DNA of 64,000 nucleotides from positions 1 to 64,000 of the forward strand of contig DAOUTW010000009.1 in NCBI GenBank assembly GCA_030668485.1. Direction: 5' to 3'. The notes beneath the pieces are model-generated. The model was given only the letters and a program-made list of their open reading frames with translations. It was not told the DNA's origin and ran no database searches. This DNA is from Candidatus Zixiibacteriota bacterium. GTDB lineage: Bacteria > Zixibacteria > MSB-5A5 > GN15 > JAAZOE01. Positions 1 through 64,000 of the stretch are shown here, in pieces (position 1 is the stretch's first letter; every line of letters starts with the position of its first letter). A program made the position numbers and the translations under genes.

Positions 1-35
1 ACAGATGTCATGCGTTTTTATTTATTGTCTGGCTG

Positions 36-62
36 TTAGCACTCGACGCCGTCGAGTGCTAA
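36..62 (+). promoter_or_regulatory. CIRCE operator (HrcA binding site)
   Basis: Perfect inverted repeat TTAGCACTC, nine-base spacer, GAGTGCTAA. This matches the CIRCE consensus bound by the heat-shock repressor HrcA. It lies 80 bases upstream of groES, so the groESL operon is very likely repressed by HrcA and induced by heat or protein-folding stress. hrcA itself is not in the window. Confidence 0.97.
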
Positions 63-141
63 CAAAAACGCTGGATATTAAGACTTTTATCATAACTGGT
101 TTATAACAAAAGCGGGCCGAGCCCGTGAGGAGGATTGAAAG

Positions 142-447
142 ATGAAAATTACACCGTTAGCTGATCGGGTGCTGGTCAGGCCGAAGGACGCCCTCGAAGA
201 GAAAAGCAGTGGTGGGATTATCATTCCCGATACTGCCAAGGAAAAACCGATGCAGGGCGAGATTTTGGAAGTCGGAACCGGTCGTCAGACCGAAGATGGG
301 AAAGTTATCCCAATGACGGTTGCCAAGGGCAACAAAATTCTCTACGGAAAATACTCCGGGACCGAAATCAAGATCAATAATGAAGACGTGCTCATCATGC
401 GCGAATCCGATGTTTTGGCAATTGTTGAAAACGGAAAGGGAAAATAA
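142..447 (+). CDS. groES: Co-chaperonin GroES
   Basis: The 10-kDa co-chaperonin forms the heptameric lid on the GroEL cavity in the cytoplasm. The 101-aa length and the opening [14 protein letters not shown] are typical, followed by the mobile-loop region with [11 protein letters not shown] and the conserved Y-G-K-Y-S-G-T-E-I stretch. A strong Shine-Dalgarno site (GAGGAGG at 127-133) sits 8 bases before the ATG. groEL follows two bases after the stop, so the pair is one transcription unit under the CIRCE operator. Confidence 0.99.
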
Positions 448-449
448 AA

Positions 450-2102
450 ATGGCTAAGATTATAGAATATGATGCCAAGGCGCGCGATAAATTGCGCAGA
501 GGTATCGACCAGTTGGCCAACGCCGTCAAGATTACCCTGGGACCGCGGGGCCGCAATGTCAGTCTTGACAAAAAGTTCGGTTCGCCGACCATCACCAAAG
601 ACGGCGTCACCGTCGCCAAGGAAATCGAACTCGAAGATAATTTCGAAAACATGGGCGCCCAGATGGTCAAGGAAGTCGCTTCCAAGACCTCCGATGTCGC
701 CGGTGACGGCACAACCACCGCGACCGTTCTCGCCCAGTCTATTTATGCCGAAGGCATGAAGCATATCACCGCCGGCGCCAATGCTATGGCCGTCAAGCGC
801 GGTATCGACAAATCTGTGAACGTTGTCGTCGATGAGATCAAGAAAATGTCCAAGCCGGTTTCCGGTAAGGAAGAGATCAGCCAGGTCGGCTCCATCTCGG
901 CCAATAACGACAATTTCATCGGCGAAAAAATCGCCGAGGCGATGGAGAAGGTCGGCAAAGACGGCGTTATCACCATTGAAGAATCCAAGACCGCCGATAC
1001 TTACATGGATGTCGTCGAGGGTATGCAGTTCGACCGCGGTTACCTCTCCCCCTACTTTGTCACCGATCCCGACAACATGCAAGCGGTTCTCGAAGACGCC
1101 CTCGTTCTTATCCACGACAAGAAGATCTCCAGCATGAAAGACCTTCTGCCGGTTCTGGAAAAAACCGCCCAATTGGGCAAGCCCCTCCTGATAATCGCCG
1201 AGGATATTGATGGCGAAGCTCTGGCCACCCTCGTGGTAAACAAACTCCGCAACACCATCAAAGTCTGTGCCGTCAAGGCTCCGGGCTTCGGTGATCGCCG
1301 CAAAGCGATGCTGGATGATATCGCCACTCTGACCAACGGCCAAGTGGTCTCCGAAGAGGTCGGCTTCAAGCTCGAAAACGCCGTCGTTTCCGATCTTGGC
1401 AGCGCCAAGAAGGTTACTGTCGACAAGGACAACACTACCATCGTCGAAGGCGGCGGTGAGACCGACAAGATCAAAGCTCGCATCGACCAGATCCGCAAGC
1501 AGATCGATGACACCTCTTCCGATTACGATCGTGAGAAGCTGCAGGAACGTCTGGCCAAGCTGGCCGGCGGTGTGGCCGTCATCAATGTCGGCGCTGCGAC
1601 CGAGACCGAAATGAAGGAAAAGAAGGCTCGTGTTGAGGATGCTCTCAATGCTACCCGCGCTGCGGTCGAAGAAGGTATCGTCCCCGGCGGCGGTGTCGTT
1701 TTGCTGCGCGCGCAGGAAGCTCTCGGCAAGCTGGAATTGGACGGCGACGAAAAGATCGGCAAGCTGATTCTGACCCGTGCTCTCGAAGAGCCGATCCGCC
1801 AGATCGCTCACAACGCCGGTGTCGAGGCCTCGATCGTAGTGGCCAAGGTCCGCGAAAACGAGAGTGGTTCGTACGGGTACAACGCTCAGACCGACGTTTA
1901 CGAAGACCTGGTTAAGGCCGGCGTGATCGACCCGACCAAGGTGGCTCGCACCGCTCTGGAAAATGCTTCTTCGATAGCCGGTTTGCTTCTGACCACCGAC
2001 TGCATCATCTCCGACAAGCCTGAGAAGGATAAGGCTGGTCCGGCCATGCCCGATATGGGCGGCATGGGTGGCATGGGCGGCGGCATGGGCGGCATGTACT
2101 AA
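450..2102 (+). CDS. groEL: Chaperonin GroEL (60 kDa)
   Basis: ATP-dependent folding chamber of 550 aa, full length for the family. Visible signatures include [15 protein letters not shown] near the N-terminus, the ATP-binding [11 protein letters not shown], and the GGGVVLLRA segment in the second half of the protein. The tail is the usual flexible Gly-Met repeat ([15 protein letters not shown]). It starts two bases after groES, and a terminator lies about 70 bases after its stop. It appears to be the only chaperonin operon in the window. Confidence 0.99.
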
Positions 2103-2170
2103 GCCGAATCCCATAGCCATCGCTGTTTGCAAATACAGCTTGGATTATACATCATTGGATATACATCAAG

Positions 2171-2200
2171 AAGGGATGGCCGGAAAGTCATCCCTTTTTT
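2171..2200 (+). terminator. Rho-independent terminator of groESL
   Basis: An 8-bp perfect stem (AAGGGATG / CATCCCTT) with a 10-base loop is followed by a T-run. It ends the groESL transcript just before the next small gene. Confidence 0.85.
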
Positions 2201-2226
2201 ATTTCAATTTATGCCTCGGGGGATAT

Positions 2227-2586
2227 ATGCAGGTATTGGATGTTTTAAAAGAAGCTGGAAATCTTGCTCAGAAGTATAAAAATATGGAGCTTTATGAACA
2301 ACTATTGACGGTACGTGAAGAACTTTCTGGATTGAGAGAAGAGTTAATCCAGTTGAAGGAAGAGAATAAGTCTCTAAAAGAAAGACTTGAACTACAGGCG
2401 AAAGTCGTATTTGAAAATGGTTTATATTGGATTAGGGGCGACCGGCTTGCAGAAGACAAAGATACGCCAATTTGCCCCAGATGCTGGGATGTTGATAATA
2501 CCCTAATGCGGTTGAAGATATATAAGGATTCTTATGGCAAGGAGAGCGTTTTCTGCTACAATTGTAAGACTGAATATTACTTATGA
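2227..2586 (+). CDS. Coiled-coil plus zinc-ribbon small protein
   Basis: A 119-aa protein of unknown function. Residues about 25-60 are rich in Glu, Leu and Lys with heptad spacing (EELSGLREELIQLKEENKSL) and should form a coiled coil. The C-terminal third has two CxxC pairs (CPRC and CYNC), predicting a zinc ribbon. Short proteins with this plan recur as orphan genes in accessory regions of many bacteria; no function is known to me. The ATG at 2227 was chosen because a longer reading would begin inside groEL and run through the groESL terminator. Codon use is more AT-rich than groEL. Confidence 0.75.
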   Translation: MQVLDVLKEAGNLAQKYKNMELYEQLLTVREELSGLREELIQLKEENKSLKERLELQAKVVFENGLYWIRGDRLAEDKDTPICPRCWDVDNTLMRLKIYKDSYGKESVFCYNCKTEYYL

Positions 2587-2610
2587 CTTTGTACCCCATC
2601 GACGGGTGCC

Positions 2611-2626
2611 CCGGACCTTGGTCCGG
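2611..2626. repeat. REP-like palindrome, copy 1
   Basis: CCGGACCTTGGTCCGG: two 7-bp arms around a central TT, preceded by GGGTGCC. The same unit occurs in inverse orientation at 18937-18952 and 19285-19300, each time next to GGCACCC/GGCACAC. Confidence 0.75.
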
Positions 2627-2705
2627 CTTTATAAGCCATGGGAAAGATTCAGTTGTCTCATAGTTATTAAAATAAGTAAATTTGGGGTAGGAGGAGGTAG
2701 GGTAC

Positions 2706-3191
2706 ATGAATGGTTTTGAATCTATCCTTAATATTGTTGACAAGCTTGGCAAATTTATCGGCAAAGAGTATAAAGGATTCTTGGGTGGTATTATATTATG
2801 TGTCTTTTTGTTTATTTTTTTCTGCTATCCGGATTTGCAGGATTACAATAACTTGGGAAAAAAACTTGGAGATTATAAAATTGTGAAAGGTGGAGAAAAA
2901 GATATTGCCATAGGTGAGTTGAAAATTAAATTTAACAATGTTATATACCACCGCTCAGAAAATGATTCTATTCTAGTCTATCCATCATTCTACTTCTGGA
3001 GTCCGACTATGAATAGATATGAGGATTCAAAGCATCGCTTTGATATCGGACAGAAAATATCTGTTGCATCAGACAAATTCTACTATAATATTAAGCTTGA
3101 AAAAATCGAAATGGAGGGCCGTGATACTATCGCTTTCTTTGTAGTATTTAGGAGCGATCTGCCTGAAATTGGAGATATCTCAAAACCATAA
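2706..3191 (+). CDS. Hypothetical single-pass membrane protein
   Basis: A 161-aa protein not recognised from any family. Residues about 25-42 (FLGGIILCVFLFIFFCY) form one strongly hydrophobic segment. The rest is a soluble domain rich in Lys, Tyr and Ile with predicted beta structure. An unusually strong ribosome site (GGAGGAGG at about 2690-2697) sits before the ATG. Composition is AT-rich compared with the flanking housekeeping genes. It lies between dispersed-repeat fragments, in an accessory patch between groEL and the M32 peptidase, which suggests acquired DNA. Confidence 0.65.
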   Translation: MNGFESILNIVDKLGKFIGKEYKGFLGGIILCVFLFIFFCYPDLQDYNNLGKKLGDYKIVKGGEKDIAIGELKIKFNNVIYHRSENDSILVYPSFYFWSPTMNRYEDSKHRFDIGQKISVASDKFYYNIKLEKIEMEGRDTIAFFVVFRSDLPEIGDISKP

Positions 3192-3458
3192 TGTATAAAA
3201 ATCACTTTGTATCCCACCCTCAGGCTGCGTAGCCTGGAACTCTGCTCCTGGTTTCAAATGCATGGCGGGTGGCCGCAATCTCTGATCGCGGTTTGCAAAC
3301 CCAAATTCAGGTCATCCGCGCGACAGCATAAAACCGGCCTTGCCAGCCATCCACGCGACAGCCAAAAACAGGCTTCTGCCTGCAAAATCGACATAGGTCC
3401 TGCGTTGATTCCGGCCACCACTCTATTATTGAACCTGAATATTCAAGGAGTCTTACCT
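3192..3458 (+). repeat. Mosaic dispersed-repeat region, copy A
   Basis: No gene here. It opens with a degenerate TTTGTATCCCACCCTCAGG fragment of the MITE-like element. From 3309 it carries two tandem modules of the form CATCC..GCGACAGC..AAAACAGGC..TGCC (about 3319 and 3350). Then comes TGCAAAATCGACATAG, leading to a short ORF at 3459. The same modules occur inverted at 18850-18895 and 19180-19270, so this is a member of a dispersed repeat family. Confidence 0.65.
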
Positions 3459-3596
3459 ATGTACACAACCAAAAAGAAAGCCCCATCGAGAGGCGAAGAA
3501 TGGAAAAACATTAAATATCAGAAACGAACCCTAAACTTTGTACCCCACCCTCAGGGTGGGCGAAGCAATTTTAGCCTGAGGCGACTGAGTCCTTAA
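3459..3596 (+). CDS. Short Lys-rich ORF carried by the mosaic repeat, copy A
   Basis: A 45-codon ORF beginning MYTTKKKAPSRGEEWKN, with a good Shine-Dalgarno (AAGGAG at 3445-3450). Its 3' half reads into the 145-bp GTACCCC element, so the C-terminus is repeat-encoded. A second repeat copy (19033-19179, minus strand) has a similarly placed ATG, also preceded by CCTGAA...TACCT, and also encodes a basic peptide. Translation is unproven; it may only be a conserved feature of the repeat DNA. Confidence 0.3.
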   Translation: MYTTKKKAPSRGEEWKNIKYQKRTLNFVPHPQGGRSNFSLRRLSP

Positions 3597-3680
3597 TCAA
3601 GATTCTCCCTGCCAAATATATTATATAAAAGAGACAAACATTTCAGGATCAAATAAAATTCCATCTTTCATGTGGGTGCA
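3540..3680 (+). repeat. MITE-like element, copy 1 (degenerate right end)
   Basis: Starts GTACCCCACCCTCAGGGTGG. It shares with 4925-5069 the left 45 bases (GCGAAGC.ATTTT.GCCTGAGGCG), a central CCTGCCA, ACAAACAT.TCAGGATCAAA, and a right end in CTTTCA.GTGGG. Both copies have the same orientation. The right terminal repeat here has decayed (TGTGGGTGCA instead of GGTGGGGTAC). Confidence 0.7.
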
Positions 3681-3718
3681 GTAAGTAAAAATATCCGTTT
3701 AGAGCGAAAAACGGGATT

Positions 3719-3741
3719 TATTATAACTGACAGTTATAATA
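3719..3741. promoter_or_regulatory. Perfect 23-bp palindrome, possible operator
   Basis: Two 11-bp arms (TATTATAACTG and CAGTTATAATA) around a single A. It ends 14 bp upstream of a TTGACA promoter and about 0.8 kb upstream of an XRE-type regulator gene. This is a typical size and position for a dimeric repressor site. That the local XRE protein binds it is inference. Confidence 0.5.
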
Positions 3742-3755
3742 TACTAAGATTTAGC

Positions 3756-3784
3756 TTGACAAATCATTTATGGTGAGGTATTTT
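3756..3784 (+). promoter_or_regulatory. Sigma-70-like promoter
   Basis: TTGACA (3756-3761), 17-base spacer, TATTTT (3779-3784). The -35 box is perfect and the -10 box is moderate. It would transcribe the micro-ORF leader and the two small genes at 4256 and 4507. Confidence 0.45.
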
Positions 3785-4255
3785 AACCATAGAGACGCTG
3801 AACCGTTCTTTGACAAGTGAATCTGAGCTTTTCAAATGCACTCCTTTTCCAGCTTCAATTAGGTATACGATGGCTCTGCTTTGATTAACTATTTACGGAG
3901 GAAACCATTGTTAGCTTCTTTGATCTACAATAGGGATTTGACGATCTTTTAGGAGTAAATGTGCTGCAATATTTTCTATCGGAAGTGATTTTCAATTCCG
4001 GCAAATATGGGAAATGCTAGAAATGTCAATTTCGGAATGTCAGTATTTTTTTGAAAGGAGGTCCTTAATGAAACCTTAACCAGTTTCAAGAAAGCTGTAA
4101 CACTCCCTATCCCACGGAATCAATGAAGGGAGTCAAGAAGATGGAATGGAAAAGGGGAAAGAAGCCACCCTTTTTCTTACAGGAATCGGCCCTGAAAAGA
4201 AAATAAGCCATCGATCAGGGCGAATGAAGAAACTGGTATAAGGAGGATAGAAACA

Positions 4256-4483
4256 ATGAAGAGTTCGGATTTTTATCAAATGGTTCGGCGTGGCAAAGAA
4301 GTAATTGATTCTTTAAGGCAGCAACAGAAAGGTCAAATAGCCCAACAGGAGTTGGATAGCCTTTATGAGATCTTTGAAAAGCTTGGTGAAATCAAGTCAC
4401 ACGGACCTCCAGCATTTTTTCAGGAATTAATGAGGGTGGTCTTCGAATTGGTAAAGCTAGCTTATAAGATTATAAATAGCTAA
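4256..4483 (+). CDS. Hypothetical 75-aa helical protein
   Basis: Not recognised. It is a small, mainly helical, soluble-looking protein (VIDSLRQQQKGQIAQQELDSLYEIFEKL), with a hydrophobic C-terminal helix (LMRVVFELVKLAYKII). AGGAGG at 4241-4246 supports the start. It is followed after 23 bases by an XRE-type regulator of the same length, so the two probably share a transcript. A toxin-antitoxin or phage-type regulatory pair is possible, but no toxin motif is visible. Confidence 0.6.
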   Translation: MKSSDFYQMVRRGKEVIDSLRQQQKGQIAQQELDSLYEIFEKLGEIKSHGPPAFFQELMRVVFELVKLAYKIINS

Positions 4484-4506
4484 AACTCCTCAGGTCTGGA
4501 GCAAGC

Positions 4507-4734
4507 ATGCACAGCATAGGAAAAACCATAAAATTGTTGCGCCAGTTCGCGGGTCTTCGCCAAGGAGAATTGGCAACCATGACGGACGTTTCTTCTAATT
4601 ATATCTCCTTGGTTGAAAATCAAAAAAGGGAGCCAAGCCTCAAATTCCTGCAGAAAGCATCAGAAAAGCTTGACATACCAATCTCTGCTTTTTTTTGGAA
4701 TGAGCTTGACGTCAACGGGACGACCGACCCGTAA
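4507..4734 (+). CDS. XRE-family helix-turn-helix regulator, 75 aa
   Basis: Nearly the whole protein is one HTH_3 (Cro/C1-type) domain. IGKTIKLLRQFAGLRQGELA leads into TDVSSNYISLVENQKREPSL, the recognition-helix region, then FLQKASEKLDIPISAFF. No effector or protease domain follows, as in small phage, plasmid and toxin-antitoxin repressors. GGAG lies 6-7 bases before the ATG. Together with the upstream 75-aa gene it lies between two direct copies of a MITE-like element. The perfect palindrome at 3719-3741 is a candidate operator. Confidence 0.9.
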   Translation: MHSIGKTIKLLRQFAGLRQGELATMTDVSSNYISLVENQKREPSLKFLQKASEKLDIPISAFFWNELDVNGTTDP

Positions 4735-4854
4735 TTAAGGCGGATAGCAGAGAAAATTAACAGTCTATATTTGGACATGATAAGAAAAAAGCTATCCGCT
4801 TCCTCAATATAGGCTTCTTTGTCTCGATCTCGACAAGATGGAGTCAAAATCCAT

Positions 4855-4890
4855 GACCCTCTCTTTATTGAGGGGGTCTTCCTTTTTTTG
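4855..4890 (+). terminator. Rho-independent terminator
   Basis: GACCCTC, short loop, GAGGGGGTC (one base of slippage or a wobble in the stem), then CTTCCTTTTTTT. It is the likely 3' end of the small HTH transcript. Confidence 0.65.
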
Positions 4891-4924
4891 CCTATTGCCC
4901 CGTACGCTCGTCCGGGAAATATTT

Positions 4925-5069
4925 GTACCCCACCCTCAGGGTGGGCGAAGCGATTTTGGCCTGAGGCGTCAGCATTATTAGATAAGATAATCCCCTGCCA
5001 CATTCGGCTCATATATGAATTACAAACATCTCAGGATCAAATTATAAACCCGCCTTTCAGGTGGGGTAC
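4925..5069 (+). repeat. MITE-like element, copy 2 (intact ends)
   Basis: A 145-bp unit with imperfect terminal inverted repeats: GTACCCCACCCTCAGG at the left, and CTTTCAGGTGGGGTAC at the right, whose complement begins GTACCCCACCTGAAAG. It has no coding capacity of its own. It is a direct repeat of 3540-3680; the two bound a segment of about 1.25 kb holding the XRE gene pair. The terminal repeats and small size fit a non-autonomous mobile element, but no transposase is seen in the window. Confidence 0.7.
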
Positions 5070-5124
5070 AGGTTAGGTCATCCCCGGGAGCGCGGGGCTC
5101 CCGGGCTACTGTTCCCTACCATTG

Positions 5125-6645
5125 TTACCGTTTGATGCCGTATATCCCCTCATATTTATCGTACAAATAATCCAGCAATGGCTTGTGCGAGAGGGATTGG
5201 CCGGTTACCCGTTGGCATAAATCGGCGGCAAGATAGGTTGATCCTTTGGTGTGGATTTTGTCACCCAGCCAGCTAAACAGACCTCCAAATTTGCCGTGAG
5301 TGAAATCATCCAGCAGTCCCGGATTATCCTTTTGTGCCTGCATCCAGAATTGAGCCGAATACAGATTTCCCAGGGCATAAGTCGGGAAATATCCGAAGAT
5401 CCCATGCGACCAATGCACATCCTGAAGACAGCCGTTGGCATCATTATCGATCTCGATACCGAGATAGTCTTTGAATCGGCGGTTCCACTCGCCGGGGATA
5501 TCCTTAACCTTGACGTCACCGGCAATAATGGCTCGCTCCAGTTCGAAACGGAGCATCACATGGAGACAATAGGTCGCCTCGTCGGCTTCGACACGGATAT
5601 ATGATGGAGCAACCCAGTTCATGGCTTGGTAGAAATCATCGAGAGTAATTCCCGCCGTCTCTTCGCGGAATATTCGCTGTAATTGAGGGAAGAAATAGAC
5701 CCAGAACTCCCTCGATCGGCCGACTATATTTTCCCACATACGCGACTGCGATTCATGAATGGCCAGAGAGGCGGTCTCATGCATCGGAGTACCCCAGTGT
5801 TCCTTGTTCGGTCGGGTCATGTCGTAGAGGGCATGGCCGGCCTCATGCATTCCACCGGTCAACCCTTCGGCAAAATCATTGCGGTAATATCGGGTGAGTA
5901 TCCGTACATCCCAGGGTCCCATTTCATTGCAGGATGGATGAGCCGCCAGGTCGAATCGACCGGCCTCGAAATCATATCCCATCGCTGACGTGATCGCCTC
6001 GACAAATATTTTCTGTTTTTCGACATCGTAGGGTCGCTTGAGAATTTTGATATCCGGCTTTTTGGGGGCGTCTTTGATTTTGCCGACAAGTTCGACAAGC
6101 TCTGGCCGCAGGCCATTGAAGGCGGCCTCGAAATCAGCCACCTTGGCTCCGGGTTCAAAATCATCCACCAGCCCATCGTATGCCTCGGTTTCAAAGCCGA
6201 TATAGTCGGCCTTTTGGCGGCACAGGTCGACTATATGCTGAAGGTACGGTTGAAAGATCGCGAAGTCCGATTTCTTGCGGGCCTCGGCCCAAACCTGAGA
6301 GGCCTTTGAGGTTGTGCGGGCAAAGTCCTGGACGAATTCGGTGGGGAGTTTGGTTTCGCGATCGTATAAACGACGCCATTCGCGCACATTGACTGCCGCC
6401 TCAGATTCATAATTCTTCATCAAATCTGAATTCTCAATTACCCCAATTTTATCGCCGATGCTCGGATCTGTAAACCATTTATGCGTCAATTGCGATATTT
6501 GCGCGAGTTGTTCGCCTCGATGGTCAGCGCCTTTTTTCGGAAGATACGCTTCCTGATCCCAATGGAGCACCCCGCCGGTCGACTGCAGCATTGAAATCTC
6601 GATCATCCGCTTCTTGAGTTCTGTGTAAGTCTCTTGTGCAGTCAC
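5125..6645 (-). CDS. M32-family metallocarboxypeptidase (Taq type)
   Basis: Cytoplasmic zinc carboxypeptidase that removes C-terminal residues from peptides; about 506 aa, the usual length. The zinc motif HEAGH lies near residue 267, followed by HETASLAIHESQSRMWEN, the conserved family block carrying the third zinc ligand. The start was set at GTG 6645, because AGGAGG (6651-6656) sits 5 bases upstream; an ATG-started longer frame (6687) would place this ribosome site inside the gene. No signal peptide. Transcribed divergently from the next gene. Confidence 0.93.
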   Translation of the reverse strand: MTAQETYTELKKRMIEISMLQSTGGVLHWDQEAYLPKKGADHRGEQLAQISQLTHKWFTDPSIGDKIGVIENSDLMKNYESEAAVNVREWRRLYDRETKLPTEFVQDFARTTSKASQVWAEARKKSDFAIFQPYLQHIVDLCRQKADYIGFETEAYDGLVDDFEPGAKVADFEAAFNGLRPELVELVGKIKDAPKKPDIKILKRPYDVEKQKIFVEAITSAMGYDFEAGRFDLAAHPSCNEMGPWDVRILTRYYRNDFAEGLTGGMHEAGHALYDMTRPNKEHWGTPMHETASLAIHESQSRMWENIVGRSREFWVYFFPQLQRIFREETAGITLDDFYQAMNWVAPSYIRVEADEATYCLHVMLRFELERAIIAGDVKVKDIPGEWNRRFKDYLGIEIDNDANGCLQDVHWSHGIFGYFPTYALGNLYSAQFWMQAQKDNPGLLDDFTHGKFGGLFSWLGDKIHTKGSTYLAADLCQRVTGQSLSHKPLLDYLYDKYEGIYGIKR

Positions 6646-6794
6646 TGTGTCCTCCTTTGACATGTATCTTGGTACGCAATTTTTCAACGCAGGTTTTGTG
6701 TTTAATCAACAGATCATCCTGGCGGGGTACAGTTTTTTCATGAATTTCCCTTTCAGGAATTGTTATATTGATCGATAATGGCACGGGAGAAATT

Positions 6795-7415
6795 ATGGCT
6801 GATCAATATTTATATCTGCAGGAATATCTGACCCTCATCGACTGGCTTAATGATCGCTGGGGCGGGAAAATCACCCGGAGGTTCGAGGATCGATATAGCG
6901 GATCATCGAGGAAAGTAAATATCGGCGGAACGCTGTCCGGGATATCATCTGATCTCGACGACGACGAGGAAATCCGGGATGTTTATAGCCTTAAATGCTA
7001 CCCCGTTTATCAGGCTTCAATTGAGGGATATCAGGTCGGGATGGCTTTGTCCGACAGTGATCTTCTTGATTTATCGTTTGCCTCTCCGATGAAATGGGCA
7101 TTCAAGATCCGTCATGAGCACTGGGCCGACAAAATGTTCAAAAAACTCCGGCTCGACTATGAATTTCAATCCGGTGACGCCGCTTTCGACAAAAAGTATT
7201 ATATCGAAACCAAAGATCCGGCCCATCGGAAGGTATTTCTGGAAGCCTCTTTGCGGGACTATGTTCAGAGGCTGGAGCCGTTTGAAAAACTGGTAGCCAC
7301 AACATCCCGGATGGCGATAGCCAGAAAAATCGACAGTCCCGATCTCCTGAAGCCGTCGGCTATGAAGGAAATGTTGGATATCATGTTTCAAGCCGCCCGC
7401 TACCTAAAAAGGTAA
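6795..7415 (+). CDS. Hypothetical protein, 206 aa
   Basis: Not recognised. A soluble, mixed alpha/beta protein with no signal peptide and no membrane segments. It is rich in aromatic and charged residues (YLYLQEYLTLIDWLNDRWGGK at the start) and ends in a helical region. The start at 6795 is preferred over 6768 because GGGAG lies about 6 bases before it. It stands alone between a divergent M32 peptidase and a TonB-C lipoprotein. Confidence 0.7.
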   Translation: MADQYLYLQEYLTLIDWLNDRWGGKITRRFEDRYSGSSRKVNIGGTLSGISSDLDDDEEIRDVYSLKCYPVYQASIEGYQVGMALSDSDLLDLSFASPMKWAFKIRHEHWADKMFKKLRLDYEFQSGDAAFDKKYYIETKDPAHRKVFLEASLRDYVQRLEPFEKLVATTSRMAIARKIDSPDLLKPSAMKEMLDIMFQAARYLKR

Positions 7416-7643
7416 AAATCCTTTCGGGAAAGGTTCCGAGCGCCTGAAGGTGTCCAACACCTGATAGATTCCTAATTAAGAAAAACTTGTTTGGGGCGTC
7501 AATTTTTCGTGCAAATTTGATTATGATAGATAATGAAAATCGATCAACAGCCGATAAATATAATAACAATATCATCTTTGCCATGTAGGATTTATTACAT
7601 CAAATCCGGACACCTGGATAATCTTACAAATCTTGAGGACAAA

Positions 7644-8069
7644 ATGCTAAAGGCGGTTTTAATCATTGCCGCGGTTATTCCTTTTATCATCGGTTGTGGC
7701 TCGCGTATCCATAGGGATGTGAAAACAGTCCCGAACCCGGACCTGTCGCAACTTCAACCCGGACCGGCGCCAGCCGGTGATCCTACGATTAACTCTGATC
7801 AGCATCCCAGAATAATATTTAGAAAAATGCCCAAATACCCCACCCTGGCACTGGCAAATGAGATTGAAGGTTTCGTCGTTATTCAGGCTTACATAAATAG
7901 ACATGGGAAAGTAACCCAGGCCAGAGTGGAAAATTGTTCTGCGCTCGCTTTGGGATTTGAAGAAGCGGCGGTCAAGGCGGCCTATTTGTGCAAATACAAG
8001 CCCGCTCTGCGTCGCGGAAAACCGATCGGACTCTGGGTCGAATACCGGGTCGATTTCACTTTGCAATAA
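7644..8069 (+). CDS. Lipoprotein with TonB C-terminal-type domain
   Basis: A 141-aa protein. The N-terminal signal ends in a lipobox-like IIGC, predicting lipidation at Cys18. After a short Pro-rich linker the rest matches a TonB C-terminal fold: KYPTLALANEIEGFVVIQAYINRHGKV, then AAVKAAYLCKYKPALRRGKPIGLWVEYRVDF. Classical TonB has an inner-membrane helix and a long linker; here the domain is tethered by lipid. Energy-transducing function is therefore uncertain. A paralogue lies at 15691-16104. The start at 7644 fits the signal sequence and an upstream GAGG. Confidence 0.8.
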   Translation: MLKAVLIIAAVIPFIIGCGSRIHRDVKTVPNPDLSQLQPGPAPAGDPTINSDQHPRIIFRKMPKYPTLALANEIEGFVVIQAYINRHGKVTQARVENCSALALGFEEAAVKAAYLCKYKPALRRGKPIGLWVEYRVDFTLQ

Positions 8070-8231
8070 ATAATTTCCCTTTCCAGGCTCATAACTTCAA
8101 AACATGGATAATTACAGCTCGGCACCGCCGGCCCGACTGCACATATGATTGACATGCTGGCCCAAAAACATTACATAAGATTCATCGATTAATATTTTCG
8201 TACCGGCAAATTAGATATCGGGGATCGATGG

Positions 8232-9458
8232 ATGAAAATATCATTGCAGCAGGCCCGGCGGATAGCCATCAACGCTCAGCTTCTGGATGGCCGTACCAAA
8301 ATACGCAGGGGCAAAGAAGGAGTCGCACAGACCATCGAAAAACTCGGCTATATTCAGATCGACACAATTTCTGTCATCGAACGAGCCCATAATCATACTC
8401 TCTGGACCCGGCGACCCGATTTTGCACCGAAAATGCTGCATGATCTTCAGACCGGAGATCGCCGAATTTTTGAATACTGGGGCCATGCGGCGTCATATCT
8501 GCCAATGACTGATTACCGTTTCTACCTGCCGCGAATGCGCGGTTTCCTGGAACCTCATCAAAAATGGGAAAAACAGCGGCTCGAAAAATACGGCCATATG
8601 ATGAAGCCGGTATTGCAGCAGATTCGTGATGAAGGGCCGTTGTCATCAAAGGACTTTGCACCCCCTGCCAATGCCAAACGCGGCACCTGGTGGGATTGGC
8701 GGCCGGCCAAAGTCGCCCTGGAACTGCTTTTCTGGCGGGGCGAATTGATGATCACCGAGAGGCGAAATTTCCATCGTATCTATGATCTGACTGAGCGCGT
8801 CTTGCCTGAGGGGACCGACACGGGATTGCCGGATGATGATGAATTGGGACAGTTTCTGGTTCGCCGGGCGCTTTCGGCCTACGGCGTGGCACGGGCAAGC
8901 GAGATTCGGGAGCATATTCGCGGGACCGACAAGAAAATCATTATCAAAGCTCTGCACAATATGGTCAACGCCGGTGAGGTCACCGAAGTGTCCGTGGGCC
9001 GCCTGAAAAACAATGAATATTTTGGATTGACGGATCGTTTGGAAGCTTCTACGAGGCTTAGAAAAACCTCTCCCCGTCTGCATTTATTATCTCCGTTCGA
9101 TAATCTTATTATTCAGCGGGAGCGAATAAAGCTCCTTTTTGAATTTGACTACACTATCGAATGTTATGTCCCGGCACCCAAACGAAAATTCGGTTATTTC
9201 GTTCTGCCGATATTGTGGGGCGAGGAGTTTGCCGGTCGTCTCGATCCTAAAGCCGACCGCAAGGCAAAAACTCTACTTATAAGAAACTTGGTACTGGAAG
9301 ATGGCTTCTCCGATTATGATGCCTTCTTACCATCGCTGGCTGCAAAATTGTGGGACATGGCTCGGTTCAACGGTTGTAAAGAAATCAGGATCGAAAAGAC
9401 ATCTCCGGTAGTAATCAAAAAGGGGTTGAGTTCGCAGATCATTAGAGCGAGACCGTAG
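8232..9458 (+). CDS. YcaQ/AlkX-type winged-helix DNA glycosylase
   Basis: A 408-aa protein of the HTH_42 (AlkZ/YcaQ) family, which removes bulky alkylated bases and unhooks interstrand crosslinks. The catalytic Gln-x-Asp motif of the YcaQ branch is visible as QID at residues 42-44, in GYIQIDTISVIERAHNHTLWTR. The family block FLEPHQKWEKQRLEKYG and the C-terminal barrel segment LHLLSPFDNLIIQRERIKLLFEFDY are also present. Length matches E. coli YcaQ. It is probably transcribed alone; the ribosome site is weak. Confidence 0.85.
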   Translation: MKISLQQARRIAINAQLLDGRTKIRRGKEGVAQTIEKLGYIQIDTISVIERAHNHTLWTRRPDFAPKMLHDLQTGDRRIFEYWGHAASYLPMTDYRFYLPRMRGFLEPHQKWEKQRLEKYGHMMKPVLQQIRDEGPLSSKDFAPPANAKRGTWWDWRPAKVALELLFWRGELMITERRNFHRIYDLTERVLPEGTDTGLPDDDELGQFLVRRALSAYGVARASEIREHIRGTDKKIIIKALHNMVNAGEVTEVSVGRLKNNEYFGLTDRLEASTRLRKTSPRLHLLSPFDNLIIQRERIKLLFEFDYTIECYVPAPKRKFGYFVLPILWGEEFAGRLDPKADRKAKTLLIRNLVLEDGFSDYDAFLPSLAAKLWDMARFNGCKEIRIEKTSPVVIKKGLSSQIIRARP

Positions 9459-9535
9459 CACAGTTCTTGACAGTCTGTCTGTTTTCCGATAGATTGGCCG
9501 GTATACAAACGTGACCAGTATCGGGAGAGAACAGC

Positions 9536-10309
9536 ATGACCTCACTCAAAGATAAAATCGTTTTCGTCACCGGGGCCTCGTCCGGAATCGGGCAGGCCTG
9601 CGCTTTGGCTTTCGCCCGCGAAGGAGCAAAGCTCTTACTCTGCGCCCGCCGCAAGGACAGGCTCAATAAACTGGCCGATGAAATCAGAGATACCTACCGC
9701 ACCGAGTGCCACTTTTTCCAGCTTGATGTCCGCAACCAAAAGGATGTTGAAACGGCTCTGAACACTCTCCCCTCTCCGTGGAAGGACATCGACATTCTGG
9801 TCAACAACGCCGGCCTTAGCCGGGGATTGACCAAAGTTCATGATGGCCTCCTGACCGACTGGGAAGAAATGATCGATACCAATATCAAAGGGCTTTTGTA
9901 TATCAGCCGGGTGGTGATTCCGGAGATGGTCGAGCGGCAGTCGGGACATATTGTCAATATCGGGTCTATCGCCGGGCACGAGGTTTATCCCGGCGGCAAT
10001 GTTTACTGCGCCACCAAGCATGCGGTCGATGCCATCACTAAAGGAATGCAGATCGACCTGGTTGATACCCCGTTGCGGGTGAGTACGGTCGATCCCGGTA
10101 TGGTAGATACTGAGTTTTCACTCGTCCGATTTCATGGCGATACTGAACGGGCCGGAGGAGTATATAAAGGATTGACGCCTTTGTCGGGGGATGATATCGC
10201 CGAGGCGGTGATATTTTGTGTCACCCGCCCGCCGCATGTCAGCATTAACCAGTTGCGCATAATGCCGACAGCCCAGGCTGCAGCGACAGTTGCACACAGA
10301 ACCGAATAA
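9536..10309 (+). CDS. SDR-family NADP-dependent oxidoreductase (YdfG-like)
   Basis: A 257-aa short-chain dehydrogenase/reductase. Cofactor motif TGASSGIG at residues 13-20, NNAG in the central strand, and the catalytic Ser and YxxxK (YCATK). An Arg-rich segment after beta-2 (CARRKDR) favours NADP. Closest in pattern to YdfG, which oxidises L-allo-threonine and 3-hydroxy acids, but substrate cannot be read from sequence. The last 48 bases are duplicated just downstream (10366-10412). Confidence 0.9.
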   Translation: MTSLKDKIVFVTGASSGIGQACALAFAREGAKLLLCARRKDRLNKLADEIRDTYRTECHFFQLDVRNQKDVETALNTLPSPWKDIDILVNNAGLSRGLTKVHDGLLTDWEEMIDTNIKGLLYISRVVIPEMVERQSGHIVNIGSIAGHEVYPGGNVYCATKHAVDAITKGMQIDLVDTPLRVSTVDPGMVDTEFSLVRFHGDTERAGGVYKGLTPLSGDDIAEAVIFCVTRPPHVSINQLRIMPTAQAAATVAHRTE

Positions 10310-10412
10310 ATCGATTATGTAGATTTTGTACTTCAAACAGGCCCCTGCCTGCGGGCTTTTGCCCGTGCCGACAGCCCAGGCTGCGGCGAAGGTTGCGCAT
10401 CGGAATGATTAA
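10262..10412 (+). repeat. Partial duplication of the SDR gene 3' end
   Basis: The stretch 10262-10309 (GCCGACAGCCCAGGCTGC... to the stop codon) reappears at 10366-10412 with several substitutions. About 55 bases lie between, including AAACAGGCCCCTGCCTGC, which resembles the mosaic repeat module. The second copy overlaps the last codons of the convergent cupin gene. It looks like an old insertion or slippage event at the gene end. Confidence 0.7.
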
Positions 10413-11287
10413 TACTGCTGATTCTTCTTCGGGCCGAAACCGAATAGCTTCTTTGTATTTTGAATGGGTGCTATAAAGGCGTCCTTGATCGCATCGCGTG
10501 TCGGCGATTGACCGTAAGGACTGGGTGTAATCCCCATCTTTCGCAATTGGGAATTGAACCGGAACAACCGCGTCCGCCGATAGACGTCTTTCGAATAATA
10601 GGTAATACTAAACGATATCGAAATATCATCCTGAACCTGCAGCCAATGCGGCGCATTGACCGGCACAAATACTCCGTTTCCCGGCTCCATCATATAGCTG
10701 TACGCCTTGTCCTGATACCTTTCGTTGAATTCCAGCTTGCCGACGACTCCGAACCGGGCATAGAAATTTTCGATCTCCTCCTCCGATAGTAAGTCCCGAT
10801 CATTGGCGTCGAAAACATAACATTGTTTTTTGCCCCTTATCTGGAGCAGGAAATTATGTTCCGGATCGAGATGATACGGCGTCAGCGAACCGGGTGAGGT
10901 CAAAAATATCCAGCCTTCGTATTGTTTGACTCCGGGGCTTATCGGCTGCGCCAGTGGAGCAACTTCATTGAGGCAGTCTTCGACCAATTGGCGATATTCC
11001 GGGTCTCTTTCGACATTTTTCAGTACCAGCCATGATTGCGCGCTTTTTATCTGACTGATGGTCTCCTCGGCGGTCAGGCCAGTGGGGGGAGCTTTTTTCT
11101 TATCCTCGTTAACGCCGACTTTGCCGGTATAATAATCGACTTTGTGTTCCGGCAATACTTTTAGGAGTTCCAGCAGGCGCTCAATTTTGAAAAGAGGATG
11201 ATTGCACAGGTTATGCTTAACATAAAACGGCTTGTCGGGGTATTGGGCTTCAAACGCTTTGGTATCTATTATCAGTTTCTGGCTCAT
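10409..11287 (-). CDS. Cupin-like (JmjC-type) Fe(II)/2-oxoglutarate oxygenase-like protein
   Basis: A 292-aa protein with the cupin_8/JmjC-like core. The iron-binding HxD motif is in TPYHLDPEHNFLLQIRG and the distal His in PVNAPHWLQV. The linked strand QCYVFDANDRDLL is typical. Such proteins include protein and tRNA hydroxylases and many bacterial proteins of unknown substrate; assignment of a substrate would be guesswork. The start at 11287 (MSQKLIID) is chosen over 11320 for its better alignment with the domain start. Its 3' end meets the duplicated tail of the SDR gene. Confidence 0.75.
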   Translation of the reverse strand: MSQKLIIDTKAFEAQYPDKPFYVKHNLCNHPLFKIERLLELLKVLPEHKVDYYTGKVGVNEDKKKAPPTGLTAEETISQIKSAQSWLVLKNVERDPEYRQLVEDCLNEVAPLAQPISPGVKQYEGWIFLTSPGSLTPYHLDPEHNFLLQIRGKKQCYVFDANDRDLLSEEEIENFYARFGVVGKLEFNERYQDKAYSYMMEPGNGVFVPVNAPHWLQVQDDISISFSITYYSKDVYRRTRLFRFNSQLRKMGITPSPYGQSPTRDAIKDAFIAPIQNTKKLFGFGPKKNQQY

Positions 11288-11469
11288 GGTCTCATCTCTA
11301 ATAAGTTTGACCGGCGGCAAAACCGGCGGCGATTATGGGATCTCGATAATAAATGAATACGGTCAAAACGGCTGTTTTTCGGGCATTATTAATGATTTAG
11401 CGCAAAGTTTGGACAGGCATAAACCGTGTAATTTCAATGAAGATGGCCGGATGGCCATATAAAAAACTC

Positions 11470-11498
11470 TTTACAATACCTGTCGTTTTGGATAAATT
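11470..11498 (+). promoter_or_regulatory. Sigma-70-like promoter of ileS
   Basis: TTTACA (11470-11475), 17-base spacer, TAAATT (11493-11498), 30 bases before the ileS start. The short leader leaves no room for a T-box. Confidence 0.4.
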
Positions 11499-11528
11499 AG
11501 AAGGCTTGATTGAAAAGGGCCATTGATT

Positions 11529-14500
11529 ATGAAATTTGACCAGCTAAAAGACAATTTTTCCTGGACCGGTGTCGAGCAGGATATTCTCGAATTCTGGGAA
11601 AAGCAGGATATTTTCCATAAGTCACTACAGGTGACCGAAGGCAAAAAGCCGTTTATCTTCTTTGAGGGGCCTCCGACGGCCAACGGTAAACCGGGGACTC
11701 ACCATGTTATCGGCCGGACCATCAAGGACCTGATGTGCCGCTATAAGACCATGCGCGGCTTCAGGGTCGACCGGAAGGGCGGATGGGACACACATGGGCT
11801 GCCGGTTGAGGTGGAAGTCGAAAAACGGCTGAAGCTGAAGAACAAGCAGGAGATCCAGGAGTACGGCATCGCTGAATTTAACCAGAAATGTCGCGAGTCG
11901 GTTTTTGCCTATAAAAAGGACTGGGATGATATCACCCGACGAATCGGATACTGGCTTGATCTCGATCAGCCCTATATAACTCTCGAAAATTACTATATCG
12001 AATCGGTCTGGAATATCCTTGAGAACCTCTTCAACCGTGACCTTATTTACCTGGGGCATAGAACCGTCCCATTTTGCCCGCGGTGTGAAACCGGCCTTTC
12101 GTCACATGAAGTTTCGCAGGCTTACAACGATGTCAGCGATCCCTCGGTTTTTGTGCGGATGAAGTCGGCGGACGACAGTTTCTCATATCTGGTCTGGACG
12201 ACGACCCCCTGGACATTGCCCTCCAATGCCGCCATCTGCCTGCATCCCAATGCTTACTACATCCGCGTGAAATTCAACGGCGAGGAATTCGTGCTCGCCG
12301 AAGCGCTGGCCGATAAGGTCCTCGGCGGTGAGTTTGAAGTTATCGACCGCAAGCTGGGATCGGAGTATCTCAACTGCCGTTACCAGCCGCTGTTTGATAT
12401 CTTCAATGAAGTGGCGGACAAGGCCTTCTATGCGATCAATGCCGAATTCGTCACCATGGAAGACGGAACCGGAATTGTCCATATCGCGCCCGGTTTCGGT
12501 GCTGACGACTATGAGATGGGGAAGCAATTCGGCCTTCCGATACTCCAGGCGATCCATGAAAACGGTCTGTTCAAAGACGATACCGGCTGGCTGGCGGGGA
12601 AATTCGTCAAGGATGCCGACCCGGAAATCATCAAGGATCTTGATAAGCGCGGGCTGCTGTTCAAAAGCGAGGTTTACACACACAGTTATCCCTTCTGTTG
12701 GCGCTGCGACTCGCCGCTGATTTATATCGCCCGTAAATCATGGTATATCAAAACCACCCAGTTCAAGGACAAGCTGCTGGAGTACAATAAGCAGATCAAC
12801 TGGTATCCGCCCGAAATCGGATCCGGCCGTTTCGGTGAATGGCTGGAAAATAACGTCGACTGGGCTTTGTCCCGCGAACGGTTCTGGGGTACCCCCCTGC
12901 CGATCTGGATTTGCGAGGAATGCGGCGAGAAGAAGGCGATCGGATCCGTGGCCCAACTGAAGGAATGCGGTATCGATGTCCCCGATGATCTGGACCTGCA
13001 CAAACCGCATATCGACGATATTAAATTAAAATGTCCGTCCTGTTCGGGATTGATGAACCGTGTTCCGGAAGTGATCGATGTCTGGTTCGATTCCGGCGCC
13101 ATGCCGTTTGCACAATGGCATTATCCGTTCGAGCACAAGGAAGATTTTGATAAGGTTTTTCCGGCCGAATTTATCTCCGAGGCGGTCGACCAGACCCGTG
13201 GCTGGTTTTATTCTTTGCTGGCCATTTCAACTATGTATTACGACCAGCCCTGTTTCAAAAACTGCCTTGTCCTCGAGTTCGTAGTCGACAAAGAGGGCAA
13301 GAAAATGTCCAAACATGTCGGCAATGTCATCGATCCGTTTGAGATGGTCGATAAGTACGGAGCCGACGCCGTCCGGTGGTATATGATTTCGACCTCGCAT
13401 CCGTGGATCGCTCTCAAATTCGATCCCCAGGGCGTGGAGATCGTGCAGCGGAAGTTTTTTGACACCTTCAAAAACTGTTATGCTTTCTGGGCCCTCTATG
13501 CCAATATCGACCAGGTCGCCGAGAAAGCGGCTCAAAACTCGCAGTCGGTCGGGGAATATCTGCGTTCCCGACGTGGTGAAGAAACACTGATCGACCGCTG
13601 GGTGAAATCCCGCTATAATTCGACCGTCGCTCAGGTAACCGAGGCGCTGGATAATTATAACCTTACTCGCGCCACCCGGCTGATCCAGGATTTCGTCATC
13701 GACGATTTATCGAATTGGTATATCCGGCTGAACCGTTCCCGCTTTTACGGTGGCGGCGACGATCCCGATAAAATGCTGGTTTATTCGTTATTGTACGATA
13801 TCCTAATCGGTGTCTGCGCGATGATGGCACCGATCGCGCCTTTCTTCAGCGATTATATTTATCGCCAGCTTCTGGGTGAAAATAGCGATTCCTATCCGGA
13901 GTCGATTCACCTGACCGGCTTCCCCTCTTCCGACACCTCATTGGTTGATACCAAACTGGAAGAAGATATGGCGTTTGTCAAAAAGGTGGTGTCGCTGGCG
14001 CTGGCCGGCCGGAAGCGGAAAAACCTCAAAGTCAGGCAACCACTTTCACGTATAATCGTACAAAGCAAAGGCGGCGTTCCCTCGGCCGATGTCCAGGAAA
14101 TTATCCTGAGGGAATTGAATATTAAGAAAATTGAGTTTGCGAACGGTACCGACAAATATGTATCATATGTGGTGAAGCTGGATTTTTCCAAGCTGGGTCC
14201 GAAATTCGGCAAGACTTTGGGACAAATATCCAAAGCGGCACAGGCTCTTTCACAGGATCAGATCAAGCAGTTTATGACTGAGGAGAGTTTGACATTCGAG
14301 GCTGATGGCCGCGAGGTTGTCCTCTCGGCGGATGAGGTCGAATTCATTCGTGGCGAAAAGGAAGGTTACGGAGTCGAAGTCGATGGTCAGATGATGATTG
14401 CTCTTGATACGTCTCTGACGCCCGAATTGATCGATGAGGGCTTTGCCCGAGAAGTAGTCAACAAAGTTCAGAATATGAGAAAATCATCGGGTTTTGAAGT

Positions 14501-14696
14501 AACCGACCGTATTAAGATCAAGCTGTTTGCCGATGAGCCTTTGTCCGGCGCGGTAGACAGATATGAAGCATACATTTGTGATGAAACTCTGGCCGATTCA
14601 CTCAACAAGGCCGAATTGAGCCAGGCCGACGGCACTGACGCCACGGAATGGAAGATTAACGGCGAGAAGGCCGTCATATCGGTAGCGCGACAATAG
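11529..14696 (+). CDS. ileS: Isoleucyl-tRNA synthetase
   Basis: Class I aminoacyl-tRNA synthetase charging tRNA-Ile; 1055 aa, which fits the longer form of the enzyme. The HIGH-type signature is the variant GTHH at residues 56-59 (PTANGKPGTHH). The KMSKS loop is KMSKH at 592-596. An editing domain (WTTTPWTLPSN) lies between. Cys pairs FCPRC and CEECG/CPSCSG may bind zinc. ATG 11529 is preferred over the TTG at 11523. It heads a probable unit with the DksA-like gene and lspA. Long-form IleRS enzymes are often less mupirocin sensitive; this was not tested. Confidence 0.97.
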   Translation: MKFDQLKDNFSWTGVEQDILEFWEKQDIFHKSLQVTEGKKPFIFFEGPPTANGKPGTHHVIGRTIKDLMCRYKTMRGFRVDRKGGWDTHGLPVEVEVEKRLKLKNKQEIQEYGIAEFNQKCRESVFAYKKDWDDITRRIGYWLDLDQPYITLENYYIESVWNILENLFNRDLIYLGHRTVPFCPRCETGLSSHEVSQAYNDVSDPSVFVRMKSADDSFSYLVWTTTPWTLPSNAAICLHPNAYYIRVKFNGEEFVLAEALADKVLGGEFEVIDRKLGSEYLNCRYQPLFDIFNEVADKAFYAINAEFVTMEDGTGIVHIAPGFGADDYEMGKQFGLPILQAIHENGLFKDDTGWLAGKFVKDADPEIIKDLDKRGLLFKSEVYTHSYPFCWRCDSPLIYIARKSWYIKTTQFKDKLLEYNKQINWYPPEIGSGRFGEWLENNVDWALSRERFWGTPLPIWICEECGEKKAIGSVAQLKECGIDVPDDLDLHKPHIDDIKLKCPSCSGLMNRVPEVIDVWFDSGAMPFAQWHYPFEHKEDFDKVFPAEFISEAVDQTRGWFYSLLAISTMYYDQPCFKNCLVLEFVVDKEGKKMSKHVGNVIDPFEMVDKYGADAVRWYMISTSHPWIALKFDPQGVEIVQRKFFDTFKNCYAFWALYANIDQVAEKAAQNSQSVGEYLRSRRGEETLIDRWVKSRYNSTVAQVTEALDNYNLTRATRLIQDFVIDDLSNWYIRLNRSRFYGGGDDPDKMLVYSLLYDILIGVCAMMAPIAPFFSDYIYRQLLGENSDSYPESIHLTGFPSSDTSLVDTKLEEDMAFVKKVVSLALAGRKRKNLKVRQPLSRIIVQSKGGVPSADVQEIILRELNIKKIEFANGTDKYVSYVVKLDFSKLGPKFGKTLGQISKAAQALSQDQIKQFMTEESLTFEADGREVVLSADEVEFIRGEKEGYGVEVDGQMMIALDTSLTPELIDEGFAREVVNKVQNMRKSSGFEVTDRIKIKLFADEPLSGAVDRYEAYICDETLADSLNKAELSQADGTDATEWKINGEKAVISVARQ

Positions 14697-14713
14697 CGAA
14701 CCGGAGGTGCGCT

Positions 14714-15097
14714 TTGAGAAAAGCGGACATGAAAAGGTATGAGAAACTTTTGCTGGAGAAACGACGGGAAATCGTAGAGGGTATCGACAGTCTCCGTAAA
14801 GATACCACCAGCACCATCAAGGAATCGACCGGAGATCTGTCGTCCTACTCCTACCATATGGCCGATTTGGGAACCGATGCCCAGGAGCGTGAGAAGAAAT
14901 TTCAACTGGCTTCCAAATCTCAGCGGTTTGTACACCACATTGATGAAGCATTGCGCCGGATTAAGGATGGGACCTACGGTAAATGCCACTCGTGTGGTAA
15001 AGATGTCAGCCGCGCCCGCTTGACAGCGGTACCCCATGCCCGATTATGTATCGAATGCAAGGAGAAGGAAGAAAAAACGAAGGCCCGTCGCAAGTGA
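14714..15097 (+). CDS. DksA/TraR-family C4 zinc-finger protein
   Basis: A 127-aa protein with an N-terminal helical hairpin and a C-terminal four-Cys zinc finger (CHSCGKD...RLCIEC). Family members bind the RNA polymerase secondary channel and modulate transcription with ppGpp. The acidic tip residues of E. coli DksA are not clearly recognisable, so the function is inferred from the fold. TTG at 14714 is chosen because CCGGAGG ends 6 bases before it; the first ATG (14729) is too far from that site. The stop overlaps the lspA start (GTGA). Confidence 0.9.
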   Translation: MRKADMKRYEKLLLEKRREIVEGIDSLRKDTTSTIKESTGDLSSYSYHMADLGTDAQEREKKFQLASKSQRFVHHIDEALRRIKDGTYGKCHSCGKDVSRARLTAVPHARLCIECKEKEEKTKARRK

Positions 15098-15642
15098 AAG
15101 AAAAATCAGCCTGGCGATTATTGCCGTATTTCATTGTTGTCTTCGTCGCCGACCAGGTGACGAAGTATATTGCATTGTCGACTTTGACGATGGGTTTGCC
15201 GGTTTCTGTCATTGGCGAATACTGGCGATGGACTCTGACATTCAATCCCGGCGGCGCCTTCGGCATGCGGCTGGGCGGTACCACTTATTATCTTGTTTCA
15301 TCACTGATCATCTTTGTGGTTCTCCTTTTTTATATCTGGCGTAATCGCCATATAAGTTTTCTGGCTATTCCTTTGACCATCGTTTCCGCGGGAGCTCTCG
15401 GCAATATTGTCGACCGCATCCGTTTCGGCGAGGTGGTTGATTTTATCGACTGGGAATTTTTCGATATAAATATCGGCTCATATTATATGGATCGCTGGCC
15501 AATATTCAATGTGGCCGACATGGCCGTCTCTTGCGGCATCACCGCTACGATTCTGCTTATTTTATATCACTCGCGAAAAAATCCAGACGGGACCGAAACG
15601 GCATCCGAAGAGTCAGAACCGAATCGGTTGCAGCAGCCATAG
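15094..15642 (+). CDS. lspA: Lipoprotein signal peptidase (signal peptidase II)
   Basis: Inner-membrane aspartic protease that removes signal peptides from prolipoproteins. Four hydrophobic segments and the family motifs are present: DQVTKYIA, FNPGGAFG, then GNIVDRIRFGEVVDFID with one catalytic Asp and FNVADMAVSCG with the other. The GTG at 15094 overlaps the upstream stop (GTGA), suggesting translational coupling; the alternative start at 15046 would overlap the zinc-finger gene by 52 bases. The window encodes several lipoprotein substrates, two of them immediately downstream. Confidence 0.95.
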   Translation: MKEKSAWRLLPYFIVVFVADQVTKYIALSTLTMGLPVSVIGEYWRWTLTFNPGGAFGMRLGGTTYYLVSSLIIFVVLLFYIWRNRHISFLAIPLTIVSAGALGNIVDRIRFGEVVDFIDWEFFDINIGSYYMDRWPIFNVADMAVSCGITATILLILYHSRKNPDGTETASEESEPNRLQQP

Positions 15643-15690
15643 TATTAATTCGAATTATTTTCATGCCATTCTGCGAAGGCATGGAGGTAA

Positions 15691-16104
15691 TCAGTCGATC
15701 ACAAAATCCACTTTATATGCAATCCAAATCCCGATCGGCTGACCGTTTTGTATGGCCGCTTCATAGCGGCACATGTAAGCCGCCTTAATAGCGGCTTTCT
15801 CAAATCCCCATCCCGGCTGATTGCATCTGGCAGCAAGAGCTTTCCGCACCGCACCCTCGGAGTCGATAAAAGCCTGCATCAGTACAATTCCCTCGATTCC
15901 TCTTTCATACGCCCGAATCGGATATTTCGGGATCTCCTCGTATGTCCGAACCGGAAGTTGTTCTACTGGTACAAACTGATCCGGCGGGGGTATTTGATCG
16001 CCTGGGACAATATCAATGGTGGCATTGGTCGGGGCGCCCTTTCGATCGGTGCAACCCACCGCCATTATTATTACTACGGCCAATATTAAATATAGATATT
16101 TCAT
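15691..16104 (-). CDS. Lipoprotein with TonB C-terminal-type domain (paralogue)
   Basis: A 137-aa paralogue of the protein at 7644-8069. The lipobox is MAVGC, then a Pro-rich stretch (IPPPDQFVP). The TonB-C-like domain follows: KYPIRAYERGIEGIVLMQAFIDSEGAV, then AAIKAAYMCRYEAAIQNGQPIGIWIAYKVDF. The start at 16104 has GGGAAGGAAAC directly upstream; the in-frame ATG at 16119 overlaps the previous stop. It is the second gene of a two-lipoprotein unit with 16119-16934, convergent with lspA. Confidence 0.82.
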   Translation of the reverse strand: MKYLYLILAVVIIMAVGCTDRKGAPTNATIDIVPGDQIPPPDQFVPVEQLPVRTYEEIPKYPIRAYERGIEGIVLMQAFIDSEGAVRKALAARCNQPGWGFEKAAIKAAYMCRYEAAIQNGQPIGIWIAYKVDFVID

Positions 16105-16118
16105 GTTTCCTTCCCTCA

Positions 16119-16934
16119 TTATTTATCCGTTTCCGGTTCGACTGCCTCTGGCTGATCTTCCGGAACAGGTTCTTCAACTCCCGATTCCATTGTCAGCGAT
16201 TTGTCAAGGGCGGTATAGAACCCGCGGTAGAAGCGAACATCGTGGACCGGGCCGGTATCTTTGACATTATATCCCTTCATCCGGCTCCCCTGGATACTCG
16301 TTCGCATATTCGTTTGGCTCTCGTCGATCGGTGTCAGGTTGATGCTGATCCGGTAATCATAATATTCCAGCTCGTCGGCCGTATCTGAATCGAGGAGGGC
16401 GTCGGCGATAATGATAGTCGTCGAGATATCAGTATCGTCATCATCGTCATGTTCCCGTTCCTCGTCCTGGCCCCGAGTGTCGTCGCTATTGCCCTTGCTG
16501 CGTGACTCATCATCTTCATCATCATCGTCATCAGAGACAGCCGCCGCGATAATGACAATGAGGCCGATGACAATAATGATACCGGTAACGATGAGCAGAA
16601 CGATCGCCCAGGTCGGAAAATCATCATCGTCGCCCAGTTCGGAATCGGTGAAATTATCGCCCAGATTCCCCATAGATTTCTTACTGGCGGTGATCACTCC
16701 GGCCTCGGTGTCCAGCATCTCGACGGTGAAACCGAGATCCTGCAGAAGATTTACCGAGGCATCGAAGGCAGTGGTGAAGTCGGCTGCCACAGTACGAGTT
16801 TCCAGTTGGCGGATTTCATCGACATTCGGCGCTTTTTTCGAGGCGCATCCGGCCAGCACCAGGATCAGGTACACCCGCACCAGCAGTATCGGGATTTTCA
16901 ACCAGAGTCGTTTCGGTTGTACAAATTCGGTCAT
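16119..16934 (-). CDS. Acidic lipoprotein with an internal membrane segment
   Basis: A 271-aa protein not assigned to a family. A signal region ends in the lipobox LAGC (Cys30). A short domain follows (TRTVAADFTTAFDASVNLLQDLGFTVEM...). Then comes a 25-residue hydrophobic helix (WAIVLLIVTGIIIVIGLIVII) and, immediately after it, runs of Asp and Glu (DDDDDEDDE, DDDDDTD). A beta-rich C-terminal part ends in a Pro/Glu tail. A lipid anchor plus a transmembrane helix is unusual and makes topology uncertain. Its stop overlaps the next ATG, so it is cotranscribed with the TonB-C lipoprotein. Confidence 0.7.
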   Translation of the reverse strand: MTEFVQPKRLWLKIPILLVRVYLILVLAGCASKKAPNVDEIRQLETRTVAADFTTAFDASVNLLQDLGFTVEMLDTEAGVITASKKSMGNLGDNFTDSELGDDDDFPTWAIVLLIVTGIIIVIGLIVIIAAAVSDDDDDEDDESRSKGNSDDTRGQDEEREHDDDDDTDISTTIIIADALLDSDTADELEYYDYRISINLTPIDESQTNMRTSIQGSRMKGYNVKDTGPVHDVRFYRGFYTALDKSLTMESGVEEPVPEDQPEAVEPETDK

Positions 16935-17049
16935 AATACGACTCGCCCTTTTAAATTTTCAACAATAGAGGCTATAAATTGGCTCGGTGCAATTAATTAC
17001 ATAATAGTACACAATATCATTTTTGTCAAAGCAAATCGCCGCTTTTGAC

Positions 17050-18726
17050 TTAAGCCCGGACAATTGTACGGTAGCGATTGCGACGATTTTCAAAGAGCCG
17101 GCCACCGAGTTCTTTGCTGCGCCATTCCTGATATTCCGAGAAATTCCCCTCAAACCAACGGACTTTGCTTTCGCCCTCGAACACCAGCAAATGCGTGCAG
17201 ACGCGGTCGAGGAAGAAACGGTCATGGCTGATAACCATGACACAGCCGGAGAAATCGAGAATCGCTTCTTCGAGCATCCGCAAAGTGTTGACGTCGAGAT
17301 CATTGGTCGGTTCATCGAGCATCAACAGATTGCCGCCGACTTTGAGGACTTTCGCCAGATGGCAGCGGTTGCGTTCGCCGCCGGATAATTCATTGGCCTT
17401 CTTCTGCTGGGAGGCGCCCTTGAATCCGAACAAAGCCAGGTATTGCCTGATCGGGATGGTTCTCTTGCCGATGATGATTTCTTCCGCTCCCTCGCCGACC
17501 TCTCCGATCAAACTTAGTTCATCATCGAGTGATTCCCGTTCCTGATCGACAAAAGCTATTTTCACGGATGATCCGGTTATCGCTTTGCCATCAATCGGTT
17601 TCAAATCGCCTTTGATCAATTTGAAGACTGTCGTCTTCCCGGTTCCGTTGGGGCCGAGTAATCCTACTACACCTGATCGCGGTACGGCAAAAGTCAGTTT
17701 GTCGAACAGCATACGGTCGTCATAGCCCATAGCGACATCGTTGAATTCAACTACCTGCGTTCCCAGTTCCGGGCCGGGGGCGATCTGAATCACTGCGCCG
17801 CCTTTTGATGCTTCAGTTTCACGGGCGACTAATTGCTCGTACTCCCTGACTCTGGCGCGGGCCATCTCATGACGATCGCCGCGGCTCATCTTGATCCAGT
17901 CGAGTTCTCGCTGCAACATTTGGCCGCGAGGCGAATCTTTTTTCTCATTCGCCGCCATTTTGGCCAGTTTCTGCTCCAGCCATGAGGTGTAGTTCCCTTC
18001 CCACGGGACGCCGTGACCGCCGTCGAGTTCGAGAATCCATTTGGTGACATTGTCGAGGAAATATCTATCATGAGTGACGATAATAACCGTGCCGGGGTAT
18101 TCGCGTAGTTGTTCCTCCAGCCAGCTCACCGTTTCGGCATCGAGATGGTTGGTCGGCTCATCGAGCAACAGCAGATCCGGTTTCTCCAGCAGGACTTTGC
18201 ACAGCGCTACCCGGCGTCTTTCTCCGCCGGAAAGAGTATTGATAGTCCGGTCGTCGTCGGGGAGGCATAAAGCATCTCCGGCCACAGCCAGGGCCTGGTC
18301 GAGGTTCCAGCCATCGACGGCGTCGATTTTATCCTGCAACACGCCCATCCGGTCCATCGCCTTTTGCATCTGATCGTCGTCCATCGGGTTGGCCATGCTT
18401 TCGGCCAATTGATTGTATTCATCGAGCAATGCCTTGGTTTCGCCAAAGGCCAATTCGATGGTCTGTCGCACGGTCAGGTCGGGGTCGAGGCGCGGTTCCT
18501 GTTCGACGATACCGGCGCGGAAGCCGGCGGTGATTTCGGCGTGTCCCTGGAATTCCTCATCGAGGCCGGCCATGATCCGCAGGACGGTGGTTTTGCCCGA
18601 TCCGTTCTCGCCGACGATACCGATTTTGGCGCCGGGATAGAAGCTGAGGTTGATTTCCTTGAGAACCTGTTTTTGCCCGTAGAATTTGTTTACGCCGTAC
18701 ATATTGAAGATGTATTTCTCGCCCAT
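17050..18726 (-). CDS. ettA: ABC-F translation factor EttA
   Basis: A cytoplasmic ABC-F ATPase that binds the ribosomal E site and gates entry into the elongation cycle according to the ATP/ADP ratio; 558 aa, full length. Two complete ATPase domains: GENGSGKTT with LSGGERRRVAL and LLLLDEPTNHLD, then GPNGTGKTT with LSGGERNRCHL and LLMLDEPTNDLD. The EttA-type arm insertion is in the first domain and the linker ends in MARARVREYEQL. It stands alone, convergent with nothing nearby downstream. Confidence 0.96.
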   Translation of the reverse strand: MGEKYIFNMYGVNKFYGQKQVLKEINLSFYPGAKIGIVGENGSGKTTVLRIMAGLDEEFQGHAEITAGFRAGIVEQEPRLDPDLTVRQTIELAFGETKALLDEYNQLAESMANPMDDDQMQKAMDRMGVLQDKIDAVDGWNLDQALAVAGDALCLPDDDRTINTLSGGERRRVALCKVLLEKPDLLLLDEPTNHLDAETVSWLEEQLREYPGTVIIVTHDRYFLDNVTKWILELDGGHGVPWEGNYTSWLEQKLAKMAANEKKDSPRGQMLQRELDWIKMSRGDRHEMARARVREYEQLVARETEASKGGAVIQIAPGPELGTQVVEFNDVAMGYDDRMLFDKLTFAVPRSGVVGLLGPNGTGKTTVFKLIKGDLKPIDGKAITGSSVKIAFVDQERESLDDELSLIGEVGEGAEEIIIGKRTIPIRQYLALFGFKGASQQKKANELSGGERNRCHLAKVLKVGGNLLMLDEPTNDLDVNTLRMLEEAILDFSGCVMVISHDRFFLDRVCTHLLVFEGESKVRWFEGNFSEYQEWRSKELGGRLFENRRNRYRTIVRA

Positions 18727-19032
18727 GACCTTTTTCTCTCCCGAAAGGGGTTAAATATCCAGAGGCAATGATAACATAAGGCTGGCGCGCATGCAAGTGT
18801 TATGGTTTTACCGATCCCTCACCCCCGGCCCCTCTCCCCAGGGAGAGGGGAGCAGGCAAAAGCCTGTTCTATGCTGTCGCAAGGATGACCTGAAGCAGAG
18901 GTTGTTATTTGAGATCAGAGATCCTCGTCACCCTTCCCGGACCAAGGTCCGGGGCACCCGGCGGAGGCGGACAGGCGTGTAAATGACCCCCAAATGTTAC
19001 CAAAAGGCCGTTTTTATGCACAAAAAAATGGC
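18727..19032. repeat. Gene-free repeat region downstream of HEPN-like gene
   Basis: No gene. It contains a palindromic CCCCTCTCCCCAGGGAGAGGGG (about 18829-18850), an inverted mosaic module GCAGGCAAAAGCCTGTTCTA with GCTGTCGCAAGGATGACCTGA (18853-18894), a REP-like palindrome at 18937-18952, and a short run of GGCTTATAATGGCTTAGAATGGCTTTGA direct repeats (19031-19058). Confidence 0.6.
18937..18952. repeat. REP-like palindrome, copy 2
   Basis: CCGGACCAAGGTCCGG followed by GGCACCC; inverse of the unit at 2611-2626. Confidence 0.75.
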
Positions 19033-19179
19033 TTATAATGGCTTAGAATGGCTTTGAAAAAAGCTATGTTGTTGCCGCATAACGATGAAATGGCTTTGTT
19101 TCGTCATTATTGCATGTTTGCCGGGCTTTTCCTCCTTTGGGGGAGATTTCGATCTGTTTCTGAGGGTGATTTGTTTCAT
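19033..19179 (-). CDS. Short Lys/Arg-rich ORF carried by the mosaic repeat, copy B
   Basis: A 48-codon ORF beginning MKQITLRNRSKSPPKEEK. The upstream DNA (TGCAAAATCAACATAG ... CCTGAA ... GGTATACCTATG) aligns with that in front of the short ORF at 3459. AAAGG lies about 7 bases before the ATG. Both peptides are basic with a Lys-Ser/Ala-Pro segment. Whether they are expressed is unknown; the conserved position of the ATG in two diverged repeat copies is the only argument for it. Confidence 0.3.
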   Translation of the reverse strand: MKQITLRNRSKSPPKEEKPGKHAIMTKQSHFIVMRQQHSFFQSHSKPL

Positions 19180-19270
19180 AGGTATACCTTTCTCTTTCAG
19201 GTTCACCTAATATGACGGCATCGGGATTAACAGCGATTCTATGTTGATTTTGCAGGCAAAAGGACCGCAG
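19180..19270 (-). repeat. Mosaic dispersed repeat, copy B upstream part
   Basis: On the minus strand this reads TTTTGCCTGCAAAATCAACATAG, then CGCTGTTAATCCCGATGCC and GTGAACCTGAA. It matches the order and spacing of 3375-3445 on the plus strand. It is bounded on one side by the palindrome at 19285-19300. Confidence 0.65.
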
Positions 19271-19284
19271 AAGCGGCATCCTTC

Positions 19285-19300
19285 CCGGACCAAGGTCCGG
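19285..19300. repeat. REP-like palindrome, copy 3
   Basis: CCGGACCAAGGTCCGG followed by GGCACACC, the same unit as at 18937-18952, 17 bases from the end of the HEPN-like gene. Confidence 0.75.
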
Positions 19301-19316
19301 GGCACACCGGCCTAAT

Positions 19317-20081
19317 CTACTTATCATCGCCAGATAAGAGACCTGCCATTTGCTGGAGATAGCATCTCATATTATCTCCGATTATTTCAATCTCTTTCGG
19401 AGTAAAAGAAATAATTTCTCCCATCGTCAAATCACTCATTATCGTTCTAGGTTTTGCTCCGGAAACTTGATTAATGAACCTTTCATTGATTTGACCACCA
19501 CTGTGAACGATAACATGGCGTGCAGCTTGCGATAAAATGATATTGTTGACGATCTCATCTTTTGGCGGTGTTGTGCCCAAATTCCTGTCAAGAAATCGAT
19601 GTATACTCTGCATATCTTGCCCACTTATGCTATTTTGATTTATATAGAAATCACCAATGGACATACCCGGCTGATCTCTTAAATCCCGTAACCTTTCCAG
19701 ATTAATCTTAATGTCTTCCTTTCCGATTTTCCCGGGGTCGGGCGATTCTAGAACTGCATCGATGAATTCTCTGAGATGTTCTTTTACGGCGAATCCAAAA
19801 TAAGAGACCAATAAAACAATACATTGGTTATACATGACTTGATATTTAAGTTTTAAAGACCCAGTGTTACGAACGTTTTTAAGAGATTGAATGGCATTCT
19901 CACCGGTTATCATTGGATTGTCTTTATGCTGCTTTATTAGTGCTTCCTTCCTTTTCTCGAGAATATCAATTGCCACATCTAGTATATATTGATCAAAAAC
20001 AGCCAATTTCTTGACTGACTCAACATTAGTCATAAAAGAGTCTATTATACCCTGATATCGGTTATGATTATTTACACTCAT
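19317..20081 (-). CDS. HEPN-like domain protein, isolated
   Basis: A 254-aa all-helical protein. Near residues 187-196 it has ARHVIVHSGG, which fits the R-x4-H motif (Arg188, His193) of HEPN ribonuclease domains; in the RiboL-PSP-HEPN/MAE_28990-like group this motif is also followed by a small or Gly residue. HEPN proteins often act as RNA-cutting toxins in defence or abortive systems. No partner nucleotidyltransferase is adjacent. The start at 20081 has GAGG 6 bases upstream; the TTG at 20093 is less likely. The gene is AT-rich and flanked by repeats on both sides. Confidence 0.6.
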   Translation of the reverse strand: MSVNNHNRYQGIIDSFMTNVESVKKLAVFDQYILDVAIDILEKRKEALIKQHKDNPMITGENAIQSLKNVRNTGSLKLKYQVMYNQCIVLLVSYFGFAVKEHLREFIDAVLESPDPGKIGKEDIKINLERLRDLRDQPGMSIGDFYINQNSISGQDMQSIHRFLDRNLGTTPPKDEIVNNIILSQAARHVIVHSGGQINERFINQVSGAKPRTIMSDLTMGEIISFTPKEIEIIGDNMRCYLQQMAGLLSGDDK

Positions 20082-20093
20082 ATTCAGCCTCAA

Positions 20094-20652
20094 AAATAGA
20101 AGTTGTTGTCATTCACACCAATTCCCGGCACAAAGTCCGCAAGTTGTTTTTTATAACGGCAACCCAGATGATGCCCTCGATGCCTACCCTTGTGGTAGGG
20201 CCAATATAGATAGATTTATATATATTTGCAATCGGATTTGCATGTGATTTTGAATTATGTGGCAGCCATAAAAAAATGCCGCCTGCCGGTGGGGCGGCAG
20301 GCGGCTGGCGGAGAAGGTTTACAGCTCCATACGTGCTTTATACTGATGGATAAACTGATATGTTCCAGTTTGTATCAGTCCTGCTTGTGCATCCATGTTG
20401 GTGCAGCTTTTGTCTCTCAGGACAGGATATCTTCCCACCATAAATGGTGAGCCACCCGTCAACCACTAAATCGCCATAATGATGCCGAGATCGCCACGGC
20501 CGATAAATCGGCCTCGCGATGACGACGTTTGGACTTTTTCAACAGGCCCTAAATGGTGGGCCACCCGTGGTATTTTATGACTTATTCTATAACCCCATAA
20601 ATGTCGTTTCCGCTTTTATAAACCATTCTAACTTGGCTGCCGGTCTAACCGG
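20094..20652. repeat. Gene-free repeat region upstream of HEPN-like gene
   Basis: No gene. It contains a perfect 10-bp inverted repeat (GCCGCCTGCC / GGCAGGCGGC, 20278-20305), two direct copies of AAATGGTGRGCCACCCGT (20442-20459 and 20551-20568), and between them a GATCGCCACGGCCGATAAAT-type palindromic module with CTCGCGATGACGACG. These are typical scars of short dispersed repeats. Confidence 0.6.
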
Positions 20653-21348
20653 CTAGTGCCGGCCGTTGCCATTGCCGTTTCCATTGTCGGTGTCGATACG
20701 GCCATCCTTGAGACGTATCAAACGCTGGCACCGTTTAGCAATATTCGTGTCATGAGTAATCATTATCACCGTCCGGCCGTCGCGCCACAATTCCTCGAAG
20801 ATATTGATAATCTCGCCGCCCGAGGCAGTATCGAGATTTCCAGTCGGTTCATCGGCCAAAATCAATTGCGGATTGTTGGCCAGGGCGCGAGCGATGGCAA
20901 CGCGCTGCATTTCGCCGCCCGACATTTCGGTCGGCTTATTGGCCATTTTGTCGGCCAGCCCGACCTTGCCCAGCAATTCGGTTACTCTTCTTTTTCTTTC
21001 TTTGTGCTTCAGCCCGGCGTAGAGAATCGGTAATTCGACATTTTCATAGGCGGTGGCATACGGCAGGAGGTTGAAGGCCTGGAAGACGAATCCGACTCTT
21101 CGGTTGCGAATTTCGGCCAGTTGGTTGGAACTGAGGGTTTCGACCCGATTGCCTTCGAGCATATATTCGCCGCCCGTCGGAGTATCAAGGCAACCCATAA
21201 GGTTCATTAACGTCGATTTCCCCGACCCCGACGGGCCGACGATAGCGATAAATTCATTTTTGTCGACATCAAGGTCGATCCCTTTCAGCGCGTCGAAAGA
21301 AACGCTTCCTGTGTCGTAGGTTTTTTTGATGCTTTTCATTTCAATCAT
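20653..21348 (-). CDS. ABC transporter ATP-binding protein, MacB/LolD type
   Basis: A 231-aa ATPase for the adjacent MacB-type permeases. Walker [10 protein letters not shown], signature [14 protein letters not shown], Walker [13 protein letters not shown] and the switch His in MITHD are intact. The tail is a low-complexity Asp-Asn-Gly run. It is the last gene of the unit adaptor-permease-permease-ATPase. Start 21348 has GCAGG a few bases upstream; the longer frame from 21366 adds six unsupported residues. Confidence 0.93.
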
Positions 21349-21372
21349 GATCGAACCTGCCTGCAAATGTGT

Positions 21373-22632
21373 TTACTCATAACGTAACGCCTCAGTTGGA
21401 TTGATCGACGCCGCTTTCATAGCCGGAAACAGCCCGGCCATAAATCCGAGGATACCGAGTATGACGGTTACGGTGATTCCGATTTCGAGTGATACTGTCG
21501 GACGGCCCATAAAGTCTAAAACCTGCGATTCGATAGGCGCTATTTTGAACAGTTCGGTTAGGATATAGGCTGCCGCCATGCCGAACAATCCTCCCAGGAA
21601 TGTAATCCCCAGCGCCTCGATGACGAATTGGGCCAGAATATATATTTTTCGGGCGCCAACAGCCATCTTGACGCCGATTTCGCGGGTGCGTTCCTTAATG
21701 GAGACATACATGATATTGGTCACACCGACGGCTGCAATCAGGAGAGTCAGACCACCGATAATGCCAAGAAAGAGCTGAATCCCGATCATGATATTACCGG
21801 TCACTTTGGCCGATTCCACGATATCCCATGTCGATAGAGCGCGATCATCCGTGGGATTGAATCTATATTTGGCGCCCATGACTTCGAAGACCCTCTTTTC
21901 GATTCCGGCCATATTGTCGAATTCCCGGGGCTTATAGATCATGTTATCGAGATAGGGGTCGCCGAAGATAGCAAAGAATGTAGTGAACGGGATGGCGATG
22001 ACATCACTATCCTGGCCCTGATACGAGCCCATCTGTATTTTTGGCCTCATCACCCCGATAACTGTATAGGGGGTGTTGTTGAGGTAGATAGTTTCACCGA
22101 CAACATCCTCAGGGGGGATATCGGGGCCAAAGAGCCTGTCCTTGGTATCATTGCCCAGAAAGGCGACTCGCCGCTTGAGGTCCATATCGAGTTGGTTGAT
22201 CATGCGCCCGCCCATTTCCGGGATAAAATTGCGGATGGTCTCATACTGCGGATAAAGGCCGTTGACCCGTTCGCTGATAAGTTTTTTGCCATGCCGCACC
22301 TGCACGCCCCACCTGATATATTCGCCAACGACGACATCCAACTCCGGCATCCGTTTTTTTAGATAGTCAACATCTTCTGAATGGAGGTGAATTCGTCGGC
22401 CTTTGCCGAATCCCATGAACGGTTTCGATGTTTGTCCGCCCCAGAGGATTACGATACCGTCGCCCAGACCTTTACTATTCTTAGAAAACTGCTGCTTCAT
22501 TCCCTCGCCGTATGCCAGCAGGAGCATAATCGACATGGTGCCCCAGAGGATTGCTACCAGCGTCAGGAGCATGCGTTTGCGCTGACGTTTGAAATCCCGG
22601 GAGAAAACACTGAATATAATTGACGGGTTCAT
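21373..22632 (-). CDS. MacB-type ABC permease, second
   Basis: A 419-aa inner-membrane subunit. One N-terminal helix (MLLTLVAILWGTMSIMLLLAYG), a large periplasmic MacB_PCD domain, then three C-terminal helices of the FtsX fold, with the family segment TNIMYVSIKERTREIGVKMAVGA. It is homologous to the preceding gene (22641-23876), so the transporter is probably a heterodimer of two permeases. Such mechanotransmission exporters move antibiotics, peptides, siderophores or lipoproteins; the substrate is unknown. Confidence 0.92.
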   Translation of the reverse strand: MNPSIIFSVFSRDFKRQRKRMLLTLVAILWGTMSIMLLLAYGEGMKQQFSKNSKGLGDGIVILWGGQTSKPFMGFGKGRRIHLHSEDVDYLKKRMPELDVVVGEYIRWGVQVRHGKKLISERVNGLYPQYETIRNFIPEMGGRMINQLDMDLKRRVAFLGNDTKDRLFGPDIPPEDVVGETIYLNNTPYTVIGVMRPKIQMGSYQGQDSDVIAIPFTTFFAIFGDPYLDNMIYKPREFDNMAGIEKRVFEVMGAKYRFNPTDDRALSTWDIVESAKVTGNIMIGIQLFLGIIGGLTLLIAAVGVTNIMYVSIKERTREIGVKMAVGARKIYILAQFVIEALGITFLGGLFGMAAAYILTELFKIAPIESQVLDFMGRPTVSLEIGITVTVILGILGFMAGLFPAMKAASINPTEALRYE

Positions 22633-22640
22633 AGGCTTCC

Positions 22641-23876
22641 CTAAAACAGTTTCAAGGCTTTTACAGGTTCAAGCCGGGCTGCCCTTCGGGCCGGGAAAAA
22701 TCCGGCCAAAAAGGCGATGATGCCCAATATCGCGACAGCCCCCAGCGATTCTGAAAAGTGGACAATCGGCGTTCCCAATTCATCGGTCATGTTGAGCAGT
22801 GGGAAAAGCTTGATGATAATCAACGCTAATGCAAATCCGACCGCGCCGCCGATGAAGGTCAGCAGGATGGTTTCAAACATAAACTGGAACATAATAGTGG
22901 CCCGTTTGGCGCCCAGGGCCATCTTGATACCGATTTCCTTGGTTCTTTCCTCAAGAACAACGTTCATGATATTGGTGACTCCGATTCCACCGGTGATAAG
23001 AGTCAGGCACCCGATACCAACCAGGAAAAGTTTGAAGGCCATGAAGAAGGTGTAGAAAAACTTGAAGCCTTCGCTGGTGTCCCAGATCTGCAGGGCCTCG
23101 GTATCTTCCGGATCGAAATTGTATTTGGCCGCCAAATATCGATAAAAGCCGTCGATAACGCCCTTCATGGCTCCATCGTCGACAGCCTGGACGATGGTGT
23201 TGTTGGGGAAACGCTGTGAATACATGCTTTGGAAGGTCGTCGATGGTATATAGGCATTGCGCTTGTCGCGACCACCGTAACTGCTGTCCTGGCTTTTCGT
23301 AACCATGACACCAACGACGACAAAGGGCATTCCCCGGACCTGTAGCGATTGTCCGATAGGATCCTCTCCGGGGAACAGCTTTTCGGCCAGTTCGTCGCCG
23401 ATAAAAATTGTTCGGCGTTTTTCATCCATATCGCGGGCATTTATAAAGCGTCCGCCATCCCTGGCGATGATGTTGCGCATCATCCCGAATTCCGGCCAGA
23501 CTCCCGATACGTTGGCGACAAGATTATTCCTATGGGACTTGAGCATAACACTGTGTCCGGTGTATTCGGGCGAGATTCGGCGAATACCCGGCACCGATAT
23601 CTTGATATTGGTGATATCTTCCTCAGTCAGCCTTACGCGGCGACCTCGTGGGAGGCCGTTCCAGGGTTTGGAGGTAACACCCGACCAGATAATGCTGATT
23701 TGCTCGCCGAGCCCTTTGAAAGATTTGACCTGATGTTCCTGGAGGCCTGTCCCGAAGGCCAGCAGCAGGATAACCGAAATGGTTCCCCACATGATGCCAA
23801 AGATGGTCATGAAGGTTCGCAGTTTCTGGTTGCGCAGATCACGGAAAAACTGCTTGAGTGAGACAAAGACAAGCAT
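22641..23876 (-). CDS. MacB-type ABC permease, first
   Basis: A 411-aa permease with an N-terminal helix (TFMTIFGIMWGTISVILLLAFG), a periplasmic MacB_PCD domain and three C-terminal FtsX-type helices containing TNIMNVVLEERTKEIGIKMALGA. It starts 5 bases after the adaptor stop, with GGGAG as ribosome site, and is followed 8 bases later by its paralogue. The pairing of two permeases with a single separate ATPase contrasts with MacB of E. coli, where ATPase and permease are fused. Confidence 0.92.
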   Translation of the reverse strand: MLVFVSLKQFFRDLRNQKLRTFMTIFGIMWGTISVILLLAFGTGLQEHQVKSFKGLGEQISIIWSGVTSKPWNGLPRGRRVRLTEEDITNIKISVPGIRRISPEYTGHSVMLKSHRNNLVANVSGVWPEFGMMRNIIARDGGRFINARDMDEKRRTIFIGDELAEKLFPGEDPIGQSLQVRGMPFVVVGVMVTKSQDSSYGGRDKRNAYIPSTTFQSMYSQRFPNNTIVQAVDDGAMKGVIDGFYRYLAAKYNFDPEDTEALQIWDTSEGFKFFYTFFMAFKLFLVGIGCLTLITGGIGVTNIMNVVLEERTKEIGIKMALGAKRATIMFQFMFETILLTFIGGAVGFALALIIIKLFPLLNMTDELGTPIVHFSESLGAVAILGIIAFLAGFFPARRAARLEPVKALKLF

Positions 23877-23881
23877 CTAAA

Positions 23882-24976
23882 TCAGTCTCCCGTTATCTCT
23901 TTGGGTGGCCTTTCGACCAGCAAGTCACCTTCGGAGAGCCCCTCGGTTACCTCGATGTTGATACCGTCAGACAATCCTGTTTCTACAGCGATTTGAGTTA
24001 CCAGACCGGCGGTATCCTGAATCTCGACATATAAAGAATCATTGGCGAACGTTATCAACCGTTCCGGGATCAACAGAATGTCTTCTTTCCTGGTGATTAT
24101 AATATCGGCGTTGGCAGAATAGCCGGCGCGGAGATTGGCATTGCCGACATCGGTGAGGTCGATTTCGACGTCGAATACGGTCGAGCCTTCGTCCTTATGG
24201 GCCTTGGGAGAAATTTTGGTCAGGGTTCCTGTGACTGTATCTTTGGGAAGGGCACCGACTTTAAGTTCGACGATCATGCCGTGGCTGAGCTTGCCAACAT
24301 CGATCTCATCGACGGTTCCTTTGAACATGAGGTCGGTCATATCGGCCAGAGCCATCAATTCGGTTCCGGCCTGGAAGCTGGTGAGTGGCACGACGGGGTC
24401 GCCGACGTTAACATTGCGGGCCAGGACGGTGCCATTGACGGGAGCTTTGATGACATTTTCAACCACACGGTTGGCAATTTTGGTTTGTCCTTTTTCAAGC
24501 AGAGCCAATTTTTCTTTGGCAAGGTTGAGGCGCAATTCCATCTCGTCGCATTTGGCCTTGGCGCTTTCGTATTCCTGGACGGCGATCAGTTTCTTCTCTT
24601 TGAGAGCTTGAGACCTGTCCATTTCGCGCTTGGCGTTTTCGTAGGTAACTTCGCTGATTTCCAGTTGTCGCTTGGTTTCGGCATATTCCAGGGGGGTGGG
24701 ATCGGGAGCGATATCCATCAGGGGATCGCCAACACTGACTTTATCACCGATATCGGCATACAGCTTTTTGACAATTCCGGAAATTTTGGATTTGACGGCA
24801 ATTTCATTGCGAGGGACGATGTTTCCGACCGCCAGGGCTTTGTCGATAATCGATCCCCTCTCGCAGGTGATAGTTTTAAAGCCGTCTTCTTTTTTGGCCG
24901 ATCCGTTCATGGCAAAGAAAAGAACCGCCCCGACAATAATCACCAGAACCGAAATCAGCATAATCTTTTTGAACAT
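23882..24976 (-). CDS. HlyD/MacA-type periplasmic adaptor
   Basis: A 364-aa membrane-fusion protein that links the inner-membrane exporter to an outer-membrane channel. An N-terminal helix (MFKKIMLISVLVIIVGAVLFFAM) anchors it. The lipoyl halves flank a helical hairpin (about residues 90-170), followed by beta-barrel and membrane-proximal domains. No TolC-like outer-membrane gene is next to it. The start at 24976 is chosen for its membrane helix and the upstream GGAG; the frame extends to 25042 without a better start. It is the first gene of the four-gene unit. Confidence 0.9.
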   Translation of the reverse strand: MFKKIMLISVLVIIVGAVLFFAMNGSAKKEDGFKTITCERGSIIDKALAVGNIVPRNEIAVKSKISGIVKKLYADIGDKVSVGDPLMDIAPDPTPLEYAETKRQLEISEVTYENAKREMDRSQALKEKKLIAVQEYESAKAKCDEMELRLNLAKEKLALLEKGQTKIANRVVENVIKAPVNGTVLARNVNVGDPVVPLTSFQAGTELMALADMTDLMFKGTVDEIDVGKLSHGMIVELKVGALPKDTVTGTLTKISPKAHKDEGSTVFDVEIDLTDVGNANLRAGYSANADIIITRKEDILLIPERLITFANDSLYVEIQDTAGLVTQIAVETGLSDGINIEVTEGLSEGDLLVERPPKEITGD

Positions 24977-25578
24977 CGTAAACTCCGCCGTTTCTAAAGA
25001 TTCGAGTATTTTCCCATGCAGTGTAAATATACGACCTGCCATCGTTTTGGTTGCGTCAACTTTGGGCTTTATAACTTAGACAGGGATATCTGAGAAAAGG
25101 TTTCTCCATATATATGGAAATTTGAGTGGGGCTTGTGGTGTTATTTTCAAGGTGAAAATAAACGTGGGCGGGGCTACGAGACAACTTCCGTAACTGGATA
25201 ATCGAAAACTTAACGATGTCAGTCACAATCTGATCATCAATTATAGCAAAAGGGGCCGGTGCTCCCAACCCCAATTTCTGCATTTTGTTGAGCCTTTGGC
25301 GAATTTACCTAATATAGTAGCCTCTTCAGCTTGACTGATCGAAACTGATCATTCAACAAACCAACCTCCATATTGCAATAAAATACAACAATGTATCTCA
25401 CGAGGTCTGGAATTTCTGCCTCCGCAGATATGGGGCTATTTCTTATTGTGATATCGTAGGGATAGTTGTATATTATAAAATCATGCGGAATGGATACCCC
25501 AGTTCAAATGCAGACATCTAGAAATCCAACGCAAGAGGTTGGGCCAGAATACAAATTTATACGTTTGGGGAGGTTTAT
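24977..25578. other. Intergenic region, divergent promoters expected
   Basis: About 600 bases between the divergently transcribed adaptor gene and the large secreted-protein gene. No supported gene, clear promoter pair or known RNA was found. The downstream end is AT-rich and carries GGGGAGG (25567-25573), the ribosome site of the next gene. Confidence 0.5.
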
Positions 25579-28500
25579 ATGATGCGAGCAATAAAGTGCA
25601 ATACGGATGCTTCAAAGTGTGTTGTTTCAGTCTTTATCATTTGTCTTTTCCATCTTGTTTTAATATCTGGATCATACGCCTCTGATTCAGATATAGTCGC
25701 AAATGCAAGCGCTTCAGATTCGAACTCAGAGCAAGCGGTACAAGTTTCTCAAGGATCTGCAAATCTAACGTCAAGAAGTCCACAGGATATTTCTTTCATA
25801 GAAGGTGTCAGTAATCTCTCCTCGACGGCATACCTATCAAAACCTGCAGAACTCACCATTCTAACCGCGTGTGTAGCTGTGGGTTTAGGTGGGGCCATTC
25901 TGGGAGGTTTAAAATATACGATATGTTCGTATCTGCCATTTCAAGATTTTGACTGGTATGAATTTGCTGCAGCCTGCATACTGGGAGCAGCGACCGCAAT
26001 AGCGATTTTGATTCTAACAGCTTTCGGACCTACAGTTGTCGCGGCAGTCTTTGGATATGCGGCGGCAGATGAGGCTGGCTTAACGTCAGTGGTAGAATCT
26101 TGGATTGCTGGTAAGCTCAGAAGCGCCGTCTCAGGAATAACTGAAATTACATCCAATTTTCCCAATCTAAAGAACGCTATCGAATCAGTTGATGCAAACC
26201 TAGAAGATTCTATGAGGGACTTTGTGCAGGCTTTAGTCGACGCAAGCTCAGGAGAATATCAGGAACCCGATTTTGATTCGCGATGGATTGATTTCAGTAC
26301 AGCTTCTCCGGAACTGTACGGAGTGACTTACTCTGTAGATGCTGCAGAATACAATTCTGCTTTTGAAACTAGTTGGCGACTTCTAACCCCCGGAGTTAGC
26401 CGAATTACTCTGAACTTCGATTTCTCTAAGGCACCTAGTAACGCGACGCTTCTGTTAACCCATCTTTCATCAGCTGAAGCAACTTGTCCCGGGGGTGGAT
26501 ATTCGCCAGTAGATATTTATATAAATGGCCATCTATTGGAAGATAATTATGATGTCGCAGAGCAACATTGCGGTTTTCATGGATTCAAAACAGATCGGTG
26601 GAATTTATCTGGCCACCTATTAACACAGAATACCGTGGTTATTGAATTAGAAGACGACCCTTGGGCGTGCTCACACTACTGGATCCAAAACATCACGATC
26701 TTTCCAGGCACACCATCTGAGGATGATGAAACCACGTTTTTTGTAAGTCCTTACTCTGGGGACAATGGATCAATAGAACCAAACGATCTTGTATGGGCAT
26801 CTGAATGTGATGATATTGTCTTTACAGCAACCCCAGATGATGGATATAAAGTTCAAAGTTGGTTTTTCGATGGATTAGTTTATCAAGTAGGTGGAACTGT
26901 TTTCGAGATTGCTGATATACAGGCTTCTCATTCAATAAGCGTAACATTTGAACCAATCGATCCTGCCAGATCAATCACTGTTGTGTCACCAAATGGGGGT
27001 GAGTTATATGAGTATCAAGGAAGCTTGAATATTTCGTGGGATTCAGATGGGGGCATTGGTCAATACGTAAAGATCGAAGTGCTTGACAATGGGGTTCCCA
27101 TAGAGACTATGGAGGAAGAGCCTAATATTGGATACAAAGAATACGACATGGGATCAAGTATTCAGGTAGGTACAGATTACCAGATAAAGGTTTCTTCAGT
27201 AAGCTACCCATCAATTTATGATATAAGCGATGCAAGCTTCGAAGTTGTGGATGAGATGCCTCCTCTACCAGATACACTTATCGTGAGTAATTATGATAGC
27301 CTCGTTCTGATTGGTTCTGACGGACAACATCCTAACAATGGTATCTATCTATTAACGAATAACATTGACGCAAACGGTGAGTCTTTCTATCCTCTATTGC
27401 TTTTTGATGGTGTACTTGAAGGGCAAGGATATGCAATCCAGGACCTTGAGTATGAGAACATGGCAGTCAATCTTGTCGGCCTCTTTTCGACTATTGATGA
27501 TAGTGGTATTGTGAGAAATCTGATCATTGAAAGCCCTGACTTTAGAGGCAATCAGTACGTTGGTGCTATTGCGGGAAGAAATGAGGGTCTGATTGCAAAC
27601 TGTAAGGTGATTTCTCCCCAAGGCTCAGAGGTAAGAGGAAATAACTATGTTGGTGGCATTACGGGAGAGAACTACGGAACAATCAAGTCGTGTGTAGTCG
27701 AACAAACCAATTCGGAATTGTCTGTATGGGCCGAATTGAGTGCCGCAGGAGGTATTGTTGGTTATAATCATGGGGCGAGCGCCATTATTCTAGATTGTGT
27801 TGCAGATTGCGGAATAACCGGTAAAGATGATTACACTGGAGGAGTTGCCGGCCGAAACGGGGCAACTATCAGGCGATGCTGCTATATTGGCCCCCATATT
27901 AATGGTAATGATTGGGGTAATGGAGGTGTTGTTGGCTGGAATGAAGGGGGAACTGTCCAAGAGTGTTATTATAACGGGAGTGCATTATCAGGAGAGATTT
28001 TCAATGGAGGTATTGTTGGTTGGTTTGAAGGCGGCCTGATAGAAGATTGCTATGCTGCGGGTCCTATTACTTTCTCACCAAAAGGTGGTTTGGTAGGTAG
28101 GTGTGGTGGGATTATTCGCAACAGCTTCTGGGATACGCAAGTAACTGTTTGTAGCGAAGCCTTTGTTGACGGTAGTTGTACCATTGACAATTCCCATGGC
28201 GAAACCACCGTAGAAATGATGAAGCAGGCTACTTACACTACCAAATACGGTACTAACTGGGATTTTACCAACACTTGGGCAATTCATGAAGATTATGATT
28301 ATCCGAGACTTCGAGGAAATGGTGATAGGCTTCTACCACCAAGCAATACTACAGCCTCACAGGATCTCAGTAGTGGCGTACAAGTCTCCTGGTCTCATTC
28401 AACCTATGAGATATCCGATAGTACTCACAATGCTGTCTACAGAGTTTATCGCTCGGAAAGTGCCGATATTGGGGCTCTGAAGACTGAGTTGACATCAGAA

Positions 28501-29244
28501 TGGCGAGTAGAAAGCGCTTTTCATGATAATAATGCCTCATATGGCGTTACCTATTACTATTGGATCAAGGCAGCCGCAGGATGTTTTGGTTCGCGTGAAA
28601 GCGAGTTTAGCGATGTAGCATCAGGTCAAAGAATCTTCTCCCCTCTTGATGCCCCCGCCGCAGTTTCGGCAAGCGAAGGGCTTCCTCTCACAGTTCTTGT
28701 TGAGTGGGATGCCGTAGCAAATGCTAATTACTATCGCGTATATAGATCTTTGGCATCAGATGTAGTCAAGACTGTCCTTGGAAATTGGGATTCTGAACTA
28801 TCATATATAGATTACCCACCCTATCCAGATACAACTTATTCATACTGGGTTATTGCAGCCGTAGATAACGCAGGAGGGCGAGCTAGTAATTATGGTGGTC
28901 CGGATGATGGTTACTGTGTTGATCCCCCAACTGATGTTGGAGAGGATGATCAGCAATTATTGCCTCAAGTGTTCTCTGTTAGCCAGAATTACCCAAATCC
29001 ATTTAATCCAACTACTAATATAGTATTCGAACTGCCGAGACGTTCACATGTAATGTTGACGATCTATAATGTTCTGGGGCAAACAGTAAATATTCTGGTG
29101 AATCGAGAGATGTCGGCGGGATACTACACTGTGGACTGGGATGGAAGAAGATCGAATGGGAGTCACGTTGCAACAGGTGTCTATTTATACCAATTGGTAG
29201 CTGACGACTACATTGATACGAAGACAATGATTCTATTAAAATAA
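25579..29244 (+). CDS. Large secreted multidomain protein with GLUG repeats and C-terminal sorting-type domain
   Basis: A 1221-aa exported protein. After a signal peptide (residues 13-35) come two hydrophobic stretches (about 91-118 and 129-160). Then follow an InlB/Listeria-Bacteroides-type repeat (about 388-463, GYKVQSWFFDG), a KNH/Ser-Thr-rich domain (VVSPNGGELYEY, about 465-555), a GLUG-repeat region (about 615-850, with repeated G-G-x-x-G motifs), two fibronectin-III-like domains, and a C-terminal FlgD/T9SS-like domain beginning SQNYPNPFNPTTN. The last domain implies surface or secreted location. Function is unknown; a surface adhesin is possible. Codon use is AT-richer than in its neighbours. 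Confidence 0.85.
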   Translation: MMRAIKCNTDASKCVVSVFIICLFHLVLISGSYASDSDIVANASASDSNSEQAVQVSQGSANLTSRSPQDISFIEGVSNLSSTAYLSKPAELTILTACVAVGLGGAILGGLKYTICSYLPFQDFDWYEFAAACILGAATAIAILILTAFGPTVVAAVFGYAAADEAGLTSVVESWIAGKLRSAVSGITEITSNFPNLKNAIESVDANLEDSMRDFVQALVDASSGEYQEPDFDSRWIDFSTASPELYGVTYSVDAAEYNSAFETSWRLLTPGVSRITLNFDFSKAPSNATLLLTHLSSAEATCPGGGYSPVDIYINGHLLEDNYDVAEQHCGFHGFKTDRWNLSGHLLTQNTVVIELEDDPWACSHYWIQNITIFPGTPSEDDETTFFVSPYSGDNGSIEPNDLVWASECDDIVFTATPDDGYKVQSWFFDGLVYQVGGTVFEIADIQASHSISVTFEPIDPARSITVVSPNGGELYEYQGSLNISWDSDGGIGQYVKIEVLDNGVPIETMEEEPNIGYKEYDMGSSIQVGTDYQIKVSSVSYPSIYDISDASFEVVDEMPPLPDTLIVSNYDSLVLIGSDGQHPNNGIYLLTNNIDANGESFYPLLLFDGVLEGQGYAIQDLEYENMAVNLVGLFSTIDDSGIVRNLIIESPDFRGNQYVGAIAGRNEGLIANCKVISPQGSEVRGNNYVGGITGENYGTIKSCVVEQTNSELSVWAELSAAGGIVGYNHGASAIILDCVADCGITGKDDYTGGVAGRNGATIRRCCYIGPHINGNDWGNGGVVGWNEGGTVQECYYNGSALSGEIFNGGIVGWFEGGLIEDCYAAGPITFSPKGGLVGRCGGIIRNSFWDTQVTVCSEAFVDGSCTIDNSHGETTVEMMKQATYTTKYGTNWDFTNTWAIHEDYDYPRLRGNGDRLLPPSNTTASQDLSSGVQVSWSHSTYEISDSTHNAVYRVYRSESADIGALKTELTSEWRVESAFHDNNASYGVTYYYWIKAAAGCFGSRESEFSDVASGQRIFSPLDAPAAVSASEGLPLTVLVEWDAVANANYYRVYRSLASDVVKTVLGNWDSELSYIDYPPYPDTTYSYWVIAAVDNAGGRASNYGGPDDGYCVDPPTDVGEDDQQLLPQVFSVSQNYPNPFNPTTNIVFELPRRSHVMLTIYNVLGQTVNILVNREMSAGYYTVDWDGRRSNGSHVATGVYLYQLVADDYIDTKTMILLK

Positions 29245-29264
29245 CGCAGTTCCTCGATATAGCA

Positions 29265-29298
29265 AATAAGGCAGGCTGTCTGCCTGCCTTATTCTTTT
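29265..29298 (+). terminator. Rho-independent terminator
   Basis: A perfect 12-bp stem (AATAAGGCAGGC / GCCTGCCTTATT) with a five-base loop, followed by CTTTT. It ends the transcript of the large secreted protein. Confidence 0.9.
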
Positions 29299-29484
29299 AG
29301 ATAGCCAAAGTGGCCGCTTGCCTATCGATTTATACTAATGTCTTCCAACGAATTCCATTTATCAGCGAATAACCTGTCCTGACTTCAAACTCGAATTCCA
29401 CAAAATATTGGGAGAGTGATATTGGGGCCTTCACTATCTATGCCATTATTTCACAACAGTATACAAACAAGGGGATATATTACA

Positions 29485-30054
29485 TTACCATGCCAGGAGA
29501 TGTTCGGCCAGGATTTTGAGGCCGATGCCGATCAGGATTATACCGCCGACCCATGCAATTCCGCCGCGCCATTTTAGGCCGATTCTGCGCCCGATCGACA
29601 GCCCGACTATGGTGAAAACCAATGCGACAATGCCTATGATTACTGAAGGATAAATTATTCCGACACCCAGCAGAGCCATTGACAATCCCATCGCGAGAGC
29701 ATCGATCGAGGTAGCGATGGAGAGGATTATCAGAGACATTCCTTTGGTTGGGTCCTGAGTGGCATAATCTTCCGATTTCCCGGCTTCGCGGATCATCTTG
29801 ACGCCGATATAAGACAGGAGGACGAAGGCGATCCAGTGATCGAAGCTTTCGATATAATGCCGCACAGTGGTCCCGGCAAGCCATCCCAGGATCGGCATGA
29901 GAAACTGGAAGAAACCGAAATGAAAACCAAGACGAAAATACTGGCGCCTGGAGATGGAACCATTACATGACAGGTGGAGGCCGACCGCCATGGCAACGGT
30001 GAAAGCATCCATAGCCAGGGCGATGGCGATGAGGAGAATTTCAATAAAAGTCAT
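29485..30054 (-). CDS. mntP: Manganese efflux pump MntP
   Basis: A 189-aa inner-membrane protein with six hydrophobic segments. The paired family motifs ALAMDAFTVAMAVG (first helix) and IATSIDALAMG (fourth helix) carry the acidic residues for metal transport. It exports Mn(II) and protects against manganese excess. In many bacteria the gene is under a yybP-ykoY riboswitch, but I see none in the 125 bases upstream. It is divergent from the next gene. Confidence 0.95.
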   Translation of the reverse strand: MTFIEILLIAIALAMDAFTVAMAVGLHLSCNGSISRRQYFRLGFHFGFFQFLMPILGWLAGTTVRHYIESFDHWIAFVLLSYIGVKMIREAGKSEDYATQDPTKGMSLIILSIATSIDALAMGLSMALLGVGIIYPSVIIGIVALVFTIVGLSIGRRIGLKWRGGIAWVGGIILIGIGLKILAEHLLAW

Positions 30055-30180
30055 GCAACGCTATCCCGATAGACTTGGAATTCATTCGGAATATACGACT
30101 CAAATCGTTCTTCCCAAAGATTTTTCGACCTTTAACATTTTGATGTTGCCTTAAACCATGTAAGGCTGTACCATCGGCCT

Positions 30181-30612
30181 GTGACTGACAAGAAAACCAT
30201 ATGGGCCGGGCTGGCCGCCGGTCTTCTGGGACATATCCTGCAGGGGTTCGGAGCTTACCTCCTGTTCGACCGGTTTTATCTTGAGAATCCTGAGCTGGTG
30301 CGGGATTCCGGGATGATCGTGGCGGTTTATTATCTGGCGTTGAACCTGATTATCGGGCTGGTGATCGCTCACCTGGCGGTTTACCTGAGAAAGGTCTGGG
30401 ACCAGGCGGACTGGATGGTCGGCATCAAGGCCGGATTTATTATATGGGCCGGATCATCGCCGGTATTTATCATCAAGCGCCAGATTATTCTCAAACTTTC
30501 CAACTGGCTTCTTCTTGAAATAGCGGCCGACCTCATAATCTATGTAATCATCGGAGCCGTGGCCGGTTTTCTGGCCGGGCGAGGGATTATCGAAAGAAAG
30601 GAAAAATCATGA
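30181..30612 (+). CDS. Hypothetical membrane protein, four helices
   Basis: A 143-aa protein with four predicted transmembrane helices ([44 protein letters not shown], a short third, and [22 protein letters not shown]). No family recognised. It begins with GTG, with no strong ribosome site. It overlaps the YbjQ-type gene by four bases (ATGA), which indicates translational coupling. Confidence 0.75.
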
Positions 30613-30920
30613 TTATTAGTACCACACCAACTATACAGGGTAAAGAGATTCGCGAGTACCTCGGAGTAGTCACTGGCGAAGCGATTATGGGCGCTAATAT
30701 TTTCAAGGATTTGTTCGCCTCTATAACCGATATTGTCGGAGGACGTTCTGCCGCTTATGAGAAGGAATTGCAAAAAGCCCGGAATATTGCTCTTGAGGAG
30801 ATGGAGGTCAAGGCAACCGAAATAGGCGGTACAGCCATTGTCGGGGTCGATCTCGATTATGAGGTAATCCGCGAGGGTATGCTGATGGTGGCAGTATCCG
30901 GAACGGCGGTAAGGCTCTAA
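30609..30920 (+). CDS. YbjQ/UPF0145-family protein
   Basis: A 103-aa protein with the family core [32 protein letters not shown] and [14 protein letters not shown]. YbjQ-type proteins form pentamers and are annotated as heavy-metal-binding or envelope-stress proteins, but their activity is poorly defined. Translationally coupled to the preceding membrane protein, with which it probably works. Confidence 0.93.
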
Positions 30921-31113
30921 GAAAAATAATTGTTCCGCAGGGGTGGAAACAGCCGGCAACTTTTTATCATTTTTTTGCATACTGCTCTTGCCGGTATCAA
31001 CTCATATCCGTATCTTGTTGGCTGCCAAGGGATAATTAAGCAGAGATTAGCTTATTCCCCGGCATGCCCTTCGCTTATTAATTTATTGGGAATCCAGACT
31101 TTTAGGAGATAGT

Positions 31114-34062
31114 ATGCTGAAGAGACCCAGTATTTATATCATTGCTGTAATTACGATGCTGATCTGTGCTTCCGGGCTTAAGGCCGGGTACTATTCCGAT
31201 CAGTTGGAAGAATATATCGCCGGAAGAAATGCTGATGAATTCGTGCGGGTCTTAATTGTTCCGGTTTCGGATCACGACCCAGCGGCTCTGAAAAAATCTC
31301 TGGCGACCGATTATGAGACACGTGCCGATCGTCATCGAGCCGGTGTGGCTCGTTTAAAGGCGATTGCAGCGACCACTCAGGTCGAGATTAACAACCGCCT
31401 GGCCGATTTGGAGACACATTCTCAGGCCACAAATACAAAGGCCTTCTGGATCACCAATCTGATCGAGACCGAAATTACGGTTTCCGGGTTGCGGCAGTTG
31501 ATTTCCGAACCGACTGTTGAGAAAATTGAGCTGTATCCGACCATCGTTTCGATCCCGGCTCCTGTCAGTACGCGAATGTCTGCATCTACCGCCGGGGTAC
31601 AACCTAATTTAGAGGCTGTCAAGGCCGATTCGGCCTGGGCGGCCGGATATGATGGCCGCGGGCGGATAATTTGCAGCTTCGATACCGGCGTTGACGGCCT
31701 GCATCAGGCCCTGTATGATAATTATCGGGGGAATAAAGGATATTCAGCTTCCGAGTGCTGGTTTTCCCCGGTAGACAGTTCCGATTTTCCTCATTCGTTC
31801 CCAACGGCAGGATTGAAAGAATCTCACGGTACTCACACGACCGGCCTGATGGTCGGACATGATGACAATACCGGTGACACCATCGGGGTAGCCCCCGGGG
31901 CCGACTGGATCGCGGCGGTCGCTATTGATGTTCCCGGCGCCTCGATTTTTCAATCGTTCCAATGGGCTGTCGACCCGGACGGCGATCCCAATACCGTTTC
32001 CGATATTCCTGATGTAATAAATCATAGCTGGGGCGTGCCCGGAATCGGGTGTGCCGATATTTTCTGGGAAGTGATCGACAATTCCGAAGCGTTGGGAATA
32101 GTGAATATCTTCGCGGCCGGAAACGAAGGTTTATCGCCCTTTACGATTCGCAATCCGGCCAATCGGGCCGAGGATTCATTAACCAATTTTGCGGTCGGTG
32201 CTCTGAGTAATACGTTTGATACTATATGGTTTCAATCTTCGCAGGGGCCGTCCGACTGTGACAGTGTCTCTATAAAACCAAATGTCGTCGCTCCCGGGCA
32301 AACCCTTTTATCCTCGATGCCGGGTGGCGGTTATGGTTATGCTCAGGGAACCTCCGGAGCGGCGCCTCATGTTTCCGGTGCGGTCGCTATCCTTCGCCAG
32401 AAGAAGCCGGATGCCACAGTGGATGAGATCAAGACAGCCCTTTTAAATTCAGCTATCGATATGGGCGATCCGGGGGCCGACAATACTTATGGCTGGGGTC
32501 GGATCGATATCATGGAGGCCTTGCGACTGATTGATCCGATAGAGGCCCCATCGCTGCAAATAGCAAGTCTTCCCTACCCGGAGATAAATCCCGGTGATGC
32601 GGTCAGTCTTGACCTGGCGTTGAAAAATATTGGTGGTTCGGTTAACAACGTAATCGTGACTTTTCTGAATGTTGAAGAAGAGATAGCCGTTCTGACCGAT
32701 GAAATAGTTTTTGGAACGATTGCTATGGGTGAAGTTCTCACCGGAACCGGCACTCTTGATCTTGTATTCGACTCGACGGTGGAATCGGGTCGTTTTTATT
32801 CGATGGATATGGTGCTGGAGGGCGACGGATATTCCGACACCAGACGATTGAATTTCTTTGTCGGGAGCAGGGGCGAAAGGACTTATTTTCATCATGACGC
32901 CGGCCGGGTGAAATTTACGATATCGAATTACGGCGCTTTCGGTTTTTACGGTTATTCCGCGGCAAGCGCTATGATCGGTTCTTTTATACCACTGGGATTC
33001 GATGGTTACCAGCTTGACCGCGACACCAATGACCTGTTCGAGGCGGCCCTGTTAATCGGCGTCGATAGCATGCATGTTTCCGACTGTGCCAAAAATATAG
33101 CCCAGGAGCCGGATAACGATTTTGCCATTTTGCCCGGAGGGTCGATAGTTTCCTACTCCCCCGGTGCAGATGCCGATCAGCAAACGGTCTCGAAATTTGA
33201 CGACCGATATGCTGAGAACCCGATCGGCCTGACGGTGGAACAGAAAAGTTATGGCTGGGTGACCGATCCCGATAACACCTTTGTTATTTTGGAATATATA
33301 ATAACCAATACGTCAGGAGCCGGTATTAACGGTGTCCGAGTCGGTCTATATATGGACTGGGATATTCGTTATTACAGTCAGAATCACGGCTCTTTTTTGC
33401 CGGATGATAATATCGGCTATATGTGCTGGAACAATGGCGATTCAGCCGATTTTCGCGGCGTCAAGGTGCTCAACAGCGAGGGCTTGACCAATCACCGGAT
33501 CTACAATAATCCGACCGAAGTCTATTACAGCAATTTCACCGAGGCGCGCAAGTATCAGGGGCTGGCTGACAACGGTGCGGGTACCATGACGACCAATAGT
33601 GATTATTCTCACGTAACCGCCACCGGGCCGTTCAACATGGCGGTGAATAAATCGGACACCGCCACTTTTGCCATTATCGGCGGGTCCGACTGGGATTCGT
33701 TTATACTCTCGGGCGACCGCGCGGAGTTAAGATATAATGATATCCCGACCGATATCGACGATCAAATCGTCACTCGTCTACCTCGGACATTTGCACTGCA
33801 CCAGAATTACCCCAATCCGTTCAATCCGGCAACGACGATATCGTTCGCCATCCCGAAAGCGGGACAGGTACGGGTTGAGATTTTCGATATCCTGGGACGG
33901 CGGGTCAGGACGATTGCCAACCAATATCTCTCGGCCGGGGAACATGCCCTGGAATGGAACGGACACGACGGGGATGATGAAGCGGTTGCCAGCGGCATAT
34001 ATTTCTACCGAGTGAGTTATAACGGCAACAGTATGACGCGCAAGATGGTTATGATGAAATAA
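31114..34062 (+). CDS. Secreted subtilisin-like (S8) protease with C-terminal sorting-type domain
   Basis: A 982-aa exported serine protease. Signal peptide (MLKRPSIYIIAVITMLICASGLKA), an N-terminal propeptide region, then the S8 domain with Asp190 (SFDTGVDG), His238 (SHGTHTTG), the oxyanion Asn in AAGNEG and Ser414 (GTSGAAPH). After the catalytic domain come about 450 residues of beta-rich domains. It ends in a FlgD/T9SS-like domain (LHQNYPNPFNPATT...). It is probably released or held at the surface and degrades proteins. GGAG before the ATG supports the start. All catalytic residues are present. Confidence 0.95.
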   Translation: MLKRPSIYIIAVITMLICASGLKAGYYSDQLEEYIAGRNADEFVRVLIVPVSDHDPAALKKSLATDYETRADRHRAGVARLKAIAATTQVEINNRLADLETHSQATNTKAFWITNLIETEITVSGLRQLISEPTVEKIELYPTIVSIPAPVSTRMSASTAGVQPNLEAVKADSAWAAGYDGRGRIICSFDTGVDGLHQALYDNYRGNKGYSASECWFSPVDSSDFPHSFPTAGLKESHGTHTTGLMVGHDDNTGDTIGVAPGADWIAAVAIDVPGASIFQSFQWAVDPDGDPNTVSDIPDVINHSWGVPGIGCADIFWEVIDNSEALGIVNIFAAGNEGLSPFTIRNPANRAEDSLTNFAVGALSNTFDTIWFQSSQGPSDCDSVSIKPNVVAPGQTLLSSMPGGGYGYAQGTSGAAPHVSGAVAILRQKKPDATVDEIKTALLNSAIDMGDPGADNTYGWGRIDIMEALRLIDPIEAPSLQIASLPYPEINPGDAVSLDLALKNIGGSVNNVIVTFLNVEEEIAVLTDEIVFGTIAMGEVLTGTGTLDLVFDSTVESGRFYSMDMVLEGDGYSDTRRLNFFVGSRGERTYFHHDAGRVKFTISNYGAFGFYGYSAASAMIGSFIPLGFDGYQLDRDTNDLFEAALLIGVDSMHVSDCAKNIAQEPDNDFAILPGGSIVSYSPGADADQQTVSKFDDRYAENPIGLTVEQKSYGWVTDPDNTFVILEYIITNTSGAGINGVRVGLYMDWDIRYYSQNHGSFLPDDNIGYMCWNNGDSADFRGVKVLNSEGLTNHRIYNNPTEVYYSNFTEARKYQGLADNGAGTMTTNSDYSHVTATGPFNMAVNKSDTATFAIIGGSDWDSFILSGDRAELRYNDIPTDIDDQIVTRLPRTFALHQNYPNPFNPATTISFAIPKAGQVRVEIFDILGRRVRTIANQYLSAGEHALEWNGHDGDDEAVASGIYFYRVSYNGNSMTRKMVMMK

Positions 34063-34186
34063 TAAACGTTCACGAAGCAAAAAGACATATTGGTTTGTCG
34101 CGGAATTCATTCTTGACTTATTATATATGCTGATATAGATTTAGGCTAATTCATCGATTCTATTTTGTAGTGCGAGGGTGGGGATT

Positions 34187-34732
34187 ATGAATACTCGGAG
34201 AATTTTCGTACTGTCAATTTTGCTTTTGTCCGTTTATTGTCAAACTGTTCTGGCGGATAATTCATTATTGGGTAGCAAAGTCAAGATAGAACTTCAAAAC
34301 GGCAATGGTTATTTCGGGAAACTGATAAGTACATCTCGCGATTCCATCGAACTGCTTAGGGGTGGACATGAGACATTGGATTTTGCAGTCGATGATATCC
34401 GGAAAGCATATCGACATAAACCTGCTACAACGACAGGTTTGACAGTAGGGGCTTTTACCGGTTTGATGGCGTCGCTTATCATTCACATTGCAAAAACCAA
34501 TGATGGAAGTAAAAATTCAGTCTTATTTAATAATGGAACGGATAAAACGGTGTTGAATGACGCGTTAGATATCATTTTCATTACAGGTGGCTGTGCGGCG
34601 CTTGGTGCCGCCATCGGGGCGTCAATGTACACCTATCACCCCATAGAAGTCGAGAGCCTGTCGACATCGGCATCCAGCAGCAGTTCGAGAAATACAATGG
34701 AAACAGGTGTCAAAATCACCTTTCGTTTCTGA
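34187..34732 (+). CDS. Hypothetical exported protein, 181 aa
   Basis: Not recognised. Signal peptide (MNTRRIFVLSILLLSVYCQTVLAD), then a small beta-rich segment resembling an Sm-like barrel (GSKVKIELQNGNGYFGKLISTSRDSIELL), two hydrophobic Gly/Ala-rich stretches (about residues 87-103 and 128-148), a Ser run, and a C-terminal VKITFRF. The last residue is Phe, as in many outer-membrane proteins. ATG 34187 has GGGG just upstream; a GTG at 34178 is less likely. Confidence 0.65.
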   Translation: MNTRRIFVLSILLLSVYCQTVLADNSLLGSKVKIELQNGNGYFGKLISTSRDSIELLRGGHETLDFAVDDIRKAYRHKPATTTGLTVGAFTGLMASLIIHIAKTNDGSKNSVLFNNGTDKTVLNDALDIIFITGGCAALGAAIGASMYTYHPIEVESLSTSASSSSSRNTMETGVKITFRF

Positions 34733-34841
34733 TAACATCCGATCCAGGGTGAATAAAAATCAGATGGTTTTAGGGATGGTTATCGCCTGTTTTTTTCCCA
34801 TGACTTATGATTCCAGGCATTAACACATAAGGATAACTTTA

Positions 34842-35123
34842 TCAACATTTGAGGTTGACTACCGTGGCGCCCCATGAACCTCCGGAACCGCCTTCGTGGC
34901 GGAAGTTTTCGACGGCGGGATGTTTACTGAGGATGGAATGGACAATTTCGCGCTGAACGCCGATCCCCTTGCCGTGGATGATCCGCAGGGAATATATCTT
35001 TTTTTCGAGGCAAGCCTCGATGTAATCGACAACGACGTCTTTGACTTCCTTCGGCCTGAACTGATGGAGGTCTAAGGTGCCGTCGATCGGATATTCAATC
35101 GGTTGCTGGTTATCCTGTATCAT
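34842..35123 (-). CDS. Small Smr-domain protein
   Basis: A 93-aa stand-alone Smr domain. The motifs LDLHQF and IIHGKGIG are visible. Smr domains bind and nick branched or mismatched nucleic acids, or cleave RNA in ribosome rescue; in MutS2 they are C-terminal. As a single domain the target cannot be told. It is the last gene of a minus-strand unit behind DUF2953 and GerW-like genes. Confidence 0.92.
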   Translation of the reverse strand: MIQDNQQPIEYPIDGTLDLHQFRPKEVKDVVVDYIEACLEKKIYSLRIIHGKGIGVQREIVHSILSKHPAVENFRHEGGSGGSWGATVVNLKC

Positions 35124-35186
35124 ATGGGAATGACAATGATTTGCCGGCAGGACGATTTCTCGCCCCGCCAGACATGATAATTCGTT

Positions 35187-35594
35187 CTATTCGGATGCTT
35201 CTGCGGCTTTGTCGCCGCCTTTGTCACCATCGCTTGATTTTTTGATTTTGTCCTTGAGGTTCATGATCTTGTTGACGACGCCGGGGATCGCTTCGACAAT
35301 GGAGTCGATTTTCCCCGGTTTTGCCGGCAGGAGCGAGATACCGGTTTCATCCATAATGATAAAGCCGGCCGGTTCGACAATGCATCCGCCGCCGCCGCCG
35401 GCGCCATAACCGCCGACCGATTTTTCTTTTTCGCCCTCACCGCCGCCGGCGCCGAATCCGACGCTGATTTTGACGATCGGGACTACCGTTTTTCCACCCA
35501 CGGTAACGGCTTCACCGATGATCGATTCGGCTGAGGCGATCTGTTTCAACTCGCCGACGATCCCGGTAATGACTTCCATGACATTATTAGCCAT
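35187..35594 (-). CDS. GerW/YtfJ-family protein
   Basis: A 135-aa protein with the GerW fold: TVGGKTVVPIVKISVGFGAGGG, the Gly-rich loop, then GGGGGCIVEPAGFIIMDETGISLLPA. It has an acidic/Lys tail (KSSDGDKGGDK). In Bacillus, ytfJ (gerW) is a sporulation/germination gene and is paired with ytfI (DUF2953), exactly as here. Nothing else in the window suggests sporulation, so the pair must have another role in this diderm. The start at 35594 has AGAGG 7 bases upstream. Confidence 0.93.
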   Translation of the reverse strand: MANNVMEVITGIVGELKQIASAESIIGEAVTVGGKTVVPIVKISVGFGAGGGEGEKEKSVGGYGAGGGGGCIVEPAGFIIMDETGISLLPAKPGKIDSIVEAIPGVVNKIMNLKDKIKKSSDGDKGGDKAAEASE

Positions 35595-35597
35595 CAC

Positions 35598-36236
35598 TTA
35601 CCTCTTTTTAGAAAATTTATACTTTATTAATTCTTTTATCGGCAAATCACGCAATAAGCGCCATACTAAGGCGGCTACCCGGCCGTTTTTTATCGACAAC
35701 ACCAGATGTCCAGATACCCGGCTTGCTCCCGTACCGCCGGACGGAGCAAGATTAAAAACCCGTTGCATTCCCGGGAAGACGCCATTTATCGCCTTCCCCC
35801 AGCCAAAAGCCATTCCGGCCAAAGCGGGATTGGCGATCACCGGCTGCAGATCAAGTTGGCCTTCATTATATTGTACGCTGGCGATAAAGCGGGCGACGAA
35901 GATAATTCCCGCCCTGGCGATTTTGACCAAAGTTGAAAGAGGAAGCCTGGGACGTGATTTCTTTTTTAACTTTTTATCTTCCTGGGACAGAGCAACCTCT
36001 TTTTTCCTTTTTTCCTGCGAGGTCTTGCTTGATTTTTTGAACGAGTAAATCCAGCGGCCACAGAAGACCGAAAATTTTCTGTCCTCTCCGGTGAGTTTTA
36101 ATCCACATCCGAGGACGGATACGGAGATGTTGAAGACGGCATTTTGAAAGGAAACCGACAGGCGTGTACGCGCCGAGAGGATCACTGCCAGGGCAGCGAT
36201 TATTATACATGTCGCTATCAGAATATATATCATCAT
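35598..36236 (-). CDS. DUF2953 (YtfI-like) membrane protein
   Basis: A 212-aa protein with one N-terminal membrane helix (MMIYILIATCIIIAALAVIL). A beta-rich segment follows (RTRLSVSFQNAVFNISVSVLGCGLKL), then a very basic linker, then a second domain with IARAGIIFVARFIASVQYNEGQLDLQPVIANPALAGMAF. This order matches the DUF2953 family, which is always seen with GerW. The gene ends 3 bases before the GerW-like start. The ribosome site is weak; 36236 is the best of several starts. Confidence 0.75.
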   Translation of the reverse strand: MMIYILIATCIIIAALAVILSARTRLSVSFQNAVFNISVSVLGCGLKLTGEDRKFSVFCGRWIYSFKKSSKTSQEKRKKEVALSQEDKKLKKKSRPRLPLSTLVKIARAGIIFVARFIASVQYNEGQLDLQPVIANPALAGMAFGWGKAINGVFPGMQRVFNLAPSGGTGASRVSGHLVLSIKNGRVAALVWRLLRDLPIKELIKYKFSKKR

Positions 36237-36352
36237 GACCACCGGAAACCTGAAACGGCTGCAATACCTCAACCAGTTACTATAGGTATCGGGAAACGAC
36301 GGCGGTCATATAACCGTTTTTTTACGAGGAGAGTTTTTTTAATTGAGAGAAG

Positions 36353-36610
36353 TCAATTACTATCGCCGCCCTCCAATATTCCCTCATCTATATAATCGTC
36401 GTCGAATATATCTTCATCTTCGCCGTCGGTGACTTCTTCGTCCTCTTCTTCTTCTTCTTCATGTTCATCCGGATCATTTAGAATTTCTTCGCCGAGCGGA
36501 ATTGACTCTCCCGTTTCCATGGCATCGGAACATTCCAGGGAACAGAAATTCATACCGTCCTTCTGGAATAAGGTGCCTTCTATATCCTCGCCGCAAAAAT
36601 CGCAACGCAT
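36353..36610 (-). CDS. Small zinc-finger protein with acidic tail
   Basis: An 85-aa protein. An N-terminal four-Cys finger (CDFC...FCSLEC) of the TRASH/MYM-like or FCS type probably binds zinc. The C-terminal half is almost entirely Asp and Glu (EEEEEEDEE). The acidic tail may mimic nucleic acid. No function can be given. It lies downstream of etfB, separated by 125 bases. Confidence 0.8.
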   Translation of the reverse strand: MRCDFCGEDIEGTLFQKDGMNFCSLECSDAMETGESIPLGEEILNDPDEHEEEEEEDEEVTDGEDEDIFDDDYIDEGILEGGDSN

Positions 36611-36735
36611 GAATAGTCCTCAAGTTGTAGAAAGCTTCAGCTTATCGTGTATCCAGCTCGAAATAAAGCAAGCCCGAAGGAAAAGCAAGCACTTTTGGGC
36701 ACAAAAATTAATTTTTTGCATTCCCGGCTTTATCC

Positions 36736-37521
36736 CTACAGGACCTGATCTTCCCGAAGTTTTCCGAACAGTTTTTCGGCGATTTCCTCCGGGGTTTCGC
36801 CTTCGATTATTTCACCCTTCTGGGGCGGCGGCGGCGCGGTCGCCTTGATAGTTTTGGTCGGTGAAGCTGCGCCGACCGCTTTTATATCACCGCCCAGATC
36901 GGCAGCCGACCATTGCGTGATTGCCGCTTTCTTGGCAGCCATCTTTCCCTTAAGGGAAGGCAGCCGCGGTTCGTTGATTTCCTTCACAACCGACACTACC
37001 GCCGGAAGGGAGGTGGTGACACTATCATAGCCTTCTTCGGTGGTTCTCAAAAAGACCGCTTCGCTGTCGGTAACGCTTTCGGTTTTCTTGACGAACAGAA
37101 TCTGGGGCCAGTCGAGATTGGCCGCGAGGGCTGCGGGGACCTGAGCCGAATCGTCATCGATCGCCTGCTTTCCCGCCAGAATGAGATTGACGTCACCGAT
37201 TTTTCCAATGGCAGCGGTTAATATGCGGGCTATCGCCTGGGGATCGGAATTTTCGAAGGCGGGATCGGTTATCAGGATCGCTTCATCGACTCCGACCGAC
37301 AGAGCCTGACGCAGAGCCGAAACGGCCCGTTCACTTCCGACGGTCACGGCTGTGACTTTGCCACCGACTTGTTCTTTTATTTTCAGACCTTCTTCGATAG
37401 CATATTCATCGAAGGGATTAACGATTCCGGGGCCGGATGGTAATGTTACGGCGCCAGCAGTTTCATCCACCCGAACCAGTTCAATTTCAGGGACCTGTTT
37501 GATAACAACCACAATATTCAT
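36736..37521 (-). CDS. etfB: Electron transfer flavoprotein, beta subunit
   Basis: A 261-aa ETF beta subunit. Begins MNIVVVIKQVPE; carries NPFDEYAIEEGLKIKE and the AMP/FAD-binding region ILAGKQAIDDDSAQVPAALAANL, then LPSLKGKMAAKKAAI. With the alpha subunit it passes electrons from acyl-CoA dehydrogenases to the quinone pool. etfA is absent nearby, which is unusual; it may lie elsewhere. GAGGAGG precedes the ATG. Confidence 0.95.
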   Translation of the reverse strand: MNIVVVIKQVPEIELVRVDETAGAVTLPSGPGIVNPFDEYAIEEGLKIKEQVGGKVTAVTVGSERAVSALRQALSVGVDEAILITDPAFENSDPQAIARILTAAIGKIGDVNLILAGKQAIDDDSAQVPAALAANLDWPQILFVKKTESVTDSEAVFLRTTEEGYDSVTTSLPAVVSVVKEINEPRLPSLKGKMAAKKAAITQWSAADLGGDIKAVGAASPTKTIKATAPPPPQKGEIIEGETPEEIAEKLFGKLREDQVL

Positions 37522-37655
37522 TTATACCTCCTCCGTCGTTGTCAAGCTAAGAAACATTTTCAATTTAGTGCCCCAGCCGTCGTTGCCTTTCGGGGTCGCA
37601 GTCCAAATTTAATATGCCAAGGGGGTTCTGTCAAATGATGAATGATGATTTATTA

Positions 37656-38411
37656 TTATTTCTCGGTACTTTTCAGTTTTTTCATCGCCTGGGCCGCGGC
37701 TTTTTGTTCGGCGTCTTTCTTGGACGTGCCGGTGCCTGATCCGATGTTTTCTCCATTACAGTAGACGACGACCATAAAGGTTTTATCATGGTCGGGCCCT
37801 TCCTCGCTGAGAACTTCATACCGGGGCATGCCGGCGCCGTTGGCCTGGAGCAGTTCCAGTAATTCGCCCTTATAATTTCTAAACGTTTTGTCAGCGGCGA
37901 TTTCCTCGACATGAGACAGGATATGGCGATTCACAATCGGTCTTATCGACACCAGACCGCCGTCGAGAAAGATGGCGCCGATAACGGCTTCTAAGGCATC
38001 GGCGTTAATTGATGATCGTTTGCGGCCGCCGGCTTTTTCTTCCTCGGCCGAGAGGAGGATATAGTTCCCCAATCCGAGCGCCTCGGCAGTCCGGTAAAGG
38101 GTGGTTTCATTGACCAGCAACGATTTGAGTTTGGTCAGCCCCCCTTCGAGCTTTTTGGGGTACCTGGCGTAGAGAAATTCGGAGACAACCAGTCCCAACA
38201 CCGAGTCTCCCAGAAATTCCAATCGCTCGTTTGATGGGAGCCATTCCTTCTCACCGGACTTGGCATAAGAACGATGCGTCAGAGCAACCCTGAGCAGATC
38301 GACATCATTAAAACGATAGTTGATGGCGCGCTGGAATTCCTGCAGAAGTATTTCGGTCCGGTCTGAGGAACCGGAACCGAAAACTGTTTTAACTGCCTTC
38401 CAGATTCCCAT
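37656..38411 (-). CDS. rnc: Ribonuclease III
   Basis: Double-strand-specific endonuclease that processes rRNA and mRNA; 251 aa. The catalytic signature NERLEFLGDSVLG and the second acidic motif in DALEAVIGAIFLDGG are present, and a double-stranded RNA-binding domain occupies the C-terminal 75 residues. The start ATG 38411 lies 5 bases after fabF; a TTG six bases earlier is possible. It is the last gene of the fab operon, an arrangement known in other bacteria. Confidence 0.96.
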   Translation of the reverse strand: MGIWKAVKTVFGSGSSDRTEILLQEFQRAINYRFNDVDLLRVALTHRSYAKSGEKEWLPSNERLEFLGDSVLGLVVSEFLYARYPKKLEGGLTKLKSLLVNETTLYRTAEALGLGNYILLSAEEEKAGGRKRSSINADALEAVIGAIFLDGGLVSIRPIVNRHILSHVEEIAADKTFRNYKGELLELLQANGAGMPRYEVLSEEGPDHDKTFMVVVYCNGENIGSGTGTSKKDAEQKAAAQAMKKLKSTEK

Positions 38412-38417
38412 AATCAA

Positions 38418-39662
38418 TCACGAAGAATGATGAGCGGCAAAAACCATACTGACATTATGGCCGCCGAATCCAAAGGAATTACTTATGGCGTAATTTATTT
38501 CCATTTCCCTGGCCTTATGCGGAACATAGTCGAGATCGCATTCCGGATCAGGATTGTCAAGATTGACAGTGGGATGAATGATCCCCTCCTTGATCGATTT
38601 TGCAGTAATCGCCCCTTCCGCGCCGCCTGCCGCACCCAGAAGATGGCCGGTCATCGATTTGGTCGAGTTGATCGCCAGCTTATAGGCAAGCTTGCCGAAT
38701 ATCGTTTTGAGAGCCTTGGTTTCAGCAAGATCCCCCAAACCGGTCGATGTGCCATGACTGTTGATATAAGCGATATCTTCCGGTCCGATTCCGGCATCCT
38801 TCAGAGCCTGGGCCATCGCTCTGGCCGCACCGCTGCCGTCCGGCAAGGGAGCAGTCATATGATAAGCGTCGCAGGTCATGCCACATCCGACAATCTCGGC
38901 ATAAATGCGAGCCTGGCGAGCTTTGGCCGATTCGAGCGATTCCACCACCAGAATACCAGCGCCTTCACCCATGACAAAACCATCACGATCTTTGTCGAAC
39001 GGTCGACTGGCTTTTTCCGGTTCGTCATTCCGTTTGGAAATCGCCCTGGCGGCACAAAAACCGGCCATCGATAACGGGGTTATGGCTGACTCCGCTCCAC
39101 CGGTAATCATTATGTCGGCTTCACCGCGCTGGACAATTCTGAAGGAATCACAGATGGCATGAGCCGATGAGGCACAGGCCGAAACGGTGGCGTAGTTCGG
39201 TCCCCTGAATCCTAATCTCAGGGCGACCATCCCGGCCCCCATATCAATGATCATCATCGGAATAAAGAACGGCGAGACCCGTTTGGCCCCCCGGTTCAGC
39301 ATGGTTGCATGCTGATCCTCGAAGGTTTGAATGCCGCCGATCCCCGATCCGGTGACAACCCCGCAGCGATCCAGATCCAGATCGTCCAGGTTCAGACCGG
39401 CATCATCGAATGCCATTTGCGATGCAACCACGCATAGCCGTTCGTTGGCATCCATCCGCCGGAGTGTTTTGGGATCGATGTACTGCTCCGGTTTAAAATC
39501 CTTGACCTGGGCGGCAATGGTCGTCGAAAGACCATCCGTCGAAAATGACGTGATAGTTTCGACACCTGATTTCCCGGTCAAGAGGTTTTTCCAGGTATCT
39601 TCAAAGTTCAATCCCAGAGGCGTCACCGCCCCCAGGCCGGTAATTACAACTCTAGTTTTCAT
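38418..39662 (-). CDS. fabF: 3-oxoacyl-ACP synthase II (FabF)
   Basis: Condensing enzyme of fatty-acid elongation; 414 aa. The Cys-His-His triad is visible in SACASSAHAICD, NSHGTSTGLGD and STKSMTGHLLGAAGG. It adds malonyl-ACP-derived carbons to acyl-ACP, including C16:1 in enterobacteria. It lies 21 bases after acpP and 6 bases before rnc, in the fab operon. Confidence 0.97.
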   Translation of the reverse strand: MKTRVVITGLGAVTPLGLNFEDTWKNLLTGKSGVETITSFSTDGLSTTIAAQVKDFKPEQYIDPKTLRRMDANERLCVVASQMAFDDAGLNLDDLDLDRCGVVTGSGIGGIQTFEDQHATMLNRGAKRVSPFFIPMMIIDMGAGMVALRLGFRGPNYATVSACASSAHAICDSFRIVQRGEADIMITGGAESAITPLSMAGFCAARAISKRNDEPEKASRPFDKDRDGFVMGEGAGILVVESLESAKARQARIYAEIVGCGMTCDAYHMTAPLPDGSGAARAMAQALKDAGIGPEDIAYINSHGTSTGLGDLAETKALKTIFGKLAYKLAINSTKSMTGHLLGAAGGAEGAITAKSIKEGIIHPTVNLDNPDPECDLDYVPHKAREMEINYAISNSFGFGGHNVSMVFAAHHSS

Positions 39663-39683
39663 ACAGTAAAGAACTTCCTTGTT

Positions 39684-39920
39684 CTATTCCGTGACATGCC
39701 CTTTGATATAGGCAATGGCCTTCCCGACGGTCATGATATTTTCGGAATCCTTGTCGGAGATCTGGAGATTGAACTCATCTTCCAACGCCAAAACCAATTC
39801 CGCCTGATCCAGAGAATCGGCGCCCAAATCATCCACAAATGAAGCTTCTTCGGTAACTTGCTCAGTGGTCACATTCAGCTTGTCCATAACGATCTCTTTG
39901 ACTCTAGCTTCAACAGACAT
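39684..39920 (-). CDS. acpP: Acyl carrier protein
   Basis: A 78-aa carrier for fatty-acid synthesis. The phosphopantetheine attachment site is Ser36 in DDLGADSLDQ. The protein is strongly acidic, typical of ACP. It is flanked by fabG and fabF. Confidence 0.98.
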   Translation of the reverse strand: MSVEARVKEIVMDKLNVTTEQVTEEASFVDDLGADSLDQAELVLALEDEFNLQISDKDSENIMTVGKAIAYIKGHVTE

Positions 39921-39964
39921 TCCCTACTCCTTAATTAAATATATCTTACTTTTTAAATTTCGGT

Positions 39965-40711
39965 TTACATTACCATACCGCCATCCACCTGCAAAACCTG
40001 ACCGGTGATGTAGTCGGCCTCGGGAGACGCCAAAAAGGCGACTGCCCCGGCGACATCAGCAGCGGTTCCTGGCCGCTTTAGGGGAATGACGTCTAAAAAA
40101 GCTTTTCGTGCCGCTTCCGGCAACTGTTCGGTCATCGGCGTTGCGATATAGCCCGGCGCGACGGCATTGACGGTGACCCCTCGCCCGGACAGTTCTTTGG
40201 CTACCGATTTGGTCAGTCCGATCAGACCGGCTTTGGACGCGGCATAATTCGCCTGTCCGGCGTTACCTATCAGTCCCACCACGGAACTGATATTGATAAT
40301 TTTGCCCGACCTGGCTTTCATCATAATTCTCGAGGCGGCCTGGGTCACGAGAAAGGCACCCTTGAGATTGACCTCCATCACCATATCCCAACTGTCAGGC
40401 GTCTGGCGGATCAGGAGGGCGTCGCGAGTAATCCCGGCGTTGTTGACGAGGATGTCCAATGACCCGAACTTGTCGATGATCGCTTTCATCATCCGGCCGA
40501 TGTCCTCGGACTTGGTGATATTACACGGTATACCGAGGACGGGATACCCTTTTTCGGCCAGCTCTCCGGCCGTTTGTTCGGCCAGTTCGCCCAGGACGTC
40601 GGAGATTATAAGGTTGGCTCCCAGGGAGCCGAGTTTTTCTGCTATGGCCCGTCCGATACCGCGGGCGGAACCGGTCACCAGCGCCGTTTTACCTTCCAAT
40701 GGTTTCATCAT
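39965..40711 (-). CDS. fabG: 3-oxoacyl-ACP reductase (FabG)
   Basis: NADPH-dependent reductase of the elongation cycle; 248 aa. TGSARGIG near the N-terminus, NNAGITRDALL in the middle, catalytic Ser and Tyr-Lys in NISSVVGLIGNAGQANYAASKAG, and the C-terminal EADYITGQVLQVDGG. Its ATG overlaps the fabD stop (ATGA). Confidence 0.97.
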   Translation of the reverse strand: MMKPLEGKTALVTGSARGIGRAIAEKLGSLGANLIISDVLGELAEQTAGELAEKGYPVLGIPCNITKSEDIGRMMKAIIDKFGSLDILVNNAGITRDALLIRQTPDSWDMVMEVNLKGAFLVTQAASRIMMKARSGKIINISSVVGLIGNAGQANYAASKAGLIGLTKSVAKELSGRGVTVNAVAPGYIATPMTEQLPEAARKAFLDVIPLKRPGTAADVAGAVAFLASPEADYITGQVLQVDGGMVM

Positions 40712-41655
40712 TTTCCTTCCTGTCCGGGCACCGCCTCCGACAGAATTTCCGCATCAGTCAGGGTATCGATATTGAATGCCGGGATTGCTTTCATCTCCCT
40801 TTTGGCGAGGCCGGTCAGTACTTTGCCGGGACCGATTTCCACTACGGCTGATGCACCCTCGGAGGCGAAAAAGGCCATCGTATCGCGCCAGCGCACCGGG
40901 GCCGTTATTTGTTGCACGAGCAGTTTCCTGATCTCAGCGGCGGCTGTTACCGGACGGGCGGTGACATTGGCGACCACCGGCGGATCGGCATCTTTAATCG
41001 CGATGCCATCGAGGCACTCGGCCATTCCTTCCGTGGCCGAGGCCATGAGGGGCGAGTGAAAGGCACCGCCGACCTCAAGCATTAGAGCCCGTTTGGCGCC
41101 AGCCTCTTTGGCCAGTCGGCAAGCCTCTTCGACCGCCTGATGTTCCCCTGATATGGCGACCTGAAGTGATGAATTTATATTGGCCCGGGTAACAATTCCT
41201 TTTGCGGAAGCCTGTTCGCAGACGGCATCCAGTTTTTCATCCGCCAATGCGAGAATCGCCGCCATCGTGCCGGGATTTTCGACACATGCTTTTTCCATCA
41301 GTTTGGCTCTTGTACAAACGGAGGTTATGGCATCTTCGGGTGTCAGTGATCCACTGCTTACCAGCGCCACATATTCTCCCAGGCTATGACCGGCAGCATA
41401 TTTATGCGGCGGCAATTGTCGGCCGAGGATTTCCAGAAGACCCAGCGAATGGATAAGTATCGCAGGCTGGGTGAAGATAGTCTGCTTCAGCTTTTCAGCC
41501 GGTCCTTCGACAGAGATTCGGGCCAGATCATCGCCGAGCAGATCCGAAGCCTGGTTATAGTAGGCCCTGACTCGCTCCGACCTTTCATGAAGTTCACGCC
41601 CCATACCGACATATTGAGAGGCCTGCCCCGGAAATATATAAATCAGTTTATTCAC
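40708..41655 (-). CDS. fabD: Malonyl-CoA:ACP transacylase (FabD)
   Basis: Transfers malonyl from CoA to ACP; 315 aa. The opening IFPGQASQYVGMG and the nucleophile elbow GHSLGEY are clear, with the downstream His in AFHSPLM. It overlaps fabG by 4 bases and starts 3 bases after fabH. Confidence 0.97.
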   Translation of the reverse strand: MNKLIYIFPGQASQYVGMGRELHERSERVRAYYNQASDLLGDDLARISVEGPAEKLKQTIFTQPAILIHSLGLLEILGRQLPPHKYAAGHSLGEYVALVSSGSLTPEDAITSVCTRAKLMEKACVENPGTMAAILALADEKLDAVCEQASAKGIVTRANINSSLQVAISGEHQAVEEACRLAKEAGAKRALMLEVGGAFHSPLMASATEGMAECLDGIAIKDADPPVVANVTARPVTAAAEIRKLLVQQITAPVRWRDTMAFFASEGASAVVEIGPGKVLTGLAKREMKAIPAFNIDTLTDAEILSEAVPGQEGK

Positions 41656-41658
41656 TCC

Positions 41659-42642
41659 CTACCAGCGGATTGCCGCCGCTCCCCATGTTAAGCCTCCGCC
41701 AAAAGCAACGATGACGATATTGCTGCCTTTTTTAATTCGTCCCTCTTTTACCGCCTGATCGAGCGCCAACGGCACCGAGGCAGCCGAGGTGTTTCCGTAT
41801 TTTTCAATATTGAGATAAACTTTTTCCCAAGGCACTCCCACCCTTTTGGCCGTGGCCTGAATGATTCGAATGTTGGCCTGATGAGGGACCAGGAGATCGA
41901 TTGAATCCGGGGTAAAGCCGGCTTCTTTGGCGACACGGGCCGCGGCGTCGCCCATATAGCGGACAGCGTGTTTGAACACTTCGTTGCCATGCATGACAAT
42001 GCAAGTATCCTGTTTACGGAAATCACCGTTCTGGCCATAGGGGGTATGGGTACCGCCGGCCTCGATATACAGCAGGCGGTCGAGGTTTCCGTCCGATTTG
42101 AGATAGGTCGAGAGAATTCCGCTTTCGTCGTCGGAGGCGGTCAGGATGGCGGCTCCGGCGGCGTCGCCGAAGAGAACACAGGTATTGCGATCGTCGTAAT
42201 TGGTGATAGAGCTCAGTTTTTCGGCACCGAAGACAAGAATATTTTTATAAGTTCCGGTCGCGATGTAAGCCTGCGCAACGGAAAGACCATGAATGAAACC
42301 GGCACACGCCGCCACGATATCCATAGTAGCGGAATTGGAAGCGCCGAGCTTTTTCTGAATCATGCATGACAATGACGGCAACCGGTAATCGGGCGTCACT
42401 GTTCCTGCGATGATCATATCGATATCGGTTTCCTTAAGGCCGGCCATATCAAGGGCGCTTTTGGCGGCCTCGACACACATATCGGAGGTATCTTCGTCAT
42501 CGGCTGCAATATGTCGTTCAATGATTCCCGTTCGACTGATGATCCACTCATCCGAGGTGTCGACTATTTTTTCCAGATCGCTGTTGGTGAGCACTCTTTC
42601 CGGAGTGTACGACCCAATCCCGATGATTTTTGCTCTTGTCAT
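41659..42642 (-). CDS. fabH: 3-oxoacyl-ACP synthase III (FabH)
   Basis: Starts fatty-acid synthesis by condensing acetyl-CoA (or a branched primer) with malonyl-ACP; 327 aa. Catalytic Cys in DIVAACAGFIHGL, His in VPHQANIRI and Asn in NIEKYGNTSAASV. It sits between plsX and fabD, as in most bacteria. Confidence 0.97.
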   Translation of the reverse strand: MTRAKIIGIGSYTPERVLTNSDLEKIVDTSDEWIISRTGIIERHIAADDEDTSDMCVEAAKSALDMAGLKETDIDMIIAGTVTPDYRLPSLSCMIQKKLGASNSATMDIVAACAGFIHGLSVAQAYIATGTYKNILVFGAEKLSSITNYDDRNTCVLFGDAAGAAILTASDDESGILSTYLKSDGNLDRLLYIEAGGTHTPYGQNGDFRKQDTCIVMHGNEVFKHAVRYMGDAAARVAKEAGFTPDSIDLLVPHQANIRIIQATAKRVGVPWEKVYLNIEKYGNTSAASVPLALDQAVKEGRIKKGSNIVIVAFGGGLTWGAAAIRW

Positions 42643-42662
42643 TCCCTTGATTTCACCTACGT

Positions 42663-43742
42663 TTAATTATTCGTGTCACGCTGCACAGTCCCGTTCATCT
42701 TGAAATCGACCGGCGAATCCCCATTATGACCGGCCATAAGAACAGCCTCTATCTTTTCGTTAACCTGATGGGTAACCATCTCCCGCGCTACCGAAAGGGC
42801 CTTGTGGATGGCTTTGCTCGATGATCCGCCATGACAGATAATGCAAATACCATTAATACCCAGAAGAGGCGCACCGCCGACCTCGGTATAATCAAAGGTG
42901 TTACGCAGCCTGCGGAGGAAAGGATACATCAAGATTGCCCCGAATCGGGAAAAGATGTTAGAGGTTATCTGGCGTCTGATGGAATTGGTCAGAAAACCTT
43001 CCACCGATTCGGCAAACTTAAGGACCACATTACCGACGAAACCATCGGTAATGACGACATCGGCTTTGGCCATCAAAATATCGCGACCCTCAATATTGCC
43101 GATAAAATTCAAGGCCTGATTTTTTTCCAGAAGGGCATGCGTTTCCAGAATCAAATCGTTTCCCTTGCTGCGTTCCTCGCCAATCGACATCAGTCCGATA
43201 CGCGGACGGTTGATTCCAAACATATGACTGGAGACAATTGATCCCATAATGCCAAATTGGTACAGGTTCAGCGGTTTGCAGTCGGAATTGGCGCCGACAT
43301 CGAGAACCACCGCCGGCCGCCGTTCCAGAGTGGGGAAAAAGGATGCAATGGCCGGTCGTTTGACCTCCCGCAGGCGCCCGAGGTTGAGCATAGCGGTTCC
43401 CATCACAGCCCCGGTATTGCCCGGCGAGATAACGGCATCCACTTCCCGCAGCTTGTGCAGGCGAACCGCCTCGGCAATTGAGGTATCCCGCCTTCTGACC
43501 GCCTCTGACGGAGAATCGGTCATGGAAACCTCACCGTCGGCGTGATGGATATCAATATTCCCGGGCAGATCGCGATGTTTTTTCAACTCGGCTGAAATCA
43601 CATCGCTACGTCCGACCAGAATGATCTTACATGCCAGCCCGAATTCCCGGGCGGCCTCAATTCCGCCGCTGACGATTAGACCGGGACCGGAGTCGGTCCC
43701 CATGACATCAAGAGCCAATGCCAATTGCTTTTTGTCAGTCAT
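42663..43742 (-). CDS. plsX: Phosphate acyltransferase PlsX
   Basis: Makes acyl-phosphate from acyl-ACP for phospholipid synthesis; 359 aa. Signatures LALDVMGTDSGP, ISPGNTGAVMGTAML and DVGANSDCKPLNLYQFGIMG are present. The ATG at 43742 is used; the TTG six bases upstream gives only two extra residues. It follows rpmF by 23 bases in the usual rpmF-plsX-fab order. Confidence 0.96.
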   Translation of the reverse strand: MTDKKQLALALDVMGTDSGPGLIVSGGIEAAREFGLACKIILVGRSDVISAELKKHRDLPGNIDIHHADGEVSMTDSPSEAVRRRDTSIAEAVRLHKLREVDAVISPGNTGAVMGTAMLNLGRLREVKRPAIASFFPTLERRPAVVLDVGANSDCKPLNLYQFGIMGSIVSSHMFGINRPRIGLMSIGEERSKGNDLILETHALLEKNQALNFIGNIEGRDILMAKADVVITDGFVGNVVLKFAESVEGFLTNSIRRQITSNIFSRFGAILMYPFLRRLRNTFDYTEVGGAPLLGINGICIICHGGSSSKAIHKALSVAREMVTHQVNEKIEAVLMAGHNGDSPVDFKMNGTVQRDTNN

Positions 43743-43765
43743 TGTCAATGCTATTGCTCAAAAGC

Positions 43766-43942
43766 TCACTTTGAGGCAATTACCTCCACATCTTTGTAGA
43801 AGCCACAGTTGGGGCAGATATGATGCGCCATTTTCGGTTGATGACACTGATTGCAATCGACAACTGTCGGAGCCTGCAGTTTCCAGTGAGTACGGCGCTT
43901 GCGTCCTCGGGCTCGAGAGTGTCTTCTTTTCGGTACCGCCAT
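43766..43942 (-). CDS. rpmF: 50S ribosomal protein L32
   Basis: A 58-aa ribosomal protein; starts MAVPKRRHSRARGRKRR and has the zinc-ribbon Cys pairs (CNQC and CPNC). It lies between yceD and plsX, the classical context. Confidence 0.97.
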   Translation of the reverse strand: MAVPKRRHSRARGRKRRTHWKLQAPTVVDCNQCHQPKMAHHICPNCGFYKDVEVIASK

Positions 43943-43974
43943 GGTGTCTCCTTAACTGTTCGCAAAAGGTAACT

Positions 43975-44487
43975 TTATTTTTGCAGATCGCGGAGTCCGT
44001 CCCAACGGGAATCGGTTTCCTCCACTTTGCATTCACATTGGCTTTTATTCCGATTCAAACCGCAGATAGGGCATAGTCCCCGGCATTCTTCTTTGCAGAT
44101 CGGCTTGAGCGGCAAGGTCAGCACCAGTGCTTCGCACACCGGTGCGGTGATATCGACTTCTGTAGTACCGGCCGGGACAATTAGTTCGTTCTCCGGCAAT
44201 TCGTCGAGATTCACATTCCTGTCGTCGCTAACCTCATGAATCGAAAAATCTATTTCGCCCTCAAGGGTTGTACGATACTGTTCGAGACAACGAACGCACT
44301 CTATATCAACGTCACAGACGGCCATACCGGTACAGAAGAAGATATGATCGCCTTGCATTATATTGAGTTCCACCCGCGCCTCACCAATGGTGGTTACCCC
44401 ATCAGCCAACAATTTCAACTGCGAGGCATCTTCCTTAATCACCAAACGTGCCGGAAGTTCCCTAAGAGTGTTTAGATCCAGTATCAT
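43975..44487 (-). CDS. YceD/DUF177 family protein
   Basis: A 170-aa protein with ECVRCLEQYRTTLEG and a C-terminal Cys cluster (CKEECRGLCPICGLN). In E. coli and in plastids YceD supports 23S rRNA accumulation, and the gene is next to rpmF, as here. It heads the long unit yceD-rpmF-plsX-fabH-fabD-fabG-acpP-fabF-rnc. Confidence 0.92.
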   Translation of the reverse strand: MILDLNTLRELPARLVIKEDASQLKLLADGVTTIGEARVELNIMQGDHIFFCTGMAVCDVDIECVRCLEQYRTTLEGEIDFSIHEVSDDRNVNLDELPENELIVPAGTTEVDITAPVCEALVLTLPLKPICKEECRGLCPICGLNRNKSQCECKVEETDSRWDGLRDLQK

Positions 44488-44783
44488 AGCCTTTCAAATT
44501 AAATAATTAGCGATAGTCTGTCAAGCAAATTCTCAGCGTCAAATCCATTGTTCCCCAATAAGTTACAGAGCCCCATCGGTGTTCGGTGGGGCCTTTGGGC
44601 TCCAGCCTGTCAATTCTAGTCAATTGTCACGATTAATCCCAGCGTGATCAGGTACAATTGTTTCACTTAACAATGGCAGGAGAGCCAATTTTGTTCCCGG
44701 ATTAATCGAAACAAAAGGTGGGGTGAGTCGGAATGGCCATTGAAGTATTTGAGAATTATGCCGGGCGATTTCCGGTCACCGGG
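44488..44783. other. Intergenic region with a hairpin of unknown role
   Basis: About 300 bases without a gene. CCCCA..TGGGG (44571-44591) can form a hairpin nested in GAGCCC..GGGCTC, but neither strand has a T-run after it. It may be part of the 5' region of the yceD-rpmF-fab transcript. Confidence 0.4.
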
Positions 44784-44787
44784 CAAT

Positions 44788-44819
44788 AAAAAGACCGGGA
44801 AATTTCTTTTCCCGGTCTT
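44788..44819 (-). terminator. Rho-independent terminator of the esterase-like gene
   Basis: A perfect 12-bp stem (AAGACCGGGAAA / TTTCCCGGTCTT) with a five-base loop; on the minus strand it is followed by TTTTTAT. It ends the FadL/esterase-like unit. Confidence 0.9.
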
Positions 44820-44847
44820 GAATAGTCTGTGCACGATTATGCCCCGG

Positions 44848-46233
44848 TTATTCAATATCCTCCGATATTTCAAAATTCTCGGAGTGGAAAATCAGGATAT
44901 CTTCAAGCAGGTCGTACATGAGATAATCGGCGGTTCCGGGAAGACTGCCATTACCACCGAAAGTTCTAACTTCGTAATTGGTATCGCCTTTCCCGCCGAG
45001 GTAGGCAATAAAGGCATCCATCTGCTCACCATAATAGAATTTGGCATCGGCCGAATTTTCCGACTTGATCAGGAGCTTTTTCATGTCGTCGAAATGCGCG
45101 GCATTGCCGTTGGCATCGGCGAGATAAAGATCCTCGATATTGTGCCTCATCCATTCATCCCAAATTACGGGATTGGGAAGCCCAAACGAATCGAAGGGCA
45201 TATGCACCTGATGCATCGGCAGGTACGATTTCATATCGTCGGTCAGGGAATCGAGCGGGGTAAAAGCCCATGTCAACTGGGGGTCGCCTCCGCTTATGAA
45301 AACCGAATCGATCTGTATAACATCCTCGAAATCCAGACCTGGCCCGGAGTAATGAGGCGAGAAGGCCGCAGCCACGGAAACCATCAGCGATAATTCCGGA
45401 TTGGCCAGCGAGGTATCGACGGTATAAATCGTATCAGTCCGGGTTTCGGTTTCGACGATTTGGGTCCATTCACCCGGATAGACTTCGTCGAGGAGAGTTT
45501 TGAATCCGCCGGCACCGGTGCCGTCAAAATCGAGAGGAGCATTGATGGCCGAGACGGAACCAAACATGTCGGTTTCGATCGACAGCATAAAGGCTCCATA
45601 ACCGCCCATGCCGACGCCGGAGATGGCGCGTGCCTTGGGATCATCGATAGTGGGATATATGGCGTCGATTCTCGGTATTTTGGCAAGGCTGTTGAAAGTC
45701 CATTCTCCCCGGTAAGGCTGATAAGTGGCGGTATAGGTACCCTGGGGATCGATGAAGGGATCGACTGGAATTTCTTCATCATAAATCAGGGCCGATAAAT
45801 ACCTGCCCTGCTGAGTGGAGTTGGTATAGAATGAACCGCCCAATTGTGACCGGCCATCGATGGAGACGATAATCATTGGCTGAATCTTACCTTCGGCGAT
45901 CAGACGATCAGCGACATTGGCCAAACTGTGTTCGAAGTAATAGCGTTCATCACCGCGGAACGGCGAGAGTAAATACAGGACCGGATACGGACGGCCGCCA
46001 CCGCTACGCCCCTCATATCCCGGAGGTGTATACATTTGTGAAACCATGTAACCGGGGTCATGGGACGTGGAAAAGAAGATGGAGAAGAATTGCCAGGCGT
46101 TGAGCCACTCGGAATACCCTTGCGAGGAAACCTCGGGCCGAGTCGGGTTATCCGGTGTCTTGTCAGTACATCCGGCGAGGAAAAAAGCACTCAGCGCAAA
46201 AACCAGAATTATCAATACAATTCGTGAACTCAT
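44848..46233 (-). CDS. Esterase-fold lipoprotein lacking the catalytic serine
   Basis: A 461-aa protein. Signal ending in the lipobox LAGC, then an alpha/beta-hydrolase domain of the esterase D/putative esterase type (YTPPGYEG, YPVLYLLSPFRGDERYYFE). The nucleophile elbow, normally GxSMGG, reads SGVGMGGYGA: the serine position (about residue 208, codon 45610-45612) is Gly. This should abolish hydrolase activity, so it may be a binding protein or a pseudoenzyme. The start at 46233 has GGAGG 6 bases upstream. It follows a FadL-like porin by 12 bases. Confidence 0.85.
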   Translation of the reverse strand: MSSRIVLIILVFALSAFFLAGCTDKTPDNPTRPEVSSQGYSEWLNAWQFFSIFFSTSHDPGYMVSQMYTPPGYEGRSGGGRPYPVLYLLSPFRGDERYYFEHSLANVADRLIAEGKIQPMIIVSIDGRSQLGGSFYTNSTQQGRYLSALIYDEEIPVDPFIDPQGTYTATYQPYRGEWTFNSLAKIPRIDAIYPTIDDPKARAISGVGMGGYGAFMLSIETDMFGSVSAINAPLDFDGTGAGGFKTLLDEVYPGEWTQIVETETRTDTIYTVDTSLANPELSLMVSVAAAFSPHYSGPGLDFEDVIQIDSVFISGGDPQLTWAFTPLDSLTDDMKSYLPMHQVHMPFDSFGLPNPVIWDEWMRHNIEDLYLADANGNAAHFDDMKKLLIKSENSADAKFYYGEQMDAFIAYLGGKGDTNYEVRTFGGNGSLPGTADYLMYDLLEDILIFHSENFEISEDIE

Positions 46234-46245
46234 CGTCATCCTCCA

Positions 46246-47718
46246 TTAAAACCGGATGGTAAACTGTAATATAGATTCAAAGGCCGATCCGCTGTACGTG
46301 CCGGCCATATTATCCGTGATTCCGTCGGCACCACCGCTGGCATCGATATCGGTATTGCCACTTTCCATCGACTCCGGATATGCGGTATAACCGGTGGTGA
46401 GGTCGAGGATAAGATTTTCAAACACCAGACCGAGGCCGACATTAAAGCTGTGCTTCAAACCGGGATCGAAAAAGGCCGGATTCAGCGTACCCTGTTCAAA
46501 GGGCGACTGATCGGCCATGTATCCGGCCCGCAGCCGAACCACATCCGAGTACCGATACTGCATCCCAATCGAACCTTTGAGAGTATTTTTCCAGTCGACC
46601 GGGACATTCATATCCTGAGTCATCCAGTCATTCATCACCGCATTGGGAGTAATCGAATCGTTCTTGAAATCGTAATTGAAGAAATATCCTTCAAAGTCCG
46701 ACCAGAGAGTATATTCAAGGTCTCCGGCCAGAAGCAGGCGGTCATTGACCTGGAAAGCCACGCCGGCGCCCAGTTGGGCCGGTAGAGTGAATTCGGTCTC
46801 AAAATCGGCTACTGCCATATATCTGGCCCCGGACGAAAGGATATAATCAATCGAGTCGCGGTTCAAATCACTACGAGTATTATAGGACGGGATATCCGGC
46901 ATGTAATAGTAGAGATACGTTTCACCATCTACGGTCACCGTCGAGTTCATCGCATAGCTCAGACCGAGATTCAGTTTTGGAGTTGCCTTATAAAGCAAGC
47001 CAACTCGCAGATTAGGCGAAAACCCTTTGCCCGTTGAATTCTGCCATTCGGTAATCAAGTCATTGGGACGTCCAGCTATCTGGCTGTGGACTGCTGAATT
47101 CTCGTCCAGTGGATTGGGACGCAGGAAAAAGCCGCCATAGGTAAGATCGCTTTTCATCACTCCTGCAGAGATGCCGAAACTGAGTTGATCTTCCAATAAT
47201 TCAATGGCCGATACGAGATTAATGGCTACCGCGTCGAAGTTATGTTCGATTTGCTGCCCAGGTAAGGTAGCCTCATTGTTGAGGGGATGAAAAACCTGCC
47301 AGGCTAGGTTTTGATCGAATGGTTGAAATATCGCCAAACCGGCCACAATATCCTGGCCTCCCACCGGTAATTTGAAGTATCCGCCCAAAGTTGGATTGGT
47401 CAAGACTTCATACCGATTATAAATTTCACCCTCGTAAAAACCAACATCGTAGCCACCATAATTGATATCCGGCGTGAACTTTAACTGATGATTACTGATG
47501 ACTTCGTTGAAGGTTATTTGATTTTCGGTGGTATAAAAAAGTCCGGCCGGATTATAATAAGCCGCCGACCAGTCATCGGCGATAGCGCGAAAGGCTCCAC
47601 CCATCGCTTTCGCCTTGGCGCCAACACTTGAGATACTCATCCCGCCGCCCCACGCGGGCAGGACCAGACACCATGTGCACAATGCGCATAAGAAGATAGT
47701 GACCGTAGCTTTTTTCAT
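46246..47718 (-). CDS. FadL/OmpP1-family outer-membrane transporter
   Basis: A 490-aa outer-membrane beta-barrel. Signal peptide (MKKATVTIFLCALCTWCLVLPAWGG), then the family N-terminal block KAKAMGGAFRAIADDWSAAYYNPAGL, many alternating beta-strands, and the C-terminal Phe (LQFTIRF). Homologues import fatty acids and other hydrophobic compounds. The start at 47718 has GGAG just upstream. It is in a unit with the downstream esterase-like lipoprotein, which could bind the ligand. Confidence 0.92.
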   Translation of the reverse strand: MKKATVTIFLCALCTWCLVLPAWGGGMSISSVGAKAKAMGGAFRAIADDWSAAYYNPAGLFYTTENQITFNEVISNHQLKFTPDINYGGYDVGFYEGEIYNRYEVLTNPTLGGYFKLPVGGQDIVAGLAIFQPFDQNLAWQVFHPLNNEATLPGQQIEHNFDAVAINLVSAIELLEDQLSFGISAGVMKSDLTYGGFFLRPNPLDENSAVHSQIAGRPNDLITEWQNSTGKGFSPNLRVGLLYKATPKLNLGLSYAMNSTVTVDGETYLYYYMPDIPSYNTRSDLNRDSIDYILSSGARYMAVADFETEFTLPAQLGAGVAFQVNDRLLLAGDLEYTLWSDFEGYFFNYDFKNDSITPNAVMNDWMTQDMNVPVDWKNTLKGSIGMQYRYSDVVRLRAGYMADQSPFEQGTLNPAFFDPGLKHSFNVGLGLVFENLILDLTTGYTAYPESMESGNTDIDASGGADGITDNMAGTYSGSAFESILQFTIRF

Positions 47719-48116
47719 CCTCATCTCCAACTCTATTGAAATCTCACCATTATCGGTTCGCTCTACTCCTCACCAAACGACTTTTTCACAATCATTCATT
47801 AGATAATGAAAAAATCGCAAAAACGAATGCGAAAGTTACAATATCCGCCCACTTTTGTCAAGCCTACGCTTTACTTTTTTAACCTCCTTACATTTGACTT
47901 CTGTAGGTAGACGCACGGATCGACGTTTTTTTTCAATGCGAGGGAAATATTTTCCCTTTCCGGAGCGAAATCTTTTCGGCTTAATCGCCTTCACACGCCG
48001 CAATCGCCCCTGATCGAACAGACCTATTGAATTGTGAGGCATAGAGTTAACGTGTTCAATAATTACTTGGCATCGTTGCTGCTTTCCCTTTAAAAAAACC
48101 ATGGAAGGTTTGAAAA
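47719..48116. other. Intergenic region between FadL-like and polysaccharide loci
   Basis: About 400 bases. A basic 88-codon frame on the minus strand (47836-48102) has no clear ribosome site and was not accepted. GGGAAATATTTTCCC (47941-47955) is a short palindrome. GGAAGG before 48117 is the ribosome site of the exporter gene. Confidence 0.5.
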
Positions 48117-50462
48117 ATGAAAAAATCCACTTGGATTGTGATTCTTATCATAGTTCTGGTCTATATCAACTGGCTTTCGGACGGCTTTGCCCAAACAAAT
48201 CCCGACCAACTCCAGGCCTACCAAGAGTTACTCCGGATGAAGCAACAACAGACCGTCACTGAGCCGGGGCAATATCGCTCACCACCGATATATGATGGCG
48301 ATGAGTTGCAGGTTAACGATTCTCTCTTGAACCTTCATCGCCTCAAGGCCTCCGACAGCGCTCAGGCATTGGCCACATTTGAAAATGCCGAAGCGATCTC
48401 GGATCGGCAACTGGCATTGCCACAGACCGACCGTATTCTCCGTTTCGGACATAACTTGTTTTCGAACGCTCATGTCGGCGAAATCAATAATCTCCTGATT
48501 CCTGACAATTATCTGCTCGGGCCGGGAGATAATATCATAATAAGCCTCTGGGGGCGGGTTCAACAGGAATGGAACCTTACGGTAGACCGCCAGGGTAAGG
48601 TTTTTATACCCAAAGTGGGTGAGATAACCGCCTGGGGAGTGACTCTGGGCGACTTCGAGGTGCGCCTCGACGCACGCTTGTCCAAAGTATATACCGGCTA
48701 CGAACGTCGTGTGACACTGGGCAAGATACGTACTATTAAGGTTTTTATTTACGGCGAGGTGAAATCGCCCGGCGGGTATGCCGTATCGGCTTTGTCTACC
48801 CTTTTTAATGCCCTTTACATGGCCGGCGGGCCAACCGAGAACGGATCATTCCGCGGGATCAAATTGATTCGCGATCAAAAAACGACGCCGGTCGATTTGT
48901 ATGATTTCCTGATCACCGGTGATAAAAGCGGCGATCTCCCGCTGTCATCCGGCGACGTAATTTTCGTTCCCCTGGCCGGTTTCCAGGCAACGGTGCGAGG
49001 CGAAGTCAGGCGTCCGGGAATATATGAACTGCTGGGACAGGAAAAAATTTCCGACTTGATCGATCTGGCCGGAGGCCCCACTGCCGAGGCTTATCTCGGG
49101 CGTCTCATGCTTGATCGCATCGGGGATGATGATTCCCGTAAGATTATCGATCTTGATTTCAGTAATACTGACCGGAAAGACATAGCGGTGTCTGACGGCG
49201 ATGATTTATCGATTTTTTCGATATATAATATGCGTGAGAACATTGTCTGGATTAACGGAATGGTAAAGCATCCGGGAACGTTCGAACGCGCCGACGGCAT
49301 GCATCTTTCCGATCTGATTGGAAAAGGTCAGTTATTACCGAACAATGTTTACCTGGATCGGGCCGATTTATACCGGCGCAATCGGGACGGTCGGATCGAG
49401 ATAGTTGCTGTCAACCTCAAAGGACTACTGGTCGGTGAAACCGGAAGCGACCTGGAACTGGCCGATCTCGATTCCCTCTATATATACAACATTGATGAAG
49501 TCGAGCCGGACAGGTATGTGTACATCGACGGCATGGTGCAGCGCCCGGGGCGATATCCGCTATATAAGGGCCTGACCGTTTCCGATCTGATTTTTCTGGC
49601 CGGGAACCTTAGAAGCGAGGCCTATGTGCTACAGGCTGAACTGGCCCGAGTCGATTCCGCCGGTAACACCGATCTGATCGGTGTAGGTCTTGATCGTCTG
49701 GATAAGGGATATAACCCGAATCTCCAGGAAAATGACAGGCTTTTTATACGACGGATTCCCGGTTATCAACTGCATCGCATGGTCACGATTGAGGGCGAGG
49801 TTAATTTTCAGGGGCGCTATTCACTGACAAACAAAGATGAATCTTTGTGGGAGTTGATTGTCCGTGCCGGTGGTTTTTCCGGCAAGGCGTTTCCCGCCGG
49901 TACTATTTTTAGGCGCGGCGCCATTGTAGAAGATCTGCAGCGAATAGATATCAAGCATATTCTTGAGGGGTCTCAGCCTCTTCTGGCCGATTCAACCGGA
50001 ACCCTGAGGCCGGTCCCCATACTCAGCCTGGAAAAAAACAATATGGACCGCATCATAATCGACATGGAAAAACTGATTGCGACCGATGGCATGGAGAGTG
50101 ATTTCAAACTTCAGGCCGGCGACTACATTTATATCCCGGAGATTCCAACCGGAATATCGGTTCTGGGCGAGGTTTGCGCCAACGGGACGATAAAGTACCA
50201 GTCCGATAAGAAGGTCAAATATTATCTCGAACAGGCTGGAGGGTTGACCAAGAGGGCCAACAAGGATGAAATCAGACTGGTAAAGGCCAACGGCCGGGTA
50301 TTTGCATCTGGCAAAGTCAAGGGGAAGAAAGTCGATCTGGGAGACGTTATTGTCGTCCCGACGGAGATAAAGAAAGAGAAAGATTGGCTCAAACTGGTAT
50401 CGACCAGTCTTTCGATCCTAACCGGGGTAGCCACCTCGATTCTAATCATCGACCGACTGTAA
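48117..50462 (+). CDS. Wza-like polysaccharide export protein with SLBB repeats
   Basis: A 781-aa protein. Signal sequence (MKKSTWIVILIIVLVYINWL), then the polysaccharide-export domain (LGPGDNIIISLWGRV) and about six SLBB segments, seen as repeated V.G.V..PG.Y (YGEVKSPGGYAV, RGEVRRPGIYEL, NGMVKHPGTFER, DGMVQRPGRYPL, EGEVNFQGRYSL). A C-terminal hydrophobic helix could cross the membrane (LSILTGVATSILII). It is about twice the length of E. coli Wza; the extra repeats could build a long periplasmic tube. It is the first gene of the locus; no Wzc-type kinase is seen in the window. Confidence 0.9.
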   Translation: MKKSTWIVILIIVLVYINWLSDGFAQTNPDQLQAYQELLRMKQQQTVTEPGQYRSPPIYDGDELQVNDSLLNLHRLKASDSAQALATFENAEAISDRQLALPQTDRILRFGHNLFSNAHVGEINNLLIPDNYLLGPGDNIIISLWGRVQQEWNLTVDRQGKVFIPKVGEITAWGVTLGDFEVRLDARLSKVYTGYERRVTLGKIRTIKVFIYGEVKSPGGYAVSALSTLFNALYMAGGPTENGSFRGIKLIRDQKTTPVDLYDFLITGDKSGDLPLSSGDVIFVPLAGFQATVRGEVRRPGIYELLGQEKISDLIDLAGGPTAEAYLGRLMLDRIGDDDSRKIIDLDFSNTDRKDIAVSDGDDLSIFSIYNMRENIVWINGMVKHPGTFERADGMHLSDLIGKGQLLPNNVYLDRADLYRRNRDGRIEIVAVNLKGLLVGETGSDLELADLDSLYIYNIDEVEPDRYVYIDGMVQRPGRYPLYKGLTVSDLIFLAGNLRSEAYVLQAELARVDSAGNTDLIGVGLDRLDKGYNPNLQENDRLFIRRIPGYQLHRMVTIEGEVNFQGRYSLTNKDESLWELIVRAGGFSGKAFPAGTIFRRGAIVEDLQRIDIKHILEGSQPLLADSTGTLRPVPILSLEKNNMDRIIIDMEKLIATDGMESDFKLQAGDYIYIPEIPTGISVLGEVCANGTIKYQSDKKVKYYLEQAGGLTKRANKDEIRLVKANGRVFASGKVKGKKVDLGDVIVVPTEIKKEKDWLKLVSTSLSILTGVATSILIIDRL

Positions 50463-50483
50463 TTCCGGGAAGGGAAAAGCATA

Positions 50484-51632
50484 ATGTTATCAGGAAAATC
50501 AATTCTGGTCACCGGCGGCACCGGATCATTCGGCAAAAAGTTCATTGCCGCCATACTGGAGCAGTACCCACAGGTCAAACGCCTGGTGGTATACTCGCGA
50601 GATGAACTCAAACAATTCGATATGAACCAGAGCTATCCAGCGTCTCAGTATCCGAGCCTGAGGTTTTTCATCGGCGATGTGCGCGACCGGGAACGTTTGC
50701 GCCGGGCGATGGAGGATATCGATATTGTCGTGCATGCCGCCGCCTTGAAACAGGTTCCGGCTGCGGAATATAATCCTTTCGAGGCGATCAAAACCAATAT
50801 CATCGGTGCCCAGAATGTTATCGAGACCGCAATCGATCAGGGTGTCAAACGGGTTGTGGCACTCAGCACCGATAAGGCGGCAGCGCCGATAAATCTGTAT
50901 GGAGCGACCAAGCTCTGTTCCGACAAGCTTTTTGTGTCGGCCAATAATTTCCGGGGTCGTCATGATATCAAGTTTTCGGTGGTCCGTTATGGCAATGTCC
51001 TGGGCAGCCGGGGAAGCGTCATTCCGTTTTTCATGAACAAGCGCCATGAGGGAGTTATTCCGATCACCGACAAACGGATGACTCGCTTTAATATAACGCT
51101 GGAGGAAGGTGTTAATATGGTTTTTCATGCCCTGACCCGTATGTGGGGCGGCGAAATCTATGTACCGAAGATTCCTAGTTATCGAATCATCGACGTGGCC
51201 GAGGCAATCGCGCCGGAATGTAAGAAAGAGTTTATCGGAATCCGCCCAGGTGAAAAACTACATGAAGAAATGATCACACAAACCGACGCCATCAACACTA
51301 TCGAGTTTGACAAGTACTTCGTTATCCTTCCGTCAGTACCATTGTGGAATGTGAATAAATTCGCCGAGGCCTTCAACGGCCGGCCATGTCCCGATGGATT
51401 TCATTACTGTAGCGGCACCAACAGCGAATGGCTTTCGGTGGAACAGATCAGGCAATTGATTCGCACTCATGTGGACAGCAACTTTGGCGTCGATGAGACG
51501 CCCCCATCGAAGACTAGCCGACGGCTGACTTTTGTGCGCGGTCCGGAGAATGGCGAACTGAATCTCTCGCGGATGGGAGTGATTGAAAACGAGGATCGGG
51601 TTCAGGAAGTTTATGCGGGAACTGAAAAGTGA
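50484..51632 (+). CDS. pseB: UDP-N-acetylglucosamine 4,6-dehydratase (inverting), PseB
   Basis: First step of pseudaminic acid synthesis; dehydrates and C5-epimerises UDP-GlcNAc. 382 aa, of which the first 330 match PseB and the rest is an extra C-terminal tail. TGGTGSFG at residues 10-17; ALKQVPAAEYNPFEA and STDKAAAPINLYGATK carry active-site residues. The tail (about residues 330-382) may be a fusion or an extension. It ends 12 bases before the pseC start, with GAGG before it. Confidence 0.95.
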   Translation: MLSGKSILVTGGTGSFGKKFIAAILEQYPQVKRLVVYSRDELKQFDMNQSYPASQYPSLRFFIGDVRDRERLRRAMEDIDIVVHAAALKQVPAAEYNPFEAIKTNIIGAQNVIETAIDQGVKRVVALSTDKAAAPINLYGATKLCSDKLFVSANNFRGRHDIKFSVVRYGNVLGSRGSVIPFFMNKRHEGVIPITDKRMTRFNITLEEGVNMVFHALTRMWGGEIYVPKIPSYRIIDVAEAIAPECKKEFIGIRPGEKLHEEMITQTDAINTIEFDKYFVILPSVPLWNVNKFAEAFNGRPCPDGFHYCSGTNSEWLSVEQIRQLIRTHVDSNFGVDETPPSKTSRRLTFVRGPENGELNLSRMGVIENEDRVQEVYAGTEK

Positions 51633-51643
51633 GGAACTATAAA

Positions 51644-52912
51644 ATGCATGGAGAAAGCTTTCTTCCATACGGCAAGCAGAATGTGACCGAGGATGATATT
51701 CAGGCAGTGATCGAGGTCCTGAAATCCGAATGGCTGACCCAGGGACCGGCGGTCCCCGAATTCGAAGAATCGCTGGCCGACTGCCAGGGATCATTGCATG
51801 CGGTGGCCTGTTCCAGCGGAACCGCCGCCCTTCATCTGGCGATGCTGGCATTGGGGTTGAAGGAAGGTGACGCTGTCGTCACAACGCCCAATTCCTTTGT
51901 TGCCACAGCCAATTGTGCGCGTTATGTCGGAGCCAAAGTTATTTTCGCCGATATCAATCCGTCAACAGGTCTTATTGATCCCAAAAGCGTAGCTCGTTTG
52001 CTGGAAAAAGATACGGAGCGTAATATCAAGGCTATTATTCCGGTTCATTTTGCCGGACAGCCGGCCGATCTTCCGGCCATTCACGCTCTGGCCAAGCGGC
52101 ACGGGGCCTGGGTTGTCGACGATGCCTGCCATGCGATCGGCGCCACCTATGAGAGCAACGGCCAGTCGTATCATGTAGGAGGCAATCCGCATAGCGACCT
52201 GACCGTTTTTTCATTTCATCCGGTCAAGCATATCGCCATGGGCGAAGGCGGGGCGGTCGTGACCGATCACGATGAACTGGCTGAGCGGTTGCGGCTTTTC
52301 CGCAATCATGGGATCGATCGATGCGATTTTATCAATACCGATATGGCCCTCTCCCCCGATGGGATTCCCAATCCCTGGTATTATGAGATGGGTGAGCTCG
52401 GCTTCAATTTTCGCCTGACCGATCTCCAGGCGACGCTGGGTTTATCGCAATTGAAGCGATTGGGGAATTCGTTGCAAAGGCGGCGAGAAATCGCCGAAAC
52501 CTACCGGCGCCTGATTGCTCAAAAATTTATCCAGGATGAAGTTATTCCTCTTACGTTGAGGCCGGGTGTAAATCATGCTTATCATCTCTATGTCGTCCGG
52601 GTTGATTTCTCACGCTGTGGCGTTTCGCGGGCGGTAGTCATGAACCGGATGCGGGCCAACGGTGTCGGCACCCAGGTTCATTATATCCCGGTGCATCTCC
52701 AGCCCTATTATCGCCGTGTCAGCCCGACCGACCCCTGGGATATGCAGGGAACCGAAGCCTACTATTCGACCGCTTTAAGTCTGCCAATGTACCCGGAACT
52801 GACCGAGGCCGACATTGAGCGCGTGGTTAATGAACTGTCACAGGCTCTCAGGGTCCAGCCGGTTGAGACGGCTTCCGGGGAAAAAGTTAAAGAGGACAAA
52901 CAGGTATCATGA
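51644..52912 (+). CDS. pseC: UDP-4-amino-4,6-dideoxy-N-acetyl-beta-L-altrosamine transaminase, PseC
   Basis: PLP enzyme that aminates C4 of the PseB product; 422 aa. SSGTAALHLAML and the Schiff-base Lys195 in SFHPVKHIAMGEGGAV are clear, with the PseC-type opening SFLPYGKQNVTEDD. ATG 51644 is chosen over the GTG at 51629. The stop overlaps the next ATG by 4 bases (ATGA). Confidence 0.95.
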   Translation: MHGESFLPYGKQNVTEDDIQAVIEVLKSEWLTQGPAVPEFEESLADCQGSLHAVACSSGTAALHLAMLALGLKEGDAVVTTPNSFVATANCARYVGAKVIFADINPSTGLIDPKSVARLLEKDTERNIKAIIPVHFAGQPADLPAIHALAKRHGAWVVDDACHAIGATYESNGQSYHVGGNPHSDLTVFSFHPVKHIAMGEGGAVVTDHDELAERLRLFRNHGIDRCDFINTDMALSPDGIPNPWYYEMGELGFNFRLTDLQATLGLSQLKRLGNSLQRRREIAETYRRLIAQKFIQDEVIPLTLRPGVNHAYHLYVVRVDFSRCGVSRAVVMNRMRANGVGTQVHYIPVHLQPYYRRVSPTDPWDMQGTEAYYSTALSLPMYPELTEADIERVVNELSQALRVQPVETASGEKVKEDKQVS

Positions 52913-53700
52913 TTCTTGCTATTTTACAGGCTCGCGTTTCTTCAACGCGTCTTCCGGGAAAAATCCTCCGCCCGATTATGGGCGTTCCGATGCTGGAGCG
53001 TCATCTCGATCGGCTGCGCTCTGTACGAAACATCGATCGGCTGATAGTCGCCACCAGCGTGGAGAAAAGCGACCTGCCGGTCGCAGCCTTATGCCGTGAA
53101 CTCGGCATCGATTGTTTCCGGGGCAGCCTCGACAATGTACTCGATCGCTTCTATCATGCGACCGAATCGTATAATCCCGATGTTATCGTCCGGCTGACCG
53201 GCGACTGTCCCCTGGCCGATCCCGGCGTTATCGACGGCGGAATCGATTATTTCCTAAAAAGCGACTATGATTATGTAAGCAACAGTCTCGAGCGGACATA
53301 TCCGATCGGGCTCGATTTCGAAGTTTTTCGCTTCAAGTGCCTGCGGGAAGCGTGGCAGGAAGCCAGGCTGCCTTCCGAGTTGGAGCATGTTACGCCATTT
53401 ATATACAACCGTCCCGAGCGATATAGCATCGGCCATTTCAGAAATGATGTCAACCAGTCCCATCACCGGTGGACGGTTGACGAACCGGAGGATTTTCGTT
53501 TTGTCACCGCTGTATACGATGCGCTCTATCCGCTAAATTCTCAATTCACGATGAGGGATATTCTGGATTTGCTGGCGAGTCGGCCCGAATTGACTGAGAT
53601 AAACTATCATATCGTCCACGGGGCCGGTTATCAGAAATCTTTGTGTGAGGATGCACAATATAAGGCTGTAAAAGAGGCTGCTGAAAGCCAACCGGCATAA
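52909..53700 (+). CDS. spsF: SpsF-like cytidylyltransferase (probable CMP-pseudaminic acid synthetase)
   Basis: A 263-aa nucleotidyltransferase. The N-terminal ILQARVSSTRLPGKILRPI is the NTP-binding signature of the SpsF branch of cytidylyltransferases; RLTGDCPLADP holds a metal-binding Asp. It overlaps pseC by 4 bases. The position in a pse operon fits activation of pseudaminic acid to its CMP form (the PseF role), though it is not NeuA-like in sequence. Confidence 0.8.
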   Translation: MILAILQARVSSTRLPGKILRPIMGVPMLERHLDRLRSVRNIDRLIVATSVEKSDLPVAALCRELGIDCFRGSLDNVLDRFYHATESYNPDVIVRLTGDCPLADPGVIDGGIDYFLKSDYDYVSNSLERTYPIGLDFEVFRFKCLREAWQEARLPSELEHVTPFIYNRPERYSIGHFRNDVNQSHHRWTVDEPEDFRFVTAVYDALYPLNSQFTMRDILDLLASRPELTEINYHIVHGAGYQKSLCEDAQYKAVKEAAESQPA

Positions 53701-53739
53701 AAATTTTCATCTGCTGCAAGATCCACTTCCATGGTAAAG

Positions 53740-53767
53740 GGTCGGGAGTTTCTCCCGGCCTTTTTTA
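53740..53767 (+). terminator. Rho-independent terminator inside the pse gene set
   Basis: GGTCGGGAG, TTT loop, CTCCCGGCC with one G-T pair, then TTTTTTAT. It lies between spsF and pseG, so the two parts of the pathway may be transcribed separately or attenuated. Confidence 0.85.
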
Positions 53768-53859
53768 TATGGGCGTTATTCCCGCCTGGAGTTCGGTATA
53801 AGCGAAATATTTTAATGGCGAGAAATAGTCACGGCTATTAAGTTTAATTGAGGAGAAGT

Positions 53860-53865
53860 ATGTAA
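53860..53865 (+). promoter_or_regulatory. Start-stop (ATG-TAA) element before pseG
   Basis: GAGGAG is followed after 4-5 bases by ATG TAA, and pseG begins 3 bases after that. The ribosome site is better placed for the ATG-TAA than for pseG (14 bases). Ribosomes could bind, terminate and reinitiate, giving low or conditional expression. This is inference from the sequence. Confidence 0.35.
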
Positions 53866-53868
53866 AAA

Positions 53869-54927
53869 ATGAAAATAATGATCCGGACAGACTCGTCTTC
53901 GGTTATCGGTAGCGGTCACATGATGCGCAATCTGACTCTGGCCGCCGCGCTGCAGCAATCGGGGGCAAAGGTCATATTTGTCAGCCGCGATTTACCGGGC
54001 AACCTGTGTGATGAGGCGGAAAAGCATTTCCAGATCCACCGTATCAAGCATGGCGACGATGGCCCCAGTGGAGAAGATTTCCGCAGTACGATTGAAATCC
54101 TCCGGGCCGAGGCGCCGGTAGATTGGCTCATCGTCGATCATTATTCGCTCGACAAAACCTGGGAAAGCGGCATACGAAAGGAAGTCGGACATATCATGGT
54201 CATTGACGATCTGGCCAATCGCCCGCATGACTGCAATCTATTGCTGGATCAGAACCTGTATGCCGACTCCAAAAGTCGGTATAACGGTCTTGTCCCCGAT
54301 CATTGTAAAAAACTACTCGGTCCCCAATATGCGCTGCTTCGCACCGAGTTCGCAACGGCTTGCAATAACCTTCGCCATCGTGACGGATCGATAAAAAGGA
54401 TAATGATATCGATGGGGGGCGCCGATCCACACAATGTCACGGCTATGGTTTTGGAGGGGGTAAAATTGTGGAACCGTCACGATTTATTTGTCGACGTGGT
54501 GGTTGGAGCCGCTAACCCGCATATCGAAACAATCAGGGACTTATGTCTTAAGCTGCCGGTCTGCGATCTCCATCATCCAGCCAACAATATGGCGGCATTG
54601 ATGACAGAGGCCGATTTATGTATCGGCGCCGCCGGATCGACCACATGGGAACGGTGTTGTTTGGGGCTTCCGACATTGTTCATAGCATCAGGCGATAACG
54701 AAATCGAAATCGCGGGATCGGCTGACAAGGCCGGTATTGGGAAGTACCAGGGGCGATACGATGAGGTTGACCCCGAAATGATCGCCGACGAATTGTCAAA
54801 GCTTGTCGCACAACCGAATCTGATAATTGAATGGAGTAACAATGCCGCCTCGTTAGTTGATGGTTGCGGGGCTGAACGTGTTTGCCGTGCGGTGATGGAA
54901 CGACGCCGGGAGGAGGTTGGCTCATGA
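53869..54927 (+). CDS. pseG: UDP-2,4-diacetamido-altrose hydrolase, PseG
   Basis: Removes UDP from the activated altrose before condensation with PEP. 352 aa with the PseG opening MKIMIRTDSSSVIGSGHMMR and the glycosyltransferase-like GAAGSTTWERCCLGLPTLF. It overlaps the next gene by 4 bases (ATGA), so the two are coupled. If the next protein formylates the amino group, the natural substrate of this enzyme would be the N-formyl compound. Confidence 0.94.
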   Translation: MKIMIRTDSSSVIGSGHMMRNLTLAAALQQSGAKVIFVSRDLPGNLCDEAEKHFQIHRIKHGDDGPSGEDFRSTIEILRAEAPVDWLIVDHYSLDKTWESGIRKEVGHIMVIDDLANRPHDCNLLLDQNLYADSKSRYNGLVPDHCKKLLGPQYALLRTEFATACNNLRHRDGSIKRIMISMGGADPHNVTAMVLEGVKLWNRHDLFVDVVVGAANPHIETIRDLCLKLPVCDLHHPANNMAALMTEADLCIGAAGSTTWERCCLGLPTLFIASGDNEIEIAGSADKAGIGKYQGRYDEVDPEMIADELSKLVAQPNLIIEWSNNAASLVDGCGAERVCRAVMERRREEVGS

Positions 54928-56582
54928 ATATACTGATCCTGGGGCCAGAACGATCGGCGATCAAATCGTTCATATCCTCGATCGGCGATACTGTCCGGTT
55001 TACCGAAGACAAGCTCACCGCCAATAGTAAGCAGGTTGAGTGGTCCGATTTTTTAATCAGTTACGGATACCGGTATATTGTCAAAACCGACGTCCTCGAC
55101 CTCTTCCCCCAAAAAGCGATAAACCTTCATATATCATACCTGCCGTGGAACCGGGGTGCCGATCCGAACCTGTGGAGTTTTCTTGATGATACCCCCAAAG
55201 GGGTTACCATTCATTATCTCGAAAAAGGACTTGACACAGGCGCTATTCTGGCCCAAAAAGAGATCGTACACCATCCCGATGACACTCTGCGAACCAGCTA
55301 TGAACGACTGGCCGAAATTATCGAATTGCTTTTTATACAGGTTTGGCCCGATATCCGCGCCGGGCGGCAGAAAGCAATACCTCAGCCTCAGGGCGGAACC
55401 TCACACCGTCTGCGGGATAGCAAGGCATATGAGCAGTTGTTGACTCAGGCATGGGACACACCGGTTGCCGATCTGATCGGAATAGCGAAGACCACCAAAG
55501 CCGGGAGAGCAGTCATTAAGAAAAATGAAATTAAAGTCGGCGACCGCATCATTGGGCGCGATCATCCTCCCTTTATCATCGCCGAAATGTCTGGCAATCA
55601 TAATCAATCGCTGGATAGAGCTCTGGAGATTGTCGAGGCGGCTGCCCGGGCCGGGGCGCATGCCCTCAAGATTCAGACCTATACCGCGGAAACGATGACG
55701 CTCGATATGGAAGGGAACGGTTTCTCGATTGACGATCCCGACAGCCTGTGGAACGGCACTACTTTGTATAAATTGTATCAACAGGCATATACGCCGTGGG
55801 AATGGCATCAACCGATTTTCGACCGCTGCCGTGAATTGGGGATCATCGGTTTCTCGACGCCATTCGATGATACCGCCGTCGATTTTCTGGAATCACTAAA
55901 AACACCGGCATACAAAATCGCATCATTTGAAAATACCGACTTGCCGCTGATTCGCAGAGTCGCCGCTACCGGCAAACCGATGATTATATCGACCGGAATG
56001 GCCACACAGGCGGAACTCGATGAAACAGTTCGAACCGTGCGGGAAGCCGGGTGTCATGATCTGGTGTTGCTCAAATGCACCAGCAGTTACCCGGCAACAC
56101 CGGAGGAAAGTCATCTTCGTACTCTCCCCCACATGCGCGATCATTTTAATGTCGAGGTGGGGCTGTCCGATCATACACTCGGCATCGGCGCCGCCCTCGC
56201 CGGGATCTCTCTTGGTGCGACAGTAATCGAAAAACATTTCACCCTTTGCCGCGCAGATGGCGGAGTCGATTCCGCCTTTTCGCTCGAACCTGATGAGATG
56301 AAATCTCTGGTCGAAGAGAGCCTGCGCGGCTGGCAGGCACTGGGCGAAATCCGGTACGGGCAAACCAAAGGCGAGAAAAAATCGCTTCAGTTCAGGCGGA
56401 GTCTTTATGTAACCAGGGATATGGATGCAGGCGAGGAGTTTTCGAAAGATAATTTCCGCGCCATCCGGCCCGGTTTCGGGCTATCGCCCAAATATTATGA
56501 GACTTTCCTTGGAAAACGGGCAGGCAAAAACATTAAAAAGGGGACACCACTGAGTTGGGATCTGCTTTCTGATAAAGGCTGA
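54924..56582 (+). CDS. pseI: Fusion: N-terminal formyltransferase domain plus pseudaminic acid synthase (PseI)
   Basis: A 552-aa fusion. Residues 1-165 form a methionyl-tRNA-formyltransferase-like domain: Asn67 and His69 in AINLHISYLPWNRG and Asp104 in EKGLDTGAI give the N-H-D triad with family spacing. Residues about 175-480 are a NeuB/PseI synthase barrel (FIIAEMSGNHNQSLDRAL, KIQTYTAETM, GLSDHTLGIGAALAGISLGATVIEKHFTL). An SAF antifreeze-like domain ends the protein. The synthase condenses the freed 6-deoxy-altrose with PEP to give pseudaminic acid. The formyltransferase half occupies the place of pseH. Starts overlapping pseG (ATGA). Confidence 0.9.
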   Translation: MNILILGPERSAIKSFISSIGDTVRFTEDKLTANSKQVEWSDFLISYGYRYIVKTDVLDLFPQKAINLHISYLPWNRGADPNLWSFLDDTPKGVTIHYLEKGLDTGAILAQKEIVHHPDDTLRTSYERLAEIIELLFIQVWPDIRAGRQKAIPQPQGGTSHRLRDSKAYEQLLTQAWDTPVADLIGIAKTTKAGRAVIKKNEIKVGDRIIGRDHPPFIIAEMSGNHNQSLDRALEIVEAAARAGAHALKIQTYTAETMTLDMEGNGFSIDDPDSLWNGTTLYKLYQQAYTPWEWHQPIFDRCRELGIIGFSTPFDDTAVDFLESLKTPAYKIASFENTDLPLIRRVAATGKPMIISTGMATQAELDETVRTVREAGCHDLVLLKCTSSYPATPEESHLRTLPHMRDHFNVEVGLSDHTLGIGAALAGISLGATVIEKHFTLCRADGGVDSAFSLEPDEMKSLVEESLRGWQALGEIRYGQTKGEKKSLQFRRSLYVTRDMDAGEEFSKDNFRAIRPGFGLSPKYYETFLGKRAGKNIKKGTPLSWDLLSDKG

Positions 56583-56602
56583 GGCAGGCTCCGGGAATCC
56601 CG

Positions 56603-58486
56603 ATGATTTTATTCAGCGGCAAAGACGGATCACAATCGGGCGCAGGCTACAAAAAATGCGCCTGGGGCGAAGATATCTCCCTTTACTATTCGACCGGTGA
56701 AACCGAATACGTTTTTGAGGATGATAAGTTCGTCATCCTGGTCGATACCGTCATCGATAAATCAAAGCTCGGAGTTTTTCTCGAACAGGTCAGGCAGTTG
56801 GTGCTTGACTATGAGTGCTGTCGGATTTCATCGGACCTGTTTGCCGGGGCTTATTTCTATATAATCATTGACAAGCTGAGTAAGAAATTGACAATTGCCC
56901 GGGATCGATCCGGGATAAAAACCGGCTACTTATGTTCCACGGAAAATTCTTTCTGCATCGGCAACCTTGTTCATGCGGTCGCCGATCATTGCCGGGTATC
57001 GTCTTTTAATGAAGATGCGATCTACCAGTTATTGTATCTGGATTATATCATGGATGGTTACACCATTTATGAAGAAGTTGATGAAATCAGGATTGGGCAG
57101 ACGATATATTTCGACGGCGAGTTGCAAGTATCTTCCAGCGAGGATAGCGATTTCAAGTTCAGCCTCGAAGATAATAACCTTTCATTCGAGGACAATGTCG
57201 CCAAATTGCGAGAAAGTATCATGCTCGCGCATAAGAAACAGGTGTCCGGAGACAATGTTATTATGTTGTCAGGGGGGATTGATTCGGCAATCATTGCCGT
57301 GGCGCTCAGGGATACACAGGCCGGCGGATCGGTTAGGGCCGTATCTTATCGGGTCAAGGGAACGGATCAGGATGAGACGCCTTATGCGAAAGAGATCGCA
57401 GATCATCTGAATATAGATCATCTAATCATCGAGGTGGACCCGCTCGATGATGGCCGACTTCGAGAGTTTGAAAATACAATTTTATCCATGAATAATCCAT
57501 ATCTTGGGGTATGGATTTATGGTCAGTTCGATAATCCGACACCGATGAAAACTTATTTTGCCGGCCAGGATACGCGGCTGCATACTCCGGACCTGAACCT
57601 GATCGACCGCTTTACCTTCGCCTTGTTCCGACTGCGCCGCTTTGGGGTGATGAAAAAAGTGCTTGCCATCATTCACGCGATATTGTTACCGGCGAGATTG
57701 CTTCATATCGAGAGGTTGCCTTCACGGTATCTTCGGGGTTTTTCCCGGCTTTTGAACTGTTTCGATATCGAGACATATGTAGAAAAATGTTTCTTCAAAC
57801 TCGACCTGAGTAGTATTGTCGCTGAGGGGATATCCCCGGATAAATTTGAGACCGTAAGAGAGTTTTTCCGCATCGATTATGATAAAATCAGGAATGTCCG
57901 GCAGTTGTATAATGAGATTGTCAGGCGAAAATGGCGAGAGCAGTATACCGATGATATCAGGTACCTTCAGGACATGACCCGGTTGAATAATACTTTTCTG
58001 GCGCTGCCGTTTTATGATCTCGATCATGCGGTTTATTCATCATCGATACCATTTAAGCAGGCTGCCCGTTTTATGGTGGGACGCAAACGGTTTTCTAATA
58101 AGCGGGTTCTGATAAGAAAATATATGCTCCGTTCAGCCTTCAAAGACCGGCTGACCGAGAGGGCATTCTATCGGCAAAAGGCGGTCTCGAATACTTTTCA
58201 CCTGCTGTTCAACGGCGCCCTGGGAAGTAAAATCAGAGAGACCATCACCGGGGATTTGGGCAACCAGTATTCATTCATCAAGGATTATCGGCTGGAGAAG
58301 TTTATCAGCCGATTTCTCGGGAACGATAATTGGAGGATGGATGACGACAAGTACCTGTTGAAAATATATCATGTGGCGGCTTTGTGCATTTATTACAAAA
58401 AGATCATCGGGGACAACGGGCAACCTTCCGGTGACGAGGAAAAGAGTGTCGGGGAAAAAGGGGTTGATTCATGCCGGCCAGACTGA
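56603..58486 (+). CDS. Asparagine-synthase-like amidotransferase without glutaminase Cys
   Basis: A 627-aa protein with the AsnB architecture: an N-terminal Ntn-like domain and a C-terminal ATP-pyrophosphatase domain with the P-loop SGGIDS at residues 223-228. The glutaminase nucleophile, Cys2 in AsnB, is replaced by Ile (MILFSG), so glutamine cannot be hydrolysed by the usual route. Position suggests a role in modifying the nonulosonate or another sugar of the polymer (amidation or similar). Ammonia as nitrogen donor, or an inactive N-domain used for binding, are alternatives. Confidence 0.8.
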   Translation: MILFSGKDGSQSGAGYKKCAWGEDISLYYSTGETEYVFEDDKFVILVDTVIDKSKLGVFLEQVRQLVLDYECCRISSDLFAGAYFYIIIDKLSKKLTIARDRSGIKTGYLCSTENSFCIGNLVHAVADHCRVSSFNEDAIYQLLYLDYIMDGYTIYEEVDEIRIGQTIYFDGELQVSSSEDSDFKFSLEDNNLSFEDNVAKLRESIMLAHKKQVSGDNVIMLSGGIDSAIIAVALRDTQAGGSVRAVSYRVKGTDQDETPYAKEIADHLNIDHLIIEVDPLDDGRLREFENTILSMNNPYLGVWIYGQFDNPTPMKTYFAGQDTRLHTPDLNLIDRFTFALFRLRRFGVMKKVLAIIHAILLPARLLHIERLPSRYLRGFSRLLNCFDIETYVEKCFFKLDLSSIVAEGISPDKFETVREFFRIDYDKIRNVRQLYNEIVRRKWREQYTDDIRYLQDMTRLNNTFLALPFYDLDHAVYSSSIPFKQAARFMVGRKRFSNKRVLIRKYMLRSAFKDRLTERAFYRQKAVSNTFHLLFNGALGSKIRETITGDLGNQYSFIKDYRLEKFISRFLGNDNWRMDDDKYLLKIYHVAALCIYYKKIIGDNGQPSGDEEKSVGEKGVDSCRPD

Positions 58487-59763
58487 CATTTATAAATCAG
58501 GCTAAACGGCAAGTGCGTAAAATGCTCCCGAAAAAGGTTATGCGCCGAGTCTATCGGAAGCAGGCATTGGATTATATAGCCGGCCTTCGACCCGACTATG
58601 ATCCGGAAAAAAAGACCATTATTGCCATTAATCATTTGTTCGATCAGGACCTGCGGGCGCTGGAGTTAGCGAACAGACAGTACAATTTCATCATCCTGGA
58701 TTTCGCCTCGCTTTTCAAGGGAGGCAAAGTTTATTTCTCGCGAGCGGTCAGGGATATCCGTGCCGCATATGACAGCGAGCCACTTGAAAACCGGATGCTT
58801 TTCCGTGATGAATGCCGCTTGATTTTTGATCATCTGGCGGCCCGTTTTGACCCGAAGCTGATTGTGACGGCAAATGATAACTTCTCATTTATTCGCGAGT
58901 TTATTCATGTCGCCAGGAAGCAGGGTGTCCCCACCCTTATTCTCGATAAGGAAGGGACCATTTCACCTCACTCGTTCGAAGCGGAAGCCAAACGGGCCCG
59001 TGAGTTCACGCCCTTTATCTCCGATCATGTTTTTGTTTGGAGCGAACGGCAGAAGGAATACTGGCGGAATCGGGAGGTGGCGCAGGATCGGATAACCGTT
59101 ATCGGGCAGCCGCGTTCGGATCTGTTTTTTGCGACTATGGAAGATAAGGTGGCCGACCTGTTCGAATCGCGAAAGCCATTGATCACCATGTTTTCCTATT
59201 TTGACACCGCCTATATACCGGAGGAGGCCGTCCTGCAGGATGTGTCCTGGAAAGAGATGAGAGCGGAGACGCATGATCACTTCGGACAATTGGCTAAGTC
59301 TCATCCCGATTACAATTTCGTAATTAAATGTCATCCACAACAGCTCGATATTGATCTCCTGAGGAAAAAGTATCGAGTTCCGAACCTGAGGGTTATTGGC
59401 GGAGCTGAAGTTGCCAATGAGTTGATCCAACGATCGGAATTGATCATCGCATTTCAGACGACAGCGGTGATCGAGGCGATGTTTATGGATAAGCGGGTAA
59501 TTTACACTTCATGGGACAAAAACTATAACGATCTAGCCGGTGATCTTATCCCCTTTCATGATGCGCCGGGGATAGTCATTGCCGATTCATTCGATCGATT
59601 TCGGGAAGTATGTAACCGCTTTTTCTCCGGTGATGAAAAGGCCTTCCTGTTTTCACAGGAAGAGAAGACCGCATGTGCCCGGTTTGTCGATCGCTATTTG
59701 TATAAACCGGACGGTCATGTCTGCGAGCGATTTTTCGAAGAGGTCGGCAGGTTCCTCGCATGA
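58471..59763 (+). CDS. GT-B-like protein, probable sugar transferase
   Basis: A 430-aa protein not firmly assigned. The second half resembles the nucleotide-sugar half of GT-B and CDP-glycerol glycerophosphotransferase-type enzymes: VIGQPRSDLFF, VIKCHPQQLD and LIIAFQTTAVIEAMFMDKRVIY. It overlaps the previous gene by 16 bases and the flippase by 4 (ATGA), so it belongs to the same operon. A role as the nonulosonate transferase is possible. Confidence 0.65.
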   Translation: MPARLTFINQAKRQVRKMLPKKVMRRVYRKQALDYIAGLRPDYDPEKKTIIAINHLFDQDLRALELANRQYNFIILDFASLFKGGKVYFSRAVRDIRAAYDSEPLENRMLFRDECRLIFDHLAARFDPKLIVTANDNFSFIREFIHVARKQGVPTLILDKEGTISPHSFEAEAKRAREFTPFISDHVFVWSERQKEYWRNREVAQDRITVIGQPRSDLFFATMEDKVADLFESRKPLITMFSYFDTAYIPEEAVLQDVSWKEMRAETHDHFGQLAKSHPDYNFVIKCHPQQLDIDLLRKKYRVPNLRVIGGAEVANELIQRSELIIAFQTTAVIEAMFMDKRVIYTSWDKNYNDLAGDLIPFHDAPGIVIADSFDRFREVCNRFFSGDEKAFLFSQEEKTACARFVDRYLYKPDGHVCERFFEEVGRFLA

Positions 59764-61292
59764 AGCGGCTGTTTAACAATACCCTGGCCACCCTCGGCGA
59801 CTATTTCATCCTGGCCGTGCTCAATCTTCTGGCCACTCCCATTCTGATCAATAATTTTGGTGTCGAGGGATACGGCGCCTTCGTGTTTTTGAGCATTTTC
59901 AGCATCTATGGCGCTCTGTCGATTTTCGATCTCGGCATGGAGGGATCATTGATGAACTTTGTCCCTCGCATGCTGGACAACGGCGACGATAAACAGCTTC
60001 AGGATACTTTAACCATATCGTTGATTTATTATGCCGCTCTCGGCATTCTGCTGGGGATCGCTCTTTATTTCTCAGCCGGATTTATAGCCTCGCGTCTCCT
60101 CGACGACTCCGTCGTCTTGGGCCGGGATAAGGTGATGGCGTCAATTTCGATTATTTCCGGTATTATCGCCGTTCAGTTCCTGACGATTCCGTTCACCGCC
60201 ATCCTTCAGGGGATGCGGCGATTTGTCTGCACTAAAGGACTCAGCATCGTCATGAACATTCTTCGCTATATCCTGATCGTCATCGCGGCGCTACAGTTTC
60301 ACCGGATCGATATCGCTTTTTTAATCATCCTTGGTTTGACGGTAGTCCGGCTGAGTGTCTTGATTGTCATCTTTCTGTTTCGGCTGCCCCAATTTTGCGC
60401 GATGCGGGTGCGTGTAAATATTCCGCTTTTGCGCACTCTTTTCAATTACAGTTCGCTTCTGTTTATCAGCCGGATAATCGGGTTGATTTATAATCAGATC
60501 GACAAGTTATTGATCTGGCTATATCTGGCTGTCGCCAGCATGACTGTCTATGATGTCATTGCCCGACCGGCTATGCTCCTGCGGCTGATTTTGGGGGTGA
60601 TCAACTCGGCGGTGATACCTGAAATCGCCGGCTTGCATGAAAAAAACGATGTCGCCGGAATCAGGGATCTTTATATTCGGCTGGTCCGATTTGCCTATAT
60701 TTTGCTCCTGCCGATTCTGGCGGTTCTTTTCGTTTATATCGGCGATATGCTGCGGTTGTGGGTCGGGGATACGTTTGTTCCGCATGCCTACCTGGCAATG
60801 ATCCTCCTGGCGGTTTATTTAATCCTGCCGATACCATCGATTGCCTCGACGGTGGTTGTCGGGTTGGAAAAGGTAAAGCAGACGATCTGGATACCGATAA
60901 CCGCGACACTCATCAATCTGATTTTGAGCATTACACTTTTGCATTTTATCGGAATAGCGGGGCTACTGATCGCCACCCTTTGCGCCCAAACATTTGCCAT
61001 GCCTTTTTACCTGAACCGGATGATGCGTTTTTTGGATTTCACAATCGGCGACATCGCGCCACCGCTGATTCGCACCGCATCGCTTGCCGCGGTAGCTTTC
61101 GGCGTTAATTTGTTCGCCCGGCAGATGCTGTCGGGTAATATCCCGGCCGCCATCGCTATTGCGGCGGTGACATTCGGGTTGAATTATTTTATCAGCTATA
61201 AATACCTCCTGTCCCCTGACGAAAGGTCTTTCCTGCTGGAAAGGATTTCTAAAATCAGATCCCGTCTGACTCCCGATGCTTTCAATCGATGA
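59760..61292 (+). CDS. Wzx-type polysaccharide flippase
   Basis: A 510-aa protein with about 12-14 predicted transmembrane helices of the MATE/polysaccharide-synthesis superfamily (begins LGDYFILAVLNLLATPILINNFGVEGYGAF). It moves lipid-linked repeat units across the inner membrane. Translationally coupled to the preceding transferase. Confidence 0.93.
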   Translation: MKRLFNNTLATLGDYFILAVLNLLATPILINNFGVEGYGAFVFLSIFSIYGALSIFDLGMEGSLMNFVPRMLDNGDDKQLQDTLTISLIYYAALGILLGIALYFSAGFIASRLLDDSVVLGRDKVMASISIISGIIAVQFLTIPFTAILQGMRRFVCTKGLSIVMNILRYILIVIAALQFHRIDIAFLIILGLTVVRLSVLIVIFLFRLPQFCAMRVRVNIPLLRTLFNYSSLLFISRIIGLIYNQIDKLLIWLYLAVASMTVYDVIARPAMLLRLILGVINSAVIPEIAGLHEKNDVAGIRDLYIRLVRFAYILLLPILAVLFVYIGDMLRLWVGDTFVPHAYLAMILLAVYLILPIPSIASTVVVGLEKVKQTIWIPITATLINLILSITLLHFIGIAGLLIATLCAQTFAMPFYLNRMMRFLDFTIGDIAPPLIRTASLAAVAFGVNLFARQMLSGNIPAAIAIAAVTFGLNYFISYKYLLSPDERSFLLERISKIRSRLTPDAFNR

Positions 61293-61415
61293 GAGTTATA
61301 TCGCCTGCTTTTATGGTTGAAATAGGCATTCACATGATATAGTATTTCAGGGTAGAGCCGGTTTATTTTGAAAGGAACCGGAGGTTGCATATCCGGGGAG
61401 AAAGTGTGCGGTTTG

Positions 61416-62138
61416 ATGATTAAACGGCTGATATTGATACTGGCGGCGATTACGCCTTTTAACCGGCTAAGGATATTTCTGTATCGAATGCTCCCGGGAT
61501 ATCTGATTTCTTATGATTCACGGATCGGTTGCTTCAACTATCTCGATGTCATCGTATGCGAAATCGACCGTGGCCATATCGGGCATTTGAATCTTATCCG
61601 TTGCCGGAAACTCCGAATGGCTCCGGGGAGCCGCCTGGTCAAACAAAATCATATCAAAAATCCCAATCAGGTGGTGATCGGCGAAAACAGTATTATCGGC
61701 ACCCGGAATCGCTTTGTCGGCACCCGTGAGGGCCTTACTCCGTTCAAGGAACACGAAAATATAACGGTCGGTCACGATACGGTTATCACCGTCGGGCATC
61801 TTTTCGACTTGTCCGATACAATTACTATCGGAAATAATGTCACCTTCGGCGGCCGGGGAACCGAGGTCTGGACACATGGCTTCGATATCAAACATGTCAA
61901 AGTTCAGGCGCCGGTGAAGATTTCCAGTGATGTCTATGTCGGGTCAGGTTGTATTTTTATCCAGGGACTTGAAATATCCGCTGGTGTTTCAATCGGCGCC
62001 GGTACGGTTGTCGGCAAATCGATTACCGAACCCGGTTTCTACGTATCATCACATTTGCAGCGTAAATGCGATTCAGCCGATTATTCGAAAAGCGACAAAG
62101 TTATTACACATAAAAACGCACGGTTTATACGAAAATAA
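61416..62138 (+). CDS. Left-handed beta-helix (hexapeptide) acyltransferase
   Basis: A 240-aa protein. Hydrophobic start (MIKRLILILAAITPFNRLRIFLYR), then isoleucine-patch repeats (VVIGENSIIGTRNRFVG, ITVGHDTVITVGHLFD, ITIGNNVTFGG, VKISSDVYVGSGC, ISAGVSIGAGTVVGK). The His in TEVWTHGF is the probable catalytic base. It likely O-acetylates a sugar of the polymer. The start is uncertain: GTG 61404 lies nearer to GGGGAG. Confidence 0.8.
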   Translation: MIKRLILILAAITPFNRLRIFLYRMLPGYLISYDSRIGCFNYLDVIVCEIDRGHIGHLNLIRCRKLRMAPGSRLVKQNHIKNPNQVVIGENSIIGTRNRFVGTREGLTPFKEHENITVGHDTVITVGHLFDLSDTITIGNNVTFGGRGTEVWTHGFDIKHVKVQAPVKISSDVYVGSGCIFIQGLEISAGVSIGAGTVVGKSITEPGFYVSSHLQRKCDSADYSKSDKVITHKNARFIRK

Positions 62139-62221
62139 AATCGACCCTTCCTTGGCTGATGTAACGGTCTTTCCGAGATTTTATACTTGTCTTGAGAGTT
62201 ATAATCCTTATCTTTTGATGC

Positions 62222-62242
62222 GACCGGGAGCGGTCTTTTTTT
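62222..62242 (+). terminator. Rho-independent terminator
   Basis: GACCG, GGAG loop, CGGTC, then seven T. The stem is short (5 bp). It follows the acyltransferase gene and may separate the operon from the next gene. Confidence 0.7.
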
Positions 62243-62280
62243 GAGGGAAAAAAACGAGGGGCTGATGCCAGGATGGCGAC

Positions 62281-63699
62281 GTGAACCGGCAACTATCGCA
62301 TAAGAATATCGTCTTTGTCTCACTATTCGGTCTAACCGAACTTTATTGGGAAATCGCACAGCAATTGCAGGCCGAAAATATTCGGATATTCTGGATTACC
62401 ACCAATGAATTCTGGACCCGGTTTCTGGTCGTTAATGGCGTTTCGCGCGATAATATCTTGCAGTTGATTTATGATCCGTCCGATTTTCTGGATGAGGCGG
62501 CAAGTGCCGTTCTGAGAAAAGAAATTACCCGATGCGAGTCGACGTCCGATCTGTCGATCAACCAGGTGTTGTTGATGGATCGCTTTTTGGGCGAGAAACC
62601 GCGGGCCGATATCAACGAATACATCTATATATATTACAGCGAGATCAAACGGTTCTTGCAGGAAAAAAAGGTCAGCCGTGTTTTTGCCGAGCCGACCAAC
62701 GCCAATGATCTGATCACCTACATGATCTGCCGGGAACTCGGTATCAGTTACATCTCGCCTCGTGATATGCGCTATCCGCCTAAACGACTGGTCTTTTTTG
62801 ACGGGTACCAACAGGAAGAGATCTTACATCGCCCCGATAAGCCGGACGGGATCGACGGCTCGGAACTGATTGAGAAATTCGCCCAAAAGAAACCGACCCC
62901 TTACTATTTCGACAAACTCAACCGGATGAAAATTGTCTATCCCGGCAAGATCGCTCGTTCGGCAATCAAACGGATGAAATTGAAGCGGCTGGTCACCGGA
63001 CGAAGCCTGACTCATTATGACGCTTGGGGGCGTATCAAGCTGACAACCGGACGAACTCGAAATTCTTTTTATATGAGGCATCTGTGCAGATACAGCCGGT
63101 TCGATTCCCTGCAAGGACGGCTGGCCTTTTTCGGCCTGCATGTTCAGCCGGAAAACTCAATTGACGTCCTCGGATCATATGTTAGTGATCAGTTGAAACT
63201 AATCAAGGATATCCGTCGAGCCTTGCCGTTCGATGTTACTCTGGTAATCAAGGAACATCCCAATTGCCTGGGGATGAGAAATCCGAAATTCTTTCGCGAA
63301 TTAAGGAAAATCCCGAATGTGAAGCTGGTCCGTCACGATATTTCGACTTTCGAACTTTATCGTAAGGTCAGCCTGGTTTTGACGGTATCGGGAACCGTTG
63401 CTTATGAAGCGGGATTGCTGGGTATTCCCGCTGTAACTTTCAGCCCGATGTATTTCGGAGGGTTGAGTTCGGTACAATATTGCGCCGATCTTGCCGGATT
63501 GAAGGACTTGGCCAGCCGATTGCTGGACGGATTCGAACGCGATGTCGAGGCCGATAGCGCCTTCATGACTTCGCTGGCGGCCAAATCGTATGACGCCTAT
63601 TGGGCCGACCCGTATTTTGACGATACCGTTCTAGAGTCTGATAATATTGATAAATTGTCGCAGGCCTTTAAGATATTGTTGAGCCATGATATTTGTTAA
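62281..63699 (+). CDS. Capsule-polysaccharide-synthesis-like protein
   Basis: A 472-aa protein without a signal peptide. Its C-terminal part shows the conserved features of Capsule_synth-type proteins: VTLVIKEHPNCLGMRN and VSGTVAYEAGLLGIPAVTFSP, suggesting a sugar-transferase fold. No close match recognised. It begins with GTG and its end overlaps the next gene by 14 bases, so they are coupled. Confidence 0.7.
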   Translation: MNRQLSHKNIVFVSLFGLTELYWEIAQQLQAENIRIFWITTNEFWTRFLVVNGVSRDNILQLIYDPSDFLDEAASAVLRKEITRCESTSDLSINQVLLMDRFLGEKPRADINEYIYIYYSEIKRFLQEKKVSRVFAEPTNANDLITYMICRELGISYISPRDMRYPPKRLVFFDGYQQEEILHRPDKPDGIDGSELIEKFAQKKPTPYYFDKLNRMKIVYPGKIARSAIKRMKLKRLVTGRSLTHYDAWGRIKLTTGRTRNSFYMRHLCRYSRFDSLQGRLAFFGLHVQPENSIDVLGSYVSDQLKLIKDIRRALPFDVTLVIKEHPNCLGMRNPKFFRELRKIPNVKLVRHDISTFELYRKVSLVLTVSGTVAYEAGLLGIPAVTFSPMYFGGLSSVQYCADLAGLKDLASRLLDGFERDVEADSAFMTSLAAKSYDAYWADPYFDDTVLESDNIDKLSQAFKILLSHDIC

Positions 63700-64000
63700 C
63701 GCCATTGCCGTAATTGTCTATCTGCTTTTTTCGTGGTATCTGCTGCGTACCTATCGGGAGCATTTCGTTCTCTTCTGTTACTTTTCATTTATGTCGACCT
63801 GGGCTTTGATCTCCTGCTTCTACAACGATACCGGGATTTTTAATCTTGAGTTGTTCCGCTTCACAGAGACGACACTAGCTACTTCAAGGCTGGCCGGCTT
63901 CTATATTATTTTCAATCTCGGTTTTCTCGTGATGGCCCGTTTGCTTGCCGGACGAGATCTGGCTCGCATCGACTATGCCTTCTCCTGCCAGACCTTGCAG
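63686..64000 (+). CDS. Multi-pass membrane protein, possible Wzy polymerase (partial)
   Basis: The frame opens at ATG 63686 and runs off the window (105 codons, no stop). It has at least three hydrophobic segments (VNAIAVIVYLLFSWYLL, FVLFCYFSFMSTWALISCFY, LAGFYIIFNLGFLVM). The position after transferase genes and a flippase suggests the O-antigen/capsule polymerase, but no diagnostic motif is in the part seen. Confidence 0.6.
   Translation, partial: MIFVNAIAVIVYLLFSWYLLRTYREHFVLFCYFSFMSTWALISCFYNDTGIFNLELFRFTETTLATSRLAGFYIIFNLGFLVMARLLAGRDLARIDYAFSCQTLQ

Follow-up and report, generated by a model that had tools for sequence, protein, structure and literature searches.

What is the segment of about 1.25 kb that lies between two direct copies of a short repeat in a contig of Candidatus Zixiibacteriota, and did the repeats have anything to do with bringing it there? 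The stretch analysed here (64,000 nucleotides, hereafter the window) had been described in a first-pass annotation as holding a pair of XRE genes bounded by two MITE-like copies, possibly as a repeat-bounded cassette. The physical part of that description holds. The ~145-bp element occurs in two co-oriented copies that align without gaps over 73 nt (82% identity) and 32 nt (81%), with block start-to-start spacings of 1385 and 1388, and the second copy carries the imperfect terminal inverted repeats that had been claimed for it (22 nt, 77% complementary). The palindrome, the promoter-like site and the two 75-aa open reading frames (ORFs) were all found in the segment between the copies. The features referred to below are as follows (RT, reverse transcriptase; HTH, helix-turn-helix).

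2588–2600, + strand: one-mismatch match to an element end; possible remnant, outside the inter-repeat segment
3206–3218, + strand: a further one-mismatch match to an element end; possible remnant, also outside the inter-repeat segment
3540–3681, + strand: repeat copy 1, a REP/TIRtron-type element with its right end decayed (from the alignment)
3694–3715, + strand: terminator-like hairpin before the operon (consensus match only)
3719–3741, no strand: perfect palindrome, a putative operator for the HTH protein; its core is common to locus L079, with symmetric changes
3756–3784, + strand: promoter-like site TTGACA-17-TATTTT (10 of 12; top score of the region)
3804–3817, + strand: boxA-like motif CGTTCTTTGACAAG in the leader (rRNA-leader matrix, shuffle p 0.009)
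4074–4243 (core 4079–4237), + strand: proposed retron template RNA (msr-msd), from its fold; 14-bp closing helix with one bulge
4256–4483, + strand: ORF1, 75 aa, predicted three-helix protein at the position of the small ORF in type VI retron operons
4507–4734, + strand: HTH (XRE) gene of the type VI retron family, a 75-aa ORF ending at an in-frame TAA
4735–4812, + strand: in-frame continuation of the HTH homology past the stop (read-through match)
4855–4878, + strand: terminator-like hairpin with a T tail, where the RT gene would otherwise stand
4925–5069, + strand: repeat copy 2, with exact GTACCCCACC at both ends

Our reading, held with good confidence, is that the inter-repeat segment represents the relict of a type VI retron, without its RT and with an HTH gene that has been cut short. 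The XRE protein provides the entry point. Its best PADLOC model is HTH_VI (PDLC02926; 73.2 bits, E 3.5e-21), with the next model at 30.8 bits. When the match is read through one TAA it reaches 77.2 bits and covers profile positions 2–90 of 92; this in-frame homology past the stop points to truncation of the HTH protein, and the stop itself could be an assembly error. At E 0.001 the model is unspecific: it finds matches in all 14 control genomes and in 127 of the 132 genomes that make up the phylum sample. Because it matches many ordinary XRE proteins, only a high score combined with the context carries weight. The first-pass annotation missed the nature of the segment, which resembles the leading portion of a type VI retron.

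That context is supplied by ten relatives of the gene pair. At nine loci, L078–L082 from the phylum sample and L093–L096 (among which two contigs are titled Falkowbacteria and Parcubacteria), a small ORF, an HTH gene and an RT gene follow each other in that order. RT_VI (PDLC02952) is the best PADLOC model for the RT at every one of the nine; five of these RTs have YVDD as their active-site motif and four have IDD. At the tenth locus (L083:2403–4006; L092 is the same locus, with identical ORFs, and was counted once), a 277-aa ORF with an FkbM methyltransferase domain splits the RT in two, while ORF1 and the HTH gene are whole. Fourteen regions with HTH_VI matches were examined, eight of which held no RT above noise and were excluded as belonging to other XRE proteins; in a further set of nine loci (L092–L100), the ORF listings of L097–L100 showed no RT. 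A small ORF precedes the HTH gene in 10/10 relatives, an arrangement seen here and not taken from the literature, and ORF1 of the window stands in the same position.

The RT itself was searched for in the window and in its genome. A search of the window ORFs and of all six reading frames of 4735–5125 gave nothing above noise, and the whole assembly (4.5 Mb in 139 contigs, 99.95% complete) gave no match to either RT_VI or RVT_1, although a replicon bearing the RT could be missing from it. We therefore do not file the locus as a working type VI retron and, as the absent RT is a defining part, the case for a retron origin is carried by the HTH family, the gene order and the RNA. The locus shares with type VI retrons the family of its HTH protein and, ahead of that gene, a small ORF and an apparently structured leader, like the nine loci whose RT is intact; it differs in having no RT and an HTH gene cut by a stop. 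With the RT gene gone and the HTH gene shortened, the locus appears to be decaying and no msDNA is expected from it. Among phages, 29 records had RT matches, all below 60% identity. Retron loci altered by gene gain or insertion have a precedent in Sda1 and Bth1 (PMC12548924); the retron RT is present in those cases, whereas none was found in the window, and the split RT of L083 is the closer parallel.

ORF1 is tied to the small ORFs of the relatives by one significant profile of six tried. Against a profile of L083, L079 and L078 it ranks top of the 821 window ORFs (E 7e-4). It is also the top match, short of significance, to the profiles built from all ten relatives (E 1.5) and from L083 plus L079 (E 0.028), and is absent from the five best matches shown for each of the three remaining profiles. 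Its predicted fold consists of three helices (mean pLDDT 77.8), for which structural comparison gave no useful match (best E 2.6).

The same two ORFs might instead constitute a working RT-free module, either toxin–antitoxin-like or made up of a regulator and a partner protein; it could have arisen from the accessory genes of retrons or have been their ancestor. The HTH protein would then repress the operon from the palindrome at 3719, and ORF1 would be the partner. Both ORFs are open; a promoter, a palindrome and a terminator are in place; antitoxin models, couple_hipB for example, match the HTH protein, far under cut-off; and L083 also has a whole ORF1 and HTH gene beside its broken RT. However, HTH_VI far outscores the other PADLOC models, the homology past the stop indicates a truncated protein, nine relatives have kept the RT, and no toxin-like fold or family was found for ORF1. 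On balance we regard such a module as improbable, and prefer the relict retron.

The proposed template RNA ends 12 nt upstream of ORF1 and folds into hairpins. Hairpins closed by a helix are how a retron msr-msd RNA is arranged; the helix would then be a1/a2 and the G in AAAGC the putative branch G. The fold of 4072–4245, a stretch picked after earlier folding, has a z of −4.3 (0/200 shuffles), and the 14-bp closing helix was reached in 5/300 shuffles (p about 0.02). Stretches of fixed length that end at ORF1 gave z −2.8 at 180 nt and −0.03 at 140 nt. Among the relatives, the leaders of L093–L096 fold strongly at lengths of at least 140 nt (z −3.0 to −5.7), and the upstream stretches of L078–L083 range from 0.3 to −3.6, several of them weak. 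Judged by eye, the upstream stretches are too different between groups for a covariance model, and Rfam had no match to the window or to the inter-repeat segment. At the edge of the proposed RNA (4053–4079), a strong ribosome-binding-like site is followed by a three-codon ORF (ATG AAA CCT TAA).

The comparison with complete relatives also bears on how such operons may be expressed. The promoter-like site at 3756 has the top score in a region where eight such sites were found against 3.3 expected. The palindrome just ahead of it recurs in L079 at a similar place with two mismatches, the changes being symmetric; L083 and L093–L096 have 3- to 4-mismatch matches only, and L078, L080, L081 and L082 gave no match. 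Downstream of the promoter, a boxA-like motif was first noticed in the retron leaders, and the matrix used to score it was built solely from the rRNA leaders of four genomes (G001, G018, G008 and G096). These four leaders come from the six of ten relatives searched that had 16S rRNA matches; no 16S rRNA was found in the own assembly. In 6/11 loci (the window, L078, L079, L081, L082 and L083), the best site of the matrix falls 288–452 nt upstream of ORF1, with shuffle p of 0.001 to 0.009, whereas in L080 and L093–L096 p was 0.40 to 0.98. The combined p over the 11 loci is 6e-8 if they are taken as independent, which related loci are not. A shorter word, TGTTCTTTGA, is matched at 9 of 10 positions in the window, a level reached by 18/300 shuffles. 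L093–L096 have GCTCATTGA in common in the boxA region, which may be a boxA variant. In the paper library searched, one item holds both ‘retron’ and ‘boxA’, a collection of cancer posters judging by its title.

These elements suggest a scheme for the complete relatives. Transcription would start at the promoter adjoining the operator of the HTH protein, and boxA in the transcript would protect the long untranslated leader against early termination. A single transcript would then carry the template RNA, ORF1, HTH and RT; the RT would make msDNA, and the complex of RT, RNA and DNA would restrain ORF1, the HTH protein or both until phage attack. A bolder extension holds that expression of type VI retrons proceeds through untranslated transcripts of an rRNA-like kind, with the HTH operator at the promoter, boxA loading the Nus antitermination complex and the template RNA made in full, and that the window locus is a self-regulating, RT-free derivative kept for ORF1, HTH or the RNA alone. 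We offer this as a speculation and regard it as improbable.

We now turn to the repeats. They are RAYT/TIRtron-type elements, belonging to a dispersed family with hairpin ends. In the own genome exact GTACCCCACC occurs 36 times, as opposed to once for the reversed pattern, and several of the 36 sites appear unrelated to the element. The hairpin form, GTACCCCACC-N4..24-GGTGGG, has 20 sites against 0 for the control; it is present in 22 of 40 genomes (own included), at up to 63 per genome, and the control has no match in any of the 40. A loose pattern, applied to the own-genome DNA examined, returned 30 ends (the sister family described below included), 20 of them with the tail TTTT..CTGAG. Many ends of the family are solitary. 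Copies of 134–145 bp with exact GTACCCCACC at both ends were seen on four contigs: C64:4925, which is copy 2 of the window, C78, C4 and C89. A strict pattern recovered one of these four copies as a 144-bp pair, the others having exact outer ends and imperfect right hairpins, and also gave a 163-bp pair on C25 and a 224-bp pair on C4, the latter with one end of the sister family.

Within the window, TTTGTACCCCACC (at most two mismatches) has seven sites against 1.07 expected, a count reached in 0/100 shuffles. Four of the seven lie within or adjoin the two copies or their ends (3537, 4922, 5060 and, with one mismatch, 3206), the site at 2588 has a single mismatch, and those at 14927 and 30616, with two mismatches each, may be chance matches. 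Both copies begin with GTAC, and this tag at the hairpin base sets the family apart from REPs of the GTAG class. Ahead of copy 1, a short ORF (MYTTKKKAPSRG..., 3459–3596) lies 3′ of a ribosome-site-like AAGGAG; its frame enters the copy and stops there, and the ORF was perhaps truncated by the repeat insertion.

A candidate for the mobilizing enzyme is encoded in the same genome, where the Y1 transposase model has ten matches, nine of them above cut-off. The gene on C122, with a product of 175 aa, scores 98.9 bits (cut-off 80) with NF047646, the NCBIfam model for REP-associated tyrosine transposases, and lies between one clear end of the family and one changed opposite end; of the ten Y1 loci, each fetched with ~0.5 to 1.5 kb on either side, it is the sole one with an exact end. 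Judging from that transposase family, the repeat would be a small non-autonomous element moved by the REP-associated Y1 transposase acting on its hairpin ends. A sister Y1 family is also present, with genes on C57 and C53 between GTACCCCGCC...GGCGGGTGGG ends (L022:1350–2037 and L029:1210–1898, ~690 bp each), and hairpins resembling its ends are frequent in G026 and G036.

The label MITE-like fits in kind, in that the element is short, has inverted ends and genomic copies, and shares its genome with a candidate transposase gene. It fails in one respect. A MITE of a DDE transposon features a target site duplication, and none was seen when the flanks of the four two-ended copies were read by eye. 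Nearer models exist. The element resembles REPINs, as described together with RAYTs (PMC3116915), in being short with two inverted hairpin ends in a genome with a REP-associated tyrosine transposase gene, and departs from them in its tag (GTAC instead of GTAG), its few copies (20 hairpin sites) and its many solitary ends. In TIRtrons (PMC3733652), inverted repeats flank such transposase genes and further copies of the repeat are scattered through the genome; the family here shares with TIRtrons/TIRYT a Y1 transposase gene inside inverted repeats and dispersed copies, and differs in being another sequence family and in the changed far end at the C122 gene.

Do the two copies delimit a mobile cassette that brought the gene pair to this site? 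The pair is framed by two co-oriented copies and the segment is low in GC (0.39 for 3690–4890, vs 0.49 for the whole window; 5 of 314 windows are equally low, some of them overlapping the segment). Against this, element ends were absent from all ten relatives of the pair, in the 5.7–12.2 kb fetched around each. The framing of a gene is not special to the window either, since on C78 (30337–31512; L002:1502–2681) an unrelated 265-aa ORF is enclosed by a two-ended copy on one side and, 1.04 kb from it, by another element end. Furthermore, the two-ended copies on C4, C78 and C89 and at 4925 leave no room for genes within their 134–145 bp, and each therefore appears to be self-contained. The genome search proposed in the first-pass annotation did find further copies of the element. 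We consider the cassette very unlikely; the two repeats are most likely separate insertions.

The repeats could nevertheless have caused the decay without having carried the retron, if the RT was lost when element copies recombined or when a single strand was cut between them. Copy 2 starts only 47 nt past the terminator behind the HTH gene, and several element copies lie close together. The terminator between the HTH gene and copy 2 is at the same time a difficulty, as is the failure to find any RT remnant that would mark a break, and we hold this course of events to be quite unlikely. Separate insertions beside a relict retron remain our preferred account.

How the retron itself came to this genome is suggested by the distribution of the HTH protein. 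The window protein is 53% identical to that of L079 and 51% to that of L083, and its gene differs from that of L079 at 23, 22 and 53 sites by codon position. Its closest relatives, with 104.6 and 90.3 bits, are encoded by G096, which represents another family of the class, and by G053, a member of another family within the order, whereas the version in G002, of the same family, is more distant at 36.4 bits. This distribution suggests horizontal spread, with which the low GC agrees. Among plasmids, 37 records match the HTH protein, all at less than 60% identity, and viral contigs held no relative of it.

The neighbourhood offers one further comparison. The groES–groEL pair lies at 142–2102 of the window, and L083 likewise has groES–groEL (3–1058) next to its retron, encoded on the other strand. 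No groE was noticed in the listed parts of the other loci. The occurrence of type VI retron loci beside groES–groEL in two families of the order may be due to chance or to an insertion hotspot. For the empty sites that the first-pass annotation proposed to look for, the M32 comparison covered one (G003) of five loci, the family search having given other genera only; this nearest M32 orthologue (73%) has no groEL among the ORFs listed at 2500–7500 of its 10-kb piece. Between groEL and the repeats, at 2206–2586, is a gene whose product contains CxxC...CxxC in its C-terminal part and matches YabA weakly, below the cut-off.

Type VI retrons are bacterial anti-phage systems, and relicts show which of their parts go first: in both the window and L083 the RT is missing or broken, and ORF1 is whole. 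ORF1 emerges as a regular third gene of type VI retrons, with a role that can be tested, and the comparison yields a testable rule for their expression, namely an operator of the HTH protein combined with boxA. The analysis suggests that the window locus is a degraded representative of an established kind of system, whose relatives hint at how such operons are switched on.
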